DNA from: Pandoraea communis
GTDB taxonomy: Bacteria > Pseudomonadota > Gammaproteobacteria > Burkholderiales > Burkholderiaceae
NCBI RefSeq assembly: GCF_902459745.1
Contig: NZ_CABPSJ010000006.1
Location: 248,001 to 312,000 of the forward strand
DNA length: 64,000 nt
Direction of reading: 5' to 3'
Part shown: positions 1 through 64,000 of the stretch, one piece after another
Position numbering within the stretch: the stretch's first letter is position 1
Layout: the number at the start of each line of letters is the position of its first letter
Made by a program: the position numbers and the translations under genes
Notes under the pieces: model-generated
The model's input: the letters and a program-made list of their open reading frames with translations, nothing else
Database searches by the model: none
What the model was told of the DNA's origin: nothing

Positions 1-26
1 GGATCAACGCAACTGTAATTGACATA

Positions 27-64
27 CATAGAGGGGGCGTGCCAATTGGCACGCCCCCTCTATG
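27..64. terminator. 38-bp perfect palindrome, likely bidirectional terminator
   Basis: The two arms are exact complements around a central AATT, with a GC-rich core; a T-rich stretch follows on the plus strand from about position 73. This is the form of a strong intrinsic terminator. It could stop the minus-strand gene at 206-727 or a gene entering from the left of the window. Confidence 0.6.
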
Positions 65-147
65 CAACATATCTGTTTTTTCTTTAACTCGGGGATGCTG
101 CCCGAGCATCACGCAGCGCAAATGTACTGTGGCAGTCCCCGTCAAAT

Positions 148-159
148 CCCCCCCCCCCC
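148..159. repeat. Homopolymer of 12 C
   Basis: A run of twelve C residues lies about 47 bases past the stop of the minus-strand gene at 206-727. It is outside any gene I can support. Tracts of this length are prone to slippage. Confidence 0.9.
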
Positions 160-205
160 GCAAGCAAGAATCCGCCCAGCGACGACTGATTCAGTCCGAA
201 GAGCG

Positions 206-727
206 TCAACGCTCCCACATCGGCTTGAGATCCGAGTTTGTGACTAAGGCGTATAGAGCAACACTCGCCTCATGGACCTTGGCAGTGGCCTCCTTAATGT
301 CCGCGAGACGTACGAGCTCCACCGATGTCTTAAGCACGCCGCGTGCCGACATGTACGAGATGGTCACCTGACCGTCGTCATTCACCGTTAACGCATTGTG
401 GGCATACTTGTTGCGCGCCGACTGCGCTGCCCTGATCTTTTTGACGACCCCCTCATACGTACGCAAGTGAGAAAAATCGTTTACGAGCTGCACACACAAA
501 GCGCTCACAATGTCCACACGCTGCTGAAAATTGCTATGTGCCACCATCGTCAATGCACGCAAATCCAGAGGGGAGTCATAGCCGGCCAACTTGGCGATTG
601 CCATTGCGATTGTTGATTCTAGAGACCCCCAGACGCTCACCATGCGGCCGAGCTCCATCAGATAATCATCAGGCACTGGCCAATTCGCGTTGAACTCGCC
701 TCGTTTGGATGTCTTCTGTATCGTCAT
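206..727 (-). CDS. HEPN-like hypothetical protein
   Basis: A 173-residue protein I do not recognise as a named family. It is predicted soluble and helical. Residues 105-110 read RNKYAH, matching the R-x4-6-H motif that forms the active site of HEPN-fold ribonucleases; the helix before it and the position in the second half of the protein also fit. No signal peptide or membrane segment is visible. The ATG at 727 has no clear ribosome binding site. It is divergent from the PIN-like gene at 878. A HEPN function is inferred from one short motif; a structural prediction would be decisive. Confidence 0.6.
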   Translation of the reverse strand: MTIQKTSKRGEFNANWPVPDDYLMELGRMVSVWGSLESTIAMAIAKLAGYDSPLDLRALTMVAHSNFQQRVDIVSALCVQLVNDFSHLRTYEGVVKKIRAAQSARNKYAHNALTVNDDGQVTISYMSARGVLKTSVELVRLADIKEATAKVHEASVALYALVTNSDLKPMWER

Positions 728-877
728 TGCTGCATCTGATCAATTCGTTTGGAAACCAACATATACTATCCTGATATATATACTCGACTACGCCTAGGGT
801 ACCCGCTATCTACCGTGCGAGCTGTCGTACACATAGTCGACGCATCCTGATTGCGTCATACCAAATTGCATAGAAAT

Positions 878-1933
878 ATGGCAAACATGGCCCCGTTCAT
901 AGCAAGACCATTGTCCTATTTTGACCGCGCTGGTGAATGTAACTTCCCGTCCCCAGACCTCATTCGCGCTAACGCCCGGCAGGGTGTCGTCACAGCGCTA
1001 GTCTTAGACGCGAACATTTGCCTCAATTTGTCAAATTATTCGCGAGGCCAGAAGGACCCTGACAAGGAGTCGACATTCCGTCAGTTTCTCCTGGCAGTCG
1101 AGCTAGTCAATGTGGATGTTGTTCCGTATTTTGGATGCTTGGAACTGGCATCATCACGCGAAAGCGATCTGCTCGACACGGACAAATTATTGAGCATCAC
1201 CTCAAACGTCGCACGCGCGCTCGCGCAAACTGAAGAGTCGTTGGCGATGGGGCGCAGCGCACAAACCAAAATTCTCGACACGTTGACGTTGGACGACACA
1301 TCCATATCGGAGGTACGACCCTTACTGCGCTATGCATACTGCTGCTTTCTAAAGATATTCGAAATTCGATCGCACGGTTTTCTGAAGGATAGGGCGGTCA
1401 AGAACTTCATTGCGTTCTTCGACTGGTGCGAATCGATGAACTGCCACATCGCACTGATTTCACAGGCCGCACTCGCACTCTTTGGTGGAGCCAGTGACGC
1501 AAACAAACTTCTGAGTCTTCGCAAGGGAAAAACCCCGCTTGATGCAGCGTGGGGAGCGGCATGGGATATCTGGCATTGCTGGATGGTCCAAAACTATCTT
1601 CCGACGCTACCCGTGGACGGGGTATCGCAGCACCCGATCTTCGTCACTGATGATGCGGCGGCCGCATATATTGCAAAACTATGCGTTCCTCGCGCATTGA
1701 TTCTGGATTCCGGCCAACCTTTCTTGTCTGCCTCTGCCGTAGACTACGATTTCCCGTTTTACGCTGACAAGCGTGAGCGCCTAAATGAGCTTCTAAAGGG
1801 GAGGAATTCGGCGCGATCAAGACGCGTACTAACGAGCATGCTCGAGGGGGCGAAGGTTGATAACTCCCAGATTGAGGAAGAGATCGAGCGATTGGAGAAG
1901 AGCATTCTCACCTCGTGGAACGATGCCGCGTAG
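878..1933 (+). CDS. PIN-like domain protein (putative nuclease)
   Basis: A 351-residue protein, predicted cytoplasmic. It has the layout of a PIN-type nuclease: a hydrophobic strand ending in D44 (VLDAN), an acidic residue E89 after a strand (CLEL), aspartates at about 222 and 230, and a late strand ending in TDD at 257-259. The C-terminal 60 residues are charged and helical. I chose the ATG at 878; an upstream TTG (851) and a downstream ATG (887) are alternatives and none has a good Shine-Dalgarno. Base composition is lower in GC than the core genes. PIN proteins usually cut RNA; the family call is inferred from motif spacing only. Confidence 0.55.
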   Translation: MANMAPFIARPLSYFDRAGECNFPSPDLIRANARQGVVTALVLDANICLNLSNYSRGQKDPDKESTFRQFLLAVELVNVDVVPYFGCLELASSRESDLLDTDKLLSITSNVARALAQTEESLAMGRSAQTKILDTLTLDDTSISEVRPLLRYAYCCFLKIFEIRSHGFLKDRAVKNFIAFFDWCESMNCHIALISQAALALFGGASDANKLLSLRKGKTPLDAAWGAAWDIWHCWMVQNYLPTLPVDGVSQHPIFVTDDAAAAYIAKLCVPRALILDSGQPFLSASAVDYDFPFYADKRERLNELLKGRNSARSRRVLTSMLEGAKVDNSQIEEEIERLEKSILTSWNDAA

Positions 1934-2135
1934 GAGAACCGTCACGACCACAAGTTGAGCAAATGCAATCGCTCGAATGGCCTTCATTGCCCGACTTGTG
2001 GCAATGCCGAATTCCCTCGCATTCGAGTCTATACGCAGTATAGCTACCATCGCCTACGCTCTTTGAACTCCCAAGTTGGGCCAACATGCAGGAATCGATG
2101 CGATTGGCGCGTCGAATACGTCCCAGTACCGAACG

Positions 2136-2468
2136 TTACGCTCGAGGATAGACCTTACCGCTGCTTCGATACTTCCGAAGAAGCTCTGTCAAGAATGAAT
2201 CCACCGCATCATAGTCGTTGAGAAACGCCATAGCCTCCGGATCCTTCTCATCGTCCTCGGGAAGGTCATGAGTCACAAAATACTCGAGAACCATCTGCCA
2301 TTTAACGTCTTCTTCTTCCGTGATTTGGTAGGTCGCGTTCAACCACGCGTACTCCTCGGATGTTCCGTCCAAGCCAAGGCTGCCCCAGACTCGCTCCATC
2401 TCACCGATGATGGAATAGAGAATCGAAGTTTCAATTCCGTCATCATTTTCGCCCATGGTTCCAGTCAT
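2136..2468 (-). CDS. Small acidic hypothetical protein
   Basis: A 110-residue, strongly acidic, helical protein with no recognised domain, signal or membrane segment. The start at 2468 is preferred over the upstream in-frame ATG at 2525 because GGAAG stands four bases before it. Small acidic proteins of this kind are often antitoxins, immunity proteins or phage inhibitors, but nothing in the sequence proves that here. It stands alone on the minus strand, about 200 bases past the PIN-like gene, which is convergent with it. Confidence 0.6.
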   Translation of the reverse strand: MTGTMGENDDGIETSILYSIIGEMERVWGSLGLDGTSEEYAWLNATYQITEEEDVKWQMVLEYFVTHDLPEDDEKDPEAMAFLNDYDAVDSFLTELLRKYRSSGKVYPRA

Positions 2469-2753
2469 AATTCTTCCGTTAGGTTTTCTTGAGCAGGAAG
2501 ACTCGGTACGCCCCGTACCCGGCAAAAATTGGCCGGGCGTATTTCACTCCGAGAAAAATCCGGCGCCCCACGCTCCGTGTGTTAGGGCTCCGTATCAAAC
2601 AAGGCCGGAAAATCCTGTTTTGTCCCGAGGTGTAATGCTCATCCGTCTACCGCTCCCTAGCGGAACGGGCGCGTATGCAATTCAGCTCATTTCGAACGTA
2701 CCCGCTGAAAGTGGTAAATCAATCTCTTAACGCGTCAAACTAATTTCCCAAGT

Positions 2754-3128
2754 TCAGTCATCGATTCGATAAATGCTGTAGCTGATTATCGTATCCACGA
2801 TGAACGTGCTATCGTCCACAAATCCGACAAACACACCGTTGGGGTCTATGATCATGCCGGCAAAGCCGTCGCGCGGCTCTGACGGCCATCGGAAATCCGC
2901 CCTTTGCTCGCCACCCGGTCCGTTCGGATTGAACAACACTCGATCGGGAAATACGCGGGTAATCACGCGCTCAACTCCCTGCAGCTCATCTGGAAGTGGC
3001 ATGTCACTCCCTTTCAGTTGGGTCGCCAACAACGTGATTCTTGCCCCCTCCTTTGCTCTGCGCTTCAGCGCAGCCAGAGTCCTAGGATTCTCCATCCCAC
3101 TACCGAATATCCTCTTAAGAATAGACAT
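2754..3128 (-). CDS. Hypothetical protein, 124 aa
   Basis: An unrecognised protein with a basic N-terminal helix (residues 15-35) and a C-terminal half rich in short strands. A GGAGGG ribosome binding site about seven bases before the ATG at 3128 supports both the gene and its start. No signal peptide. It is 41 bases downstream of the Pmp3-like gene in the same direction and may share its transcript. Confidence 0.65.
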   Translation of the reverse strand: MSILKRIFGSGMENPRTLAALKRRAKEGARITLLATQLKGSDMPLPDELQGVERVITRVFPDRVLFNPNGPGGEQRADFRWPSEPRDGFAGMIIDPNGVFVGFVDDSTFIVDTIISYSIYRIDD

Positions 3129-3169
3129 TCCGAAGCCCTCCAGATGAAGTGTCGGTCAGCGTTTTCTCG

Positions 3170-3364
3170 CTACCTGCGGTTAGCCAAGGCGCGCTCGATT
3201 TTCTTGTCGGTCTTGTACTGGCTCAGCGCATACACAGACCAGATCGCGGCCGGAATCCAGCCGATGATCGTAAGTTGTAGAAGCAGGCAGACGATCCCGG
3301 CAAAGGGGCGCCCGATAGTGAAAAATTGAAGCCACGGCAGAATCAACGCAAGCAGCAGACGCAT
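3170..3364 (-). CDS. YqaE/Pmp3-like small membrane protein
   Basis: A 64-residue protein with two hydrophobic segments (about residues 2-20 and 22-46) separated by a short GRP turn, then a lysine-rich tail. This matches the Pmp3/YqaE (UPF0057) family of small inner-membrane proteins, linked in other organisms to membrane potential and stress tolerance. AGAGGAA precedes the ATG at 3364 with good spacing, so the longer upstream frame is rejected. Function here is by family only. Confidence 0.7.
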   Translation of the reverse strand: MRLLLALILPWLQFFTIGRPFAGIVCLLLQLTIIGWIPAAIWSVYALSQYKTDKKIERALANRR

Positions 3365-3463
3365 GTAATTCCTCTTACGATTAGTGTTCCGGCCTCGGGT
3401 CGGTGTGAGGCGCTTTGCGCCGATGATAATGCTGCAGATTCGGACGGGAACCCCGCACAAAGG

Positions 3464-4207
3464 TCACTTCCGACCTGCCCGCAACTCCGAACAGATGTTC
3501 TGAAATGGTGGTCTTGTCAGGCCAAGATGGCTAGCAAAAAGTTCGAGAAATGATAGAGCACCGCTGAGAGTCCTCTTGGCACACTCGTATCCGAGCACTC
3601 GATACGGGAATTCCGGTTGCGCTTCCGACGCGAACGGATTTGGCGTCAATTTCGGACGCCCCTTGAGCTTCCGCTCAATGGATTTCCAGCTCCCCACCAC
3701 CGTCACAGATGTTCCGTCCAACGGGAGATCAACGGACTGAGGCTTGTAGTGCATCAACGCGTTACGAATATCGATACCAATCGCCAGATCCTGCGCAGCC
3801 GGAGTGCCGAGATCTAGTGGTGCCTTATCAGCCAACAGGCACGCAAACTGAAACTTTTCCAATATGCTCGCCTTTTCAACAATTGAAGTTGCATTCCAGC
3901 CTCTCGCCAATCGATCCACGGCTTGCTCTTCTAGGCCGACGAGGTGATACATATGAGCGTCCGCGCAGTCCGAGAAAAACTCGTTAATGGACGCCTCCAC
4001 TCCCGCGACACTCATGAAAATCGAACCCGAAACGGCCCCCTTGTGTTCGACCGCCTCCCCCGCATTGAAGCCGCCGTATGCGGCTTCAATGCGGGCTGCG
4101 ACCTGAGCTTGGTGAGCCGCAGTCGCAAGATGATTAATCGAGAAGTAAGACCGCATTGTCAATGCAATCGCATCTGCGACCGATGCAGTCCCGTTCAACT
4201 CAGGCAT
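3464..4207 (-). CDS. HEPN-like hypothetical protein with an internal hairpin
   Basis: A 247-residue soluble helical protein. Residues 148-153 read RNALMH, an R-x4-H motif preceded by a helix, as in HEPN-fold proteins. I do not recognise a named family. The coding sequence for residues 38-50 forms a 15-bp perfect inverted repeat (see 4060-4094). The start at 4207 lacks a strong ribosome binding site. It runs in the same direction as the Pmp3-like gene downstream, 99 bases away. An RNase role is an inference from the motif. Confidence 0.6.
   Translation of the reverse strand: MPELNGTASVADAIALTMRSYFSINHLATAAHQAQVAARIEAAYGGFNAGEAVEHKGAVSGSIFMSVAGVEASINEFFSDCADAHMYHLVGLEEQAVDRLARGWNATSIVEKASILEKFQFACLLADKAPLDLGTPAAQDLAIGIDIRNALMHYKPQSVDLPLDGTSVTVVGSWKSIERKLKGRPKLTPNPFASEAQPEFPYRVLGYECAKRTLSGALSFLELFASHLGLTRPPFQNICSELRAGRK
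4060..4094. repeat. 15-bp perfect inverted repeat inside a CDS
   Basis: Two 15-base arms, exact complements, flank a five-base loop (CGTAT) within the gene at 3464-4207, encoding residues 38-50. In mRNA this would be a very stable hairpin close to the 5' end of the message. It could slow translation or be a protein binding site. Confidence 0.85.
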
Positions 4208-4385
4208 AGTTAGTCATAATAAGTAGAGTTTACGGATCGCCATTCGAACTACACGTTTTAGTCTCACAAACGTTCGCGACATTCTCACTAGATAGCACGC
4301 TCCCCTACGCCGTATATTTGCCTTTCTTCGAATCAACGATGCTACCGGGAGCTCGAATTGATAGTTTTCAGAGCGATCGAGCCCG

Positions 4386-5384
4386 CTACTCCATCTGGTC
4401 AGCAGATCTCCAGATGAGGGCCAACCTCGCATTGGATTGCGTGCGCGCATTTTGGGCCGTCGAAAACGCATCGTGCAGCACAGGGACGGTGGCGTTGTAC
4501 GACGCGACAGCTTGAGATAGCGCCTTGCACGGCCCCATGTCAGGGATAGCGTCTCCCCTTTTTACTGCGCCCCCATCCAAACAGGTCCCGCGCCACGCTG
4601 AGATCCGAGCGTTGAGAGAATTCTCCGTCGAGATCGCGTCGTTGTGGGTACGATCGAGACCGTCATCGGCCATGGATAGCTGAGACTTATCACCGCCCAT
4701 CTGAGCAACAATCATCGCAGCCTGACCTTGCGCAATACTATTGCCGGATGCCTTGAGACGCTGTGCCTGAGTGAGCTTCGCCTGTTCCACTATCACAGCA
4801 CGCTCATAGTAGGCCTTGGCCTTGGATAGGCGCTTGATATGCTGATCGGCACTGGCTACAAATCTATTGATATCGCTCGCGAGAACGCCAACTTGGCGGT
4901 TTAGTTGATCGACCTGCTGACCGTGTCGGCGTGCAGCCACGATCGGTTGCCCGATTTGATTAAGCTGGGCAACTGCCGATTCGAAATCGGAAGGGCGCCC
5001 CCTAGCGAAATGCTGGACGGCGGTTTGATTACCGTTAGCAAAGTTCAGGTCAATCCCATCGCGCGTCACTGCACCACTGAAATTCTTGCCGATGGGCAGG
5101 ATCGCGGCCAAAACGGTAAGTGTAATGCTGCCCCCATCAACCGAGCCGGACACATTGGCGTCTCCAGATGACAGTGTCCCGTCATTGTTGAGCGTGGTGT
5201 GGCGGAGTGTGCCGGTGAAGCGGTGATCGGGGGTCTCGGTGATTTGAAGTAGCGCAGCTTGATTGTCGGTATGCGACACATAGACCCCGGACACCGAACG
5301 GCTATCACATCCCGTGATTAGCAATGCTCCCGCCACGATCGCCCAAAGACACTTCACACGACGTCCAGCAAATAGGTCGTTCAT
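4386..5384 (-). CDS. Putative lipoprotein, coiled-coil
   Basis: A 332-residue secreted protein. The N-terminus has a basic patch, a hydrophobic stretch and the lipobox LITGC, so the mature protein should be lipid-anchored at its cysteine. Residues about 30-120 look like a small beta-sheet domain; about 130-300 is helical and rich in Gln, Ala and Lys, consistent with coiled coils. The ATG at 5384 is chosen over 5405 because a G-rich site lies just before it. No family recognised. It stands apart from its neighbours. Confidence 0.7.
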   Translation of the reverse strand: MNDLFAGRRVKCLWAIVAGALLITGCDSRSVSGVYVSHTDNQAALLQITETPDHRFTGTLRHTTLNNDGTLSSGDANVSGSVDGGSITLTVLAAILPIGKNFSGAVTRDGIDLNFANGNQTAVQHFARGRPSDFESAVAQLNQIGQPIVAARRHGQQVDQLNRQVGVLASDINRFVASADQHIKRLSKAKAYYERAVIVEQAKLTQAQRLKASGNSIAQGQAAMIVAQMGGDKSQLSMADDGLDRTHNDAISTENSLNARISAWRGTCLDGGAVKRGDAIPDMGPCKALSQAVASYNATVPVLHDAFSTAQNARTQSNARLALIWRSADQME

Positions 5385-5646
5385 GTCTAGCCCCCGTGGG
5401 TTCATACCCGACTTTCAGCGCAGTATAGCGCCCGTGTAATTTCTACCGGTAAATGCAAAAATCACTGAAATTTCCACCGGAGTTTGTAAATGGGTGATCT
5501 TCTGCATAACGCGCCGCTTCGCTGTATCCAGCGGAGCAATTTGCGATATGGGTAGCGCTGCTCCTTGATCTCAACCAAGGTGCCGAAGAGATCGAAGATC
5601 ACGACGTGCATACATTTTCATCCTCCTGCAGCTCATGCAGCCGCGT

Positions 5647-6015
5647 TCACGCGGATACGCTCGGAAGCAGTTCGTCCATCCTATCCACCAGCACCGCGCT
5701 CCACAACATCGGGTCTAGTTTTGAATTTCTTGCCCCGGTTTTCCTCTCATCGTCGGTTCTCTTGGGATGATGGATGCGATGCATTTTAATCTTGGCGAAC
5801 ATGGCATTCGCTCGGTGCTGGTACTGCACGGATGGCCACTTATTGTGATGATCCGGCCATCTGTTTTGCACCGCAGTGAGCACGAGAAGTTCGGAGAATT
5901 GACGGTCTTCAAACCTGGAAAAATCTGACAAGTGCAGCAGGATCGCGCATTGGCCAGACTCCCCATGTTTGAGTTCCATCTCCATAAGATGCGCGAACTC
6001 ATTTTCGTCGTTCAT
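5647..6015 (-). CDS. Hypothetical protein, 122 aa
   Basis: An unrecognised soluble protein, charged, with several histidines in its second half. The ATG at 6015 is preceded by GGAG at good spacing; the longer frame from 6048 is less likely. No signal peptide or membrane segment. The region between it and the lipoprotein gene (5385-5646) holds no gene I can support. Confidence 0.55.
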   Translation of the reverse strand: MNDENEFAHLMEMELKHGESGQCAILLHLSDFSRFEDRQFSELLVLTAVQNRWPDHHNKWPSVQYQHRANAMFAKIKMHRIHHPKRTDDERKTGARNSKLDPMLWSAVLVDRMDELLPSVSA

Positions 6016-6231
6016 GGCAATCTCCGCCCAGACGACTTGACGAGTCACCGATTTTTACGAGCACGCTTTCACACTCCATCACTTCAGGCTCACCAGTCGC
6101 CGCCGCGTCGCATTTTCTCCCTTCTTTACGTGGTGCGGCCTGTTTTTTCGGGCTGCGCAAGATATTCGTGAGTGCAGGTCGCTCGCCATCGCGTCAAATT
6201 TTATTTCGCATCGGCAACGCAACCGCCCAAG

Positions 6232-7044
6232 CTAGGCTCCCACGCGGTTCCGGGTCACGCCGCTGAAGCCAAGCATCCTAAGGTATTCGGGGAACTCTGC
6301 AAGAAAGGCGTCGTGACACCTTTCCACGAGGAAGGTGATGTCCTGGACGCGCTTTCCGGCGACGCTGTCTGTAATGGGCTGCAGGGCTATCTTGGGACGG
6401 TCACAATTGTGAATGCAGTCGTGGCGACGCTGGAATATTTCCTCGAAGCAATTCTCGAACTGATCCAAAGCGTCGCCCCGCGCTTTGGCCTTATCTGTCG
6501 CGTTGAGAGCCCGATACGCCGTCTTCGTGATTCCGAACAGGCGAGTTTTGGCCTGCGTGTGCAAAATCCAACTCTCGATAGTTGTCTGGGTCAGAATCTT
6601 GTGTGTTTTACGGAAAAAGTGGTTGAAGAGTTGCTTGATCTTGTTGAGGGACAATACGTTCTCGTCCTCAATTAGCTCGCGGGCGGCCATGCGCCACCGC
6701 CAGCCGCCTGCATCTCTGATCACCGCTATCGCGGGCACCTTGAGGTTATTCAATCTATCTGGGAGGTTCACCGCGGGTTGTAGATCCTTCGCTCGAAGCG
6801 TGCGAGCAATCAGGTCGGCGTATGCATCGGAGAAGTATGCGTCGCAAGCGCCCACCGCCATCATCCACACACCGCGTAGTATGTCGTCTCGCAATCGGCT
6901 GGCTGGCAACGTCGCTGCGTGGATAAGAAGATCCGCAGCGCGCTGCATATCCTCGTCGAAGTGCTGTTTCGCTGTTGCTAGCATTTGTTGTCGCGGATAT
7001 TTAGGTTTGCAAGAATTAATGCCTAGAGCGTCGGCCTGTGTCAA
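6232..7044 (-). CDS. RiboL-PSP-HEPN-like protein
   Basis: A 270-residue protein. The N-terminal part (about residues 30-75) resembles the start of RiboL-PSP/MAE_28990-type HEPN domains, with a run of leucines, an invariant-looking DILRG and a DAYFSD segment. The active-site motif RRHDCIH (R207 to H212) near residue 210 is followed by a basic residue, as in that family. Members occur in toxin-antitoxin and defence settings and are thought to be RNases. The best start is a TTG at 7044 with AGGGA before it; an ATG at 6984 lacks such a site. The gene begins only about 20 bases from a helicase remnant, so a rearrangement has placed it there. Confidence 0.7.
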   Translation of the reverse strand: MTQADALGINSCKPKYPRQQMLATAKQHFDEDMQRAADLLIHAATLPASRLRDDILRGVWMMAVGACDAYFSDAYADLIARTLRAKDLQPAVNLPDRLNNLKVPAIAVIRDAGGWRWRMAARELIEDENVLSLNKIKQLFNHFFRKTHKILTQTTIESWILHTQAKTRLFGITKTAYRALNATDKAKARGDALDQFENCFEEIFQRRHDCIHNCDRPKIALQPITDSVAGKRVQDITFLVERCHDAFLAEFPEYLRMLGFSGVTRNRVGA

Positions 7045-7066
7045 GTTTATTCCCTGCGGTTCTCCT

Positions 7067-7390
7067 GTGGAATTTTCGTATGTTGGGGAGCGGCGTCTTT
7101 TCTACGTGGCCCTCACCAGGGCTCGCCGTAGCGTGGCCATGTTTACGACACGTGGACAGTGTTCCTTCTTCTTGCGGGAACTAGAACAGAACGGCGAAGT
7201 GTCGATCACGGACGCCGACGGACAGGTCATTGAGGAAGAAGAATGCCCATCGTGCAGACGAGGGATTCTGGTCTTGCGCTCCGGCCCCTACGGAGAGTTT
7301 CATTCCTGCTCCAACTTTCCTGTCTGCAGGTACAACCCCAGGAAGCGTGGAAACGCGTTGGCGCCAGCAAATACTTCCGGGACAACGGTG
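7067..7390 (+). pseudogene. C-terminal remnant of a UvrD-type helicase with zinc finger
   Basis: The reading frame begins abruptly with ERRLFYVALTRAR, the motif VI arginine-finger region of UvrD/Rep-family helicases, followed by a topoisomerase-type C4 zinc finger (CPSC, then C-x5-C: residues of the form CSNFPVC). Motifs I to V are absent and upstream sequence in frame belongs to the opposite-strand HEPN gene, so this is a broken 3' end. Helicases of this architecture are common in defence islands. Coordinates give the stretch with visible similarity; the frame stays open to 7714 without meaning. Confidence 0.8.
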
Positions 7391-7569
7391 AGTCAGACCA
7401 AACGCCGCGTCGCTGAGCCCCCTTCGCGCCCCTTCGGATGCCCTGCTGTGGGCATTCCGTTGGGACGGCGACCCGACGGTCCGTTGTCACGCACAACCAC
7501 TGCGGCCAGGGAATGGCGAGGTCCCTGCAGCGCTTCCCGATGGTTACGCGCTTGGAACAACGTTGTCGC

Positions 7570-8379
7570 TCAGGTCAGTGCGATCTTAATCAGTCGCAGC
7601 ATATTCGCCAGCAGTGATTTCGCGGTGATCTTCGATCCCGGAAGCCGGAGATTCCGCACGCACGCGGGTTCGGTCGCGACGGTGATCGCAAGCGCGTTTT
7701 GCACGAGTTGGTAAAAGGTTGCCGAATCATTCGGGGCGATGGCTTTCTCAGTGTGGAAATAGTCCAAGTCGATGTCCAGGACGTAGGGCGCCTCGCCAAC
7801 GCCGGGCTCCCCGTTGGCCCGAGCCTTGGCGTCGAGTTCGGCGATTTCGTGGTTCAGGTGCCACGATTCGAGCGCCTGATCGGCGCGCAAGCGCTCGCAC
7901 TGGTCGTCGTGGATGGCCTTCGGGCATGCGATCGCGGCACACCCCGAGTACGTCTCGTAGACGTGCCCCACCGGGTCTGCACGGTTCGAGCCGTCCGTGT
8001 TAATCACAAACGCGCGGGACAGGATGTCCGCCGCGATCGCGGTCCGGATGTGCTCGTCGTGCTTGAGGTTGACGATGGCCCGGTTCACGCTGGCCTTGGT
8101 CGTCCAAGTGAGGTTCCTGAGCAGGCCGCCCGCCATCGCGTCGATCGCCACGGTGTTCCGATTTTGGACCATCCCCGGGCCCGGGTGCACCGTCCAGTAG
8201 CAGTGGTTGTCGAACGGCGATCGCGTGTCCGTGTGGTGATCGAGCGTGAGCAGCGCCGGGGCGCCGACCCCGGCCTGTTCCTGGCGGCGCCGAACTTCCG
8301 CCCAGCCGCCGAGGACGTGGTGGTGATGCTTGACGACGTACACGTCCTTGCCACCGATGATGTGCTTCTGGTGAGCCAT
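7570..8379 (-). CDS. UPF0489 (peptide-arginase-like) protein
   Basis: A 269-residue protein with the two metal-binding signatures of UPF0489: LDHHTDT at residues 46-52 and DIDLDYF at 202-208. The family has an arginase-like fold; one characterised branch (OspR type) converts arginine to ornithine in peptides. Whether this member acts on peptides is unknown and no precursor peptide gene is visible nearby. A KHHHH run lies at 18-21. The ATG at 8379 is preferred to 8415, which lacks a ribosome binding site. GC content is higher than in the genes to its right, suggesting a separate origin. Confidence 0.75.
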   Translation of the reverse strand: MAHQKHIIGGKDVYVVKHHHHVLGGWAEVRRRQEQAGVGAPALLTLDHHTDTRSPFDNHCYWTVHPGPGMVQNRNTVAIDAMAGGLLRNLTWTTKASVNRAIVNLKHDEHIRTAIAADILSRAFVINTDGSNRADPVGHVYETYSGCAAIACPKAIHDDQCERLRADQALESWHLNHEIAELDAKARANGEPGVGEAPYVLDIDLDYFHTEKAIAPNDSATFYQLVQNALAITVATEPACVRNLRLPGSKITAKSLLANMLRLIKIALT

Positions 8380-8683
8380 GCTGGTGATGCCCTTGTTGCG
8401 AGAGGGTACCAGCATACAACGAGGCGCGGGATGGCATGGCCCTTACCCCCGTTGGGGGACGGCACATCAAGCGCAAGAGCCTCGCGCGCCTCCGTGCAAT
8501 CGAGGCCTGCCCCGTGCTCGCCAAAGCCTTATCCACCGCTGTGCTCAACATGCCCAGTGGCAGGCGTGATGGCCTGCTGAAGGTAACCGGGCGGTGAATC
8601 GTCCGGCTCAGCATGCAGCGGGCGGGGTGCAGCACAAGATCCTTGGGGTTAGTTATGTCGCTCACGCTCGCCTGATTGCGACC
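8380..8683. other. Intergenic region, no gene seen
   Basis: Three hundred bases between the end of the Rep-like gene and the start of the UPF0489 gene, both on the minus strand. A small G-rich hairpin lies near 8445-8462. I see no coding frame that I trust. Confidence 0.5.
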
Positions 8684-9847
8684 TCAATGCCCCATCGTCA
8701 ACGTACAAGCTTTTTCGGCCGGTTTGATACGTAACATTTGCATTTTGTCCTTGGTCAAATAACAGACCAGATACTCGACGAACTTCGAAGCTTCCGCTGG
8801 ATTGGCTCTATTGAGCCCATTAAGAACCCATCGCCCCTGAGCTTCAAGCTCTGCGCGGCGAGATCCCTCGTGGCAGTCGAACGTCAGGCCATGCCCACGA
8901 GTGACTTTCCGCCAACGATCCTCAATACGGCATTTGAAGCCTTCCACCTGCGCTTGGGTCACACGAGTCGCGTCAAAGAAAAATACGCAGTGGAAATGAT
9001 TCGCCCTGTGTATCCCGCCTTGCTCCATTTTGCAGATATAACCGACCATGGGCTCGAATAGATCGTTATCCGCTCCCCGCTGGTTATCGAAGAACCGATC
9101 TCGATCTGCCATGGCAATAGCAGGGTCGAAGCGAGCGGCAGTTTCCGGTCGTCCGTGTCCCGACGGGACATTCGAGGCAAGTTCCAACCAATTCCCGTTC
9201 GAGAGCGCCCAGCTAGTGCGCAATCGGGTATCGGCGTCACTCATCGCGTAGTCCGTGTAGTGTAAGTCACACCGAATCTGGTGAAGAGAAGGATACGCTG
9301 CTTGTAGTTTTGCGACATAGCGTCGAATAGCCTGCTCCTGGTCTTTTAGATTGGCTCGCCAATCACACAACCTCTTCTTGACACCACGCCGAATTGCTTC
9401 AATCCGTAGGCAACCCACGAAGTCGTTGTAGAGCTTCGCAACGTACACTTGATCGCATGGGCTAGCGAGAACACCATTGCTGAATACTCCAGCAAATGGG
9501 TGTTGTCGGAAACAATCAAAAAACAGTTGCAGATCGGCGCTGTAGTGATAGCCAGGCCGGTACAGGTCCATCCACCGTGCACATGACGGAAGGAATCCAA
9601 CCAGGCTCCGGTAGCCATAGACACCTACAGGGTTACGTACAGCGACTTCTCGTCCCCATTGAATCCGGATATCAAAGGGCACTTGGGTGGTGCGCAACAC
9701 ACCTGCGAGGAAACTATCAAGCTGATTGAGTACCTTAGCGTACTCACCGACCTCCCAGTACCGCGATGGTGATGCTACCTGCCGGTCATCCCATTGCGTG
9801 AAGGGACTGGACTCGGGCGGATTGAAGGGCGTTGTGTTCTGGAACAT
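8684..9847 (-). CDS. Putative HUH-type replication initiator (inovirus Gp2 / YagK-YfjJ-like)
   Basis: A 387-residue protein. The C-terminal third has the marks of a rolling-circle Rep: a hydrophobic-flanked HFH motif (residues 284-286) after a GYICKMEQ segment, then EYLVCYLTK (Tyr359, Tyr363, Lys366), matching the HUH and catalytic-tyrosine motifs. This layout resembles the inovirus Gp2 / YagK-YfjJ C-terminal family found in filamentous-phage and satellite elements. It would nick its own origin and start replication. GGAGA before the ATG at 9847 fixes the start over 9907. The region upstream has hairpins and short repeats that suit an origin. No coat, integrase or morphogenesis genes are visible, so the element is partial or a satellite. 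Confidence 0.7.
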   Translation of the reverse strand: MFQNTTPFNPPESSPFTQWDDRQVASPSRYWEVGEYAKVLNQLDSFLAGVLRTTQVPFDIRIQWGREVAVRNPVGVYGYRSLVGFLPSCARWMDLYRPGYHYSADLQLFFDCFRQHPFAGVFSNGVLASPCDQVYVAKLYNDFVGCLRIEAIRRGVKKRLCDWRANLKDQEQAIRRYVAKLQAAYPSLHQIRCDLHYTDYAMSDADTRLRTSWALSNGNWLELASNVPSGHGRPETAARFDPAIAMADRDRFFDNQRGADNDLFEPMVGYICKMEQGGIHRANHFHCVFFFDATRVTQAQVEGFKCRIEDRWRKVTRGHGLTFDCHEGSRRAELEAQGRWVLNGLNRANPAEASKFVEYLVCYLTKDKMQMLRIKPAEKACTLTMGH

Positions 9848-10234
9848 TTCAGATCTCCGTGTTAGGACATTCGATAGATGAACCAGATAAATTTTTATCA
9901 GCGACAAGAGGAGTACGGCTCCTCTTCGTAGGTATCGGGACTACGTGCTGCGCAACTGGTGGAGGCTGATGATCCGATGGCATTGGCAGATGCCAGTTTA
10001 ATACCACGACAGTAGACCGAGCAGTCCGTCTACTGATGGCCGATAGGGATGCGAGTGCGATGCACCTTCGCTAAGGAGTGGAGGTGAGTCTACAGGGGAG
10101 AGATTGATGATGAATACTACTAGACAATACTCAAGACAATCTTAATATAGGAGGCAGAGAAGCGCAGAGAGACAAATGCCCAACGCTATCTGGCATTCTT
10201 TGATTATGATCCAAGGAAACACTGGGGTTTCCAA

Positions 10235-10267
10235 CTCTATCGGGATTACGGAATTATCCCGATAGAG
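10235..10267. repeat. 12-bp perfect inverted repeat
   Basis: Arms CTCTATCGGGAT and ATCCCGATAGAG flank a nine-base loop. No T-tract follows, so it looks more like a protein binding site or origin hairpin than a terminator. Confidence 0.8.
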
Positions 10268-10571
10268 CCACATCTCAATCCCCGGGGAAGCAATACCCCA
10301 AAGGGCTAGCCGCGAACACAATCTCGAGTTATCCCGACCTCGGGGCATCACCGCAATGTTGCTCAGATCATCGTCAGTTGAGTTGGTTATCCACCAGCGC
10401 GAGAATACTCGCGATCGAACGCTCTGAAGCATGCGTCTGGTTACTTCACTGCCCCCTTTCCTGGCCTTCATACCACAGGCAAATCAACCAGGCTTCTGAT
10501 ACCTCACAAGCTGTAGTGCCTTGAGTACAGGGCATGTTTGGTTGAAATACAGTCTACGATACATCTAGAGA

Positions 10572-10636
10572 TCTTCTTGATGTCTTCTTGAATGCGTCCG
10601 GATTCTTTCTTGGTGTACTCTACGGTATCTTCTTGA
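10572..10636. repeat. Three TCTTCTTGA iteron-like repeats
   Basis: The nonamer TCTTCTTGA occurs three times in 65 bases: two copies 11 bases apart start to start, the third 45 bases on. The spacing of the first two equals about one helical turn, typical for repeated protein binding sites. It lies just ahead of the gene at 10670. Confidence 0.65.
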
Positions 10637-10669
10637 AAATAGCTTCGCATCACGGTGAACCGACAAACT

Positions 10670-11611
10670 ATGGTTATTCAATATTCCGACCCGCATGGAG
10701 ACATTTCAAAGCTCTGGGGGAGTAACGTATCCGCGAGAGAAGAGAGATGGTTGTGGCTGCGGCTAAAGTACTTCCCCTACTTCACACCCACTGCGCTTTG
10801 GCCAATGCCAGATTCCGTCGGCATGCCCCCGAGTCCAGACAGCACAATAACCGCAGGAGACATAAAAGCTGAACTCGGGCAGCTATTGAAAAAAAACAAA
10901 GTCATAATTCCGATGCTCCGTGCGGGTCGCTGCTTCACTCAGGACGCAGACTTCGATTGGATCACGGATAATGCTCGTCAGCTCTATTGGTTGATCAACG
11001 CCCTCCACTCGGCATTGAAGTTTGAAATCGGTGATGCCAGGGCAAGATTTAGTAGTCGCGATTACTACATTTGCCTAGTTGATCTTGTTATGCAGCCCAT
11101 CGCGGACAAGCTGCACTACATCAAGCAACAGCAACAATTATGGGCAGGGCATCTGCGAAGCACTTCTTATCTCGATTGGTTTTCTGATGACATCGACGAG
11201 GAGCGACATGCATTTTCCTGGAAAGCATTAGAGTCGCGACTGGCACCAGCAATGCCATTTTTTCGCTGGGGCGACGCAGACACATGGAGGCAAAAGGGAG
11301 GAGTGGGACTGAAGTGTTTTTTCGATTCCCTCCGGATCTCTGACCACGAAAAAAAGAGCCACGTCGATCACATCCGGAAGCTTTGGAGTCAACGAAAGTA
11401 TCGAGAGAAATTGGAGAAAAATAAAGTTCGCCAAAGAAACTTCGTCCTTTCCGATACAACAATGGCAGACCTCGACAAGCTCGCCAAGCAGCTTGGCATA
11501 TCCCGTACTGAGACACTAGAGCGACTGATTGAACTGGCCACCAAACAAGGAATTTCAGACATCCGTATGACATCGAATATTTCCCTCCAGCATCCCATAG
11601 AGTCAAGCTAA
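10670..11611 (+). CDS. Hypothetical protein with C-terminal ribbon-helix-helix
   Basis: A 313-residue protein of unknown family. Residues about 256-295 fit a ribbon-helix-helix DNA-binding unit: a short strand (RNFVLSD), a helix, a GISRTE turn and a second helix ending in LIELA. The larger N-terminal part is helical with many Trp, Tyr and Lys residues and no known motif. The ATG at 10670 is chosen; a GTG at 10655 in frame is also possible. It is divergent from the Rep-like gene across the repeat-bearing region, so it may regulate replication or partition of that element; this is inferred from context. Confidence 0.65.
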   Translation: MVIQYSDPHGDISKLWGSNVSAREERWLWLRLKYFPYFTPTALWPMPDSVGMPPSPDSTITAGDIKAELGQLLKKNKVIIPMLRAGRCFTQDADFDWITDNARQLYWLINALHSALKFEIGDARARFSSRDYYICLVDLVMQPIADKLHYIKQQQQLWAGHLRSTSYLDWFSDDIDEERHAFSWKALESRLAPAMPFFRWGDADTWRQKGGVGLKCFFDSLRISDHEKKSHVDHIRKLWSQRKYREKLEKNKVRQRNFVLSDTTMADLDKLAKQLGISRTETLERLIELATKQGISDIRMTSNISLQHPIESS

Positions 11612-11758
11612 CTCAATACGTCACATCTGAGTGCTCGATAGTAAAATAGGGTCGAAAATGTACATCACAACTCGAGATCAAGCTGCTGTCTACATTTCCT
11701 AGCAATAAGGATCGTATTGCAACGATTTTCCCTCCCTTACTTTGAACAGAGGCAAACA

Positions 11759-12064
11759 GTGGAGACATACGAGGAAATTCAAGCCAAGATTGAGCAGCTT
11801 CAACAGCAAGCGGCCCAAATACGGAATCGTGAGAAAGCAGAGGCGATTTCTAGCATGAGGGCGGCAATTGCCAAATATGGCATCACCCCGGCAGAGTTGG
11901 GATTTACCGCCAGTCGGCTAACTTTTTCCGGAAAATCCGCCACCACGGTAAAAGAGCCAAAATATCGAAATCCCAATACTGGCGAAACGTGGAGTGGGCG
12001 TGGCAGAGCGCCCAAATGGCTTAAGGAGAAAGGAACGGCGAAAGACGATTTTCTCGTTGCTTGA
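11759..12064 (+). CDS. H-NS-family histone-like protein
   Basis: A 101-residue protein with the two H-NS parts: an N-terminal coiled coil for oligomerisation (residues 1-35, Gln- and Glu-rich) and the C-terminal DNA-binding loop YRNPNTGETWSGRGRAPKWL near residues 72-91, which contains the conserved core of the family. Such proteins silence AT-rich foreign DNA. The GTG at 11759 has AGAGG six bases before it; the TTG at 11717 does not. It lies in the AT-rich part of the island and probably represses the island or helps it avoid fitness cost to the host. Confidence 0.9.
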   Translation: METYEEIQAKIEQLQQQAAQIRNREKAEAISSMRAAIAKYGITPAELGFTASRLTFSGKSATTVKEPKYRNPNTGETWSGRGRAPKWLKEKGTAKDDFLVA

Positions 12065-12114
12065 CGGATCAAGTCGACTTCAGCCAGCCAAGTTGCTCGA
12101 GAGCGATTGGCTGG

Positions 12115-12888
12115 CTATTTATTTCCGCGCGAAGCCTGCAAAATGCGGTCCACCGCATCAGTCGGCCACGCGAGTCTTCGATTTGGCAGCTTCGTCGGCC
12201 TAACGTCGCAATAGTGCCCATCAGTCGAGTAGCCTTTGCGAATGGTTTGAGGTGCAATGCCAAGCGCAGCGGCAAACTCTTCTGTTGTTAGAAACTGGCG
12301 AAGAGGATTGGAGGGAGAAATCGGGATCGCTGCAGTAATAGGGGCAGAGGCGGCTGATAGCAATCGGCTCGCGTCAAGCGCACGTCGGTCCATGGCATCT
12401 AACCGACTAAGGATCTCATTGAGAGGCTGCGCCGTTTTCGCTGCGTATAGGGCAACTTCGAATGGCACATGAACGTTCTCACCGGGATAGCCCACTACAC
12501 CTTTGAAGGCATCGATCCAAGGGAACGAGCTGAACACTGCGAATCGTTCCTTGATCTCGTAATCGACACACCAAGCAATGAAATCGATTGGAGGTAGCAT
12601 CGCGGGTGCTTGCCCCTCCTCCTCGCACCAATCGTTCCATTCCCGCAAAATTCGACGCGCCTCAATGAAACGGCCGTTCGTCCCGCGATCAAGCTCAATC
12701 CCTTCCAATCCCACCCAACCGTCAGTCGGGATCTCGGTGCAGCCAGCTTCAACTTCCGGTCGGAGCCCAGCCAAAAGCATGGCACCCATCACCGGCGTCC
12801 ACGCCGGCATGTCCAGATAGCAGCGGAGTTGCGCATGCAGTTGCACGCTGAATTCAATCAGTTCCTGCGGCGTCTTTTTGTTTGTCAC
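12115..12888 (-). CDS. Hypothetical protein with C-terminal helix-turn-helix
   Basis: A 257-residue protein. The C-terminal 59 residues (199-257) resemble an excisionase/MerR-type winged helix: LTTEEFAAALGIAPQTIRK followed by a short wing with basic residues and a final helix. The remainder, rich in Trp and acidic residues, matches no family I know. The start is a GTG at 12888 with AAGGA seven bases before it. Its first codons overlap the 3' end of the gene at 12854-13156. It may control excision or transcription of the element, but no integrase is seen. Confidence 0.65.
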   Translation of the reverse strand: MTNKKTPQELIEFSVQLHAQLRCYLDMPAWTPVMGAMLLAGLRPEVEAGCTEIPTDGWVGLEGIELDRGTNGRFIEARRILREWNDWCEEEGQAPAMLPPIDFIAWCVDYEIKERFAVFSSFPWIDAFKGVVGYPGENVHVPFEVALYAAKTAQPLNEILSRLDAMDRRALDASRLLSAASAPITAAIPISPSNPLRQFLTTEEFAAALGIAPQTIRKGYSTDGHYCDVRPTKLPNRRLAWPTDAVDRILQASRGNK

Positions 12889-13156
12889 GACTCGTTCCTT
12901 GGGAGTCCTCGCGAACAACTAAGTCCACTTGCTCAAGCATACAAGCCTCGATTTTGTCGTGCCACATCCGAAGTAGATCAAGTGGACGTTGCCGACAGTG
13001 CATCTGAGCAATCGCGAAGAGCTTATGAGCCATTTGGTCAACGACCGCCTGAACTACATTACCCTTGCCGACCACGGAGCGACGCTGACCGTAGGCGCAC
13101 TCGAGAGCCTTTGGCGCCATGCCCGAGATGGAAACTTGTTGATCCGTGGGTAACAC
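12854..13156 (-). CDS. Small hypothetical protein, 100 aa
   Basis: An unrecognised reading frame whose 3' end overlaps the start of the helix-turn-helix gene by 35 bases in another frame, an arrangement seen in coupled phage and plasmid gene pairs. The start (GTG 13156, or ATG 13120) lacks a convincing ribosome binding site. The protein has a central helix with His and Cys residues and a charged tail. Kept as possible because the upstream gene space is otherwise empty. Confidence 0.4.
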   Translation of the reverse strand: MLPTDQQVSISGMAPKALECAYGQRRSVVGKGNVVQAVVDQMAHKLFAIAQMHCRQRPLDLLRMWHDKIEACMLEQVDLVVREDSQGTSRDKQKDAAGTD

Positions 13157-13431
13157 GCAAATTTCGCTTCTGTATCAGTAGTTTCCGGTTGGTCGCGTTG
13201 CTATGAGGTGACGTTACTTTTTTACGACGGACGAATTGACACATATGCCTGTAACGTGGCGGCGCCCAAGAATCGGCATCGGAAAGATCGGTTTGCGGGA
13301 ACGCATCTTAATCTTCCTGATACGATCCCGTCGGTCGATTCTAGCCGCTCGACAATCAGTGGGCGGACCCGACCTCGTACTGATCAGGTATCGATGTCGC
13401 GTAAGGGTGCGACATATTGAACGTGCACAGT

Positions 13432-13452
13432 TCAGCCGGCGGCTCGCCCAGG
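13432..13452 (-). pseudogene. Detached 3' end of the gene interrupted by the IS21 element
   Basis: If the insertion and one copy of the CCCAGG duplication are removed, the frame at 15400-16470 continues here as -PGRAAG and stops at 13432. These few codons are what the insertion cut off. Confidence 0.75.
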
Positions 13453-13526
13453 TGTCAACGCCGGTTTAAATCTGACCCACCTTCCGGCGTATCGCCGAAG
13501 TAAATCTGACCCACCCAGGCTCCGTG

Positions 13527-15334
<1,808 letters not shown>

Positions 15335-15399
15335 AAGCCGCCATCCTCTCCCAGGTGGGTCAGATTCACTTCGGCGGGTGGGTCAGTTTTACATCGGCG

Positions 15400-16470
15400 C
15401 TAACACCCAGGTTCTTGAAGCCTTGCGAGTTGCTCTTCGAGTTCCTGGATACGCCTCCTGTCCACCTCACGTTGACGTCGCTCGTGTAAAGCCAACGCGT
15501 TGTAAGCTTCAATTACTTCGCCGACGACAAATTCTACGGGCGTAGCCGCCTCGTCGTCGCCGTTTACGGTACCCTGTTCTTCCGCGCGCCGCGCGATGTC
15601 AAACAGCCGCTGCACCACCCGCGGGTCTTTGATGACCTGCCCACCGGCGGCGCTATTAAGATCATCGAACTGGACCGCCAAGTCCCCAAGCCAGCGAGCG
15701 GGATACTCGGAAAGGTTTCGCACGAGCCGTGCCTGCTCCGCCTTCTGCTCCGCCCGCTGGTTTACCAACCGTTGCTTATGCTTCGCCCGCAGCGACTCAC
15801 GCGCTTGGTCCACCCGCTCATCGGCGCGTGCTCGCGCCCGGTCGATCACCGCGTTTACGTCGGGCCCAGCGTTCTCCTGATGCAGGCGCTTCATCATGGT
15901 GTTACCGCCGAAATCGGACAGCGGCACGAATCGAGCAATCATCGCGTCGGGTTTGCGCGTGCCGAATGTGCGTTCAAGAAAACCCGCGAGACGCTCCTCG
16001 GGGTCCGGCCGGGTGGATCGCGCGGTGGCGAAGGTCACCGGGTTTTCAGTGTAGAGCAGGAGGTTCGCGTCGATAAGAAAATCGAGCTGGAAGTCGAGGA
16101 GCTGCGCTTTCGTCGGCGAGGGGAGCTCGTCGCGACTCGCCTCGGCCTCTTTGTGCCGGAGTTTGGCGGCCTCGGTATCGCCGAGTGTGCGGCGCTTGGG
16201 CGCCGGATCTTCCTTCGGTGCACGGCCGACGGCCTCGGCGCGCGCTGCGGCTTTGGTGCGTGAGAGACCCGTTCGCACGAGCTTGCCCAACAGGCTTTCG
16301 CTCTTACTCTTGACGGTGGTCGCCGTCTTCATGGGCTTCTTCGGCTTGACGGTTTTTTTAGTCGGAGTCGTCTTAATCGCCTTCTTCGGCTTCAACGGCT
16401 TGATGGTCTTCGCGGCAGGGCTTGCAGTTTTAGCTCTCGCGGTCTTAGTCTCAGCGGCTCGTGCGGGCAT
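15400..16470 (-). CDS. Lysine-rich tailed hypothetical protein, 3' end altered by IS insertion
   Basis: A 356-residue protein. Residues 1-60 are a low-complexity Lys/Pro/Thr/Ala tail with repeats of KPKK type, like a histone-H1 tail, so nucleic-acid binding is likely. The rest is helical, with a DUF-like middle (about 115-200) and a coiled-coil C-terminus rich in Arg, Glu and Gln. I know no family name. The IS21 insertion replaces the last five residues by Cys-stop, so the product should remain functional. The ATG at 16470 has no strong ribosome binding site. Confidence 0.6.
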   Translation of the reverse strand: MPARAAETKTARAKTASPAAKTIKPLKPKKAIKTTPTKKTVKPKKPMKTATTVKSKSESLLGKLVRTGLSRTKAAARAEAVGRAPKEDPAPKRRTLGDTEAAKLRHKEAEASRDELPSPTKAQLLDFQLDFLIDANLLLYTENPVTFATARSTRPDPEERLAGFLERTFGTRKPDAMIARFVPLSDFGGNTMMKRLHQENAGPDVNAVIDRARARADERVDQARESLRAKHKQRLVNQRAEQKAEQARLVRNLSEYPARWLGDLAVQFDDLNSAAGGQVIKDPRVVQRLFDIARRAEEQGTVNGDDEAATPVEFVVGEVIEAYNALALHERRQREVDRRRIQELEEQLARLQEPGC

Positions 16471-16794
16471 AGCGTAGTCTCAGCGTGTTGTCGCTTGGCG
16501 TGGCGTTGGCAGATCGCTTGGGCTGCTGCGAGTGGCATCTCGTATGCCCGTGGGTGGCCATTTTGGCCTTTTTGCAGAGCCCGAGCAATCGACAAGATAC
16601 CTGAGAAATGCTTTCGGTTTGCACGTTGCGAATGTAATGCCGTTCGATAGGGTAATTCCCGACCCCGGCCTCGCAGTTCACCCTCCGTAAGAAGTGGGAG
16701 AGGCTGCTGCCCGAGCGGCGGGGACTGTTGATGCTGTTGGCCCGGTTTAACCTGTCCGATACTCAAGCCCAGCGCCGGTATCAACCGACGGAAC
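16471..16794. other. Intergenic region, no gene seen
   Basis: About 320 bases of GC-rich sequence between the lysine-rich protein gene and the helicase remnant. Reading frames here are shadows. It may hold the promoter of the minus-strand gene and a deletion junction. Confidence 0.4.
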
Positions 16795-17241
16795 GTGCGA
16801 AAGCCGGACAAGAAGATCCCAAGCCCTGCCGGCCCAGAGGGAATCATCTACGGTGACAAAGCTATCACCGTCATCAACAAGAGCGGGCGCGAGACCTATC
16901 CGGAAAAGGATGATGCCTGTGTTGCCAACGGCGACATCGGCATTGTCACCGGGCACCGCAGGACCAGGGGGAGAAATTGAGCGCCTCACGAAGTCGAAGT
17001 TGAGTTGGCCTCGCAGCCCGAGATTTCCTACAAGTACAAGCCGTGGGAATTCGATTCGCAGGAGAGTACGCCACCGCTTGAACTGGCCTATGCGCTGACC
17101 GTGCATAAGACGCAGGGAAGTGCGTTCGGCAAAACCTTCGTTGTGGTTCCAAACCCCTGCCGCAACTTGACGCGTGAAATGCTGTACACCGCCCAGACAC
17201 GCCAGCGGGACAAGATCATCATTCTTCACCAAGGGGACTTC
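16795..17241 (+). pseudogene. C-terminal remnant of a UvrD_C_2-type helicase
   Basis: Two open stretches in the same frame, split by a stop at 16978-16980, read as one decayed protein: first YGDKAITVINKS then ANGDIGIVTG, and after the stop LELAYALTVHKTQGS (the SF1 motif V region), VVVPNPCRNLTREMLYTAQTRQ (motif VI) and ILHQGD. This is the end of a large RecD/UvrD_C_2 helicase; motifs I-IV are missing. It lies next to a truncated brxA, so it is probably left over from a defence locus. Confidence 0.8.
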
Positions 17242-17345
17242 CGGGACCCGCCTCTTCGAATTCGCCGTCTCCACGTTCACGAATCGCTGATTCGGCCGGT
17301 GCTTCTGACAACCACAGATGCGGGAGATAGTGGGTTAAATTCTGC

Positions 17346-17771
17346 TCACTCGACGCCTAGCGCCTTGAAAACGGCGTCGTCGCGGTGCTCACATTCAGCA
17401 AGGAAACCGTCCCATTGACGATGATTCAGATTCTTTTCCAGGCGTCGCAGATCCATCGCGTAAACATCGCGCATAAAGTCGCCCAGCAGCCGGCTATGAC
17501 GAATCGCCGCCGACAGCAAAATCTGTCGGCAAAGCTCGCCGTCGCCTTCGACCACAAGTCGAACGCCCTCTTCGTCCAAGGTTTCGAGGCGACGACGGAT
17601 TAGGCGTGCCTGACGCTTAGCCGTGGCTGGCTTCTTCTGCAATAAATTCTCGTCGTTCAGGGCCGACTCCCACAGTTCGTCGCTGGGTCGCGAAAGCAAA
17701 AGGGGCGCGATCCGCCGGCTCTCAGGAATCATCAGTGAACCTGCGGAGATTTCGGCGTTATACAGGCCCAC
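17346..17771 (-). CDS. brxA: Truncated BrxA (DUF1819), BREX remnant
   Basis: The 141-residue product matches the N-terminal two thirds of BrxA (DUF1819), the small DNA-binding protein that begins BREX phage-defence operons: YNAEISAGSL near the start, then PATAKRQARLIRRRLETLD and RHSRLLGDFMRDVY. Family members run to about 200 residues; here the C-terminal end is missing and no brxB, brxC, pglX, pglZ or brxL is in the window. The GTG start at 17771 has a strong GGGGAG site; the longer frame from 17876 is not needed. It may be a pseudogene. Confidence 0.75.
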   Translation of the reverse strand: MGLYNAEISAGSLMIPESRRIAPLLLSRPSDELWESALNDENLLQKKPATAKRQARLIRRRLETLDEEGVRLVVEGDGELCRQILLSAAIRHSRLLGDFMRDVYAMDLRRLEKNLNHRQWDGFLAECEHRDDAVFKALGVE

Positions 17772-18054
17772 CGCACATCTCCCCAACAATCCCCCGGATG
17801 ACGTGGGTTGTCGTGCCCAGACCGCAGCCTTCGCAAATGGTCGCAAGTTCCCATTTTGATCACGCTGTTCCATCAACTTTCTTCATCGCCCGTGATTCGC
17901 TGAGCGCGCAGCGCCCATCACTTCAAAGTCGCCATTATCGCGTACAGCTCGGCCAAACCCGTTATCACGATTCTGATGACTGACGAGGACTGAGTTTCAC
18001 ACGCCTCTTCGATGACCGCGAGGCGTTTCCCAACCGCTCAGCATGGAGGGCGCT

Positions 18055-18219
18055 ATGACATACCCTATCAATCCGGCAACCGGCTTGCCGATGACCAGCG
18101 AGGATTACCCTGGCGTCGATGTCGGCGGCAGCCCGTTCGGCACGCGCCTCTCAGTTGCAGTGGTCGGCGCCCTTCCGGGATGCCGTGTAACCGAAGCAAC
18201 GTACACCGGGATTGACTGA
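18055..18219 (+). CDS. Small ORF, probably 3'-truncated
   Basis: A 54-residue frame with an excellent ribosome binding site (GGAGGG before the ATG). Its N-terminus, INPATGLPM followed by VDVGGSPFGT, resembles a family of short Gly-rich bacterial proteins of unknown function. The last 20 residues look unrelated, so the true 3' end was probably lost at the island edge. Confidence 0.5.
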   Translation: MTYPINPATGLPMTSEDYPGVDVGGSPFGTRLSVAVVGALPGCRVTEATYTGID

Positions 18220-18258
18220 ATCCGGTTACACGCTGGTTACATGGCCGCCAGAAATGAA

Positions 18259-18292
18259 CAAGGGGTTACAAGAAAAATCTTGTAACCCCTTG
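18259..18292. terminator. 15-bp perfect hairpin beside the tRNA 3' end
   Basis: Two exact 15-base arms with an AAAA loop lie eight bases past the CCA end of the tRNA gene. It can terminate the tRNA transcript. It is also at the place where an integration junction would be expected. Confidence 0.75.
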
Positions 18293-18299
18293 ATTTTAT

Positions 18300-18375
<76 letters not shown>

Positions 18376-18499
18376 GAAGTCGCGTATTGTAACCGATTCA
18401 TCGGTCACTGCGGCTACCTGACGGTGAAAAATCGTCCGCGGACGCGGGCAATTGGGGGAATGCTCGGAGGCACCTCCCCACTCCCCCCGCTATCGCGTA

Positions 18500-18958
18500 T
18501 TACTTCACCACCTTCAGGCGAGCGCGGCCGGCGTTACCACCCGCCGGCGCATTGCCATCCGGTCGCGGTGGCTCCGGATCGTCATCGCCCGGCGCCTGCA
18601 CCGATGGCACGGCTTCCAACTCCGTACCCTCGTCCGCAGACGCCTGCTTGTCGACCGGGAATGCCATCCCCTGACCATTCTCACGGGCATAAATCGCCAG
18701 CACGTTCGGTACCTGCACTTCCACCTTCTGTGAGATACCCCCGAAGCGAGCGCTGAATTCAATCCAGTCGTTGCCCATCTGCAATCCGCTCGTGGCGTCG
18801 AAACTGATGTTCAGCACAATCTCGCCATCTTTCACAAACTCGCGCGGAACTCGCGTCTTGGCATCGACATGCACGGCCAAATACGGTGTGTATCCGTTGT
18901 CGGTACACCACTCGTACAGCGCGCGCAGTAGATAAGGCTTGGTAGACGTTTCAGGCAT
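18500..18958 (-). CDS. sspB: ClpXP specificity-enhancing factor SspB
   Basis: A 152-residue adaptor that delivers ssrA-tagged proteins to ClpXP. The conserved N-terminal substrate-binding domain (residues about 5-105, with KPYLLRALYEWC and LNISFDAT) is intact, followed by a disordered acidic linker and a C-terminal ClpX-binding peptide ending RARLKVVK. It follows sspA by 76 bases on the same strand, the usual pairing. Confidence 0.96.
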   Translation of the reverse strand: MPETSTKPYLLRALYEWCTDNGYTPYLAVHVDAKTRVPREFVKDGEIVLNISFDATSGLQMGNDWIEFSARFGGISQKVEVQVPNVLAIYARENGQGMAFPVDKQASADEGTELEAVPSVQAPGDDDPEPPRPDGNAPAGGNAGRARLKVVK

Positions 18959-19034
18959 ATAACCAACTCACCCCGCCGCGAAACCCGCTCACCACCCTCG
19001 GTAAGCCAGCTTCGCCAGCAGGCAATTCAACGCA

Positions 19035-19646
19035 TTAGCGACGCATGACCTTTTCAGACGGCGTCAGCGCTTCAATGTACGCCGGACGGCTGAAAATCCG
19101 CTCGGCATACTTCATCAACGGCGCAGCATTCTTCGACAATTCAATGCCGTAGTGATCCAGACGCCACAACAGCGGCGCGATCGCCACGTCGAGCATCGAG
19201 AACTCCTCACCCAGCATGTACTTGTTCTTCACGAAAATCGGCGCAAGCTGCGTCAAACGGTCGCGAATCGCGCCTCGCGCCTTCTCGTGCGTCTTCTCAG
19301 CCGCTTTGCCCTTTTCGTTTTCAAGCGAGCTGACATGCACAAACAGCTCTTTCTCGAAATTGAACAAGAACAAGCGCGCACGCGCACGCTGCACCGGATC
19401 AGCCGGCATCAACTGCGGATGCGGGAATCGCTCGTCAATGTACTCATTGATGATGTTCGATTCGTACAGAATCAGGTCACGTTCGACAAGAATCGGCACC
19501 TGACCGTACGGGTTCATCACCGCAATGTCTTCCGGCTTGTTGAACAGGTCGACGTCACGGATTTCAAAATCCATGCCTTTTTCGAACAGAACCAGCCGGC
19601 AACGCTGGGAGAAGGGGCACGTAGTGCCCGAGTACAAAACCATCAT
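19035..19646 (-). CDS. sspA: Stringent starvation protein A
   Basis: A 203-residue glutathione-S-transferase-fold protein that binds RNA polymerase during stationary phase and acid stress. The thioredoxin-like N-terminus (LYSGTTCPFSQRC, residues 4-16), the NPYGQVPIL turn and the helical C-terminal domain are present and of normal length. It lies downstream of the bc1 operon, an arrangement common in betaproteobacteria. Confidence 0.96.
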   Translation of the reverse strand: MMVLYSGTTCPFSQRCRLVLFEKGMDFEIRDVDLFNKPEDIAVMNPYGQVPILVERDLILYESNIINEYIDERFPHPQLMPADPVQRARARLFLFNFEKELFVHVSSLENEKGKAAEKTHEKARGAIRDRLTQLAPIFVKNKYMLGEEFSMLDVAIAPLLWRLDHYGIELSKNAAPLMKYAERIFSRPAYIEALTPSEKVMRR

Positions 19647-19663
19647 AGCGCGTCTTCCTTAAA

Positions 19664-19717
19664 AACCAACGGGGCCGGGGCGGGAAATCGACGCTTCCCA
19701 AACCCTGGCCCCGTCGT
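19664..19717 (-). terminator. Possible terminator after petC
   Basis: A GC-rich inverted repeat (GGGGCC with flanking bases, long loop) is followed on the minus strand by a TTTTT tract. It separates petC from sspA and may attenuate read-through. Confidence 0.45.
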
Positions 19718-19729
19718 ACAGACGTTATT

Positions 19730-20449
19730 TTACTTCACGTCCTTCCAATAGGCCGCATTCAGGCGCCAGGCAAGTACCGTAAAGAGTCCCAAGAACAACA
19801 AAACCCAGACACCCAACTGCCGGCGCGTGCGTTGCACCGGTTCTGACATCCAATCCAGATAAGATACCAGATCAGCCACGGCAGAATCGAATTCCACCGG
19901 TTTCATCGTCCCTTGCGTGATCTGCACGTACTGCGCCGGACCATGCTCCGCGCCCTCTACACGCTTCAAGCCGCGCTGTCCCTGCAACTGCCAGAACGGG
20001 TTCGGCATGCCCACATTCGGAAACGCCAAATTGTTCCACCCCGTCGGCCGGGCATCGTCTCGATAGAACGTACGCAAGTAGGTGTAGAGCCAGTCCGTCC
20101 CCCGCGCCCGCGCCTCAACCGACAGATCCGGCGGCGCCGAACCGAACCACTCCTTGGCATCGGCCGTGCGCATGGCCACGGTCATCGTCTCGCCAATCTT
20201 GTCCGTCGTGAAGAGCAGATTGTTCTTGATCTCCGTGTCCGACAACCCCAGATCTTTCAGGCGCGAATACCGCATCGACGCCGCCGAGTGGCAGTTCAGA
20301 CAGTAGTTCACGAACAGCTTCGCGCCGCGCTGCAGCGAGGCGAGATCGTCGATCCGGTTAGGCGCCGTGTCGAGCGCCACACCCTCTTCAGCAAAAGCCG
20401 GCGCCGTGAAACCACTCAGGAGCGCCAGGATAAGCAACAGTTTTCTCAT
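19730..20449 (-). CDS. petC: Cytochrome c1 of the bc1 complex
   Basis: A 239-residue membrane-anchored c-type cytochrome that passes electrons from the Rieske protein to soluble cytochrome c. A signal peptide (residues 1-20), the haem-binding motif CLNCH (50-54), a GMPNPF segment where a methionine axial ligand is expected, and a C-terminal membrane helix (about 212-230) are visible. Third gene of the petABC operon. Confidence 0.96.
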   Translation of the reverse strand: MRKLLLILALLSGFTAPAFAEEGVALDTAPNRIDDLASLQRGAKLFVNYCLNCHSAASMRYSRLKDLGLSDTEIKNNLLFTTDKIGETMTVAMRTADAKEWFGSAPPDLSVEARARGTDWLYTYLRTFYRDDARPTGWNNLAFPNVGMPNPFWQLQGQRGLKRVEGAEHGPAQYVQITQGTMKPVEFDSAVADLVSYLDWMSEPVQRTRRQLGVWVLLFLGLFTVLAWRLNAAYWKDVK

Positions 20450-20480
20450 CTTGATATCCCTAGTCGTCGTTTGCGTACGC

Positions 20481-21866
20481 TCAGTGCGCCGCGAAGGTCA
20501 CGCGCTCCGGCACCGGTTTGAACGTGCCCCGTTTGCTCCAGAGCGGCATCAACCAGAAGAACCCGAAGTAGTACAGCGCACCGACCTGCGAGATCGCGGT
20601 CTTCACAGGCGTCGGTTCCTGGATTCCCAGATACCCCAACACAGCAAAAACGACGACGAGAATACCCAACAGCACTTTGTGGAATCCCGGACGATACCGA
20701 ATCGACTTCACAGGGCTATGGTCCAGCCACGGCAGGAAGAACAGCGTCACCACCGCGCCCCCCATCACGACCACACCCCAGAACTTGGCTTCGATCAGAT
20801 ACATCGCCAACAGCAGCAGCACCACGCCGCCAGATGCCGCAACCTTCGTGGTCGCCGCCGCCTTCCCCTTCACCCACCAGATGGCTGTGACGATCACCGC
20901 CAGCGCCATGAGCACGTGCTTGAAATCATCGGTCGTGGCGCGCAACATCGAGTAGAACGGCGTGAAATACCACACCGGTGCGATGTGCGGAGGCGTCTTC
21001 AGCGGATCGGACGGGATGAAGTTGTTCGCTTCCAGGAAGTAACCCCCCATCGTCGGCGCAAAAAACACGATCGCCGAGAACACCGTCAGGAACACGCCCA
21101 CGCCCATGATGTCGTGCACCGTGTAATACGGATGGAACGGAATGCCGTCGAGCGGCCGGCCGTTAGCGTCCTTCTTGTCCTTGATCTCGATGCCGTCCGG
21201 GTTGTTCGACCCGACTTCATGCAGCGCAATGATGTGCGCAACGATCAGACCGATAAGCACCAGCGGGACGGCGATCACGTGGAACGCGAAGAAGCGGTTC
21301 AGCGTGGCGTCCGACACGACGTAATCGCCGCGAATCCACAGCGACAGATCCGGACCGATGAACGGGATCGCCGAGAACAGATTCACGATCACCTGCGCGC
21401 CCCAATACGACATCTGCCCCCAGGGAAGCAGATAGCCCATGAACGCTTCGGCCATCAGGCACAGGAAGATCAGGCAGCCGAACACCCATACCAGTTCGCG
21501 CGGCTTGCGATACGAGCCATACAAAAGCCCGCGGAACATGTGCAGATACACCACGACGAAGAACATCGAGGCACCCGTCGAGTGCATATAGCGAATGAGC
21601 CAGCCCCACGGCACTTCGCGCATGATGTACTCGACCGACGCGAACGCGAGGTTGGCGTCGGGCTTGTAATTCATCACCAGGAAAATACCGGTGAGGATCT
21701 GAATCACCAGCACCAGCATGGCCAGCGATCCGAAGAAATACCAGAAGTTGAAATTCTTGGGCGCGTAATACTCGGACGCGTGCTCCTTCCAGAGCTGGCT
21801 GAGCGGAAACCGGCGATCGATCCAGCCCAGCAAGCCCGTCGTGTCGACCTGTTTGTCGGCGGCCAT
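20481..21866 (-). CDS. petB: Cytochrome b of the bc1 complex
   Basis: A 461-residue multi-span protein carrying the two b-type haems and both quinone sites. The haem-ligand histidines lie in helices II and IV (MHSTGASMFF and FAFHVIAV regions), and the PEWY-like Qo segment reads PVWYFTPFYSML, with VWY in place of the common EWY. It starts two bases after petA ends, so translation is probably coupled. Confidence 0.96.
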   Translation of the reverse strand: MAADKQVDTTGLLGWIDRRFPLSQLWKEHASEYYAPKNFNFWYFFGSLAMLVLVIQILTGIFLVMNYKPDANLAFASVEYIMREVPWGWLIRYMHSTGASMFFVVVYLHMFRGLLYGSYRKPRELVWVFGCLIFLCLMAEAFMGYLLPWGQMSYWGAQVIVNLFSAIPFIGPDLSLWIRGDYVVSDATLNRFFAFHVIAVPLVLIGLIVAHIIALHEVGSNNPDGIEIKDKKDANGRPLDGIPFHPYYTVHDIMGVGVFLTVFSAIVFFAPTMGGYFLEANNFIPSDPLKTPPHIAPVWYFTPFYSMLRATTDDFKHVLMALAVIVTAIWWVKGKAAATTKVAASGGVVLLLLAMYLIEAKFWGVVVMGGAVVTLFFLPWLDHSPVKSIRYRPGFHKVLLGILVVVFAVLGYLGIQEPTPVKTAISQVGALYYFGFFWLMPLWSKRGTFKPVPERVTFAAH

Positions 21867-21868
21867 GA

Positions 21869-22483
21869 TTACGCTTCTCCTTTTTCGTCTTTACCGATCA
21901 CGAGCTTGGTGTCGTTCACGAACATGAAACGAGGAACGTCGAGATTCTTGGGCGCCGGCTTGTTCTTGAAGACACGGCCCGACATATCGTAGGTGGAACC
22001 ATGGCACGGGCACAGGAAGCCCGGATCGTGGCCCAGTGCGGCGTTGGTATCCGCCTGATAGGGACCGGAAGGGATACAACCGAGATGGGTACAGATGCCG
22101 ACGACCACGAGCAGATCCTTATGCTCGGCACGCGCGCGGAACGCGTTCTTGCAATAGTCGGGCATTGGGTAGGAAAACGTTTCCTTGGAGTCCGGATCAG
22201 CCAGCTCTGCCGTCACTTTGGACAGCGAAGCCATCTCTTCCGGTGTGCGGCGCACGATCCACACTGGCAGACCCCGCCACGCCACGGTCATCTTCTCACC
22301 GGGCTTGAGATTGCTGATATCGGCCTCGACCGGCGCCCCACCTGCCTTGGCGCGCTCCGAGGGTTCGAGAGAACTGACGAAAGGAACCAGTGTTGCAACG
22401 CCGCCCACGCCTCCAGCTACGGACGTTGCAATCAACAGATTCCGGCGGCTACTGTCGACGGCCTTTTCTTGATTGTCACTCAT
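21869..22483 (-). CDS. petA: Rieske iron-sulfur subunit of the bc1 complex
   Basis: A 204-residue subunit with a Tat-type N-terminus (SSRRNLL, then a hydrophobic helix), and a C-terminal [2Fe-2S] domain with CTHLGC and CPCHGS motifs. Export by Tat fits the tatABC operon in this window. ATG 22483 is preferred to an upstream GTG at 22495. First gene of petABC. Confidence 0.96.
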   Translation of the reverse strand: MSDNQEKAVDSSRRNLLIATSVAGGVGGVATLVPFVSSLEPSERAKAGGAPVEADISNLKPGEKMTVAWRGLPVWIVRRTPEEMASLSKVTAELADPDSKETFSYPMPDYCKNAFRARAEHKDLLVVVGICTHLGCIPSGPYQADTNAALGHDPGFLCPCHGSTYDMSGRVFKNKPAPKNLDVPRFMFVNDTKLVIGKDEKGEA

Positions 22484-22900
22484 CACAAGCCCCACACGGT
22501 TGAATTGGTATTTCCGTCAACCTGAAATCATACGCGAGCGTAAATGCCTGAAACAACGGCAAAACGCCCCAGTCTCCTAGTGGTTTTCGCGTATTTTCAA
22601 AGGATTAACGTACCCTGCGGGTGGCTAACGCTCACCCGGGGTTTCGCTTCTGGGATGCTGCACGAGAATCGCTATGATCGCCGCTTTCGTTGACGCGTGC
22701 ACGACATTTAGTCATCATTTTCCCTGTCTCGTCCCGGTGACATCGTGCGCGGCCTGTGGCGATCGCGTGACATTTATTCGACGTTGCCGATGCCGCTGCC
22801 TTGCGGCCTGCATGGAATTACCGGTCAATCAATGCCAATTCGTGAGGGCTGGCGCAGCGAGGTTCCGCCCGGCCACTCATCAAAACAGCGGAGGAATGGC
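22484..22900. promoter_or_regulatory. Divergent promoter region of petABC and mscL
   Basis: About 400 bases between two divergently transcribed genes. It should contain both promoters. I see no open frame with gene-like features and no clear operator. Confidence 0.45.
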
Positions 22901-23347
22901 ATGAGCTTCATGTCGGAATTCAAGGAATTTGCCGTCAAAGGCAACGTAATCGATCTGGCCGTCGGTGTGATTATCGGTGGGGCCTTCGGCAAGATCGTCG
23001 ATTCGATCGTCAAAGACCTGATCATGCCGATTGTCGGCGCGATCTTCGGCGGTCTCGACTTCTCGAGCAAGTTCATCCTGCTCGGCAGCATTCCACCGGA
23101 CTTCAAGGGCAATCCGACGTCCTACGCCGACCTGACCAAAGCCGGTGTGGCCGTCTTCGGTTACGGCAACTTCATCACCGTCGCCCTCAACTTCCTGATT
23201 CTGGCCTTCATCATCTTTCTGATGGTCAAACAGATCAACCGGCTCAAGCGCCCGGCTCCGGAAGCCCCGGCAGCCCCCGCCCCCACCCCGGAAGACATCG
23301 TTCTGCTGCGCGAAATCCGCGACAGCCTCAAGAAGCAGAACGGGTAA
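22901..23347 (+). CDS. mscL: Large-conductance mechanosensitive channel
   Basis: A 148-residue inner-membrane channel that opens under osmotic downshock. The N-terminal amphipathic helix, TM1 ([20 protein letters not shown]), a periplasmic loop, TM2 (about 88-108) and a charged C-terminal bundle helix are intact. GAGGAA precedes the ATG at 22901. It is divergent from petA and convergent with the Nif3-like gene. Confidence 0.97.
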
Positions 23348-23355
23348 TATCGCGC

Positions 23356-23374
23356 GGGCGGCAACGTGCCGCCC
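23356..23374. terminator. Hairpin between convergent mscL and Nif3-like genes
   Basis: An 8-bp perfect GC-rich stem with a three-base loop lies just past mscL. No U-tract follows, so termination would be weak or Rho-assisted. Confidence 0.4.
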
Positions 23375-23393
23375 CTACCGGCGCTTATTCAGG

Positions 23394-24143
23394 TCAGGCC
23401 GGATTCGGCATATCGAAGAATCGATGCTCGAGCCCGAAGCGCGCCGCGATGTGCTCGCCAACGGCCTTCGCGCCGCCGCGTTCCGTCGCATGATGCCCCG
23501 CCGCCAGGTATCCCACCCCGCTTTCGAGCGCGAGATGCTGCGTCGGCTCCGACACTTCGCCGCTGATATAAACATCGGCCCCGGCCGAGATCGCCGCCTC
23601 GAAGAAGCCCTGCGCCCCGCCGGTGCACCACGCCACGCGGCGCACCTCCCGGCTCGGATCGCCCAGCATCAGGGGCACGCGCCCCAGCCGGGCCTCGACG
23701 TGCGCCGCAAGCGCCGTCAGTGTTGTCGGCTGCGCCGGGGCGCCGAGCCAACCGAGTTGATCCGGACCGAAACGCCCGCCATCGTCGGTAAAACCCAACA
23801 ATTTTCCCAGTTGTGCGTTATTCCCCAACTCGGGATGCGCGTCGAGCGGCAGGTGGTAGGCGAACAGGTTGATGTCATGGTCGATCAACACACCCAGACG
23901 ACGGCGCTTCATCCCGGTAATCCGGGCATCTTCGTTCTTCCAGAAATATCCGTGGTGAACGAGAACGGCATCGGCGCCCCAGTCGCGGGCGGCCTCGAGA
24001 AAGGCCAGGCTCGCGGTCACGCCACTGGCGATTTTCCGGATGTCGCTGCGCCCTTCCACCTGTAGGCCATTCGGGCAGTAATCGCGAAATTGCGCGATTT
24101 GCAGGGTATCGTTCAGATACAATTCGAGTTCAACACGATTCAT
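23394..24143 (-). CDS. Nif3-like dinuclear metal centre protein (YbgI type)
   Basis: A 249-residue GTP cyclohydrolase I type 2 / NIF3 family protein. Metal-binding histidines are visible in VHHGYFW, in the YHLPLD segment and in the C-terminal GHHATERGG. Members form hexameric toroids; the reaction is still uncertain, with links to DNA or nucleotide metabolism and iron. Its start is 18 bases from the divergent protease gene. Confidence 0.9.
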
Positions 24144-24161
24144 ATAAGGTTCCGCTCTTTC

Positions 24162-25379
<1,218 letters not shown>

Positions 25380-25408
25380 GTCCGTCGGGCACCCCTCTGG
25401 AAGGACGA

Positions 25409-25437
25409 AACGGCTGCGCTTCGGCGCGGCCGTTTTC
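25409..25437 (+). terminator. Terminator of the HtrA-type protease gene
   Basis: An 11-bp stem with one G-U pair and a TTCG tetraloop is followed by a TTTT tract, 30 bases after the stop codon. Confidence 0.8.
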
Positions 25438-25508
25438 ATTTGTGCGACGGACATGGGCTTGCCCCCCAATCGCTATCGCGCTGTCGCCGTCATCCCCCCA
25501 TCACCAAC

Positions 25509-25536
25509 AAAAAAAGCACGGGCCAGGCCCGTGCTT
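25509..25536 (-). terminator. Terminator downstream of tatC
   Basis: A stem AAGCACGGG/CCCGTGCTT with a five-base loop is followed on the minus strand by seven T residues. It closes the long his-tat gene run. Confidence 0.88.
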
Positions 25537-25590
25537 CCGTGTACTTGCGTGCGTGCGCGGGGGGCGATGCCCCGCGGCAGTTCAATGGCG

Positions 25591-26382
25591 TCAGGGCGCC
25601 GCCTGCCCGTTCCCTTCGCTGCCTTCGCCTTCCGGCCGCCCCTGCTTGACGAAGAGCCGCGCGGCGATCAGACCCAGTTCGTAGAGGATGATGAGCGGAA
25701 TGGCCAGCATCAGTTGCGAAAGGACGTCCGGCGGCGTGACGACGGCGGCCAGCACAAAAGCACCCACCACCACGTACGGACGGATCTGTTTGAGCTTCTC
25801 GATGCTCACCACGCCCATGCGTGCAAGCACCACCACGACCACAGGCACTTCGAAGGTCACCCCGAAGCACATGAACATCGTGAGGACAAAACTCAGGTAA
25901 TTGTCGATATCCGTGTTCATCTCCGCGCCCAATGGCGCGTTGTAATGCGCCATGAAGTGGAATACGGTCGGGAACACCAGAAAGTAGGCAAACGCCATGC
26001 CGAGCAGAAACAGTGTGTAGCTGCTGACCACCAGCGGCATGACCAGCTTCTTCTCGTGCTGATACAGCCCCGGCGCCACGAACGCCCACGCCTGATATAG
26101 CACGACGGGTAGTGCAACGACGAACGCGACCATCATCGTGACCTTCATCGGCACGAAGAACGAGCCGGTGATGTCGGTGACGATCATCTTGCCGCCGGCG
26201 GGCAGCGATTGCATCAGCGGGCGAGAAAGCAGACGGAAGATGTCCGGTGCCCAGTAGACCAGCGAGAGGAACACCACGATCACCGCCGTACCCGCGCGAA
26301 TGATGCGATTTCGCAACTCGATCAGATGCGAGATGAAAGTCTCTTCGGTACCCCCGTCGGGGATTTGCTTGTCGTCGCTCAC
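25591..26382 (-). CDS. tatC: Twin-arginine translocase subunit TatC
   Basis: A 263-residue six-span membrane protein that binds twin-arginine signal peptides together with TatB. The conserved N-terminal TFISHLIELRNRI and the LVYWAP segment are seen, as are six hydrophobic stretches. Normal length, with a charged C-terminal tail. Last gene of tatABC. Confidence 0.97.
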   Translation of the reverse strand: MSDDKQIPDGGTEETFISHLIELRNRIIRAGTAVIVVFLSLVYWAPDIFRLLSRPLMQSLPAGGKMIVTDITGSFFVPMKVTMMVAFVVALPVVLYQAWAFVAPGLYQHEKKLVMPLVVSSYTLFLLGMAFAYFLVFPTVFHFMAHYNAPLGAEMNTDIDNYLSFVLTMFMCFGVTFEVPVVVVVLARMGVVSIEKLKQIRPYVVVGAFVLAAVVTPPDVLSQLMLAIPLIILYELGLIAARLFVKQGRPEGEGSEGNGQAAP

Positions 26383-26450
26383 GTCGACTTATCCAGGAAT
26401 AAAGCCGGCAGCACAGTGCCAGATGGCGGGAAGTTCAGTGCGCAAGCGCC

Positions 26451-26993
26451 TCAGAAGAACTTGACGGGCCGACGCAGCTTGGCCGGCGTATGACGCGCCA
26501 CACGCGCGGCTCCTGACTGCACCCGCGTACGCGTGGTGCTGGCCTGCTTGAACCACATCGGCGTGGCAGCCCGGCGCACGCGCCAGTTGCGGCGCTTGGT
26601 CGACGTGCGGATACCCGATGTCACCACCGGTTCGGCAAGATAGCTGTCGGAATACCCGGTCGCTGCATCCGTGCCGCCGCCGGCGATTTCGCCGGTCGAT
26701 GTCCCCGTGGCACTCGCCCAAGCGTCGTTGAGCGACGTTTCCTGCTCGTGCAGTTGCTTCTGAACAGTGTTCTGGGCGCTGCGGGCCGCGTCCTCGAACT
26801 GCGTGCGCATATTGCGCAGCTCATCGAGTTCCATCTCGCGGCTCACTTCTGCCTTCACATCGTTGATATAGCGCTGTGCGCGGCCGAAGAGCGCGCCCGC
26901 CGTGCGAGCCACTTTCGGCAGGCGCTCGGGACCGATCACGACCAGCGCGACAACGCCGATCAACATCAGTTTGGAAAGGCCGAGATCGATCAT
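26451..26993 (-). CDS. tatB: Twin-arginine translocase subunit TatB
   Basis: A 180-residue protein: one N-terminal membrane helix (IDLGLSKLMLIGVVALVVIG), the conserved GPERLP turn, an amphipathic helix and a long variable tail. The last 50 residues are very basic (many Arg and Lys), as in some Burkholderiaceae relatives. It receives the signal peptide from TatC. Twelve bases separate it from tatA. Confidence 0.95.
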   Translation of the reverse strand: MIDLGLSKLMLIGVVALVVIGPERLPKVARTAGALFGRAQRYINDVKAEVSREMELDELRNMRTQFEDAARSAQNTVQKQLHEQETSLNDAWASATGTSTGEIAGGGTDAATGYSDSYLAEPVVTSGIRTSTKRRNWRVRRAATPMWFKQASTTRTRVQSGAARVARHTPAKLRRPVKFF

Positions 26994-27005
26994 GTCGACG
27001 CCGGC

Positions 27006-27254
27006 TTAGCCTTGCTTATGGTTGCTCGCGTCCTTGGCCTGCACGTCGATGGTGGTCGAATCGCGCAGTTCCTTGGCAGCAGCCGGGTCGTCCTTGGCAG
27101 CCGGAGCCCCACCTTCGCCCTCCTTCATGCCGTCCTTGAAGCCCTTTACCGCACCGCCCAGATCGCTGCCCATGTTACGCAGCTTCTTGGTGCCGAAAAC
27201 CATCATTACGATCACCAGCACGATCAGCCAGTGCCAAATACTCAACGAACCCAT
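27006..27254 (-). CDS. tatA: Twin-arginine translocase subunit TatA
   Basis: An 82-residue pore-forming subunit with a short N-terminal membrane helix ([17 protein letters not shown]), the [14 protein letters not shown] hinge and an amphipathic helix. GGAGAG precedes the ATG at 27254. The long upstream open frame is ignored. Confidence 0.96.
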
Positions 27255-27501
27255 GACCACTCTCCTTGCGTTTTCCCACCCCTGCCGCCTCGCGGCGAGG
27301 TCTTGTCGGGGTGCTCTGTGTTTGCCCCGGTGCCCGCAGCAACATGCCCCATTGTGGCACATCGCGTGTGACGTCCTGCATCGTAACCGGGCCGGGCGCC
27401 GGGTAGAAATAAATGTTTCGTGAAACCTTTCCCGATGCGGGAACATTGCACAAATTAACAATTCAACGCAGCAAATCGTCGCAAAATGCCGCCACCACCA
27501 C

Positions 27502-27876
27502 TTACATGCGCTTCCACGGCCGCGGTCCGGCCAGAATGTGCATGTGGAGATGATAAACCTCTTGCCCGCCCCCCGGCCCGGTGTTCATCACGACCCGGAA
27601 ACCGTTGCCTTCAATGTTCGATGCATCGCCGTCGAACCGGTACCCCTGTTCGGCAGCGAGCTTCGGCGCAAGCATCATCATCTTGCCCAGCAGCGCCTGA
27701 TCTTCGGGCTTGCAATCCTGCAGCGTGGCAATGTGCTTGCGCGGCACCATCAACAAGTGCAGGTCGGCCGCCGGATTGATGTCCTTGAACACCACGACAT
27801 CGTCGTCGGCATAGACCTGCGCGCTCGGGATCTGCCCGGCAATAATCTTGCAGAAGATACAGTTATCTTGCGTCAT
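27502..27876 (-). CDS. hinT: HIT-family nucleotide phosphoramidase
   Basis: A 124-residue protein with the histidine triad HLHMHILAG near the C-terminus and the N-terminal CIFCKI zinc-like pair. Members hydrolyse purine nucleotide phosphoramidates such as AMP-lysine. The ATG at 27876 (MTQDN) is preferred to the frame from 27912. It lies between the his genes and tatABC, a common position in this group. Confidence 0.93.
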
Positions 27877-27930
27877 GCGTGTGTCTTCCTCACGGATTCT
27901 CGAATGGAGCAAAGCGCGGCCCGAAGCGGT

Positions 27931-28350
27931 TCAGGCGCGCGCAGCGTACATGGGCTTGTTGTCGTTCAGATAGAGCCAGCCCTTGACGATTCGGTACAGC
28001 GTCCAGATGCCAAGCACCCAGAGAATCGCAAAGCCGACCATCACCACGGCGAGCGCCACGCCAAGCACGCCCCAGGCCACTGACCACCAGAAGGTGCGAA
28101 TCTGCCAGGTGAAATGCGAGGCGTAGAGCGTGCCGACCACGTCGTCGCGCTTGATGTAGTTGATGATGATCGCCACGATCGCGGTCACACCACCCGTGAG
28201 CCAGAACAGCGCATAGAGTGCGTAGAGCACGTGCGTGAGCTTGCGCAACGCCCGCTCCTGCTCGGCGCTCGGTGCGCTGGGTGTGTTGACGACGTACGGG
28301 TGGTCCGTGCTGCCGGGTGAGCCGGTCGTACCGGTCTGCGGATCGTTCAT
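27931..28350 (-). CDS. DUF4870-family membrane protein
   Basis: A 139-residue protein with three hydrophobic segments after a Ser/Thr/Pro-rich start; the HFTWQIRTFWWS segment is typical of DUF4870. Function unknown. It is in the same direction as hisE and hinT and is a usual member of this gene run. The ATG at 28350 is the first methionine after the frame separates from hisE. Confidence 0.85.
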   Translation of the reverse strand: MNDPQTGTTGSPGSTDHPYVVNTPSAPSAEQERALRKLTHVLYALYALFWLTGGVTAIVAIIINYIKRDDVVGTLYASHFTWQIRTFWWSVAWGVLGVALAVVMVGFAILWVLGIWTLYRIVKGWLYLNDNKPMYAARA

Positions 28351-28417
28351 GAGGCGTCTCCTCGCGTGAGCCTGCCCGCCATGTGAGTCATGCCGGACAT
28401 GACGGCCAAAGGGGAAG

Positions 28418-28774
28418 TCAGTCCGCGTGTTCGCCGCGCGTGCTGCGCTGCGCCTTCTCGACGAGCCCCGACAATCCTTCGCGGCGCGCCAGTTCGGCGA
28501 GCACTTCATTCGGGCTCAGGTCGTGATGCGCCAGCAGCACCATGCAGTGAAACCACAGATCGGCCGTCTCGTTGACGAGTTTCTGGCGCAGATTGTCAGC
28601 CCCGCCGATGCGAATGTCCTTCGCCGCGAGCACCACTTCCGTGGCTTCTTCGCCGATCTTCTTGCAGATGGCGTCGTCGCCCTTGTGGAACAGACGGGCG
28701 ACGTACGACTTGTCGGGATCGCCGCCCTTGCGCGAGGCGATCACTTCGGCAACACGCTCGAGCGTATCGTTCAT
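28418..28774 (-). CDS. hisE: Phosphoribosyl-ATP pyrophosphatase
   Basis: A 118-residue MazG-like enzyme that removes pyrophosphate from phosphoribosyl-ATP, step two of histidine synthesis. The acidic metal-binding residues in [12 protein letters not shown] and the NETADLWFH helix are present. It is separate from hisI here rather than fused, as in other betaproteobacteria. Five bases follow the hisI stop. Confidence 0.96.
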
Positions 28775-28779
28775 GGCGG

Positions 28780-29178
28780 TCACTTGTAGATCTTGTGGGG
28801 GTCTTTGAGCACCGGCTCGACCGTGGCCCAGCGGCCATCGTCGACACTGCCCTCGAACTTCTGGAAAAAGCAGGAATGACGGCCGGTATGGCAGGCAATG
28901 CCGTCGATCTGCTCGACCTTGATCAGCACCACGTCTTCGTCGCAATCCAGTCGAATCTCATGCACTTTCTGCACGTGGCCCGACTCCTCGCCCTTGTGCC
29001 ACAGGCGTTTGCGCGAACGCGAGTAGTAGACGGCTTCACCTGTCTGCACCGTGCGCGCGAGCGCCTCACGGTTCATCCAGGCAAACATCAGCACGTCGTT
29101 GCTGCCGACTTCCTGCGCGATGACGGGCACGAGGCCCTGCGCGTCCCAACTTACCTTGTCCAGCCAGTCTTGCGTCAT
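28780..29178 (-). CDS. hisI: Phosphoribosyl-AMP cyclohydrolase
   Basis: A 132-residue zinc enzyme for step three of histidine synthesis. The [11 protein letters not shown] strand and the [10 protein letters not shown] motif with its zinc-binding cysteines are visible. Length is normal for the unfused form. Confidence 0.96.
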
Positions 29179-29195
29179 GATCCGTCGATTCCCGT

Positions 29196-29969
29196 TCAGA
29201 GCCGCACCGAAATGCCCTTGTCGGCCATGAAGTGCTTGGCTTCGCCGACGGTGTGCTCGCCATAGTGGAAAATGCTTGCGGCGAGCACGGCATCGGCATG
29301 ACCTTCGGTCACGCCGTTGGCCAGATCGGCCAGCGATCCCACGCCTCCCGAGGCGATCACGGGAATGCTCACGGCGTCCGACACGGCGCGCGTGAGCGCC
29401 AGATCAAAGCCGCTCTTCGTGCCGTCGCGATCCATGCTGGTGAGCAGAATCTCGCCCGCGCCGAGCGCTTCGACCCGCTTCGCCCAGGCGACTGCGTCCA
29501 GCCCGGTTCCCTTACGGCCGCCGTGCGTGAAAACCTCCCAGCGCGGCGTTTCGCCGTCGGCCGAGACACGCTTGGCGTCGATCGCCACGACAATGCACTG
29601 CGAGCCGTACTTGGCAGACGCGTCGGCCACCAGTTGCGGATTGGCCACCGCCGACGAGTTCATGCTGACCTTGTCCGCACCGGCGTTGAGAAGGCGGCGC
29701 ACGTCGGCCACCTCGCGCACGCCGCCGCCCACGGTCAGCGGAATGAAGACCTGCGCGGCCACCGCTTCGATGATCGGCAGGATGAGATCGCGCCCGTCGG
29801 AGGTCGCCGTGATGTCGAGGAACGTCAGTTCGTCGGCACCCTGCTCGTCGTAGCGGCGGGCGATCTCGACGGGGTCGCCCGCGTCGCGAAGTTCAACGAA
29901 GTTGACGCCCTTGACCACACGGCCGGCCGTCACGTCCAGACACGGGATGATGCGTTTAGCGAGAGCCAT
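29196..29969 (-). CDS. hisF: Imidazole glycerol phosphate synthase subunit HisF
   Basis: A 257-residue TIM-barrel cyclase that uses ammonia from HisH. The catalytic Asp in IPCLDV near residue 11 and Asp in [14 protein letters not shown] are present, as are both phosphate-binding loops. It follows hisA by 38 bases. Confidence 0.97.
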
Positions 29970-30007
29970 GATGATGGCAGGCGAGGCGGCCGCAGCCGTG
30001 GGCTCGC

Positions 30008-30763
30008 TTATGCCGCTCCTCCGGAAAGCTCATCGGCGCGCGTTTGCGCCGTCGAGAAATTCAGGTCGCCCGAGTAGATCGCGCGGCCGCAGATAACGCC
30101 TTCGACACCCTCGTGCTCGACCTGGCACAGCGCATCGATATCGCCCAGATTCGACAGGCCGCCGCTGGCGATCACCGGTACGGTCACCGCCTGCGCCAGA
30201 CGTACCGTCGCATCGATATTGATACCCTGGAGCATGCCGTCGCGGCCGATGTCGGTGTAGATGATCGACTCTACGCCGTAATCCTCGAACTTGCGCGCCA
30301 GATCCACGACTTCGTGGCCGGTGAGCTTGCTCCAGCCGTCGGTGGCGACTTTGCCGTCCTTGGCATCGAGGCCGACGATGATATGTCCGCCGAATGCGGT
30401 GCATGCGTCCTTCAGGAAGCCAGGGTTCTTGACCGCAGCCGTCCCGATGATGACGTACGACAGACCATCGTCGAGATAACGCTCGATGGTATTCAGGTCA
30501 CGAATGCCGCCGCCCAATTGCACGGGAATATCGGCGCCGACCTCCTGAATGATGGCGCGGATGGCCGCTTCATTGCGCGGCTTGCCGACGAATGCACCAT
30601 TCAAGTCCACCAGATGGAGGCGGCGTGCGCCTTGCTCGACCCAATGTCGAGCCATGGCAGCGGGGTCCTCCGAGAATACGGTGGCTTGATCCATGTCGCC
30701 CTGTTTGAGGCGAACACATTGACCGTCTTTAAGGTCGATGGCCGGAATGAGCAGCATAGGCAA
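30008..30763 (-). CDS. hisA: Phosphoribosylformimino-AICAR ribotide isomerase
   Basis: A 251-residue TIM-barrel isomerase, paralogue of HisF. The first catalytic Asp (PAIDLKDG) and the [12 protein letters not shown] segment with the second are in place. It is upstream of hisF in the operon. Confidence 0.97.
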
Positions 30764-30950
30764 TCGTGAAACGTCGCTAGTGGGAAGTAAAAGAAATTCG
30801 CAAATTACGCGGACAACACAAAACCGATCCCTGCCTTGCCGGGCACCGGCACATCGGGATCGGATTCGTCAACATGACACACAGTATAAGCCGTGACGGC
30901 GCACGCGCTCCGAGAGGAATCGGGGCGCCCACGTGCCACTCGGTTCACGC

Positions 30951-31589
30951 TCAGGGCTTCCACTGCGCAAAATTGCGATAAAGGGCAAGGCCGGCCTGGG
31001 CGCTCTTTTCCGGGTGGAACTGGGTGGCGAAGATATTATCTTGGGCCACTGCACAGGTAAAGGGCACACCATAGACCGTTTCGCCGACCGTCAGTTCGGG
31101 CTTGGCGGGCACAACGTAGTAGCTGTGCACGAAGTAGAAATAGCAGTCGTCGGGCACACCGGCCCAGATCGGGTGGCCGTGCGTCTGATGCACGCGATTC
31201 CAGCCCATCTGCGGCACCTTGAAACGCGAACCGTCATCCTGCAACTGGCCTTCGAGGTCGAAGCGCACCACGCGGCCCGGCAGCAGGCCGAGTGCAGGCG
31301 TGTTGCCTTCGTCCGACACGTCGAACAGCATCTGCTCGCCCACGCACACGCCGAACATCGGCTTGGTGGCAGCGGCTTCGACAACGGCTTCGCGCAGGCC
31401 CGACTCGTTCAGACAGCCCATGCAGTCACGCATGGCCCCCTGCCCCGGCAGCACCACGCGGTCGGCGGCGCGAATTTCGGAGGCGTCGCTGCTGATGCTC
31501 ACGTCGGCCTCCGGCGCGGCCGCACGCAGCGCCTGATAAACCGAGCGCAGGTTGCCCATTCCATAGTCGACAATCGCAATCTTGTTCAT
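30951..31589 (-). CDS. hisH: Imidazole glycerol phosphate synthase glutaminase HisH
   Basis: A 212-residue class I glutamine amidotransferase that feeds ammonia to HisF. The nucleophile Cys is in [10 protein letters not shown] and the His/Glu pair in TQFHPEKS. Note CVGEQ where many relatives have CLGMQ. The ATG overlaps the marC stop by four bases. A gap of about 190 bases separates it from hisA. Confidence 0.96.
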
Positions 31590-32212
31590 CTCAAACTCGG
31601 CAGCAGTATTTTCAAACCATCGATAATGAATTCCACGGCCAGCGCCGAGAGGATCAACCCCATCAGACGCGTGCCGATGTTGATGCCCGTGCGCCCAAGC
31701 CAGCCTTCGATGCGCCCGGCGCTGCGCAGCGCCACCCAGCACACCGCGCCTACGCCCACCCCGATCGCCACGAGCGCCAGAATCTGCGCCCAGCCGTGCG
31801 CACGGCCCGAGTAAACGATCACGGTACTGATCGTGCCCGGACCGGTGAGCAGCGGGATCGCGAGCGGCACCACGGCAATATTCGGCCGTTCCTCCGCTTC
31901 GTGACGCTCTTCGGCCGTCGCCCGCGTGTTGCCCGTCTGCGCGTTGATCATGTTCACGGCCATAAGCAACATGATGACGCCGCCGCCAACTTCAAGCGAC
32001 GCAATCGAGATGCCGAAGAAGCGAATGATGGCTTCGCCGAACAGTCCCGAACCTGCGACCACCAACGCCACGGCAATCGCCGCAATGTCGATCGTATGGC
32101 GTTTCTCTTCGCGCGTCTGCGTGGACGTCAGGCTGATGAACAGCGGAATCGCCCCGAGCGGGTTGATCAGGGCCAGCAGCGAGATGAAGAACTTGAAGGC
32201 GTCGAGCGTCAT
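31586..32212 (-). CDS. MarC-family integral membrane protein
   Basis: A 208-residue protein with six hydrophobic segments and the [13 protein letters not shown] start of the MarC family. Despite the family name, a role in antibiotic resistance is not supported; function is unknown. It is inserted between hisB and hisH and couples to hisH by an ATGA overlap, which is the usual order in Burkholderiaceae. ATG 32212 is preferred to GTG 32221. Confidence 0.92.
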
Positions 32213-32322
32213 AGGGGGCACACGGCGCCGGCGTCCGGCCGGTCGATGATGCGTCGTCGGGGGCCACCGGCCTGACAGACCGGCGGGCTATCCTATCCGG
32301 CAGGCAGCGCCGGGGTCTCGCG

Positions 32323-32910
32323 TTACAGGCTTCCCTTCGTAGACGGCACGACACCCGCCGCACGCGGATCGATCTCGACCGCCATGCGCAGCGCGCGGCC
32401 GAACGCCTTGAACACCGTTTCGCATTGGTGGTGGGCGTTGATACCGCGCAGGTTGTCGATATGGAGCGTGACGCCCGCGTGATTCACGAAACCGCGGAAA
32501 AACTCGATGGTCAGGTCGACGTCGAAATTACCGACACGCGCGCGCGTGAACGGCACGTGGAATTCGAGACCGGGACGGCCCGAGAAGTCGATCACCACGC
32601 GCGAAAGCGCTTCGTCGAGCGGCACATAGCTATGGCCATAGCGCACGATGCCCTTCCGGTCGCCGATGGCCTTGGCGACGGCCATACCCAGCGTGATACC
32701 GACGTCTTCCACCGTGTGGTGATCGTCGATGAAGGTATCGCCGCGAGCTTCGACTTCCATGTCGATAAGGCCGTGGCGCGCAATCTGGTCGAGCATGTGG
32801 TCCAGAAACGGCACGCCGGTATCGAGCGTCTTCCGGCCGGTGCCGTCCAGATCGATCTTGACGCGTATTTGCGTTTCGCTGGTATCGCGAACGACTTCCG
32901 CAATGCGCAT
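32323..32910 (-). CDS. hisB: Imidazoleglycerol-phosphate dehydratase
   Basis: A 195-residue manganese enzyme for step six. The metal-binding motifs DHHTVED and a HQCET-type segment ([10 protein letters not shown]) are present. It is the monofunctional form, without the phosphatase domain fused in enterobacteria; that function must be elsewhere. Confidence 0.97.
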
Positions 32911-32937
32911 GATGGTGAGTTCTCGTCGTATAGCTTG

Positions 32938-34002
32938 TTAGAGCGATGCAGCCAGGGCTTGAACCATTGCCGCATTCTCCGTGGGGGTGCCGACCGTCAA
33001 TCTCAGACAATTGGCCAGCAATGCGTGCATTTTACCCACGTTTTTGATCAACACCTTGTGTGCGAGCATGCCGGCGTGCGTTTTGTCCACATCCGGCACG
33101 CGAACGAGCAGGAAATTCGCGTCGCTCGGGAACACCGTCGTACCTGGCAGCGCCGCCACCGCCGCAGCCAGCCGCGTGCGTTCGGCCCGCAATTCGGCCG
33201 CCTGCGCGTCGAGCACGTCGAGGTGATCGAGCATGAATTCGGCACACGCCTGGGTGAGCACATTCACGTTGTACGGCGGGCGCACCTTGTCGAGCTGGTC
33301 CAGCCAGTCCGCACTGCCCGCCACGTAGCCCAACCGGATACCCGCCAGACCGAGCTTGGAGACGGTGCGCATGACCAGCAGATTCGCAAACTCCGGCAGG
33401 CGCGGCATCCAAGTTTTCCGGGCAAACGGCTGGTACGCCTCGTCGATCACCACCAGCCCCCGGCCGGCGGCGCGTATGAGTGCTTCGATGTCGTCGTCGG
33501 CGAACAGGTTGCCCGTGGGGTTGTTCGGGTACGCCAGATAGACCACCGCGCCTGGATGCGCCGCGATGGCGTTGCGCATCGCCGGCATATCGAGCGAGAA
33601 GTCGGGACGCAACGGCACGCCAACGAACTCGATGCCCGCAAAGCGCGAGGACATCTCGTACATGACGAAGCCCGGCATCGGGGTGATCACGGCAGCGCCC
33701 GGACGCGCCGTGGCCATGGCGATCATGCTGATGATCTCGTCCGACCCGTTGCCCAGCAACAGCCGCGCCCCGGCCGGCACGCCCATCGCGCGTGCGAGCT
33801 TGTCGAGCAGCGCCTGCGGACGCGGCGCCGGGTAGCGGTTGAGCGCCACGTCGGCCAGACGATGACCCAGTTCGCTGCGCAGTGCGTCCGGCAGACCATA
33901 CGGGTTCTCCATCGCGTCGAGCTTGAGGAAGCCGCTGGCATCGGGGACGGGGTAGGTGCTCATGGCGAGCACGTCGGGGCGGATCACTTGGTCGACGGAC
34001 AT
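32938..34002 (-). CDS. hisC: Histidinol-phosphate aminotransferase
   Basis: A 354-residue PLP enzyme of the class I/II aminotransferase fold. The PNNPTGN loop, the VIDEAYQPF Asp-x-x-Tyr segment and the lysine in [14 protein letters not shown] are visible. It follows a small periplasmic-protein gene that separates it from hisD. Confidence 0.96.
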
Positions 34003-34044
34003 GGCGAAGAATGAGGATCGTGTATGAAGGTCGTGTAACGCGAA

Positions 34045-34599
34045 TCAGTTGAACGCGAAGGTCAGCCGTCCGGCATCGGCACCGTCGATCTTGACGGTGC
34101 ACCGGCGGCCGGTCTCCACGCTGCCGAGCGCGTCGGTAATGCGCTGCACGCGCATGCCGGTCTGCCAGGACAGCGCCTGCGCCACGGCCGGGCTCACGCG
34201 TGCGGGCGACGCTTCGGCCTCGCAGCGCATGGCCACAAGGCGGTTGCCAACGCGCCCGAACACCCCATGGGCGACTTCGTCGTCCGTGCCGCGCAGGGCA
34301 GTCTTGCCGTTGAGCCGCAATATGTAGACGTCGTTGTCGAATGCCTGACGACGCACGCATACCGTCAAACGCTCGGCGGACTCGCCGTCGAACGTCGCGT
34401 GCTGACAGCTATTGCCGGCGGCATGAACAGCGGCGCTGGCCGTGACACCGAGAGCCAGCACGGCGGCAGCCCGCAGCGCAGCCCGCGCAACGCGGGCTGG
34501 CAGCGAAAACGACGGAGACACAGGAATTGCGCGGGCCCGACGCCAGGCGGCGGCCGGCGTCGTTTGACAGTACGCGGGCCGCAGGGCGTCGTCGCGCAT
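34045..34599 (-). CDS. Putative periplasmic protein between hisD and hisC
   Basis: A 184-residue protein. Basic residues then a hydrophobic stretch ending AVHAAG (about residues 28-60) look like a signal peptide, longer than usual. Three cysteines occur after it and could form disulphides. No family known. ATG 34599 starts one base past the hisD stop, so it is probably translated from the his message. It is not a histidine enzyme. Confidence 0.75.
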   Translation of the reverse strand: MRDDALRPAYCQTTPAAAWRRARAIPVSPSFSLPARVARAALRAAAVLALGVTASAAVHAAGNSCQHATFDGESAERLTVCVRRQAFDNDVYILRLNGKTALRGTDDEVAHGVFGRVGNRLVAMRCEAEASPARVSPAVAQALSWQTGMRVQRITDALGSVETGRRCTVKIDGADAGRLTFAFN

Positions 34600-34600
34600 G

Positions 34601-35923
34601 TCAGGACTCGCGATGCAAACGGTATTCGGCGCTGCGCGCGTGCGCTTGCAGGCCTTCGCCGTACGCCAGTTCGGCGGCAATCTCGCCGAGCATGCGGGCC
34701 CCCCCCTCGCTCACTTCGATGAGACTCGAACGCTTGATGAAGTCGTACACGCCCAGCGGCGACGAAAAACGCGCGGTGCGCGACGTCGGCAGCACGTGGT
34801 TGGGACCAGCGCAGTAATCGCCCAGGCTCTCGCTCGTGAACTTGCCGAGGAAGATCGCACCGGCGTGACGGATCTTCTCGCCCCACTGTTGCGGCATCTC
34901 GGCCGAAATTTCAAGGTGCTCCGGCGCGATCACGTTGGCGATGTCGCAGGCTTCGGCCATATCGCGCACCTTGACCAGCGCGCCACGGCCTTGCAGCGAC
35001 GCGGCGATCACGTCGCGACGCGGCATCTCGTCGATCTGCCGCTCCATCGAGGCGTGCACGCGTGCGAGGTACTGGGCATCCGGGCACAGCAGAATCGACT
35101 GTGCGAGTTCGTCGTGCTCGGCCTGCGAGAACAGGTCCATGGCAACCCAGTCGGGGTCCGTCGAACCATCGCAGATGACAAGAATTTCGGACGGCCCGGC
35201 GATCATGTCGATGCCGACAGTGCCGAACACCCGACGCTTGGCCGCGGCCACGAAGGCGTTGCCCGGGCCGACGATCTTGTCGACAGCAGGCACCGTTTCG
35301 GTGCCATACGCCAGCGCCGCAACGGCCTGCGCGCCACCGATGGTGAACACACGGTCCACACCGGCGATGTGCGCGGCAGCGAGCACCAGCGGGTTCTGCA
35401 CGCCGTCCGGCGTGGGCACCACCATGATGATGTCCTTCACGCCGGCCACACGCGCCGGAATCGCGTTCATCAGCACGGACGACGGATACGCCGCCTTGCC
35501 GCCCGGCACATAGATGCCCACGCGGTCGAGCGGGGTGACCTTCTGGCCCAGCACCGTGCCGTCCGACTCGGTGTACTGCCAGCTATGGGTGCCGCATTCG
35601 ATGCGTTGCTTCTCGTGATAGGCGCGCACGCGGGCGGCCGCCGCTTCGAGCGCGGCACGGCGCTTCGGCTCGAGGCTCTCGAGCGCTGCAGCCAGCGCTT
35701 CGGCGGGCAGTTCGAGCGCCGTCATGCCACCTGCGCTCAGACGGTCGAACTTGTTGGTGTATTCGATAACGGCCGCATCGCCGCGCGTCTTCACGTCGGC
35801 AAGAATTTCGGCGGCCGCGCGGTCGATGGCGGCGTCTTCGCTCGCCTCGAACGCCAGAACGTCGCGAAGCTGCTTCGCGAAGCCTTCAGCGGAGGAATCG
35901 AGTTTGCGAATATCGAGTTTCAT
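34601..35923 (-). CDS. hisD: Histidinol dehydrogenase
   Basis: A 440-residue zinc enzyme that makes the last two oxidations of histidine synthesis. The [12 protein letters not shown] segment, DMIAGPSE and the late HAGAIFLG and [17 protein letters not shown] segments are conserved. Its ATG overlaps the hisG stop by four bases; the longer upstream open frame is ignored. Confidence 0.97.
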
Positions 35924-36600
35924 GCTGTTTGCCGGGACGCCTGCTCGAAGGCATCCAGAATAGGCTGCAACGACTCGCGTTTCAACTTGAGCGCAGCCTG
36001 GTTGATCACGAGGCGGGACGAGATGTCCATGATCTCTTCCACCTCCACCAGATTGTTGGCCCGCAGCGTACCGCCGGTGCTCACCAGATCGACGATCGCG
36101 TCGGCCAGTCCCACGAGCGGACCCAATTCCATCGAGCCATACAGCTTGATCAGGTCGACGTGCACGCCCTTGGCCGCGAAGTGCTCGCGCGCGGTCTGCA
36201 CGTACTTGGTCGCCACCCGCAGGCGCGCACCCTGACGTACAGCATTCGCGTAATCGAAGCCCTTCGGTACAGCCACAGACATGCGGCAGCGCGCAATGTT
36301 CAAATCGATTGGCTGGTACAGACCGCCGCCGCCGTGTTCGATGAGCACGTCCTTGCCGGCCACGCCGAAGTCGGCGGCACCATATTGCACATAGGTCGGC
36401 ACGTCGGTCGCGCGCACGATGATCACGCGCAGGTTCGGGTCCGTCGTCGGCAGAATCAGCTTGCGCGAGGTCTCCGGGTCTTCCGTGACTTCGATACCGG
36501 CAGCGGCCAGCAACGGCAGCGTCTCCGTAAAGATACGGCCTTTGGAAAGCGCCAGCGTCAGCGGCTGAGCGAGCGGCTGGGCCGGCTTGGCGGAACTCAT
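35920..36600 (-). CDS. hisG: ATP phosphoribosyltransferase, short form
   Basis: A 226-residue catalytic subunit for the first and controlled step. It lacks the C-terminal regulatory domain of long HisG, so it needs a HisZ partner, which is not in this window. The PRPP-binding [15 protein letters not shown] loop is clear. Its ATG overlaps the murA stop by four bases. Confidence 0.96.
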
Positions 36601-37937
36601 GCAATCTCTCCCTGGCGTGCTTCGACACGCCGGATTCGGGCGCCCACGGCGCACAACTTTGCCTCGATACGATAATAGCCTCGATCGAGGTGATGAATAC
36701 GGTCGACGAGCGTGCGGCCGTCGGCCGTCAGACCCGCGACGATCAGGCTGGCGGAAGCGCGCAAATCGGTCGCCATGACATGCGCACCCGACAGGCGATC
36801 CACGCCGGAAATCCGCGCCGTGTTGCCGTCGATGCCGATATTCGCGCCCAAACGCATCAATTCCTGCACATGCATGAAGCGGTTCTCGAAGATCGTTTCG
36901 ACGACCTGCGAGCCCCCCTCGGCAATGCAGTTCAGCGCCATGAACTGGGCTTGCATGTCGGTCGGGAACGCCGGATATTCCGACGTACGGAAACTCACCG
37001 CACGCGCGCGCCGGTCCATCGTCGCGCGCAGCCAATCCGCACCGGCGCTCACGTTGGCGCCGGTTTCGCGCAACTTCCCGATCACAGCGTCGAGCGTGGA
37101 CGGCAGCACGCGACGCAGCGTGATATCGCCACGCGTCGCCACGGCCGCGCACAGAAACGTGCCGGCTTCGATCCGGTCGGGTACGACATCGTGCGTTGCA
37201 CCATGCAAGCGCGCCACGCCGGTCACCACCAGACGATCGGTGCCGATGCCCTCGATCTTCGCCCCCATCTTCACCAGCAGGTGGGCCAGATCGGTCACTT
37301 CCGGCTCGCGGGCGGCGTTGGCCAGCACGGTCACGCCGTCGGCGAGCGTTGCCGCCATGAGCAGGTTTTCGGTGCCCGTCACGGTGATCATGTCGGTCAC
37401 GAGCGTCTCGCCACGCAGGCGTGCCGCCTTGGCCACGATGTCGCCGTGCGTCAGCGTGATCTCGGCGCCCATCTTCTGCAGGCCCTTGATGTGCTGATCG
37501 ACCGGTCGCGCCCCGATGGCGCATCCGCCGGGCAGCGACACGCGCGCTTCGCCACAGCGGGCGAGCAGCGGGCCGAGCACGAGAATCGATGCCCGCATGG
37601 TCTTCACGAGGTCGTAAGGGGCCGCAGGCTCGGCGATCTGCGACGCGTCGAGCGTGACCGATTCACCGTGGCGCTCGACCTTGACGCCCATGCGCGCGAG
37701 CAGCGTCAGCATGGTACGCACGTCGTGCAGATCCGGCACGTTACCGAGCACCAGCGGCTCGGCCGTGAGCAGACTCGCGCACAGAATGGGCAGCGCGGCG
37801 TTCTTGGCACCCGAGACGGTAATCTCTCCTGCCAGCCGCTCGCCACCTTCGATTTCAAGGTGGTCTGCGGCCACGCGCTCGCCGGCGGCGGCCTCGCTGT
37901 TGCCGGCTGCGCCGGCGCTCTCTTGCGTAATCCTCAT
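36597..37937 (-). CDS. murA: UDP-N-acetylglucosamine 1-carboxyvinyltransferase
   Basis: A 446-residue enzyme, first committed step of peptidoglycan synthesis. The fosfomycin-reactive Cys is in [13 protein letters not shown], and the SGAKNAALP start is typical. A 25-residue Ala/Glu-rich extension precedes the domain. It follows ibaG with a four-base overlap, the same ibaG-murA order as in enterobacteria. Confidence 0.97.
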
Positions 37938-38173
37938 TGCGCCTGATACTCCGTGGGCGTGAGGGTCTTCATCGACAGCGCATGAATTTCCGCCTTCATG
38001 CGATCGCCCAGCGCGGCGTATACGAGTTGATGGCGCGCAATGAGGCGCTTACCTTCGAACTGCGCGCTCACGATGGTCGCGAAGAAGTGCTGGCCATCAC
38101 CTTCGACGGCCACGTGTTCGCAAGCCAGGCCGGCTTCGATGTACTGTTTGATTTGTTCGGGGGTAGGCAGCAT
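37934..38173 (-). CDS. ibaG: BolA-family protein IbaG
   Basis: A 79-residue BolA-like protein with the conserved [17 protein letters not shown] segment, which holds the histidine used with monothiol glutaredoxin in Fe-S handling. No cysteine loop of true BolA is needed. It lies directly before murA as in other proteobacteria. Confidence 0.92.
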
Positions 38174-38191
38174 TGCCGATCCTAGAGAAGT

Positions 38192-38959
38192 TCAGTGACG
38201 CAGTTTGTAGCCGCGGCGCAGCAGATTCAGCGCCACGATTGCGAGTATCAGGAAAGTCGCACCGACGACGGCGAGGCTCGTCTCCGGGGCCACGTCGGAC
38301 ACACCGAAGAAGCCGTAACGGAACCCGTCGATCATGTAGAAAAACGGGTTGAAGTGAGAGACAGCCTGCCACAGCGGCGGCAGCGAGTGAATCGAGTAAA
38401 ACACGCCCGCGAGGAACGTCGCCGGCATGATCAGGAAGTTCTGGAACGCCGCGAGCTGGTCGAACTTCTCGGCCCAGATGCCTGCGATCAGTCCCAACGT
38501 CCCGAGAATCGCCGCCCCGAGGAACGCGAAGCCGATGATCCACAGCGGCGCGGCAAACGACAGATGCGTGAACGCCGCCGTCACCACGAAAACGCCCAAC
38601 CCCACCGACAGCCCGCGCACCACGGCGGCGAGCACGTACGCACCGTACATCTCCCAATGCGAGAGCGGCGGCAGCAGCACGAACACGAGGTTGCCCGTGA
38701 TCTTGGACTGAATCAGCGACGACGAACTGTTGGCGAACGCGTTCTGCAACACGCTCATCATCACCAGGCCCGGCACCAGAAACGCGGTGTAGGTGATCTG
38801 GTCATAGACCTTCACGCGATCTTCGAGTACATGGCCGAAGATCATCAGATACAGCAGCGCGGTGAGCACCGGCGCGCCCACGGTCTGGAAGCTCACCTTC
38901 CAGAAACGCAGCACTTCCTTATAGAACAGCGTGCGGAATCCGACCCATCCACCGATCAT
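38192..38959 (-). CDS. ABC-2 type exporter permease
   Basis: A 255-residue inner-membrane protein with six hydrophobic segments of the ABC-2 (NodJ/YadH) family. Partner of the ATPase upstream, with a four-base overlap. Substrate is unknown; the position between mla and murA genes suggests an envelope component. Confidence 0.9.
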   Translation of the reverse strand: MIGGWVGFRTLFYKEVLRFWKVSFQTVGAPVLTALLYLMIFGHVLEDRVKVYDQITYTAFLVPGLVMMSVLQNAFANSSSSLIQSKITGNLVFVLLPPLSHWEMYGAYVLAAVVRGLSVGLGVFVVTAAFTHLSFAAPLWIIGFAFLGAAILGTLGLIAGIWAEKFDQLAAFQNFLIMPATFLAGVFYSIHSLPPLWQAVSHFNPFFYMIDGFRYGFFGVSDVAPETSLAVVGATFLILAIVALNLLRRGYKLRH

Positions 38960-39882
38960 GCTGCCACCTCCTGCGCGCGTGAACCGGACATGATCTGCAC
39001 GAACACGTCTTCGAGATCGGCCTTCTGAATGTCGATGTCCTCGACGATGCCGCCCGCCGCGCGGCAGGTGGCGAGAATCGATTCCACTTCGTCGCAGCCC
39101 GCCAGCCGCAGCGCGAACTGATGCCCGCCCGTGTCCTGTCCGTCGACCAGCAGCGGACGCAGTTCGTCGGGCAGCGTGCCTTGCTTGAAACGCAGCACGA
39201 GACGCGTGCCCGCGAAGCGCTGGAGCAGCGAGGCGGTGCGCTCGAGCGCCACGACTTCACCGCGCTTGAGCATGGCGATGCGATCGCACAGCGTTTCGGC
39301 TTCTTCCAGATAGTGCGTGGTGAGCACGATCGTGTGGCCTTCGCGGTTCAGACGCGAGATGAACTTCCAGAGCGTCTGACGCAGTTCCACGTCAACCCCG
39401 GCGGTCGGCTCGTCGAGCACGATCACCGGCGGACGGTGCACGAGCGCCTGCGCCACGAGCACGCGTCGCTTCATGCCGCCCGAGAGCTGGCGCATGTTGG
39501 CATTCGCCTTGTCGGTCAGATCGAGGTTGGCCATCACTTCGTCGATCCAGTCGTCGTTGCGCGTCAGCCCGAAGTAGCCGGACTGGATACGCAGCGTTTC
39601 GCGCACAGAGAAGAACGGATCGAAAACGAGTTCCTGCGGCACCACACCGAGCTTGCGCCGGGCATTGCGGTAGTCTCGCACCACGTCGTGCCCGAGCACG
39701 CTGATACTGCCCGCATCCGCGCGCGCGAGGCCCGCGAGAATGCTGATCAGCGTAGTCTTGCCAGCGCCGTTGGGGCCGAGCAAACCGAAGAATTCACCTT
39801 CTTCGATCGAGAAGCTGACGCCCTTGAGCGCCTGCAACGCCTGATAGCGTTTTTTGACGTTACGGATTTCGATGGCGGCCAT
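38956..39882 (-). CDS. ABC-2 type exporter ATPase
   Basis: A 308-residue ATPase: Walker A GPNGAGKTT (residues 36-44), signature LSGGMKRR, Walker B VIVLDEPTAG. YadG/NodI type. The C-terminal 80 residues are a typical extension. The ATG at 39882 ends a long open frame that runs into the minisatellite upstream, which is not coding. Confidence 0.93.
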   Translation of the reverse strand: MAAIEIRNVKKRYQALQALKGVSFSIEEGEFFGLLGPNGAGKTTLISILAGLARADAGSISVLGHDVVRDYRNARRKLGVVPQELVFDPFFSVRETLRIQSGYFGLTRNDDWIDEVMANLDLTDKANANMRQLSGGMKRRVLVAQALVHRPPVIVLDEPTAGVDVELRQTLWKFISRLNREGHTIVLTTHYLEEAETLCDRIAMLKRGEVVALERTASLLQRFAGTRLVLRFKQGTLPDELRPLLVDGQDTGGHQFALRLAGCDEVESILATCRAAGGIVEDIDIQKADLEDVFVQIMSGSRAQEVAA

Positions 39883-40087
39883 GGACTGCGCGCACCCGTC
39901 TTGGCGGGCACGCCATTGTGTTCTCCGGTCACGACTGGCCGTGGGCGCAGACCGCTGGGATCGCGGCAGCAGCCAAATCGGCGGCAAGGGTGCCCGGATG
40001 GGGATAACTGCCCAAAAGTCGGCAGAAAACCCCTGATTATAAAGGAAGCCGGTACCGGCCGTGCTTACAGCGGGTCTGGCGGTGCCG

Positions 40088-40141
40088 TAACGTCCGTCAC
40101 GCCCATAACGCCCATAACGCCGGTAACGTCTGTAACGCACG
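40088..40141. repeat. Minisatellite of six 9-bp units
   Basis: Six tandem copies of a TAACGCCCA-like 9-mer, with changes in the last three bases of most units. It lies upstream of the ABC exporter genes and downstream of the mlaB terminator. Confidence 0.85.
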
Positions 40142-40171
40142 ACTTTCGGCGAGCGCTATCGCACCGCCCAC

Positions 40172-40201
40172 AAAAAAAGCGCCGTTGGGAGACGGCGCTT
40201 T
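40172..40201 (-). terminator. Terminator of the mla operon
   Basis: A 9-bp GC-rich stem with a six-base loop, followed on the minus strand by a run of seven T. It ends the mlaFEDACB transcript 30 bases after mlaB. Confidence 0.9.
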
Positions 40202-40230
40202 CTTCAGGGGCGGCAGTCCGGCCAGACGCA

Positions 40231-40488
40231 TCAGCTCGAGAGCAGATGGTCGACACCGTACACCAGTGCAAGGCTGGCCAATCCCGTCGGCAAGTTAGTG
40301 AACGCCAACGTCGCACCGCGGCGAACCGCATGGCGGCGCAGTGCCAGCAACACGGCAAGCGCCGACGAGTCGAAATGCGTCAGTCCGGCGCAATCGATCT
40401 GGGTTTCGCCCGCATCGATGCGGTCGATCGCCTTTGCGAGAACGTCGCCGGCGGTGTCGTGCGTGAGGTCGGTCTGCAACGCGAGCAT
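40231..40488 (-). CDS. mlaB: STAS-domain protein MlaB
   Basis: An 85-residue STAS protein that binds MlaF in the MlaFEDB phospholipid transporter. The LTHFDSSALAVLLAL segment with its conserved DSSA is clear. It follows mlaC by four bases. Confidence 0.88.
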   Translation of the reverse strand: MLALQTDLTHDTAGDVLAKAIDRIDAGETQIDCAGLTHFDSSALAVLLALRRHAVRRGATLAFTNLPTGLASLALVYGVDHLLSS

Positions 40489-40492
40489 GCGC

Positions 40493-41113
40493 TTACTTGC
40501 CGCCGGCGAGTTGCTGGTTACGCTCGGTCAGGAACTTGATCAGGCCATCGACGCCCGATTGATTGACCTTCTCCGAGAACTGATTGCGGTACGTCTGGAT
40601 GAGCCAGGCGCCCAGCACGTTCAGGTCGTACAGCTTCCATTCGCCGCTGGCCGTCTTGTACAGGCGGTAGTCCAGTTCGACCGGCTGACCGTTGTTGATG
40701 ACATCGGTGTAGACCACGGCGTCGGTGTCGCTCGGCTGAGCGCGGAACGGCTTGTAGTTGACCTGCTGGTCACGAATCTGCGCAATGGCGCCTGCATACG
40801 TGCGCAGCAGCAACATCTTGAACTGCTCCGTCAGTTGCTGACGCTGAGCTTCGGTCGCCGTTGCCCAAGCGCGGCCCGTCGCCAATTGCGTGGTCCGCTT
40901 GAAGTCGGCGTGCGGCATGATCTTCTGCTCGACCAGCTTGGTGATGCTGTTCAGATCGCCCTTCTGGATGTTCGGATCGTTCTTGGCGGCGGTCATGACT
41001 TCGGTCACGGTCTGCTTGACCAGCACGTCCGGGGCCTGCGCCTGCGCCATGGCAGAGCCGGCAGCGGTGTAAGTCATGAACGCCATGACGGGAATGAGCC
41101 AGAACTTCTTCAT
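40493..41113 (-). CDS. mlaC: Periplasmic phospholipid-binding protein MlaC
   Basis: A 206-residue protein with a signal peptide (KKFWLIPVMAFMTYTAAGSAMA, roughly residues 2-23) and the Ttg2 fold, including KIMPHADF and a VELDYRLYK strand. It shuttles phospholipid between MlaA and MlaD. The long upstream open frame is not used. Confidence 0.94.
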   Translation of the reverse strand: MKKFWLIPVMAFMTYTAAGSAMAQAQAPDVLVKQTVTEVMTAAKNDPNIQKGDLNSITKLVEQKIMPHADFKRTTQLATGRAWATATEAQRQQLTEQFKMLLLRTYAGAIAQIRDQQVNYKPFRAQPSDTDAVVYTDVINNGQPVELDYRLYKTASGEWKLYDLNVLGAWLIQTYRNQFSEKVNQSGVDGLIKFLTERNQQLAGGK

Positions 41114-41300
41114 TGTGGACTTCCTCTTTCGAGTAACGAGTGTTGCGAGATTGGATACCCGCGTCGTGTCTTGAGTTCTCGGAATGACGGCAGTGTCGTG
41201 TAACAAACTGTTGCCCGAAGGGCCTGCCGACGGCGCCCCGGCGAGCGGGGCGCGCTTCATATATGCGGATCGGCGCCGAACTGCGCTCGATCTGCGTCGA

Positions 41301-42209
41301 TCAACGATGGAACGGCAGGCCACCCGGGACCAACTTTCCGGGCACCGGCGAGCCTTGCGGCGCTTCCGGCTCGCCTTGCACGCCCGAGGCCGGTGCCGGT
41401 GCCGGTGCGCTTGCGCCCGACGCGGGCGCAGCCGGCATCGGCTGTCCGCTCTTGCCGCCAGCGGCAGCCCCTGCGGCACCCGCTGCGTCCCCTTCGTCCT
41501 CGTAGTTCGGCAGCGTGGCATCACCCGATGCGCCGCCATTGATCAGGTACTTGCGACGCGCCAGATAGGCGTCCCGCGTGAACGAGTACGGATCGAGTGC
41601 GGCAGCTTCCAGCAGGTTCGATGCGTCGAGCAGGTTCGCCCGCGTGTTCACCAGACGCACGCCAAAGAGCGAGTAGCTCACCCAGTCCGGCCTGATGTAA
41701 GACGTCGGATCGATGACCATGTTGCCGGCCATGCCGACGGTGTCGCGCACGGTGCTCGGCCCGAGCAACGGCAGCACGAGGTACGGACCGTCAGGCAAGC
41801 CCCACTTGCCCAGCGTCACGCCGAAATCCTGGCTGTGCTTCGGCAGCCCGGCCGGCGTTGCGAAGTCGAACAGACCGCCCACGCCGAAGAACGTGTTGAT
41901 CGTCAGGCGCATCAGATCCTGCGCGGCGGCCGTGATCTCCAACTGCAACAGATTGTTGGCGAAGTTGTACACATCGCCCACGTTCGAGAAGAAGTTCGTG
42001 ACCATATCGCGTGCCGGATCCGGCACCGCGTAGCGGTAGCCCTTGGCTACCGGCACCAGGACAGCCTTGTCGAGCGTGTCATTGAACGTATACATCGAAC
42101 GGTTGAAACCTTCGATGGGGTCGGCGGCATTCGGGTTGGTGACAGTGGCGCAGCCTGCCAGCGTCATCGCGCCGGCGGCCAGCACTACCGAAGTACGGAA
42201 GCGGGTCAT
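41301..42209 (-). CDS. mlaA: Outer-membrane lipoprotein MlaA (VacJ)
   Basis: A 302-residue lipoprotein: lipobox TLAGC in the first 20 residues, DPIEGFNRSMYTFND start and the FFGVGGLFDFA and GPYLVLPLLGPST segments of VacJ. It takes phospholipid from the outer leaflet. The tail after residue 235 is rich in Gly, Ala and Pro and probably disordered. It lies inside the mla operon here, unlike in E. coli. Confidence 0.95.
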   Translation of the reverse strand: MTRFRTSVVLAAGAMTLAGCATVTNPNAADPIEGFNRSMYTFNDTLDKAVLVPVAKGYRYAVPDPARDMVTNFFSNVGDVYNFANNLLQLEITAAAQDLMRLTINTFFGVGGLFDFATPAGLPKHSQDFGVTLGKWGLPDGPYLVLPLLGPSTVRDTVGMAGNMVIDPTSYIRPDWVSYSLFGVRLVNTRANLLDASNLLEAAALDPYSFTRDAYLARRKYLINGGASGDATLPNYEDEGDAAGAAGAAAGGKSGQPMPAAPASGASAPAPAPASGVQGEPEAPQGSPVPGKLVPGGLPFHR

Positions 42210-42213
42210 TCTT

Positions 42214-42768
42214 TTATTTTCCTTGGTTTACCGTTGCTGCCCCTTGCGCCGGTGCTGCCGCAGGAGTTGCTGGCGCCGGCGCAGCCGATGCACCGCCCGC
42301 CTGGGCGCCACCGGCATCCGCCGCCTTGTTGTACAAGAACTGGCCGATCAGATTTTCCAACACGATGGCGGATTGCGTGAGCGTGATCGTATCACCGCCC
42401 TTGAGCATCTGATCGTCACCGCCGGGCTCAAGGCCGATGTATTGCTCGCCGAGCAGACCCGAGGTCAGGATCTTCGCCGACGAGTCCTTCGGAAACTGAT
42501 ACTGCGCATCGATATTGAGCGTGACATCGGCCAGATAACGCTTGTCGTCGAATCTGATCGACGCCACGCGACCGACCACCACGCCCGCGCTCTTGACCGG
42601 CGCGCGCGGCTTGAGACCACCGATGTTGTCGAAGCGCACCGTTACCGGATACGTACTCGAGAACGACAGCGAACTCATGTTGCCCGCCTTGAGTGCGAGG
42701 AATAGCAGTGCTGCAAATCCGAGAACCACGAACAGGCCGACCCAGAAGTCGAGGGGGTGTTTTTTCAT
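42214..42768 (-). CDS. mlaD: MCE-family protein MlaD
   Basis: A 184-residue MCE protein with one N-terminal membrane helix (FWVGLFVVLGFAALLFLALK) and one MCE domain (about 38-120, with GLKPRAPVKSAGVVVGRV). It forms the hexameric ring of the transporter. The C-terminal tail of Ala, Pro and Gly is low complexity. Confidence 0.95.
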   Translation of the reverse strand: MKKHPLDFWVGLFVVLGFAALLFLALKAGNMSSLSFSSTYPVTVRFDNIGGLKPRAPVKSAGVVVGRVASIRFDDKRYLADVTLNIDAQYQFPKDSSAKILTSGLLGEQYIGLEPGGDDQMLKGGDTITLTQSAIVLENLIGQFLYNKAADAGGAQAGGASAAPAPATPAAAPAQGAATVNQGK

Positions 42769-42821
42769 TGTGTCAGTGTGCGCAAACTGTCTGTCTATGT
42801 CTTGGCAGGCACGTTGGCCCG

Positions 42822-43589
42822 TTAGCTGAACATGAGGGCCGTGAGCAGGAAGTCGAGGCCGAGCACGGCCAGCGACGCTTGCACCACCGTGCGCGTAGTC
42901 GCACGCGACACGCCCTCCGGTGTCGGATGCGCCTCGAACCCCTGATACAGCGCGATAAATGTGACGGCAATGCCGAACACGATGCTCTTGATGACGCCGT
43001 TGGCGACGTCTGCCCACACGTCCACGCCGCCTTGCATCTGCGACCAGAACGCGCCGGAGTCCACGCCGATCAATTGCACGCCGACCAGGTAACCGCCAAA
43101 AATACCCACGGCCGAGAAGATCGCCGCAAGAATCGGCATGGCGATCACGCCCGCCCAGAAACGCGGGGCCACCACACGTGCGATCGGATCGATCGCCATC
43201 ATTTCCATGGCGGTCAGTTGTTCGCCCGCCTTCATCAGGCCAATTTCGGCCGTGAGCGAAGTGCCGGCGCGTCCGGCAAATAGCAACGCCGCCACCACCG
43301 GGCCCAGCTCACGCACCAGCGAGAGCGCCACAAGCAGCCCCAGCGCCTGTTCCGAGCCGTACTTGTTGAGTGTGTAATAGCCTTGCAAGCCCAGCACGAA
43401 GCCGACGAACAGGCCCGAGACGGCAATGATGACGAACGAATAGTTGCCCAGAAAATGCACCTGGTCGGTCACCAGACGAGGCCGGCGCAACAGCGCGCCG
43501 CTCGAGCGAAGCATGCGCAGGAACAAGCGTGCGCCGTAGCCGACTCGCTCAACGTGGCCGCGAACAAAACTGCCAATGGCGGTGATCAT
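42822..43589 (-). CDS. mlaE: MlaE permease
   Basis: A 255-residue membrane subunit of the MlaFEDB complex, with five hydrophobic segments and the conserved [24 protein letters not shown] region. Its ATG overlaps the mlaF stop by four bases. Confidence 0.96.
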
Positions 43590-44404
43590 GCACGCGCTCC
43601 GATACCGAAATCTTCCGCCAGCGGTGGTGCGGGATACTGAAACTTCACAGGGCCGTCCGGCTGCGCGTCGATGAACTGGCGCACCGTCGGGTCATTCGAG
43701 GCACGCAGCGCGTCGGGCTCACCCTCCGCCGCAATGCGGCCTTCGCTAATGAAATAGATGTAGTCGGCGATGGTGAACGTCTCCGCAACATCGTGCGAAA
43801 CAATGATGGACGTGGCGCCCAGCGCATCGTTGAGCTTGCGAATCAAATTCGCCGTAATGCCCATCGAGATCGGGTCCAGACCGGTGAACGGCTCGTCGTA
43901 CATGATCAGGTCCGGGTCCAGCGCCATCGTGCGTGCAAGCGCTACCCGGCGCGCCATCCCGCCCGAGATCTCGGCCGGCTTCATGTCGCGTGCGCCACGC
44001 AGCCCGACCGCGTTGAGCTTCATCAGCACAAGATCGCGAATGAGTGCTTCATCGAGCCGGGTGTGTTCGCGTAGCGGGAACGCCACATTGTCGAACACCG
44101 TCATGTCAGTGAAGAGCGCACCGAACTGGAACAGCATGCCCATGCGGCGACGCAGCCGGTACCAGCCGTTGTGGTCGAGCGAGGCAACATCGGTGCCGTC
44201 GAAATCGACTGTGCCCCGGCTGGCATGGACGAGCCCGCCGATCAGGCGCAATACCGTTGTCTTGCCACAACCCGAGCCCCCCATGACGGCAACGACCTTG
44301 CCGCGGGGAAACCGCATATTCAACCCGGAAAGCACCAGACGTTCGCCGTAACCAAAGCTGACGTCGCGCAATTCGAGCAAATTTTCCGGATTCGGGGTAG
44401 GCAC
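43586..44404 (-). CDS. mlaF: MlaF ATPase
   Basis: A 272-residue ABC ATPase: Walker [10 protein letters not shown] (42-50), signature ISGGMARR, Walker [13 protein letters not shown]. First gene of mlaFEDACB, which keeps the outer membrane asymmetric. Divergent from the GNAT gene. Confidence 0.96.
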
Positions 44405-44667
44405 GTTTCGGGTCTTATAGTGCGGCGCAAAACGCCAATTATAGGGGGGAATGCAAATCGATGCCGCCCAACCAGGGTGGGCGAAAGCGGGGATCGGTGC
44501 AGCCCCGCGGCATTCTACAGCGCCTTGGCATATTCGCGCCGACGCGTTCCGAAGTGCGCAACAGACAGAAAACGTAACCGCGGCAAGGACTTACCAATGC
44601 CGTTGTCTGCATAGGTGTTGTGCGGTTGCTACAATATGGCGTTTCACGCAATAAGCCATTGACCCGG

Positions 44668-45240
44668 ATGTCCCGCGCCACCCCATCGTCTTCCCGCCCC
44701 CATCAGACGCAGCCTACGGAGATGCCGAAGTTTCGGATTCGTCCGATGCTACCCGGCGATATTTCCCAGGTGTTGACGGTGCAGGCGCAAGCCTATCGCG
44801 ATCCGATGCATGAGTCGGAAGCCACGCTGGCCTCGCGGCTCACGTTGTCGGCGTCCACCTGCTGGGTCGCGGTCGACGCCGACTCGGCGCCTGCCCCGGT
44901 GGCCGGCTACCTGTTCACGCACCCCTGGCGCATCGCTGCCCCGCCGCCGCTGGACACGGTCCTCGACGCCCTGCCCGATGCGCCCGACTGCTGGTATGTG
45001 CACGATATGGCGCTCGCCCCCCGCACGCGCGGCGCGGGTGTCGCCAGTCAACTCTATGCCGTCGCGCTGGCGTCGGCGCAGTCGCTGGGGTTGCGTGCAT
45101 CGGCGCTTGTCGCGGTACAGCAATCGCAAGGGTTCTGGGCGCGCTTCGGTTATGCCGCCGCGGCGGATGTCTCACCGCTCATTGCCGCCAAGCTGGCCGG
45201 GTACGGCGATGGGGCGGTGTTCATGACACGCAACTTGTAG
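44668..45240 (+). CDS. GNAT-family N-acetyltransferase
   Basis: A 190-residue GNAT protein. The acetyl-CoA loop is in PRTRGAGVASQLY and the fold ends in the usual FWARFGYA segment. Substrate unknown. Starts at 44620, 44668 and 44722 are possible; 44722 (MPKFRIRP) begins at the domain itself but its GGAG is too close. It is divergent from mlaF and convergent with thiE. Confidence 0.8.
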   Translation: MSRATPSSSRPHQTQPTEMPKFRIRPMLPGDISQVLTVQAQAYRDPMHESEATLASRLTLSASTCWVAVDADSAPAPVAGYLFTHPWRIAAPPPLDTVLDALPDAPDCWYVHDMALAPRTRGAGVASQLYAVALASAQSLGLRASALVAVQQSQGFWARFGYAAAADVSPLIAAKLAGYGDGAVFMTRNL

Positions 45241-45253
45241 CCTCCAGTCTGCG

Positions 45254-46450
45254 TCACACGCGCCGCGCAAATTCCCGCTGCATTCCTTGCACCGCTGCCA
45301 CGACATCGACGGCTTCCGTCACCGCACGCACGACCGCCGTGCATCCCACGCCCGTATCGAGCACCTGTGCGAGATTGGCCGCATCGATGCCGCCAATCGC
45401 CACCAGCGGGTAATGCGGGGCGATCAATTTCACATACCGCGCCAGCTTCGCAAGCCCCTGCGGCGCCGTTGCGATCACCTTGGTCGTCGTGGGGAACACG
45501 GCGCCGACCGCCAGATAGCTTGGCCGGAAGTGATGCGCCGCGAGAATCTCATAATAGCCATGCGTGCTGATACCCAGCCGCATGCCGCTCGCAAACAGCG
45601 CCGCCACCTCGTCGGCCGAGAGCGCCGCCATGTCTTCCTGCCCGAGATGAACACCGTACGCGTTCGCCTGCGCCGCCTCGCGCCAGTGGTCGTTGATGAA
45701 CCATGCGCTGTCGTGCGTCACGCGACGCCCGGCGGCCACGGTCCGCTCGATCTCCGAACGCAGCGTGGGGTGCGCCGGGTTCTTGATGCGCAATTGAACG
45801 GTGCCAACCTGAAGATCGGCCATGCGTTCGCACCAGGCCGCATCGGGCAACACCGGATACAGGCCGAGGCGTGACGGGCATGCCGGGAAGCGGCCGGGCG
45901 ACGGCACCTGTCCAAGCACAGCAGGGAAAGTCTCGAGCAAAGTCGGCCATGCCCCCAGCGTGTTCTCATCTTCCGGGCGCGCATGGCTGCCGTCGGTGCG
46001 CCAGGCTCGGGCCAGCACGAGCGCGTCGTGCGGCGCGAAGCCGCAGTCGAGAAACGCGGCGAACGCGGGGAAGAAGGCGGGATCGTCCACACCCGCCACA
46101 CGATAGATCGCGTCATGCGTGTACAGCGTGTCTTGCACATGCCCCCCGTGCGCGAGCGCGTGCGAACACAACACGACGGCACCCTCCGCACGCCAGACGT
46201 CGATCTGCACCGATGCGGCTGTGCCCACCTCACCTTGCGGCGAGAGCGGCCACCAGACCACGTCACCTCGACCTGCGCCGGCCGGCGTCTGTGCATGCAG
46301 ACGCCAATGCGGCGCCGTGTTGTCCGAGGGCCACGGCGCGAGCCGCGCGCGAATGTCGGCAGCGGCCTGCTGCCACGCCATGGCAAGCGGCGCGTCGGCG
46401 GGCAGGCATTGCACGTGCGACAACGGGGCGGCGCCGGTATGCGTCGTCAT
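45254..46450 (-). CDS. thiE: Thiamine-phosphate synthase with N-terminal extension
   Basis: A 398-residue protein, about twice the usual ThiE. The C-terminal half (from about 193) is the ThiE TIM barrel: VQLRIKNP, HLGQEDM, IGGIDAANL. It joins the pyrimidine and thiazole phosphates. The N-terminal 190 residues show a weak likeness to the end of ThiD-type kinases (a C-terminal helix like FLDCGFAPHDALVLARAW) but the kinase motifs are absent, so it looks decayed or repurposed. AAGGAA precedes the ATG. Last gene of thiOSGE. Confidence 0.93.
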   Translation of the reverse strand: MTTHTGAAPLSHVQCLPADAPLAMAWQQAAADIRARLAPWPSDNTAPHWRLHAQTPAGAGRGDVVWWPLSPQGEVGTAASVQIDVWRAEGAVVLCSHALAHGGHVQDTLYTHDAIYRVAGVDDPAFFPAFAAFLDCGFAPHDALVLARAWRTDGSHARPEDENTLGAWPTLLETFPAVLGQVPSPGRFPACPSRLGLYPVLPDAAWCERMADLQVGTVQLRIKNPAHPTLRSEIERTVAAGRRVTHDSAWFINDHWREAAQANAYGVHLGQEDMAALSADEVAALFASGMRLGISTHGYYEILAAHHFRPSYLAVGAVFPTTTKVIATAPQGLAKLARYVKLIAPHYPLVAIGGIDAANLAQVLDTGVGCTAVVRAVTEAVDVVAAVQGMQREFARRV

Positions 46451-46488
46451 GAAATTTCCTTGTGATTCGGGCTAGCGGCGAACGACGT

Positions 46489-47334
46489 TCAGACGCCCGT
46501 CTGATGCCAGAACGGCACACCGACCACCGGCGTGCTGGCTTCGGCGCTCTCGCGTTCGGCCATCGGCCCGGCGAGCCACGCGGCACGCCCTGCCTTGATC
46601 GCAGCGGCAAACGCCCCGGCCATCTCCACCGGTTGCGCGGCGAGCGCCACGGCGGTGTTGAGCAGCGCACCGTCGTAGCCCCACTCCATCACCTGACAGG
46701 CGTGCGACGGCAGACCGAGGCCTGCATCGACGATCAAGGGCGTGTCCGGCAGACGATCGCGCAGGAGCCGCAAACCGTAGGGATTGATCACCCCCTTACC
46801 GGTGCCGATCGGCGCCCCCCAAGGCATCAGCGCCTGACAGCCGACGTCGAGCAGACGGCGGCACAGCACCAGATCTTCCGTGCAATACGGCAGCACCTTG
46901 AAGCCATCGCGAATCAATTGCTCGGCGGCCGTCACCAGACCGAACGGATCGGGCTGGAGCGTGTAGTCGTCGCCGATCAGTTCGAGCTTGATCCAGTCGG
47001 TTTCGAAGACTTCGCGCGCCATTTGCGCCGTCGTTATCGCTTCCTGCACTGAATGGCAACCCGCCGTATTGGGCAGCACCGGCACCGCGAGACGGCGCAG
47101 CGTCTCCCAGAAAGGGCCTTCCGAGGCCTGCGCCCCCGTGCCCGACAGTTGACGGCGCAACGCCACCGTCACCATGCCCGGACGGGCCGCGTCAATGGAA
47201 TCGCTCAGCACTTGCAGCGACGGATAGCGCGCCGTGCCGAGCAGGAAACGGCTGCCAAAGCGGGTGTCGTACAGCGTGAGCGCGTCGCGCGCGCTGCCTG
47301 CAGCCACGTTGGCCGATTCGGTGAATGCGTTCAT
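46489..47334 (-). CDS. thiG: Thiazole synthase
   Basis: A 281-residue TIM-barrel enzyme that builds the thiazole from DXP, dehydroglycine and ThiS thiocarboxylate. The Schiff-base lysine is in WIKLELIGD and the phosphate loop in [14 protein letters not shown] 47334 is preferred over the frame from 47364. It follows thiS directly. Confidence 0.96.
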
Positions 47335-47335
47335 T

Positions 47336-47533
47336 TCAGCCTCCGGCCACCGGTTGCACGACATCGATCTTGTCGCCCTGCGCGAGCGAACGCGCGGCGT
47401 ATTGCGTCTTGGGTACGAATTGCCCGTTGATCGCCGCGGCGAACGGCGGCTTGGCGCCGTAGGCGACCAGCGCCTCGGCCAGCGTCGCCGTCTCGGCCAC
47501 GCTCAGTGTCTGTTGATTGATATGGATGTCCAT
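47336..47533 (-). CDS. thiS: Sulfur carrier protein ThiS
   Basis: A 65-residue ubiquitin-like protein ending in the GG that is thiocarboxylated. It follows thiO by 16 bases. The longer upstream frame is ignored. Confidence 0.93.
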
Positions 47534-47549
47534 CGCGTACAGCTCCCTC

Positions 47550-48692
47550 TCATCCGTGCCGGAACAGGTCCGGCCACGGCCGGCTCGCTCGCCACGTCTC
47601 CCAGTCGAACGCATGGCCAACGCCCACTTGCCCGCCAGTCGATTGCATCAACGCCTGCGCCAGCGCGCAAGCTTCTCCCGTGACTGCCGGCGCCAGCAAA
47701 TAGCCGTGCCGGTACAAGCCGTTCACCCGCAGCAGCCGCGCACCGTCCCACTGCACGCGCGGCAGGTGGTCGGGCAGCGCGGGGCGGCAGTTGACGTTCA
47801 ATTCGATAATGCGCGCCTCGCCGAACGCCGGGGTCAGCGAATGCGCCGCCGAGAGCAGTTCGAGCGCCGAGCGCACGGTCATCGGCGACATGTCTTCCGA
47901 CTCGAGTTCGGTCGCCCCGATCACATACAGATCGTTTTCCTTGGGCGCGATGTAGATCGGATAACGCGGATGCAGCAACCGTACCGGCCGGCGTAATCCG
48001 ACACCTGGCGCGTGAATGCGTACCACTTCGCCACGCACGCCGCGCAGGCGCGTGAGCACACCGCGCGCACCCAGCCCGCGGCAATCGATGACGAGACCGG
48101 CGTCGGGGTAGGCCCCCTCGGCGATCTCCGTATGCCAATGCAGTTCCGCCCCGGCTTTGGCGAGCCCCGCCGCCAGCGCACGCAGCAGTTGACGGTTATC
48201 GAGCTGGCCCTCGTTCGGCAGCAACCAGCCCTCCTGAAAACGCCCGGCAAGCGCGGGCTCGACCTCGCTCAATTGCGCACCCGTCACCCGCTCGACACCA
48301 CCGCGCAGCAATGCCGGCGGGGCATTCGCGCGCATGCGGCGGTCGAACATGACAGCTTCGGCACGGTCGGGCTGATGCCACACGACCAGCGTGCCGTTAC
48401 GTTGGAAGAAGACGTGCTCAGGCAGGCCGTCGATCAACGACGGCCAGCGCTCGAGGCCCGCCGCGCCCATCTCGACGATGCTCGGTTCGGCCACGGCGGC
48501 CTCGGCCAGCGGCGCGAGCATGGCGGCCGCGACCCAGCCGGCCGCAGACGACCCGTCGGCGTCGCCGCGCTCGAACAGCGCCACGCGCGCACCGGCGCGG
48601 ATCAGTTGCCAGGCGAGAAGACGGCCGGACAGCCCGCCGCCAAGGATGGCGACGTCAGGACGGGAAGCGGAACGGGAAGTGGATGCGCTCAT
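47550..48692 (-). CDS. thiO: Glycine oxidase ThiO
   Basis: A 380-residue FAD enzyme (Rossmann motif ILGGGLSGRLLA, residues about 16-27) that makes dehydroglycine for the thiazole ring. The C-terminal LRVNGLYRHGYLLAP segment is typical. It is the first gene after the TPP riboswitch. ATG 48692 is preferred over 48731. Confidence 0.94.
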   Translation of the reverse strand: MSASTSRSASRPDVAILGGGLSGRLLAWQLIRAGARVALFERGDADGSSAAGWVAAAMLAPLAEAAVAEPSIVEMGAAGLERWPSLIDGLPEHVFFQRNGTLVVWHQPDRAEAVMFDRRMRANAPPALLRGGVERVTGAQLSEVEPALAGRFQEGWLLPNEGQLDNRQLLRALAAGLAKAGAELHWHTEIAEGAYPDAGLVIDCRGLGARGVLTRLRGVRGEVVRIHAPGVGLRRPVRLLHPRYPIYIAPKENDLYVIGATELESEDMSPMTVRSALELLSAAHSLTPAFGEARIIELNVNCRPALPDHLPRVQWDGARLLRVNGLYRHGYLLAPAVTGEACALAQALMQSTGGQVGVGHAFDWETWRASRPWPDLFRHG

Positions 48693-49190
48693 ACGCGCAC
48701 TGCCGCGCAAGCCGTCACGGCGCGCAGGCACTCAGGGGAACACGAAGGAATTTGTGGAAGGCAGCGCATGGGGTCCTTTCCTCATGAAAGCAAAAGGACG
48801 AAACGGTGTTGGACACCTTACCCCACTGGAGGAGTCGGAAACTTCCCACGCCGGTATTACCCGGGTCGGGTGCAAAGGGTCTCTCTCAGCCCCGTGACAT
48901 CGTTACGCATGGTCAACACCCGCGTCCGGCACGGAGCACCCCTGTTTCGCCCGCAGTCATTACAACATAGATGCCGACGCCCGTGCAAGCTAGGTTTCCG
49001 GCCGGTTGCACGTCCGTTGCGTCTCGTTTTTTGACGAATCTTCCGAGTCTTGTAACGACACGTAAACTGAATGTCGACGTGACGCGAGTCCCGGGCTGGA
49101 ATTCGTGCAACGCAGCATCGGGAACTGAGGTCAAATGAGCCGTTGCCCCCAAAACACGTTGCACCACTGCGGCAGCGCCGCCAGACGATC
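48693..49190. other. Divergent intergenic region thiO / ABC transporter
   Basis: About 500 bases that hold the TPP riboswitch and, by position, the promoter of the thi operon and that of the plus-strand transporter. Apart from the riboswitch I see no defined element. Confidence 0.5.
48838..48948 (-). promoter_or_regulatory. TPP riboswitch (THI element)
   Basis: On the minus strand the conserved CTGAGA of the aptamer stands between paired segments: P1 GAAAC/GTTTC, P2 GGGGT/ACCC, an extended P3 CTCCGTG/CACGGGG, and the P4/P5 arm with CCCGGGTAATACCGG. It lies 146 bases upstream of thiO and should turn the operon off when thiamine pyrophosphate is plentiful. No clear terminator follows, so control may be at translation. 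Confidence 0.93.
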
Positions 49191-50990
49191 ATGGTTCACA
49201 CGCCGAAGCCTCCCCAATCTCCCAACGTGCCGCCGGCCGGCGACCCTATCGCGCCCGCGCCCAAACCGCCAAAGCACCCCACGGCCTGGCAATTGATCCG
49301 GCCTTACTGGATCTCGGAGAAGCGTTGGGAGGGACGCCGGTTGCTCGCCCTCGTCGTGGTGCTCAACCTTGCGGTCGTGTTCATCAACGTGCGCCTGAAC
49401 GCGTGGAACGCCGGCTTCTACGATGCCCTGGATAAGCGCGACTGGCCCGTCTTCAAGTCTTCGCTCGCCGAGTTCGCGATACTCGCCTTCAGCTTCATCA
49501 TCATCGCCACGTTCCGCACCTACTTCCGGCAGATGCTCGAAATCCGGTGGCGGCAATGGGTAACGGATACGAACCTGGCGAAGTGGTTTGCCCATCAGGC
49601 GTATTACCGCATCGAACGCGATCATCTCGCCGACAACCCCGACCAACGTATTTCGGAAGACATCCGCACGCTCGTGAGTTCGTCGCTGGCGCTCTCGCTC
49701 GATTTGCTGACGACACTCGTCTCACTGTTCTCGTTCATCACGATTCTGTGGACGATCTCGGGCGCGGTGTCGTTCGCGCTGGGCGGCATGAACATCACGA
49801 TTCCCGGCTACATGGTCTGGGTCGCGGCGCTATACGCCGTCGTGGGTTCGTACTTCATCTTCAAGGTCGGCCGCCCGCTCGTCGGGCTGAGCTATCGGCA
49901 GCAGCAGGTGGAAGCGGATTTTCGTTTTCTGCTGGTGCGTCTGCGCGAGTCGGCCGAGCAGGTCGCCCTCTATCGTGGCGAAGGCGCCGAGTTGTCGCGC
50001 CTGAAGGCGGCCTTCGGCGCCGTGCGCGACAACTGGTGGCAGATCATGGTCGTGACGAAGCGCCTGATCTTCGCGAACTCGATTTATGCGCAGATCGCCA
50101 TCGTCTTCCCGATCATGGCGGCCGCGCCGCGCTACTTCGCAGGCGCATTCACGCTCGGCGTGCTCATGCGGATCATCGACGCCTTCGGGCAGGTGAGCGA
50201 CGGCTTCTCGTGGTTCGTGAACAGTTTCGCGACCCTGGCCGACTGGAAGGCGACGGTCAATCGTCTGCGCGAATTCACACGTGTGATCGACGAACCGCCG
50301 CAGGTGCCGCGCGAGGGCGCGATCTCCATCGTGACGGCGAGCAGTTCGACGTCCCCCGCGTATGCGGCGACCGATCTGCATCTCGCGCTTCCCAACGGCG
50401 CACCGCTCGCGGTGGCCGGATCGTTCGCCTTCACGCCGGGCTCACGGTGGCTCATCCGCGGCCGCTCGGGCTGCGGCAAGAGCACCATGCTGCGCGCACT
50501 CGCCGGGCTGTGGCCCTTCGGCAGCGGCCGCATCGAAGTTCCCGCCAACGCCCGCGTACTGTTCCTCTCGCAGCAAAGCTATCTCCCCATCGACACGCTG
50601 AAGGCCGCGCTGGCGTTCCCCTCGCCGCCCGACACGTTCAGCGACGCCGAGTGCCGCGCGGCGCTGACTGCCGTCAATCTCGGCCAATACAATGACGCGT
50701 TGCAAACGGTCGCGCACTGGGCGCGGCGGCTCTCGGGCGGCGAACAGCAGCGGATCGCCGCCGCACGCGCCTTGCTTCAGAAACCCGATTACCTGTTCCT
50801 CGACGAAGCGACCAGCGCACTCGACGTGGAGACCGAGGAAGCCGTGTACGAAGCCCTGCACGCGCATCTGCCCGGCACCATGATGGTCAGCGTGGCGCAT
50901 CGCGAAACACTCGGACGCTTTCATCAGCACACCATGACACTGCATGCAACCAACGACATCGAGCGCTCACGGGTGGTCGGCGCCGCCTAG
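49191..50990 (+). CDS. ABC transporter, SbmA/BacA-like membrane domain fused to ATPase
   Basis: A 599-residue half transporter of the YddA/ABCD type: an N-terminal membrane domain with about five hydrophobic segments (SbmA/BacA-like, with LRLNAWNAGFYDALDKRDW-type start and NPDQRISED) and a C-terminal ATPase with Walker A GRSGCGKST, signature LSGGEQQR and Walker B YLFLDEATSALD. Relatives move peptides, cobalamin or very-long-chain fatty acids. Substrate is unknown. It stands alone. The start at 49191 is preferred to the upstream frame from 49143. Confidence 0.85.
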   Translation: MVHTPKPPQSPNVPPAGDPIAPAPKPPKHPTAWQLIRPYWISEKRWEGRRLLALVVVLNLAVVFINVRLNAWNAGFYDALDKRDWPVFKSSLAEFAILAFSFIIIATFRTYFRQMLEIRWRQWVTDTNLAKWFAHQAYYRIERDHLADNPDQRISEDIRTLVSSSLALSLDLLTTLVSLFSFITILWTISGAVSFALGGMNITIPGYMVWVAALYAVVGSYFIFKVGRPLVGLSYRQQQVEADFRFLLVRLRESAEQVALYRGEGAELSRLKAAFGAVRDNWWQIMVVTKRLIFANSIYAQIAIVFPIMAAAPRYFAGAFTLGVLMRIIDAFGQVSDGFSWFVNSFATLADWKATVNRLREFTRVIDEPPQVPREGAISIVTASSSTSPAYAATDLHLALPNGAPLAVAGSFAFTPGSRWLIRGRSGCGKSTMLRALAGLWPFGSGRIEVPANARVLFLSQQSYLPIDTLKAALAFPSPPDTFSDAECRAALTAVNLGQYNDALQTVAHWARRLSGGEQQRIAAARALLQKPDYLFLDEATSALDVETEEAVYEALHAHLPGTMMVSVAHRETLGRFHQHTMTLHATNDIERSRVVGAA

Positions 50991-51100
50991 CACGCATGCG
51001 CGCCAATTCATTCACTTCCTAAATAATATTGACACGGCTGTCCCGGCGCACAAGGGCTTTGGCATAATCACGAGCACCCTTTGCTCGCCCCGGGTTCATC

Positions 51101-51901
51101 GTGACCACCCCTGCTTCCTCATCCGGCCAGTCTCCTCACCGCGCCGCACGCACTATCGTCGTGACCGGCGCCGCTTCCGGCATCGGCGCGGCCATCGCCC
51201 GCCGGCTCGCTTCTACGCAGACACGCCTGCTGCTGCATACCCGCGGGGCGTCCGACGCGAGTCAGGCGCGCCTCGCCGAAGTGCGTCAGACCTGCGAGAG
51301 CCTTGGCGCGCAGTGCGCCGTCTGGTTCGGCGATCTCGCTGAGACCTCGGCCGCCGCGCGTCTGATCGACGCCGCGCACGACGCCTTCGGCTCGATCGAT
51401 CAACTCGTGAGCAACGCAGGTTTCGCGACGCGCCAGCGCTTGACCGACGTAGACGACGACGCCTTCGCACTCACGCTCGCGGCCATGCCCGGCGCGTTTG
51501 CAGCGCTGCTGCGCTGCGCGTTACCCGACCTGCAACGCTCGCCGCAGGCCAGTGTGGTCGCCGTCAGTTCGTTCGTCGCCCATCGCTTCGCACCGAATCA
51601 GCCCGGCTTTCCCGCAACGGCCGCCGCCAAAGCCGCCATCGAAGCGCTCGCCAAAAGCGCCGCCGCCGAATACGCCAGCTCGGGCGTGACGATCAATTGC
51701 GTTGCACCCGGCTACACGCGCAAGGACAGCGGGCACTCGGCCATCGATCCCGCCGCATGGCAGCGCGCGGCCGACGCCACGCCTACCGGCCGCCTCTGCG
51801 AGCCCGACGATATCGCCGCGCTCGCCGTTTTCCTGCTCGGCCCGCATGCGCGCCAGATCACGGGACAGGTGATCCACGTCGACGGGGGCCTGACACTCTG
51901 A
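51101..51901 (+). CDS. SDR-family oxidoreductase lacking the catalytic tyrosine
   Basis: A 266-residue short-chain dehydrogenase with the cofactor loop TGAASGIGAAIA, the NAG motif, the serine in VSSF and a usual C-terminal HVDGGLTL. In place of YxxxK it reads TAAAK, so the normal proton donor tyrosine is missing; a Phe lies three residues earlier. It may use another residue or be a non-catalytic paralogue. It is followed by an MFS gene on the same strand. Confidence 0.85.
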   Translation: MTTPASSSGQSPHRAARTIVVTGAASGIGAAIARRLASTQTRLLLHTRGASDASQARLAEVRQTCESLGAQCAVWFGDLAETSAAARLIDAAHDAFGSIDQLVSNAGFATRQRLTDVDDDAFALTLAAMPGAFAALLRCALPDLQRSPQASVVAVSSFVAHRFAPNQPGFPATAAAKAAIEALAKSAAAEYASSGVTINCVAPGYTRKDSGHSAIDPAAWQRAADATPTGRLCEPDDIAALAVFLLGPHARQITGQVIHVDGGLTL

Positions 51902-51984
51902 GTCGCACGTCACCCCGCGTGGGTACAAAAAACAACACACGTCACACACATAACGACAAGCACACGATCCACCGAGGAGTCTTC

Positions 51985-53244
51985 ATGGCATTTTTTTCCT
52001 GGTTCAAGGAACTCAACACGAAGGAGCGCAAGGCCCTGTATGCGGGCTTCGGCGGCTACGCCGTCGATGCGTTCGACTTCATGATCTATTCCTTCCTGAT
52101 TCCCACGCTCATCGCAGCGTGGGGGATGACGAAGGGCGAAGCGGGCATGATCGCGACCAGTTCGCTCATCTCGTCAGCGGTGGGCGGATGGCTCGCCGGC
52201 ATTCTCGCGGATCGCTTCGGCCGCGTGCGCGTGCTTCAGTGGACGATCGCCACGTTTTGCCTGTTCACGTTCCTCTCGGGCTTCACGAACTCGTTCTGGC
52301 AGTTGCTCATCACGCGCACGTTGCAAGGCATCGGCTTCGGCGGGGAATGGACTGTCGTCACGATGATGATGGGCGAGATGATCCGCTCGCCACAGCATCG
52401 CGCGAAGGCGGTCGGCACGGTGCAAAGCAGTTGGTCGGTCGGCTGGGCCGCCGCCGCGCTGCTGTACTGGTTCTTCTTCGCCGTGCTCGACGAAGGCACC
52501 GCGTGGCGCGCGTGCTTCTGGATCGGTATCGTGCCCGCGCTGTGGATCACGTACGTGCGCCGTAACGTGTCGGACCCGGAGATCTACACGCAGACCCGCC
52601 GCAAGATCGCCGAGGGCAAACTGCACGGCAATTTCATGCAGATATTTGCCCCGGAGCATTTGAAGACGACGATCCTCGGCAGCTTGCTGTGCTCCGGCAT
52701 GCTTGGCGGCTACTACGCGATCACCACGTGGCTGCCGACCTATCTGAAGACCGTGCGCGGGCTCTCGGTGTTCAACACGAGCGCGTATCTGATCGTGCTG
52801 ATCGTCGGCTCGTTCGTGGGCTACATCGTCGGTGCGATTCTCTCCGACAAACTCGGACGTCGCGGCGCCTTCGTCTTCTTCGCCGTCGCATCGTTCCTGC
52901 TCGGCATGGCGTACACGATGCTGCCGATCACCGACAGCGCGATGCTGTTGCTCGGTTTCCCGCTCGGCATCGTCGTGCAAGGCATTTTCGCCGGTATCGG
53001 CGCGTATCTGACGGAGCTGTATCCGAACCACATTCGCGGTTCCGGACAAGGTTTCTGCTACAACCTGGGACGCGGCATCGGCTCGTTCTTCCCCATCGCC
53101 GTCGGCATGCTCGCGCAAACCGGCTCGCTCGTGAAGGCCATCGGCATGGTGGCGGGCGGCGGTTACCTGCTCGTGGTCGTGTGCGCGCTGCTGCTGCCCG
53201 AGACGCGCGGCAAGTCGCTTGTCACGGCGGACGTCACGCACTGA
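51985..53244 (+). CDS. MFS transporter, sialate/carboxylate-type
   Basis: A 419-residue twelve-span carrier with the ADRFGRV and DKLGRR loops and the GGEWTVVTMMMGEM segment of the SHS/aromatic-acid (NanT, JEN1, MhpT) group, so a monocarboxylate or aromatic acid by symport is likely. GAGGAGT precedes the ATG at 51985. It follows the SDR gene by 83 bases and is convergent with the SMP-30 gene. Confidence 0.85.
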   Translation: MAFFSWFKELNTKERKALYAGFGGYAVDAFDFMIYSFLIPTLIAAWGMTKGEAGMIATSSLISSAVGGWLAGILADRFGRVRVLQWTIATFCLFTFLSGFTNSFWQLLITRTLQGIGFGGEWTVVTMMMGEMIRSPQHRAKAVGTVQSSWSVGWAAAALLYWFFFAVLDEGTAWRACFWIGIVPALWITYVRRNVSDPEIYTQTRRKIAEGKLHGNFMQIFAPEHLKTTILGSLLCSGMLGGYYAITTWLPTYLKTVRGLSVFNTSAYLIVLIVGSFVGYIVGAILSDKLGRRGAFVFFAVASFLLGMAYTMLPITDSAMLLLGFPLGIVVQGIFAGIGAYLTELYPNHIRGSGQGFCYNLGRGIGSFFPIAVGMLAQTGSLVKAIGMVAGGGYLLVVVCALLLPETRGKSLVTADVTH

Positions 53245-53434
53245 TCGTGCCGATGCCACGAAACGCCATCGGTCCGCCGACGGCAAAACGGGACGCCGGA
53301 TCGCTGACTACCGTCGATCCGACGTCCCGCCGCCTCACCGGGTGGCCATCCGTGTAAGCCAGCCAACCCGGAACCACTTCCGCAGTGCTCGCCGCTTATG
53401 TGCTTGCGCGGCGTCGCCACCGACACACCCCCGC

Positions 53435-54367
53435 CTACACACCTGCCGCCGAAAACGCGCCGGCCAATCCGGCATAAGGCACTTCCGGCAATCCTTGCAC
53501 GCCGCAACGCACGGCAAACACGTGGCCATCGTGCTCGTTGGCGCCCGCGCCCGGACGAATCGACGTCACGAACAACGTATCGAAGTCGCGCCCGCCGAAC
53601 GCGCACATCGAGGGCTTCGACACCGGCAACACGATTTCTCGATCCAACTCGCCCGCCGGCGTGAAGCGCAACAAACGGCTGCCATCGTTGGCACACGTCC
53701 AGTAGCCGCCATCGGCATCGACGGCCGCGCCGTCGGGGCGGCCCGGATATCGATTCATGTCCACGAACAAACGCCGCTCACCGATCGCGCCGCTCTGCGC
53801 ATCGAAGTCGAACGCCCACACGCGACGGCGCGTCGGATGCGAATCGCTAAGATACATCGTGCGGCTGTCGGGCGAGAAACCCAGACCGTTCTGCGTGACA
53901 AGACCGTCGACGAGCGGTGCGGACAGATGCCCATCGGCATCGAAACGAAAGAGCGAACCCGCGTCGCTCGCGAGCGACATGTCCTGCACCATCGTGCCCG
54001 CCCAGAAGCGGCCCTGACGGTCACAGCGCCCGTCGTTGAAGCGCATGCCCGGCGCGGGAAACGGAGGGGCGGCCATCCGCTGCCACTCGGACGCGGCAAT
54101 GACGCCGGGCGTCCCCAGCCGCACCGCGAACAGCCCGGTCTCGCAACCCGCGAGCAACGTGCCCGAGGCGTCGAACGAGAAGCACGCGATCTGTTCCGGG
54201 AAGGTCCATTGGCAATGCTCGCCGTCGGCGGGCGTCACGCGATGCAATTGCTTCGCGGGGATGTCTACCCAGTAGAGCGCTTGCTCGTTCGCGCGCCACA
54301 GCGGGCTTTCCCCCACGGCATGCGGTGTATCTCGCGACGGCTCGAGTCGTTCGATGGACACGCTCAT
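53435..54367 (-). CDS. SMP-30/gluconolactonase-family lactonase
   Basis: A 310-residue six-bladed propeller. Metal-binding residues appear in GESPLW, MRFNDGRCD, TQNGLGFS and GRPDGAAVD, the positions used in regucalcin and gluconolactonase. Next to uronate dehydrogenase it probably opens the glucaro- or galactaro-lactone. Its ATG overlaps the upstream gene stop by four bases. Confidence 0.88.
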   Translation of the reverse strand: MSVSIERLEPSRDTPHAVGESPLWRANEQALYWVDIPAKQLHRVTPADGEHCQWTFPEQIACFSFDASGTLLAGCETGLFAVRLGTPGVIAASEWQRMAAPPFPAPGMRFNDGRCDRQGRFWAGTMVQDMSLASDAGSLFRFDADGHLSAPLVDGLVTQNGLGFSPDSRTMYLSDSHPTRRRVWAFDFDAQSGAIGERRLFVDMNRYPGRPDGAAVDADGGYWTCANDGSRLLRFTPAGELDREIVLPVSKPSMCAFGGRDFDTLFVTSIRPGAGANEHDGHVFAVRCGVQGLPEVPYAGLAGAFSAAGV

Positions 54368-55188
54368 GCCTTGGGCTCCATCGGCCCCAACAACACGAAC
54401 GGGCCGCCCTGGAAGCGCTGCGTCCAGTCGTCCATCTGCGGATCGGGGGCCTTGAGCGGGAACAGACCGGCGAATTCGGCGGAACTGTCTTGCGCACGGA
54501 AGCCGAGGAACGCAGCCTTCGTGTTGTCGACCCACAGCGTCGGGTTGTTCGACACGCCGTAGACGATGGCATGTCCCACACGATTCGTGAACAGCGAGCA
54601 ACGCACGAGCTCGACGAAATCGCGATAGCTCAGGTACGTCACCATCATGCGCGGGTTCTTTGGCTGCTCGAACGACGACCCGATGCGCAGACACACGGTC
54701 TCAAGACCGAAGCGGTCGAAGTAGTAGCGCGACAGGTCTTCGCCAAAACACTTCGAGATGCCATACATGCCGTCCGGGCGATGCGGTGCGTCGACGTCGA
54801 GCACTTCCGTCACGGGATGGAAACCGACCGCGTGATTCGAGCTGGCGTAGACGATGCGCTTCACGCCCTGCTTCTGCGCCGCGCTGTAGACGTTATACAA
54901 GCCGAGGATGTTGGCTTGCAGAATGTCGTCGAAAGGCGCTTCGACGGAAACGCCACCCAGATGCACCAGCGCATCCACCCCTTCGAGCAAGGCGTGCACC
55001 GCGGCGCGATCGGCGAGGTCGACCTGCATGGCTTCTTCGTGCGGCGCCTCGGCCTTGAGCGGCACGATGTCGCTCACGCGCACGATGTCTGCCCATTCTG
55101 CGAGCTTGCCGCGCAGTTGTTTACCAAGATTGCCCGCCGCGCCGGTCAGCAGCAGACGACGGAAGGGTTTGCCGGAAGTCTGGCTCAT
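54364..55188 (-). CDS. udh: Uronate dehydrogenase-like NAD(P)-dependent enzyme
   Basis: A 274-residue extended SDR with TGAAGNLGKQ nucleotide loop and the YGISK active site (Tyr and Lys intact), plus SSNHAVGF and RIGSSFEQPKN segments that match uronate dehydrogenases. It oxidises D-glucuronate or D-galacturonate to the aldarolactone. Coupled to the lactonase gene and downstream of the carrier. Confidence 0.88.
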   Translation of the reverse strand: MSQTSGKPFRRLLLTGAAGNLGKQLRGKLAEWADIVRVSDIVPLKAEAPHEEAMQVDLADRAAVHALLEGVDALVHLGGVSVEAPFDDILQANILGLYNVYSAAQKQGVKRIVYASSNHAVGFHPVTEVLDVDAPHRPDGMYGISKCFGEDLSRYYFDRFGLETVCLRIGSSFEQPKNPRMMVTYLSYRDFVELVRCSLFTNRVGHAIVYGVSNNPTLWVDNTKAAFLGFRAQDSSAEFAGLFPLKAPDPQMDDWTQRFQGGPFVLLGPMEPKA

Positions 55189-55338
55189 GTCACTCCTTGT
55201 TCATCGGTAGATCGCAATGCATGCCACGATGCATTGCGACAACAAAGCCGACGCCGCGCCGCATACCCGAGGGGAGGTGGGCAGCGCGACGCACGTCAAA
55301 TCGTCATGCGGCGAAGTCTTGCCCCGCCACCCCGTCCG

Positions 55339-56649
55339 CTACGCATTGGCCGTGCGGCCCACGTCGACGCGTCTGGCCGGCAACGGCGTGGCCGTGCCCG
55401 TGATGCCGGGCTTGACCACGGTCCACAAAATCACCGCGCCGATCAGATCGCCCAGGCCCAGCGCCACGAAGAACGGGGCATAGCCCACCACCGTCACGAA
55501 GGTGCCGATCACCAGCGTGAAAAGCAGGTTGCCGATCCCCGCGGACAATCCGGCCATGCCCGTCACCGTCGCCACTTCGTTACGCGGGAACAGGTCGGCC
55601 GACATCGAAATCACACTGATCGAAAGCGTCTGGTGCGCAAAGCCGCCCAGACACAGCAGGAAGATCGCCATCATCGGATCTGCGACGAAGCCCACCCCGC
55701 ACATCGCCGTCATGATGATGGCGCCGACGGTGAACACAACCCGCTTGCCGTTGAAAATCGTGATTTTGAAATGCTTGTTCAGCCAGACGGAAATCGTGCC
55801 GCCCATCAGGCACCCGATGTCCGCCGCCACGAACGGCAACCATGCCGTCGCGGCAATCGTCTTCAGATCGAAACCGCGCGCCTGATTGAGGTATAGCGGC
55901 ATCCAGAACACGATCGTGCCCCACACCGGGTCGGCGAAGAAGCGCGGCAGGGCGATGCCCCAGAAATTGCGCTGACGCAGGATCGAAAGCGGGTTCGGTT
56001 TGCGCGCGTCGGCAGCGAGGTCGACGGCATGCCCTTCATTGATGTACTCGGACTCTGCCGTCGTGAGTGCCGGATGATCGGTCGGGTGACGGTAGAACAG
56101 GTACCACAGCACGCCCCACACGAGGCCGAGACCGCCCGCGATCACGAACGCCGTTTCCCAGTTGTAGCGCATGATCGACCAGGCGATCAGCGGCGGCGCG
56201 AGAATCGCGCCTACCGACGTACCGATGTTGAAGATGCCCGCGGCAAGCGCTCGCTCCTTCGACGGGAACCAGAACGCCGCCGCGCGCATGCCGGCCGGAA
56301 TGAACGACGCCTCGGCCAGCCCCAGCAATCCGCGCAGCACGAACAGACCGATCCAGCCGTCTGCCAGACCGTGCAGCATGCATACCACCGACCACATCAC
56401 GCCGCACAGCAGGAAGCCCAATCTCAGACCGATGCGGTCCATCAGGTAGCCGGTGAGCGGGGCGCCGATCGGATACAACACGAGGAATGCGCCGGTGATC
56501 CAGCCGTATTGCTGAGTCGTAATGTGGAGATCCTTCATTACCGTGGGGGCGGCAACGGCAAGCGAACTGCGCGCAAGGTAGTTCATGACCGTGCCAAGCG
56601 TCAGCAGCCCGATCATCCACCAGCGCAGGCCTTTGATTTTCAGTGCCAT
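55339..56649 (-). CDS. MFS transporter of hexuronate/aldarate type
   Basis: A 436-residue twelve-span carrier of the ACS (ExuT/GudP) group, with MNYLARSSLAVAAP, GGLGLVWGVLWYLFYRHP and a C-terminal PLPARRVD tail. With udh and the lactonase this forms an uptake and oxidation unit for uronates. GAGAGA lies before the ATG. No glucarate dehydratase or regulator is in the window. Confidence 0.88.
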   Translation of the reverse strand: MALKIKGLRWWMIGLLTLGTVMNYLARSSLAVAAPTVMKDLHITTQQYGWITGAFLVLYPIGAPLTGYLMDRIGLRLGFLLCGVMWSVVCMLHGLADGWIGLFVLRGLLGLAEASFIPAGMRAAAFWFPSKERALAAGIFNIGTSVGAILAPPLIAWSIMRYNWETAFVIAGGLGLVWGVLWYLFYRHPTDHPALTTAESEYINEGHAVDLAADARKPNPLSILRQRNFWGIALPRFFADPVWGTIVFWMPLYLNQARGFDLKTIAATAWLPFVAADIGCLMGGTISVWLNKHFKITIFNGKRVVFTVGAIIMTAMCGVGFVADPMMAIFLLCLGGFAHQTLSISVISMSADLFPRNEVATVTGMAGLSAGIGNLLFTLVIGTFVTVVGYAPFFVALGLGDLIGAVILWTVVKPGITGTATPLPARRVDVGRTANA

Positions 56650-57106
56650 GATGGTTGTCTCTCTCCGTGAATATTCTTGTCGCGAGCGCGCAGCTCGCAT
56701 GGAGAGGCATCCTACGTCAGAAGATGTACGATGACAATGGTCGAATACGCCGTTTACGGATAATCCCTAGGGCTTCCGGCGGCTCCGTCGCCTGACGCTA
56801 TAACCCTTGCGTTAGTTGAAGATTACCTACGCTCGGAACGTTTTATCACATATGAATTGGCAGTGAAAGCGCCTTGTTGTATGACATCTTATATTTAGAG
56901 ATCGACGGATTCCTCAATCCCATCAGCGGCGCCGCAGATCCTTGCAGGCGAGATGAAGGGGCAAGAAAAAACCGCCCGGACGTTGCCGTCCGGACGGTTT
57001 CTCCACAGTGACGCAGATGCCTACCTCTGCGCCCCTCCTCTCAACCCCGTATTTGTGGTTTTGGCAGGCATTACCTGCGCGCACCCCGAAGGGCACGCTT
57101 TGAAGC
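56650..57106. other. Intergenic region with terminator
   Basis: About 450 bases. The part next to the carrier gene is AT-richer and should hold its promoter; the part next to gltD holds the hairpin at 56966-57001. No gene seen. Confidence 0.5.
56966..57001 (-). terminator. Terminator of gltBD
   Basis: A 14-bp stem with one mismatch and a four-base loop, followed on the minus strand by a T-tract. It lies 100 bases past the gltD stop. The plus-strand side also has T residues, so it may act both ways. Confidence 0.8.
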
Positions 57107-58573
57107 TTAGCGCGGCAGTTCCGAATGTCCCATCAGGAACTCGTCAACGGCACGGGCGCACTGACGGCCTTCGCGAATCGCCCACACCACCAGCGATTGA
57201 CCACGGCGCACGTCGCCTGCGGCGAAGACCTTCGGCAGGTTCGTCGTGTAGGCGCGCTCGCCTTCGGTCGAGGCGCGCACGTTGCCGCGTGCATCCTTGT
57301 CGACGCCGAACGCGTCGAGCACGGTCTGCAACGGCGAGACGAAGCCCATCGCGAGCAACACCAGATCGGCCTTGAGTTCGAATTCCGAGCCCGGCACTTC
57401 CAGCATCTTGCCGTCCTTCCATTCGAGACGCACGGCGATCAGCTTCTCGACCTTGCCGTTCTTGCCTTCGAAGCGCTTCGTCGCCACCGACCAGTCACGC
57501 TCGCAGCCCTCTTCGTGGCTCGACGACGTACGCAGCTTGGTCGGCCAGTACGGCCACACCATCGGCTTGTTCTCGTGCTCGGGCGGCTGCGGCAGCAGTT
57601 CGAACTGCGTCACGCTTTTCGCGCCGTGGCGGTTCGACGTGCCCACGCAATCGGAGCCGGTGTCGCCACCGCCGATCACGATCACACGCTTGCCCGTGGC
57701 CAGCAACTGGTTCGCCAGCTTGTCGCCCGCATTCACCTTATTTTGTTGCGGCAGGAATTCCATCGCGAAATGGATGCCTTCCAGCTCGCGGCCCGGCACC
57801 GGCAGATCGCGCGGCTGCTCTGCGCCACCCGCGATTACCACGGCGTCAAACTGCGCCTGCAACTGATCCGGCGAAATCGTCTCTTTGGAAAAGTTGTTGA
57901 TGTGCGCATCGGGGGCATCGCGGCCGACATAAACCCCGGTGCGGAACGTCACGCCTTCGGCTTCCATCTGGCGCATGCGACGGTCGATCAGCCACTTCTC
58001 CAGCTTGAAGTCGGGGATACCGTAACGCAGCAGCCCGCCCACGCGATCGTTCTTTTCGAACACGGTGACGTCGTGACCGGCGCGCGCGAGTTGCTGCGCC
58101 ACGGCCATACCCGCCGGGCCCGAACCGACCACAGCGACCGTCTTGCCGGTCTTGTGCTTTGCGGGCTGCGGCTCGACCCAGCCTTCGGTCCACGCCTTGT
58201 CGATGATCGCGTGCTCGATGGACTTGATGCCCACGGCGTCGCTGTTGATGTTCAGCGTGCACGCAGCTTCACACGGCGCCGGACAGATACGGCCCGTGAA
58301 CTCCGGGAAGTTGTTCGTCGAGTGCAGCACCGAGATGGCCGACTTCCAGTCCTGGCGATACACCAGATCGTTGAAGTCGGGAATGATGTTGTTGACCGGG
58401 CAACCGTTGGTGCAGAAGGGAATGCCGCAGTCCATGCAGCGTGCGCCCTGCACTTTTGCCTGATCGTCGGAGAGCGCGAGCACGAACTCCTTGTAGTGCT
58501 TCATGCGTGCCAGCGGTGCTTCGTACGACTCGCTCTGGCGCTCGAATTCGAGAAAACCTGTGACCTTGCCCAT
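57107..58573 (-). CDS. gltD: Glutamate synthase small subunit
   Basis: A 488-residue FAD/NADPH subunit. The N-terminus has the cysteines [15 protein letters not shown] for the Fe-S clusters, then two Rossmann folds ([24 protein letters not shown]). It passes electrons to GltB. It follows gltB by 95 bases. Confidence 0.97.
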
Positions 58574-58668
58574 GTTTCTTCAGTCGGAAAGTTTTGTGGT
58601 TACCGTGCCTCGCCCGCGCGCGGCACGCCGTGGGGCCCTCACCCCGTGGCGTTGCCGCGCGAGCGGCT

Positions 58669-63396
<4,728 letters not shown>

Positions 63397-63780
63397 TTCC
63401 ACGAGTTACACCGTCTCTTGGCGAGGTCGCCGCGCGCATGCTCGTCGCGGTCGACCGGGTTAAGTGGGGTTGGCCGGGCGGGCCAGGGCTGCGGATTCGC
63501 GCACGTCGAAGATCGTTCTCGGGCGTTGCCACAGGGGCCGACTCAGCGCGCACGCTTTTGCGCATCGCACCAATCGGCCGAAGTTGGAATATACGCCATG
63601 AAATTCACAATGACAAAATATTTTAATGGGGTCAGATTCCAATTAAAAACCGCACCAAAAGAAGGCTCATTTTTAATGGGGTCAAATTAATTTCGTCCGA
63701 TGAGGGTCTGCCGAAAAACCCGTGATTTCAAGTGCTTGGAATATGGATGACAGACCGGAGCCGGTCTGTCGGGAGGCGCA
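63397..63780. other. Intergenic region with RAYT-type repeats
   Basis: About 380 bases upstream of gltB. The gltB promoter should be near 63400-63600. At 63622-63639 and 63671-63689 there are two near-identical TTTTAATGGGGTCA-type direct repeats in AT-rich sequence, of the kind seen beside Y1/RAYT transposase genes. No other gene seen. Confidence 0.6.
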
Positions 63781-64000
63781 TCAAAGGGTATCGGACACCG
63801 GCTTCCGGGGGCGGCCACGCGTTAGCGGACTCACCCGGCGATTCGCGGCGAGCGACATGCGCGCCTGATACTCGGGGCCGCCGAGCAACCACCCTTTTTG
63901 CGTTGCTGTACGCAGTGCGTCGATCTCATGCGGCGGCAGCGGAATCGAGAACCCCTCTGCGTAAGCGCGCTGACGTTCGAACGGCGTATTGCCGAGCGCC
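63781..64000 (-). CDS. C-terminal part of a REP-associated (Y1/RAYT-like) transposase, partial
   Basis: The gene enters from the right edge. Seventy-two residues are visible, with GWLLGGPEYQARM and a tail RGRPRKP, like the C-termini of tyrosine Y1-type REP-associated transposases in this group. The catalytic HUH and Tyr motifs would lie off the window, so its integrity is unknown. Its neighbours are the AT-rich repeats. Confidence 0.7.
   Translation of the reverse strand, partial: ALGNTPFERQRAYAEGFSIPLPPHEIDALRTATQKGWLLGGPEYQARMSLAANRRVSPLTRGRPRKPVSDTL

What the first reader, a model, noticed from the sequence alone, without database searches (positions are those of the whole stretch)
206..7044. 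Three HEPN-type R-x4-H proteins and a PIN-like protein within 7 kb
Three separate reading frames (206-727, 3464-4207, 6232-7044) carry R-x4-H motifs at RNKYAH, RNALMH and RHDCIH, and the frame at 878-1933 has PIN-like spaced acidic residues. HEPN and PIN domains are the two most common RNase folds in toxin and antiviral systems. Finding four candidates together in an island next to helicase and BREX remnants suggests an RNA-targeting defence cluster that may not have been described as a unit. Seen: the motifs. Inferred: the folds and a joint role.
Basis: partly seen in the sequence, partly recalled or inferred. Interest (0 to 1): 0.72.

Follow-up and report, generated by a model that had tools for sequence, protein, structure and literature searches.

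The report
Unrelated RNase-like genes in mobile island
Three probable RNA-cutting (HEPN) genes sit together in the cargo of a mobile DNA island of a Pandoraea bacterium, but they look like separate passengers rather than one system; one belongs to a gene family that in related bacteria usually closes a short-Argonaute immunity operon.

Summary
The R-x4-H motifs are real. A bare R-x4-H is common (21 of 52 window genes); R[NDH]x3H is rarer (5 of 52), and relatives of all three proteins keep the motif. Three separate HEPN families are likely. The PIN fold could not be tested: no relatives found, model pLDDT 40.6.

The joint unit is not supported. In 150 family genomes, own included, the four genes occur in 5, 1, 3 and 2; only the window's own genome holds two or more. 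A sister species carries all four, but within the same near-identical element, about 77 kb in tRNA-Thr between 49-bp att repeats.

New: the 206-727 family closes SIR2-APAZ / short-pAgo / Abi_C / HEPN gene runs. It lies behind pAgo in 8 of 10 independent loci. The window copy is an orphan: its genome shows no pAgo or Abi_C match. Most likely it is a HEPN ribonuclease, an accessory of a short-Argonaute abortive-infection operon, now detached. Fold and activity are inferred.

The parts
206..727 (-). HEPN-A, 173 aa, RNKYAH at 105-110; orphan member of the family that closes SIR2-APAZ/short-pAgo gene runs
851..1933 (+). PIN-like candidate (more likely start 878), acidic motifs LDANI / CLELAS / LDAAW / VTDD; no relatives found outside the same element
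3170..3460 (-). small Pmp3-type membrane protein directly behind HEPN-B
   Evidence: PF01679 E 3.8e-8
3464..4207 (-). HEPN-B, 247 aa, RNALMH at 148-153; family also on Streptomyces, haloarchaeal and Achromobacter plasmids and in IMG/VR contigs
6232..7044 (-). HEPN-C, 270 aa, RHDCIH at 207-212; RiboL-PSP-HEPN-like
6485..7714 (+). frame holding the tail of a truncated UvrD-type helicase with a Top1-type zinc ribbon; its first part runs antisense to HEPN-C
7570..8415 (-). UPF0489 gene; in P. terrae (L030) its 73% identical relative lies just upstream of SIR2-APAZ in the pAgo gene run
17346..17876 (-). lone BrxA (BREX remnant) near the right end of the element
18299..18347 (+). attachment repeat: 49 bp covering the tRNA-Thr 3' part, repeated at window coordinate -58875
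18300..18375 (-). tRNA-Thr(TGT), integration site of the element

Best explanation
The region is variable cargo of a roughly 77-kb integrative element in tRNA-Thr of a Pandoraea (shown). It holds three HEPN-type proteins from three families that occur separately elsewhere and, where compared (A with B, B with C), show no similarity to each other (shown by relatives and profiles; the folds are inferred). HEPN-A is a detached copy of a gene that in relatives closes a close-packed run SIR2-APAZ NADase / short pAgo / Abi_C / HEPN-A (shown). I infer that HEPN-A is a metal-independent ribonuclease of the R-x4-H kind. In the full operon, when the pAgo meets invader nucleic acid and SIR2 consumes NAD+, the two HEPN-motif proteins add RNA cleavage, or act as a second arm that shuts the cell down. 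In the window, with no pAgo, HEPN-A either acts alone as a small abortive-infection RNase or is a leftover still carrying the marks of constraint. HEPN-B and HEPN-C are best read as solo abortive-infection RNases.
For: Separate families: in the 150-genome draws no genome but the own one holds two of the four; profile comparison of A with B and of B with C gives nothing (probabilities 0.3 and 0.1). One element: 7 differences to the sister species between -58,877 and 18,188, against 4-11% in each full kilobase from 18,000 to 40,000; 49-bp att repeats; a tyrosine integrase at the left end (L068:16355-17734, about window -58,645 to -57,266). Operon: HEPN-A lies behind SIR2-APAZ and pAgo in 8 of 10 independent loci, overlapping the preceding gene by 4 bp in 7 of those 8 (the eighth has a split Abi_C frame); pAgo_I and Aga_SIR2 models match at E below 1e-200 in the two loci scanned (L019, L021); Abi_C PF14355 at 1e-12 to 1e-13. 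In the pAgo survey, 7 of 7 loci with pAgo at least 72% identical to L019's (L019 itself counted) carry HEPN-A, and 0 of 10 loci at 63% or less do. HEPN: conserved RNxxxH, weak Csm6-HEPN matches, best model mean pLDDT 75 with residues 105-110 at the end of helix 86-109. Constraint: window HEPN-A against five relatives, dN 0.17-0.23 with dS saturated or above 2.8.
Against: The fold search for HEPN-A was inconclusive, and only one of five models was good (75.0 against 51-55). Csm6 matches are below the Pfam and NCBIfam cut-offs; across the family the Pfam hits are mixed, with Phage-A118_gp45 matching more members (4 of 7, best E 0.0037) than any HEPN model (1 of 7 each). HEPN-A lives without pAgo in the window, in G036 (with Abi_C only, on a 13.2-kb contig) and, at 35-37% identity, on P. 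syringae plasmids; in the three looked at, the 4-6 kb flanks show no annotated pAgo. So coupling is not obligatory. Abi_C relatives occur without a detected HEPN-A in four loci, two of them only weak partial matches. In L021 another same-strand gene (1213 aa) follows HEPN-A after about 180 bp, so HEPN-A need not be the operon's last gene there. No activity has been measured.
Confidence: 0.6

Rival explanations
1. Abi_C and HEPN-A form a two-gene module of their own (toxin-antitoxin-like or abortive infection) that merely hitchhikes behind SIR2/pAgo; the window copy is half of it.
For: G036 has Abi_C/HEPN-A with a 4-bp overlap and no pAgo on its 13.2-kb contig; Abi_C relatives without detected HEPN-A in four loci, two of them weak; Abi_C also carries an R-x6-H motif, RN(D/E)(Q/R)SLAH, in 7 of 7 intact copies.
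Against: 8 of 10 independent HEPN-A loci adjoin SIR2/pAgo, and G017 (L021) has pAgo/HEPN-A with 4-bp overlap and no Abi_C between, so HEPN-A follows pAgo even without Abi_C.
Confidence: 0.25
2. HEPN-A is a non-catalytic regulator or adaptor of the SIR2/pAgo complex that keeps the HEPN fold.
For: HEPN domains that have lost the motif and are fused to other domains are known (PMC3710099, passages); the protein is short and sits at the end of the close-packed run.
Against: R, N and H of the motif are invariant in 7 of 7 aligned rows and kept in four weak relatives.
Confidence: 0.15
3. The four genes are one RNA-targeting defence cluster.
For: They lie within 7 kb; all four are present and unchanged in the sister species.
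Against: That copy is the same element. No second independent carrier in 150 family genomes. Both strands, other frames between; relatives have other neighbours.
Confidence: 0.05
4. One or more of the three motifs is a chance R-x4-H in a helical protein that is not HEPN.
For: 21 of 52 window genes have an R-x4-H; the fold search for HEPN-A was inconclusive; one relative only was found for HEPN-C.
Against: Invariance in relatives; RiboL-PSP-HEPN hits for the B family and for C.
Confidence: 0.15

Closest known systems
SPARSA (SIR2-APAZ plus short pAgo; PMC10781750, passages read)
   Same: Relatives of HEPN-A lie directly behind SIR2-APAZ and class I short pAgo genes; in L019 and L021 these match the PADLOC models over nearly full length.
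   Different: The described operon is two genes; here Abi_C and HEPN-A follow in the same close-packed run. The window's genome shows no pAgo or Abi_C match, and no SIR2-APAZ was seen in the 40 kb searched.
HEPN effectors downstream of long-B pAgo (PMC10954474, passages read)
   Same: A HEPN domain as putative effector next to an Argonaute gene.
   Different: There HEPN is fused to a conserved helical region and goes with long-B pAgo; here it is a stand-alone 173-aa protein with a short pAgo that already has a SIR2 effector.
RiboL-PSP-HEPN (PF18735)
   Same: Weak match of HEPN-C (E 6e-4) and of 3 of 9 HEPN-B family members (best E 4e-4).
   Different: Below Pfam's cut-off for HEPN-C; the window's HEPN-B itself has no match.
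Csm6 / CARF-HEPN
   Same: HEPN-A matches the HEPN part (PADLOC E 9e-4, NCBIfam 0.005, Pfam 0.14).
   Different: At 173 aa it matches only the HEPN end of these models; below the Pfam and NCBIfam cut-offs. No CRISPR search was made.

Membership tests
HEPN superfamily (HEPN-A, 206-727) | R-x4-6-H with N, D or H after R | tested here: met
   RNKYAH; R105, N106, H110 invariant in 7 of 7 rows and kept in four weak relatives; definition from PMC3710099 passages
HEPN superfamily (HEPN-A, 206-727) | conserved acidic residue upstream of the motif, often in Ex3[KR] | tested here: inconclusive
   E25 and E37 are invariant, but neither is in an Ex3[KR] context
[quoted passage not shown]
   model pLDDT 75: helices 20-48, 56-63, 67-81, 86-109, 141-163; motif 105-110 ends a long helix; fold search inconclusive
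HEPN superfamily (HEPN-B, 3464-4207) | R-x4-6-H with N, D or H after R | tested here: met
   R148 and H153 invariant in 9 of 9 rows; residue after R is N in 8 and H in 1; two found relatives (L017, L004) were not in any alignment
HEPN superfamily (HEPN-B, 3464-4207) | similarity to a described HEPN family | tested here: inconclusive
   3 of 9 members match PF18735, best E 4e-4; the window member none
HEPN superfamily (HEPN-C, 6232-7044) | R-x4-6-H with N, D or H after R | tested here: met
   RHDCIH, identical in the single relative
HEPN superfamily (all three) | metal-independent RNase activity | not testable with these tools
   needs an assay
PIN domain (851-1933) | four spaced acidic residues in order | tested here: inconclusive
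   LDANI, CLELAS, LDAAW, VTDD present but no relatives to show conservation; the PIN motif pattern is recalled
PIN domain (851-1933) | PIN fold | tested here: inconclusive
   single-sequence model pLDDT 40.6, unusable; no Pfam PIN match
SPARSA system in the window | SIR2-APAZ and short pAgo next to the gene | tested here: not met
   no convincing SIR2, pAgo or Abi_C match in the 40 kb searched (best pAgo E 0.087); own genome without pAgo match by protein and by model PDLC02377, which rings in 21 of 398 family genomes
Joint RNA-targeting cluster | genes recur together in independent genomes | tested here: not met
   samples, not all genomes

The most novel reading that the evidence does not exclude
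A clade of short-Argonaute systems in Burkholderiaceae has more than one effector: on sensing an invader the SIR2-APAZ/pAgo complex depletes NAD+ and also releases or activates two small HEPN ribonucleases (Abi_C and HEPN-A) made from the same operon. HEPN-A can also leave the operon and serve alone in mobile islands, as in the window. A further short-pAgo locus (L099) has an AbiU2-type HEPN gene 235 bp downstream, hinting that HEPN recruitment happened more than once.
Probability: 0.2. Interest if true: 0.7.

Novelty: new variant of a known kind. Interest (0 to 1): 0.42.

Why it matters
SPARSA is described as a two-gene device, sensor plus one effector (PMC10781750, passages). A conserved gene run that adds two HEPN-motif genes would make RNA cleavage a testable second arm of a known defence, and would give a function to the HEPN-A family, which matched the Pfam, NCBIfam, PHROGs and PADLOC models only weakly here. 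For the window itself the lesson is about defence islands: motif-sharing neighbours in a mobile element need not be one system.

Tried and rejected

Rows dropped or misread: of 21 pAgo hits, 17 loci were examined and the four weakest (G765, G548, G654, G751) were not fetched. In one search, four minus-strand loci (L004, L006, L008, L011) were read on the wrong strand; L006, L008 and L011 were read again from L019, L021 and L025, but L004 (the weak HEPN-B match in G063) was not. The HEPN-B relative in Methylovirgula (L017) was left out of the alignments because the frame read from its match start ended before the motif. L038 and L039 are not in the 9-row alignment; L038 is in A5, where the motif is kept. 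L034 (P. amygdali) was left out of the HEPN-A alignments. In L103 (G677) the Abi_C frame is split; it is counted as having pAgo and HEPN-A. Of 7 Abi_C hits, G563 was not fetched. HEPN-A was not compared with HEPN-C by profile.
Full report
Setting. The window is contig 6, 248001-312000 of a 5.7-Mb genome. The genus is Pandoraea: the same-genus genome G534 carries its HEPN-A copy on a contig of 281,304 bases, the length of the Pandoraea terrae contig NZ_CABPRZ010000006.1 found independently.

Observation. The three R-x4-H motifs and their frames are as stated. R-x4-H alone proves little: 21 of 52 called window genes have one. R[NDH]x3H is in 5 of 52, including the three named frames. PMC3710099 (passages) says the residue after R in HEPN motifs is mostly N, D or H. 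Conservation carries more weight. In the 206-727 family R105, N106, Y108 and H110 are invariant in 7 of 7 rows, and four weak hits (two of them identical) keep RNxxxH. In the 3464-4207 family R148 and H153 are invariant in 9 of 9 rows, from the window, another Burkholderiaceae genome, Achromobacter, two Streptomyces, a haloarchaeon and three IMG/VR contigs. For 6232-7044 one relative (52% identity) keeps RRHDCIH. The PIN candidate has a plausible order of acidic motifs but nothing to test it with.

Fold evidence. Pfam gives RiboL-PSP-HEPN for 6232-7044 (E 6e-4, below cut-off) and for 3 of 9 members of the 3464-4207 family (best 4e-4). For 206-727 the Csm6/CARF-HEPN matches are weak (Pfam 0.14, PADLOC 9e-4, NCBIfam 0.005), and across the family they are mixed with unrelated models. 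Its best AlphaFold model (mean pLDDT 75, pTM 0.68; the other four 51-55) is helical with a beta insert, the motif lying at the end of helix 86-109, as PMC3710099 describes for HEPN helix 3. Foldseek and VIA were inconclusive. I therefore call it a probable HEPN protein, not a proven one. The PIN model is unusable (pLDDT 40.6).

Are they a unit? Not on this evidence. In draws of 150 family genomes, own included (the handles shown agree between draws), 206-727 was found in 5 (one weak), 3464-4207 in 3 (one weak), 6232-7044 in 2, and the PIN candidate in 1; only the own genome appears in more than one list. In the genus, 5 of 32 genomes match 206-727: three strongly (own, G519, G534) and two weakly. 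G519 holds all four frames unchanged, but as part of the same element: between -58,877 and 18,188 in window coordinates the two genomes differ at 7 positions, while each full kilobase from 18,000 to 40,000 differs by 4-11%.

The element. A 49-bp direct repeat covering the tRNA-Thr 3' part lies at -58,875 and at 18,299, with a tyrosine integrase just inside the left end (L068:16355-17734, PF00589). In G117 only about 170 bp separate the counterparts of own -78,823 and own 18,248. G520 has another island at the same tRNA-Thr: it shares the module left of the finding (80% identity over own -6168 to -773) and has an integrase beside the tRNA and an Abi_C gene (E 1e-21) as cargo. The finding thus lies in a cargo zone. 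L021 and L023, loci of relatives of A and B, carry pieces of the same backbone.

HEPN-A and short Argonautes. Around relatives of 206-727 the same run of genes recurs: SIR2-APAZ, short pAgo, Abi_C, HEPN-A. PADLOC models Aga_SIR2 and pAgo_I match at E below 1e-200 in the two loci scanned (L019, L021); SIR2_2 and Abi_C match in Pfam. Counting each genome once and the window's element once, 10 independent loci have HEPN-A at 60% identity or more: L019, L020, L021, L029, L030, L031, L032, L013/L100, L103 and the window's element. Eight have SIR2 and pAgo directly upstream; in seven of these Abi_C lies between (its frame is split in L103), and in L021 HEPN-A follows pAgo directly. L020 has Abi_C and HEPN-A only. 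HEPN-A overlaps the gene before it by 4 bp in 7 of those 8 and in L020; in L021 a same-strand 1213-aa gene (PDC-S68 model) follows after about 180 bp. From the other side, 21 of 398 family genomes have a pAgo_I hit. Of the 17 loci examined, all 7 whose pAgo is at least 72% identical to L019's (itself counted) have HEPN-A, and none of 10 at 63% or less does (blastp E 1e-3 on same-strand frames, so remote versions could be missed). One of those ten, L099, has an AbiU2-type HEPN gene (PF18734, E 5.5e-24) 235 bp downstream of pAgo. The window's genome has no pAgo or Abi_C match, and no SIR2-APAZ was seen in the 40 kb searched. In P. terrae the UPF0489 gene stands just upstream of SIR2, in the same order and orientation as UPF0489 (7570-8415) and HEPN-A in the window. 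This suggests, without proving it, that the window's 728-7569 stretch replaced the SIR2/pAgo/Abi_C core. HEPN-A shows constraint (dN 0.17-0.23 to five relatives, dS saturated or above 2.8).

Against coupling. HEPN-A occurs away from pAgo in L020, in the window's element and, at 35-37% identity, on P. syringae plasmids. Abi_C relatives without detected HEPN-A were seen in four loci: one truncated, one 61% identical, two weak. In a class-wide draw the profile rang in 3 of 369 genomes, own included.

How it probably works. Shown: gene order, motif conservation, constraint. Inferred: HEPN fold, RNase activity, and coupling to pAgo. The two-gene SPARSA depletes NAD+ in abortive infection (PMC10781750, passages). 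I think the HEPN genes add RNA cleavage; the next best readings are a free Abi_C/HEPN-A module or a regulator.

Literature. PMC6299218 (passages) surveyed pAgo operons; its main text has no occurrence of HEPN, but it kept only gene groups present in at least 5% of operons of a pAgo type, so a clade-specific gene could be missed. PMC10954474 (passages) reports HEPN effectors with long-B pAgo. PMC10620215 was seen in passages. My searches listed no title or abstract start on a SIR2/pAgo/Abi_C/HEPN operon. For one search only 15 of 40 papers were listed, I did not read the listed papers through, and subscription papers are not held. So I claim only that I did not find it in print.

Noticed in passing
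window 17346-17876 (-): A lone BrxA gene (PF08849, E 2e-35) beside the tRNA-Thr end of the element; other BREX genes were not searched for.
   Followed up: no
L099:6603-7352: An AbiU2-type HEPN gene (PF18734, E 5.5e-24) 235 bp downstream of another SIR2/pAgo pair, a possible second HEPN recruitment.
   Followed up: partly
L075:7774-8688: At the same tRNA-Thr in another Pandoraea genome, a related island carries an Abi_C-type gene (PF14355, E 1e-21) in its cargo.
   Followed up: partly
window 3170-3460 (-): A Pmp3-type small membrane protein directly behind HEPN-B, with a weak superinfection-immunity match (PF14373, E 0.058).
   Followed up: no
L103 (G677): The Abi_C reading frame between pAgo and HEPN-A is split, giving a fused long frame; decay or sequencing error.
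   Followed up: no
own contig, window coordinate about -62,131: A further partial copy of the tRNA-Thr att sequence left of the element, suggesting an older or tandem integration.
   Followed up: no
L021:3534-7175: A 1213-aa protein matching PDC-S68 (PADLOC E 0) lies about 180 bp behind HEPN-A on the same strand in Burkholderia sp. L27.
   Followed up: no
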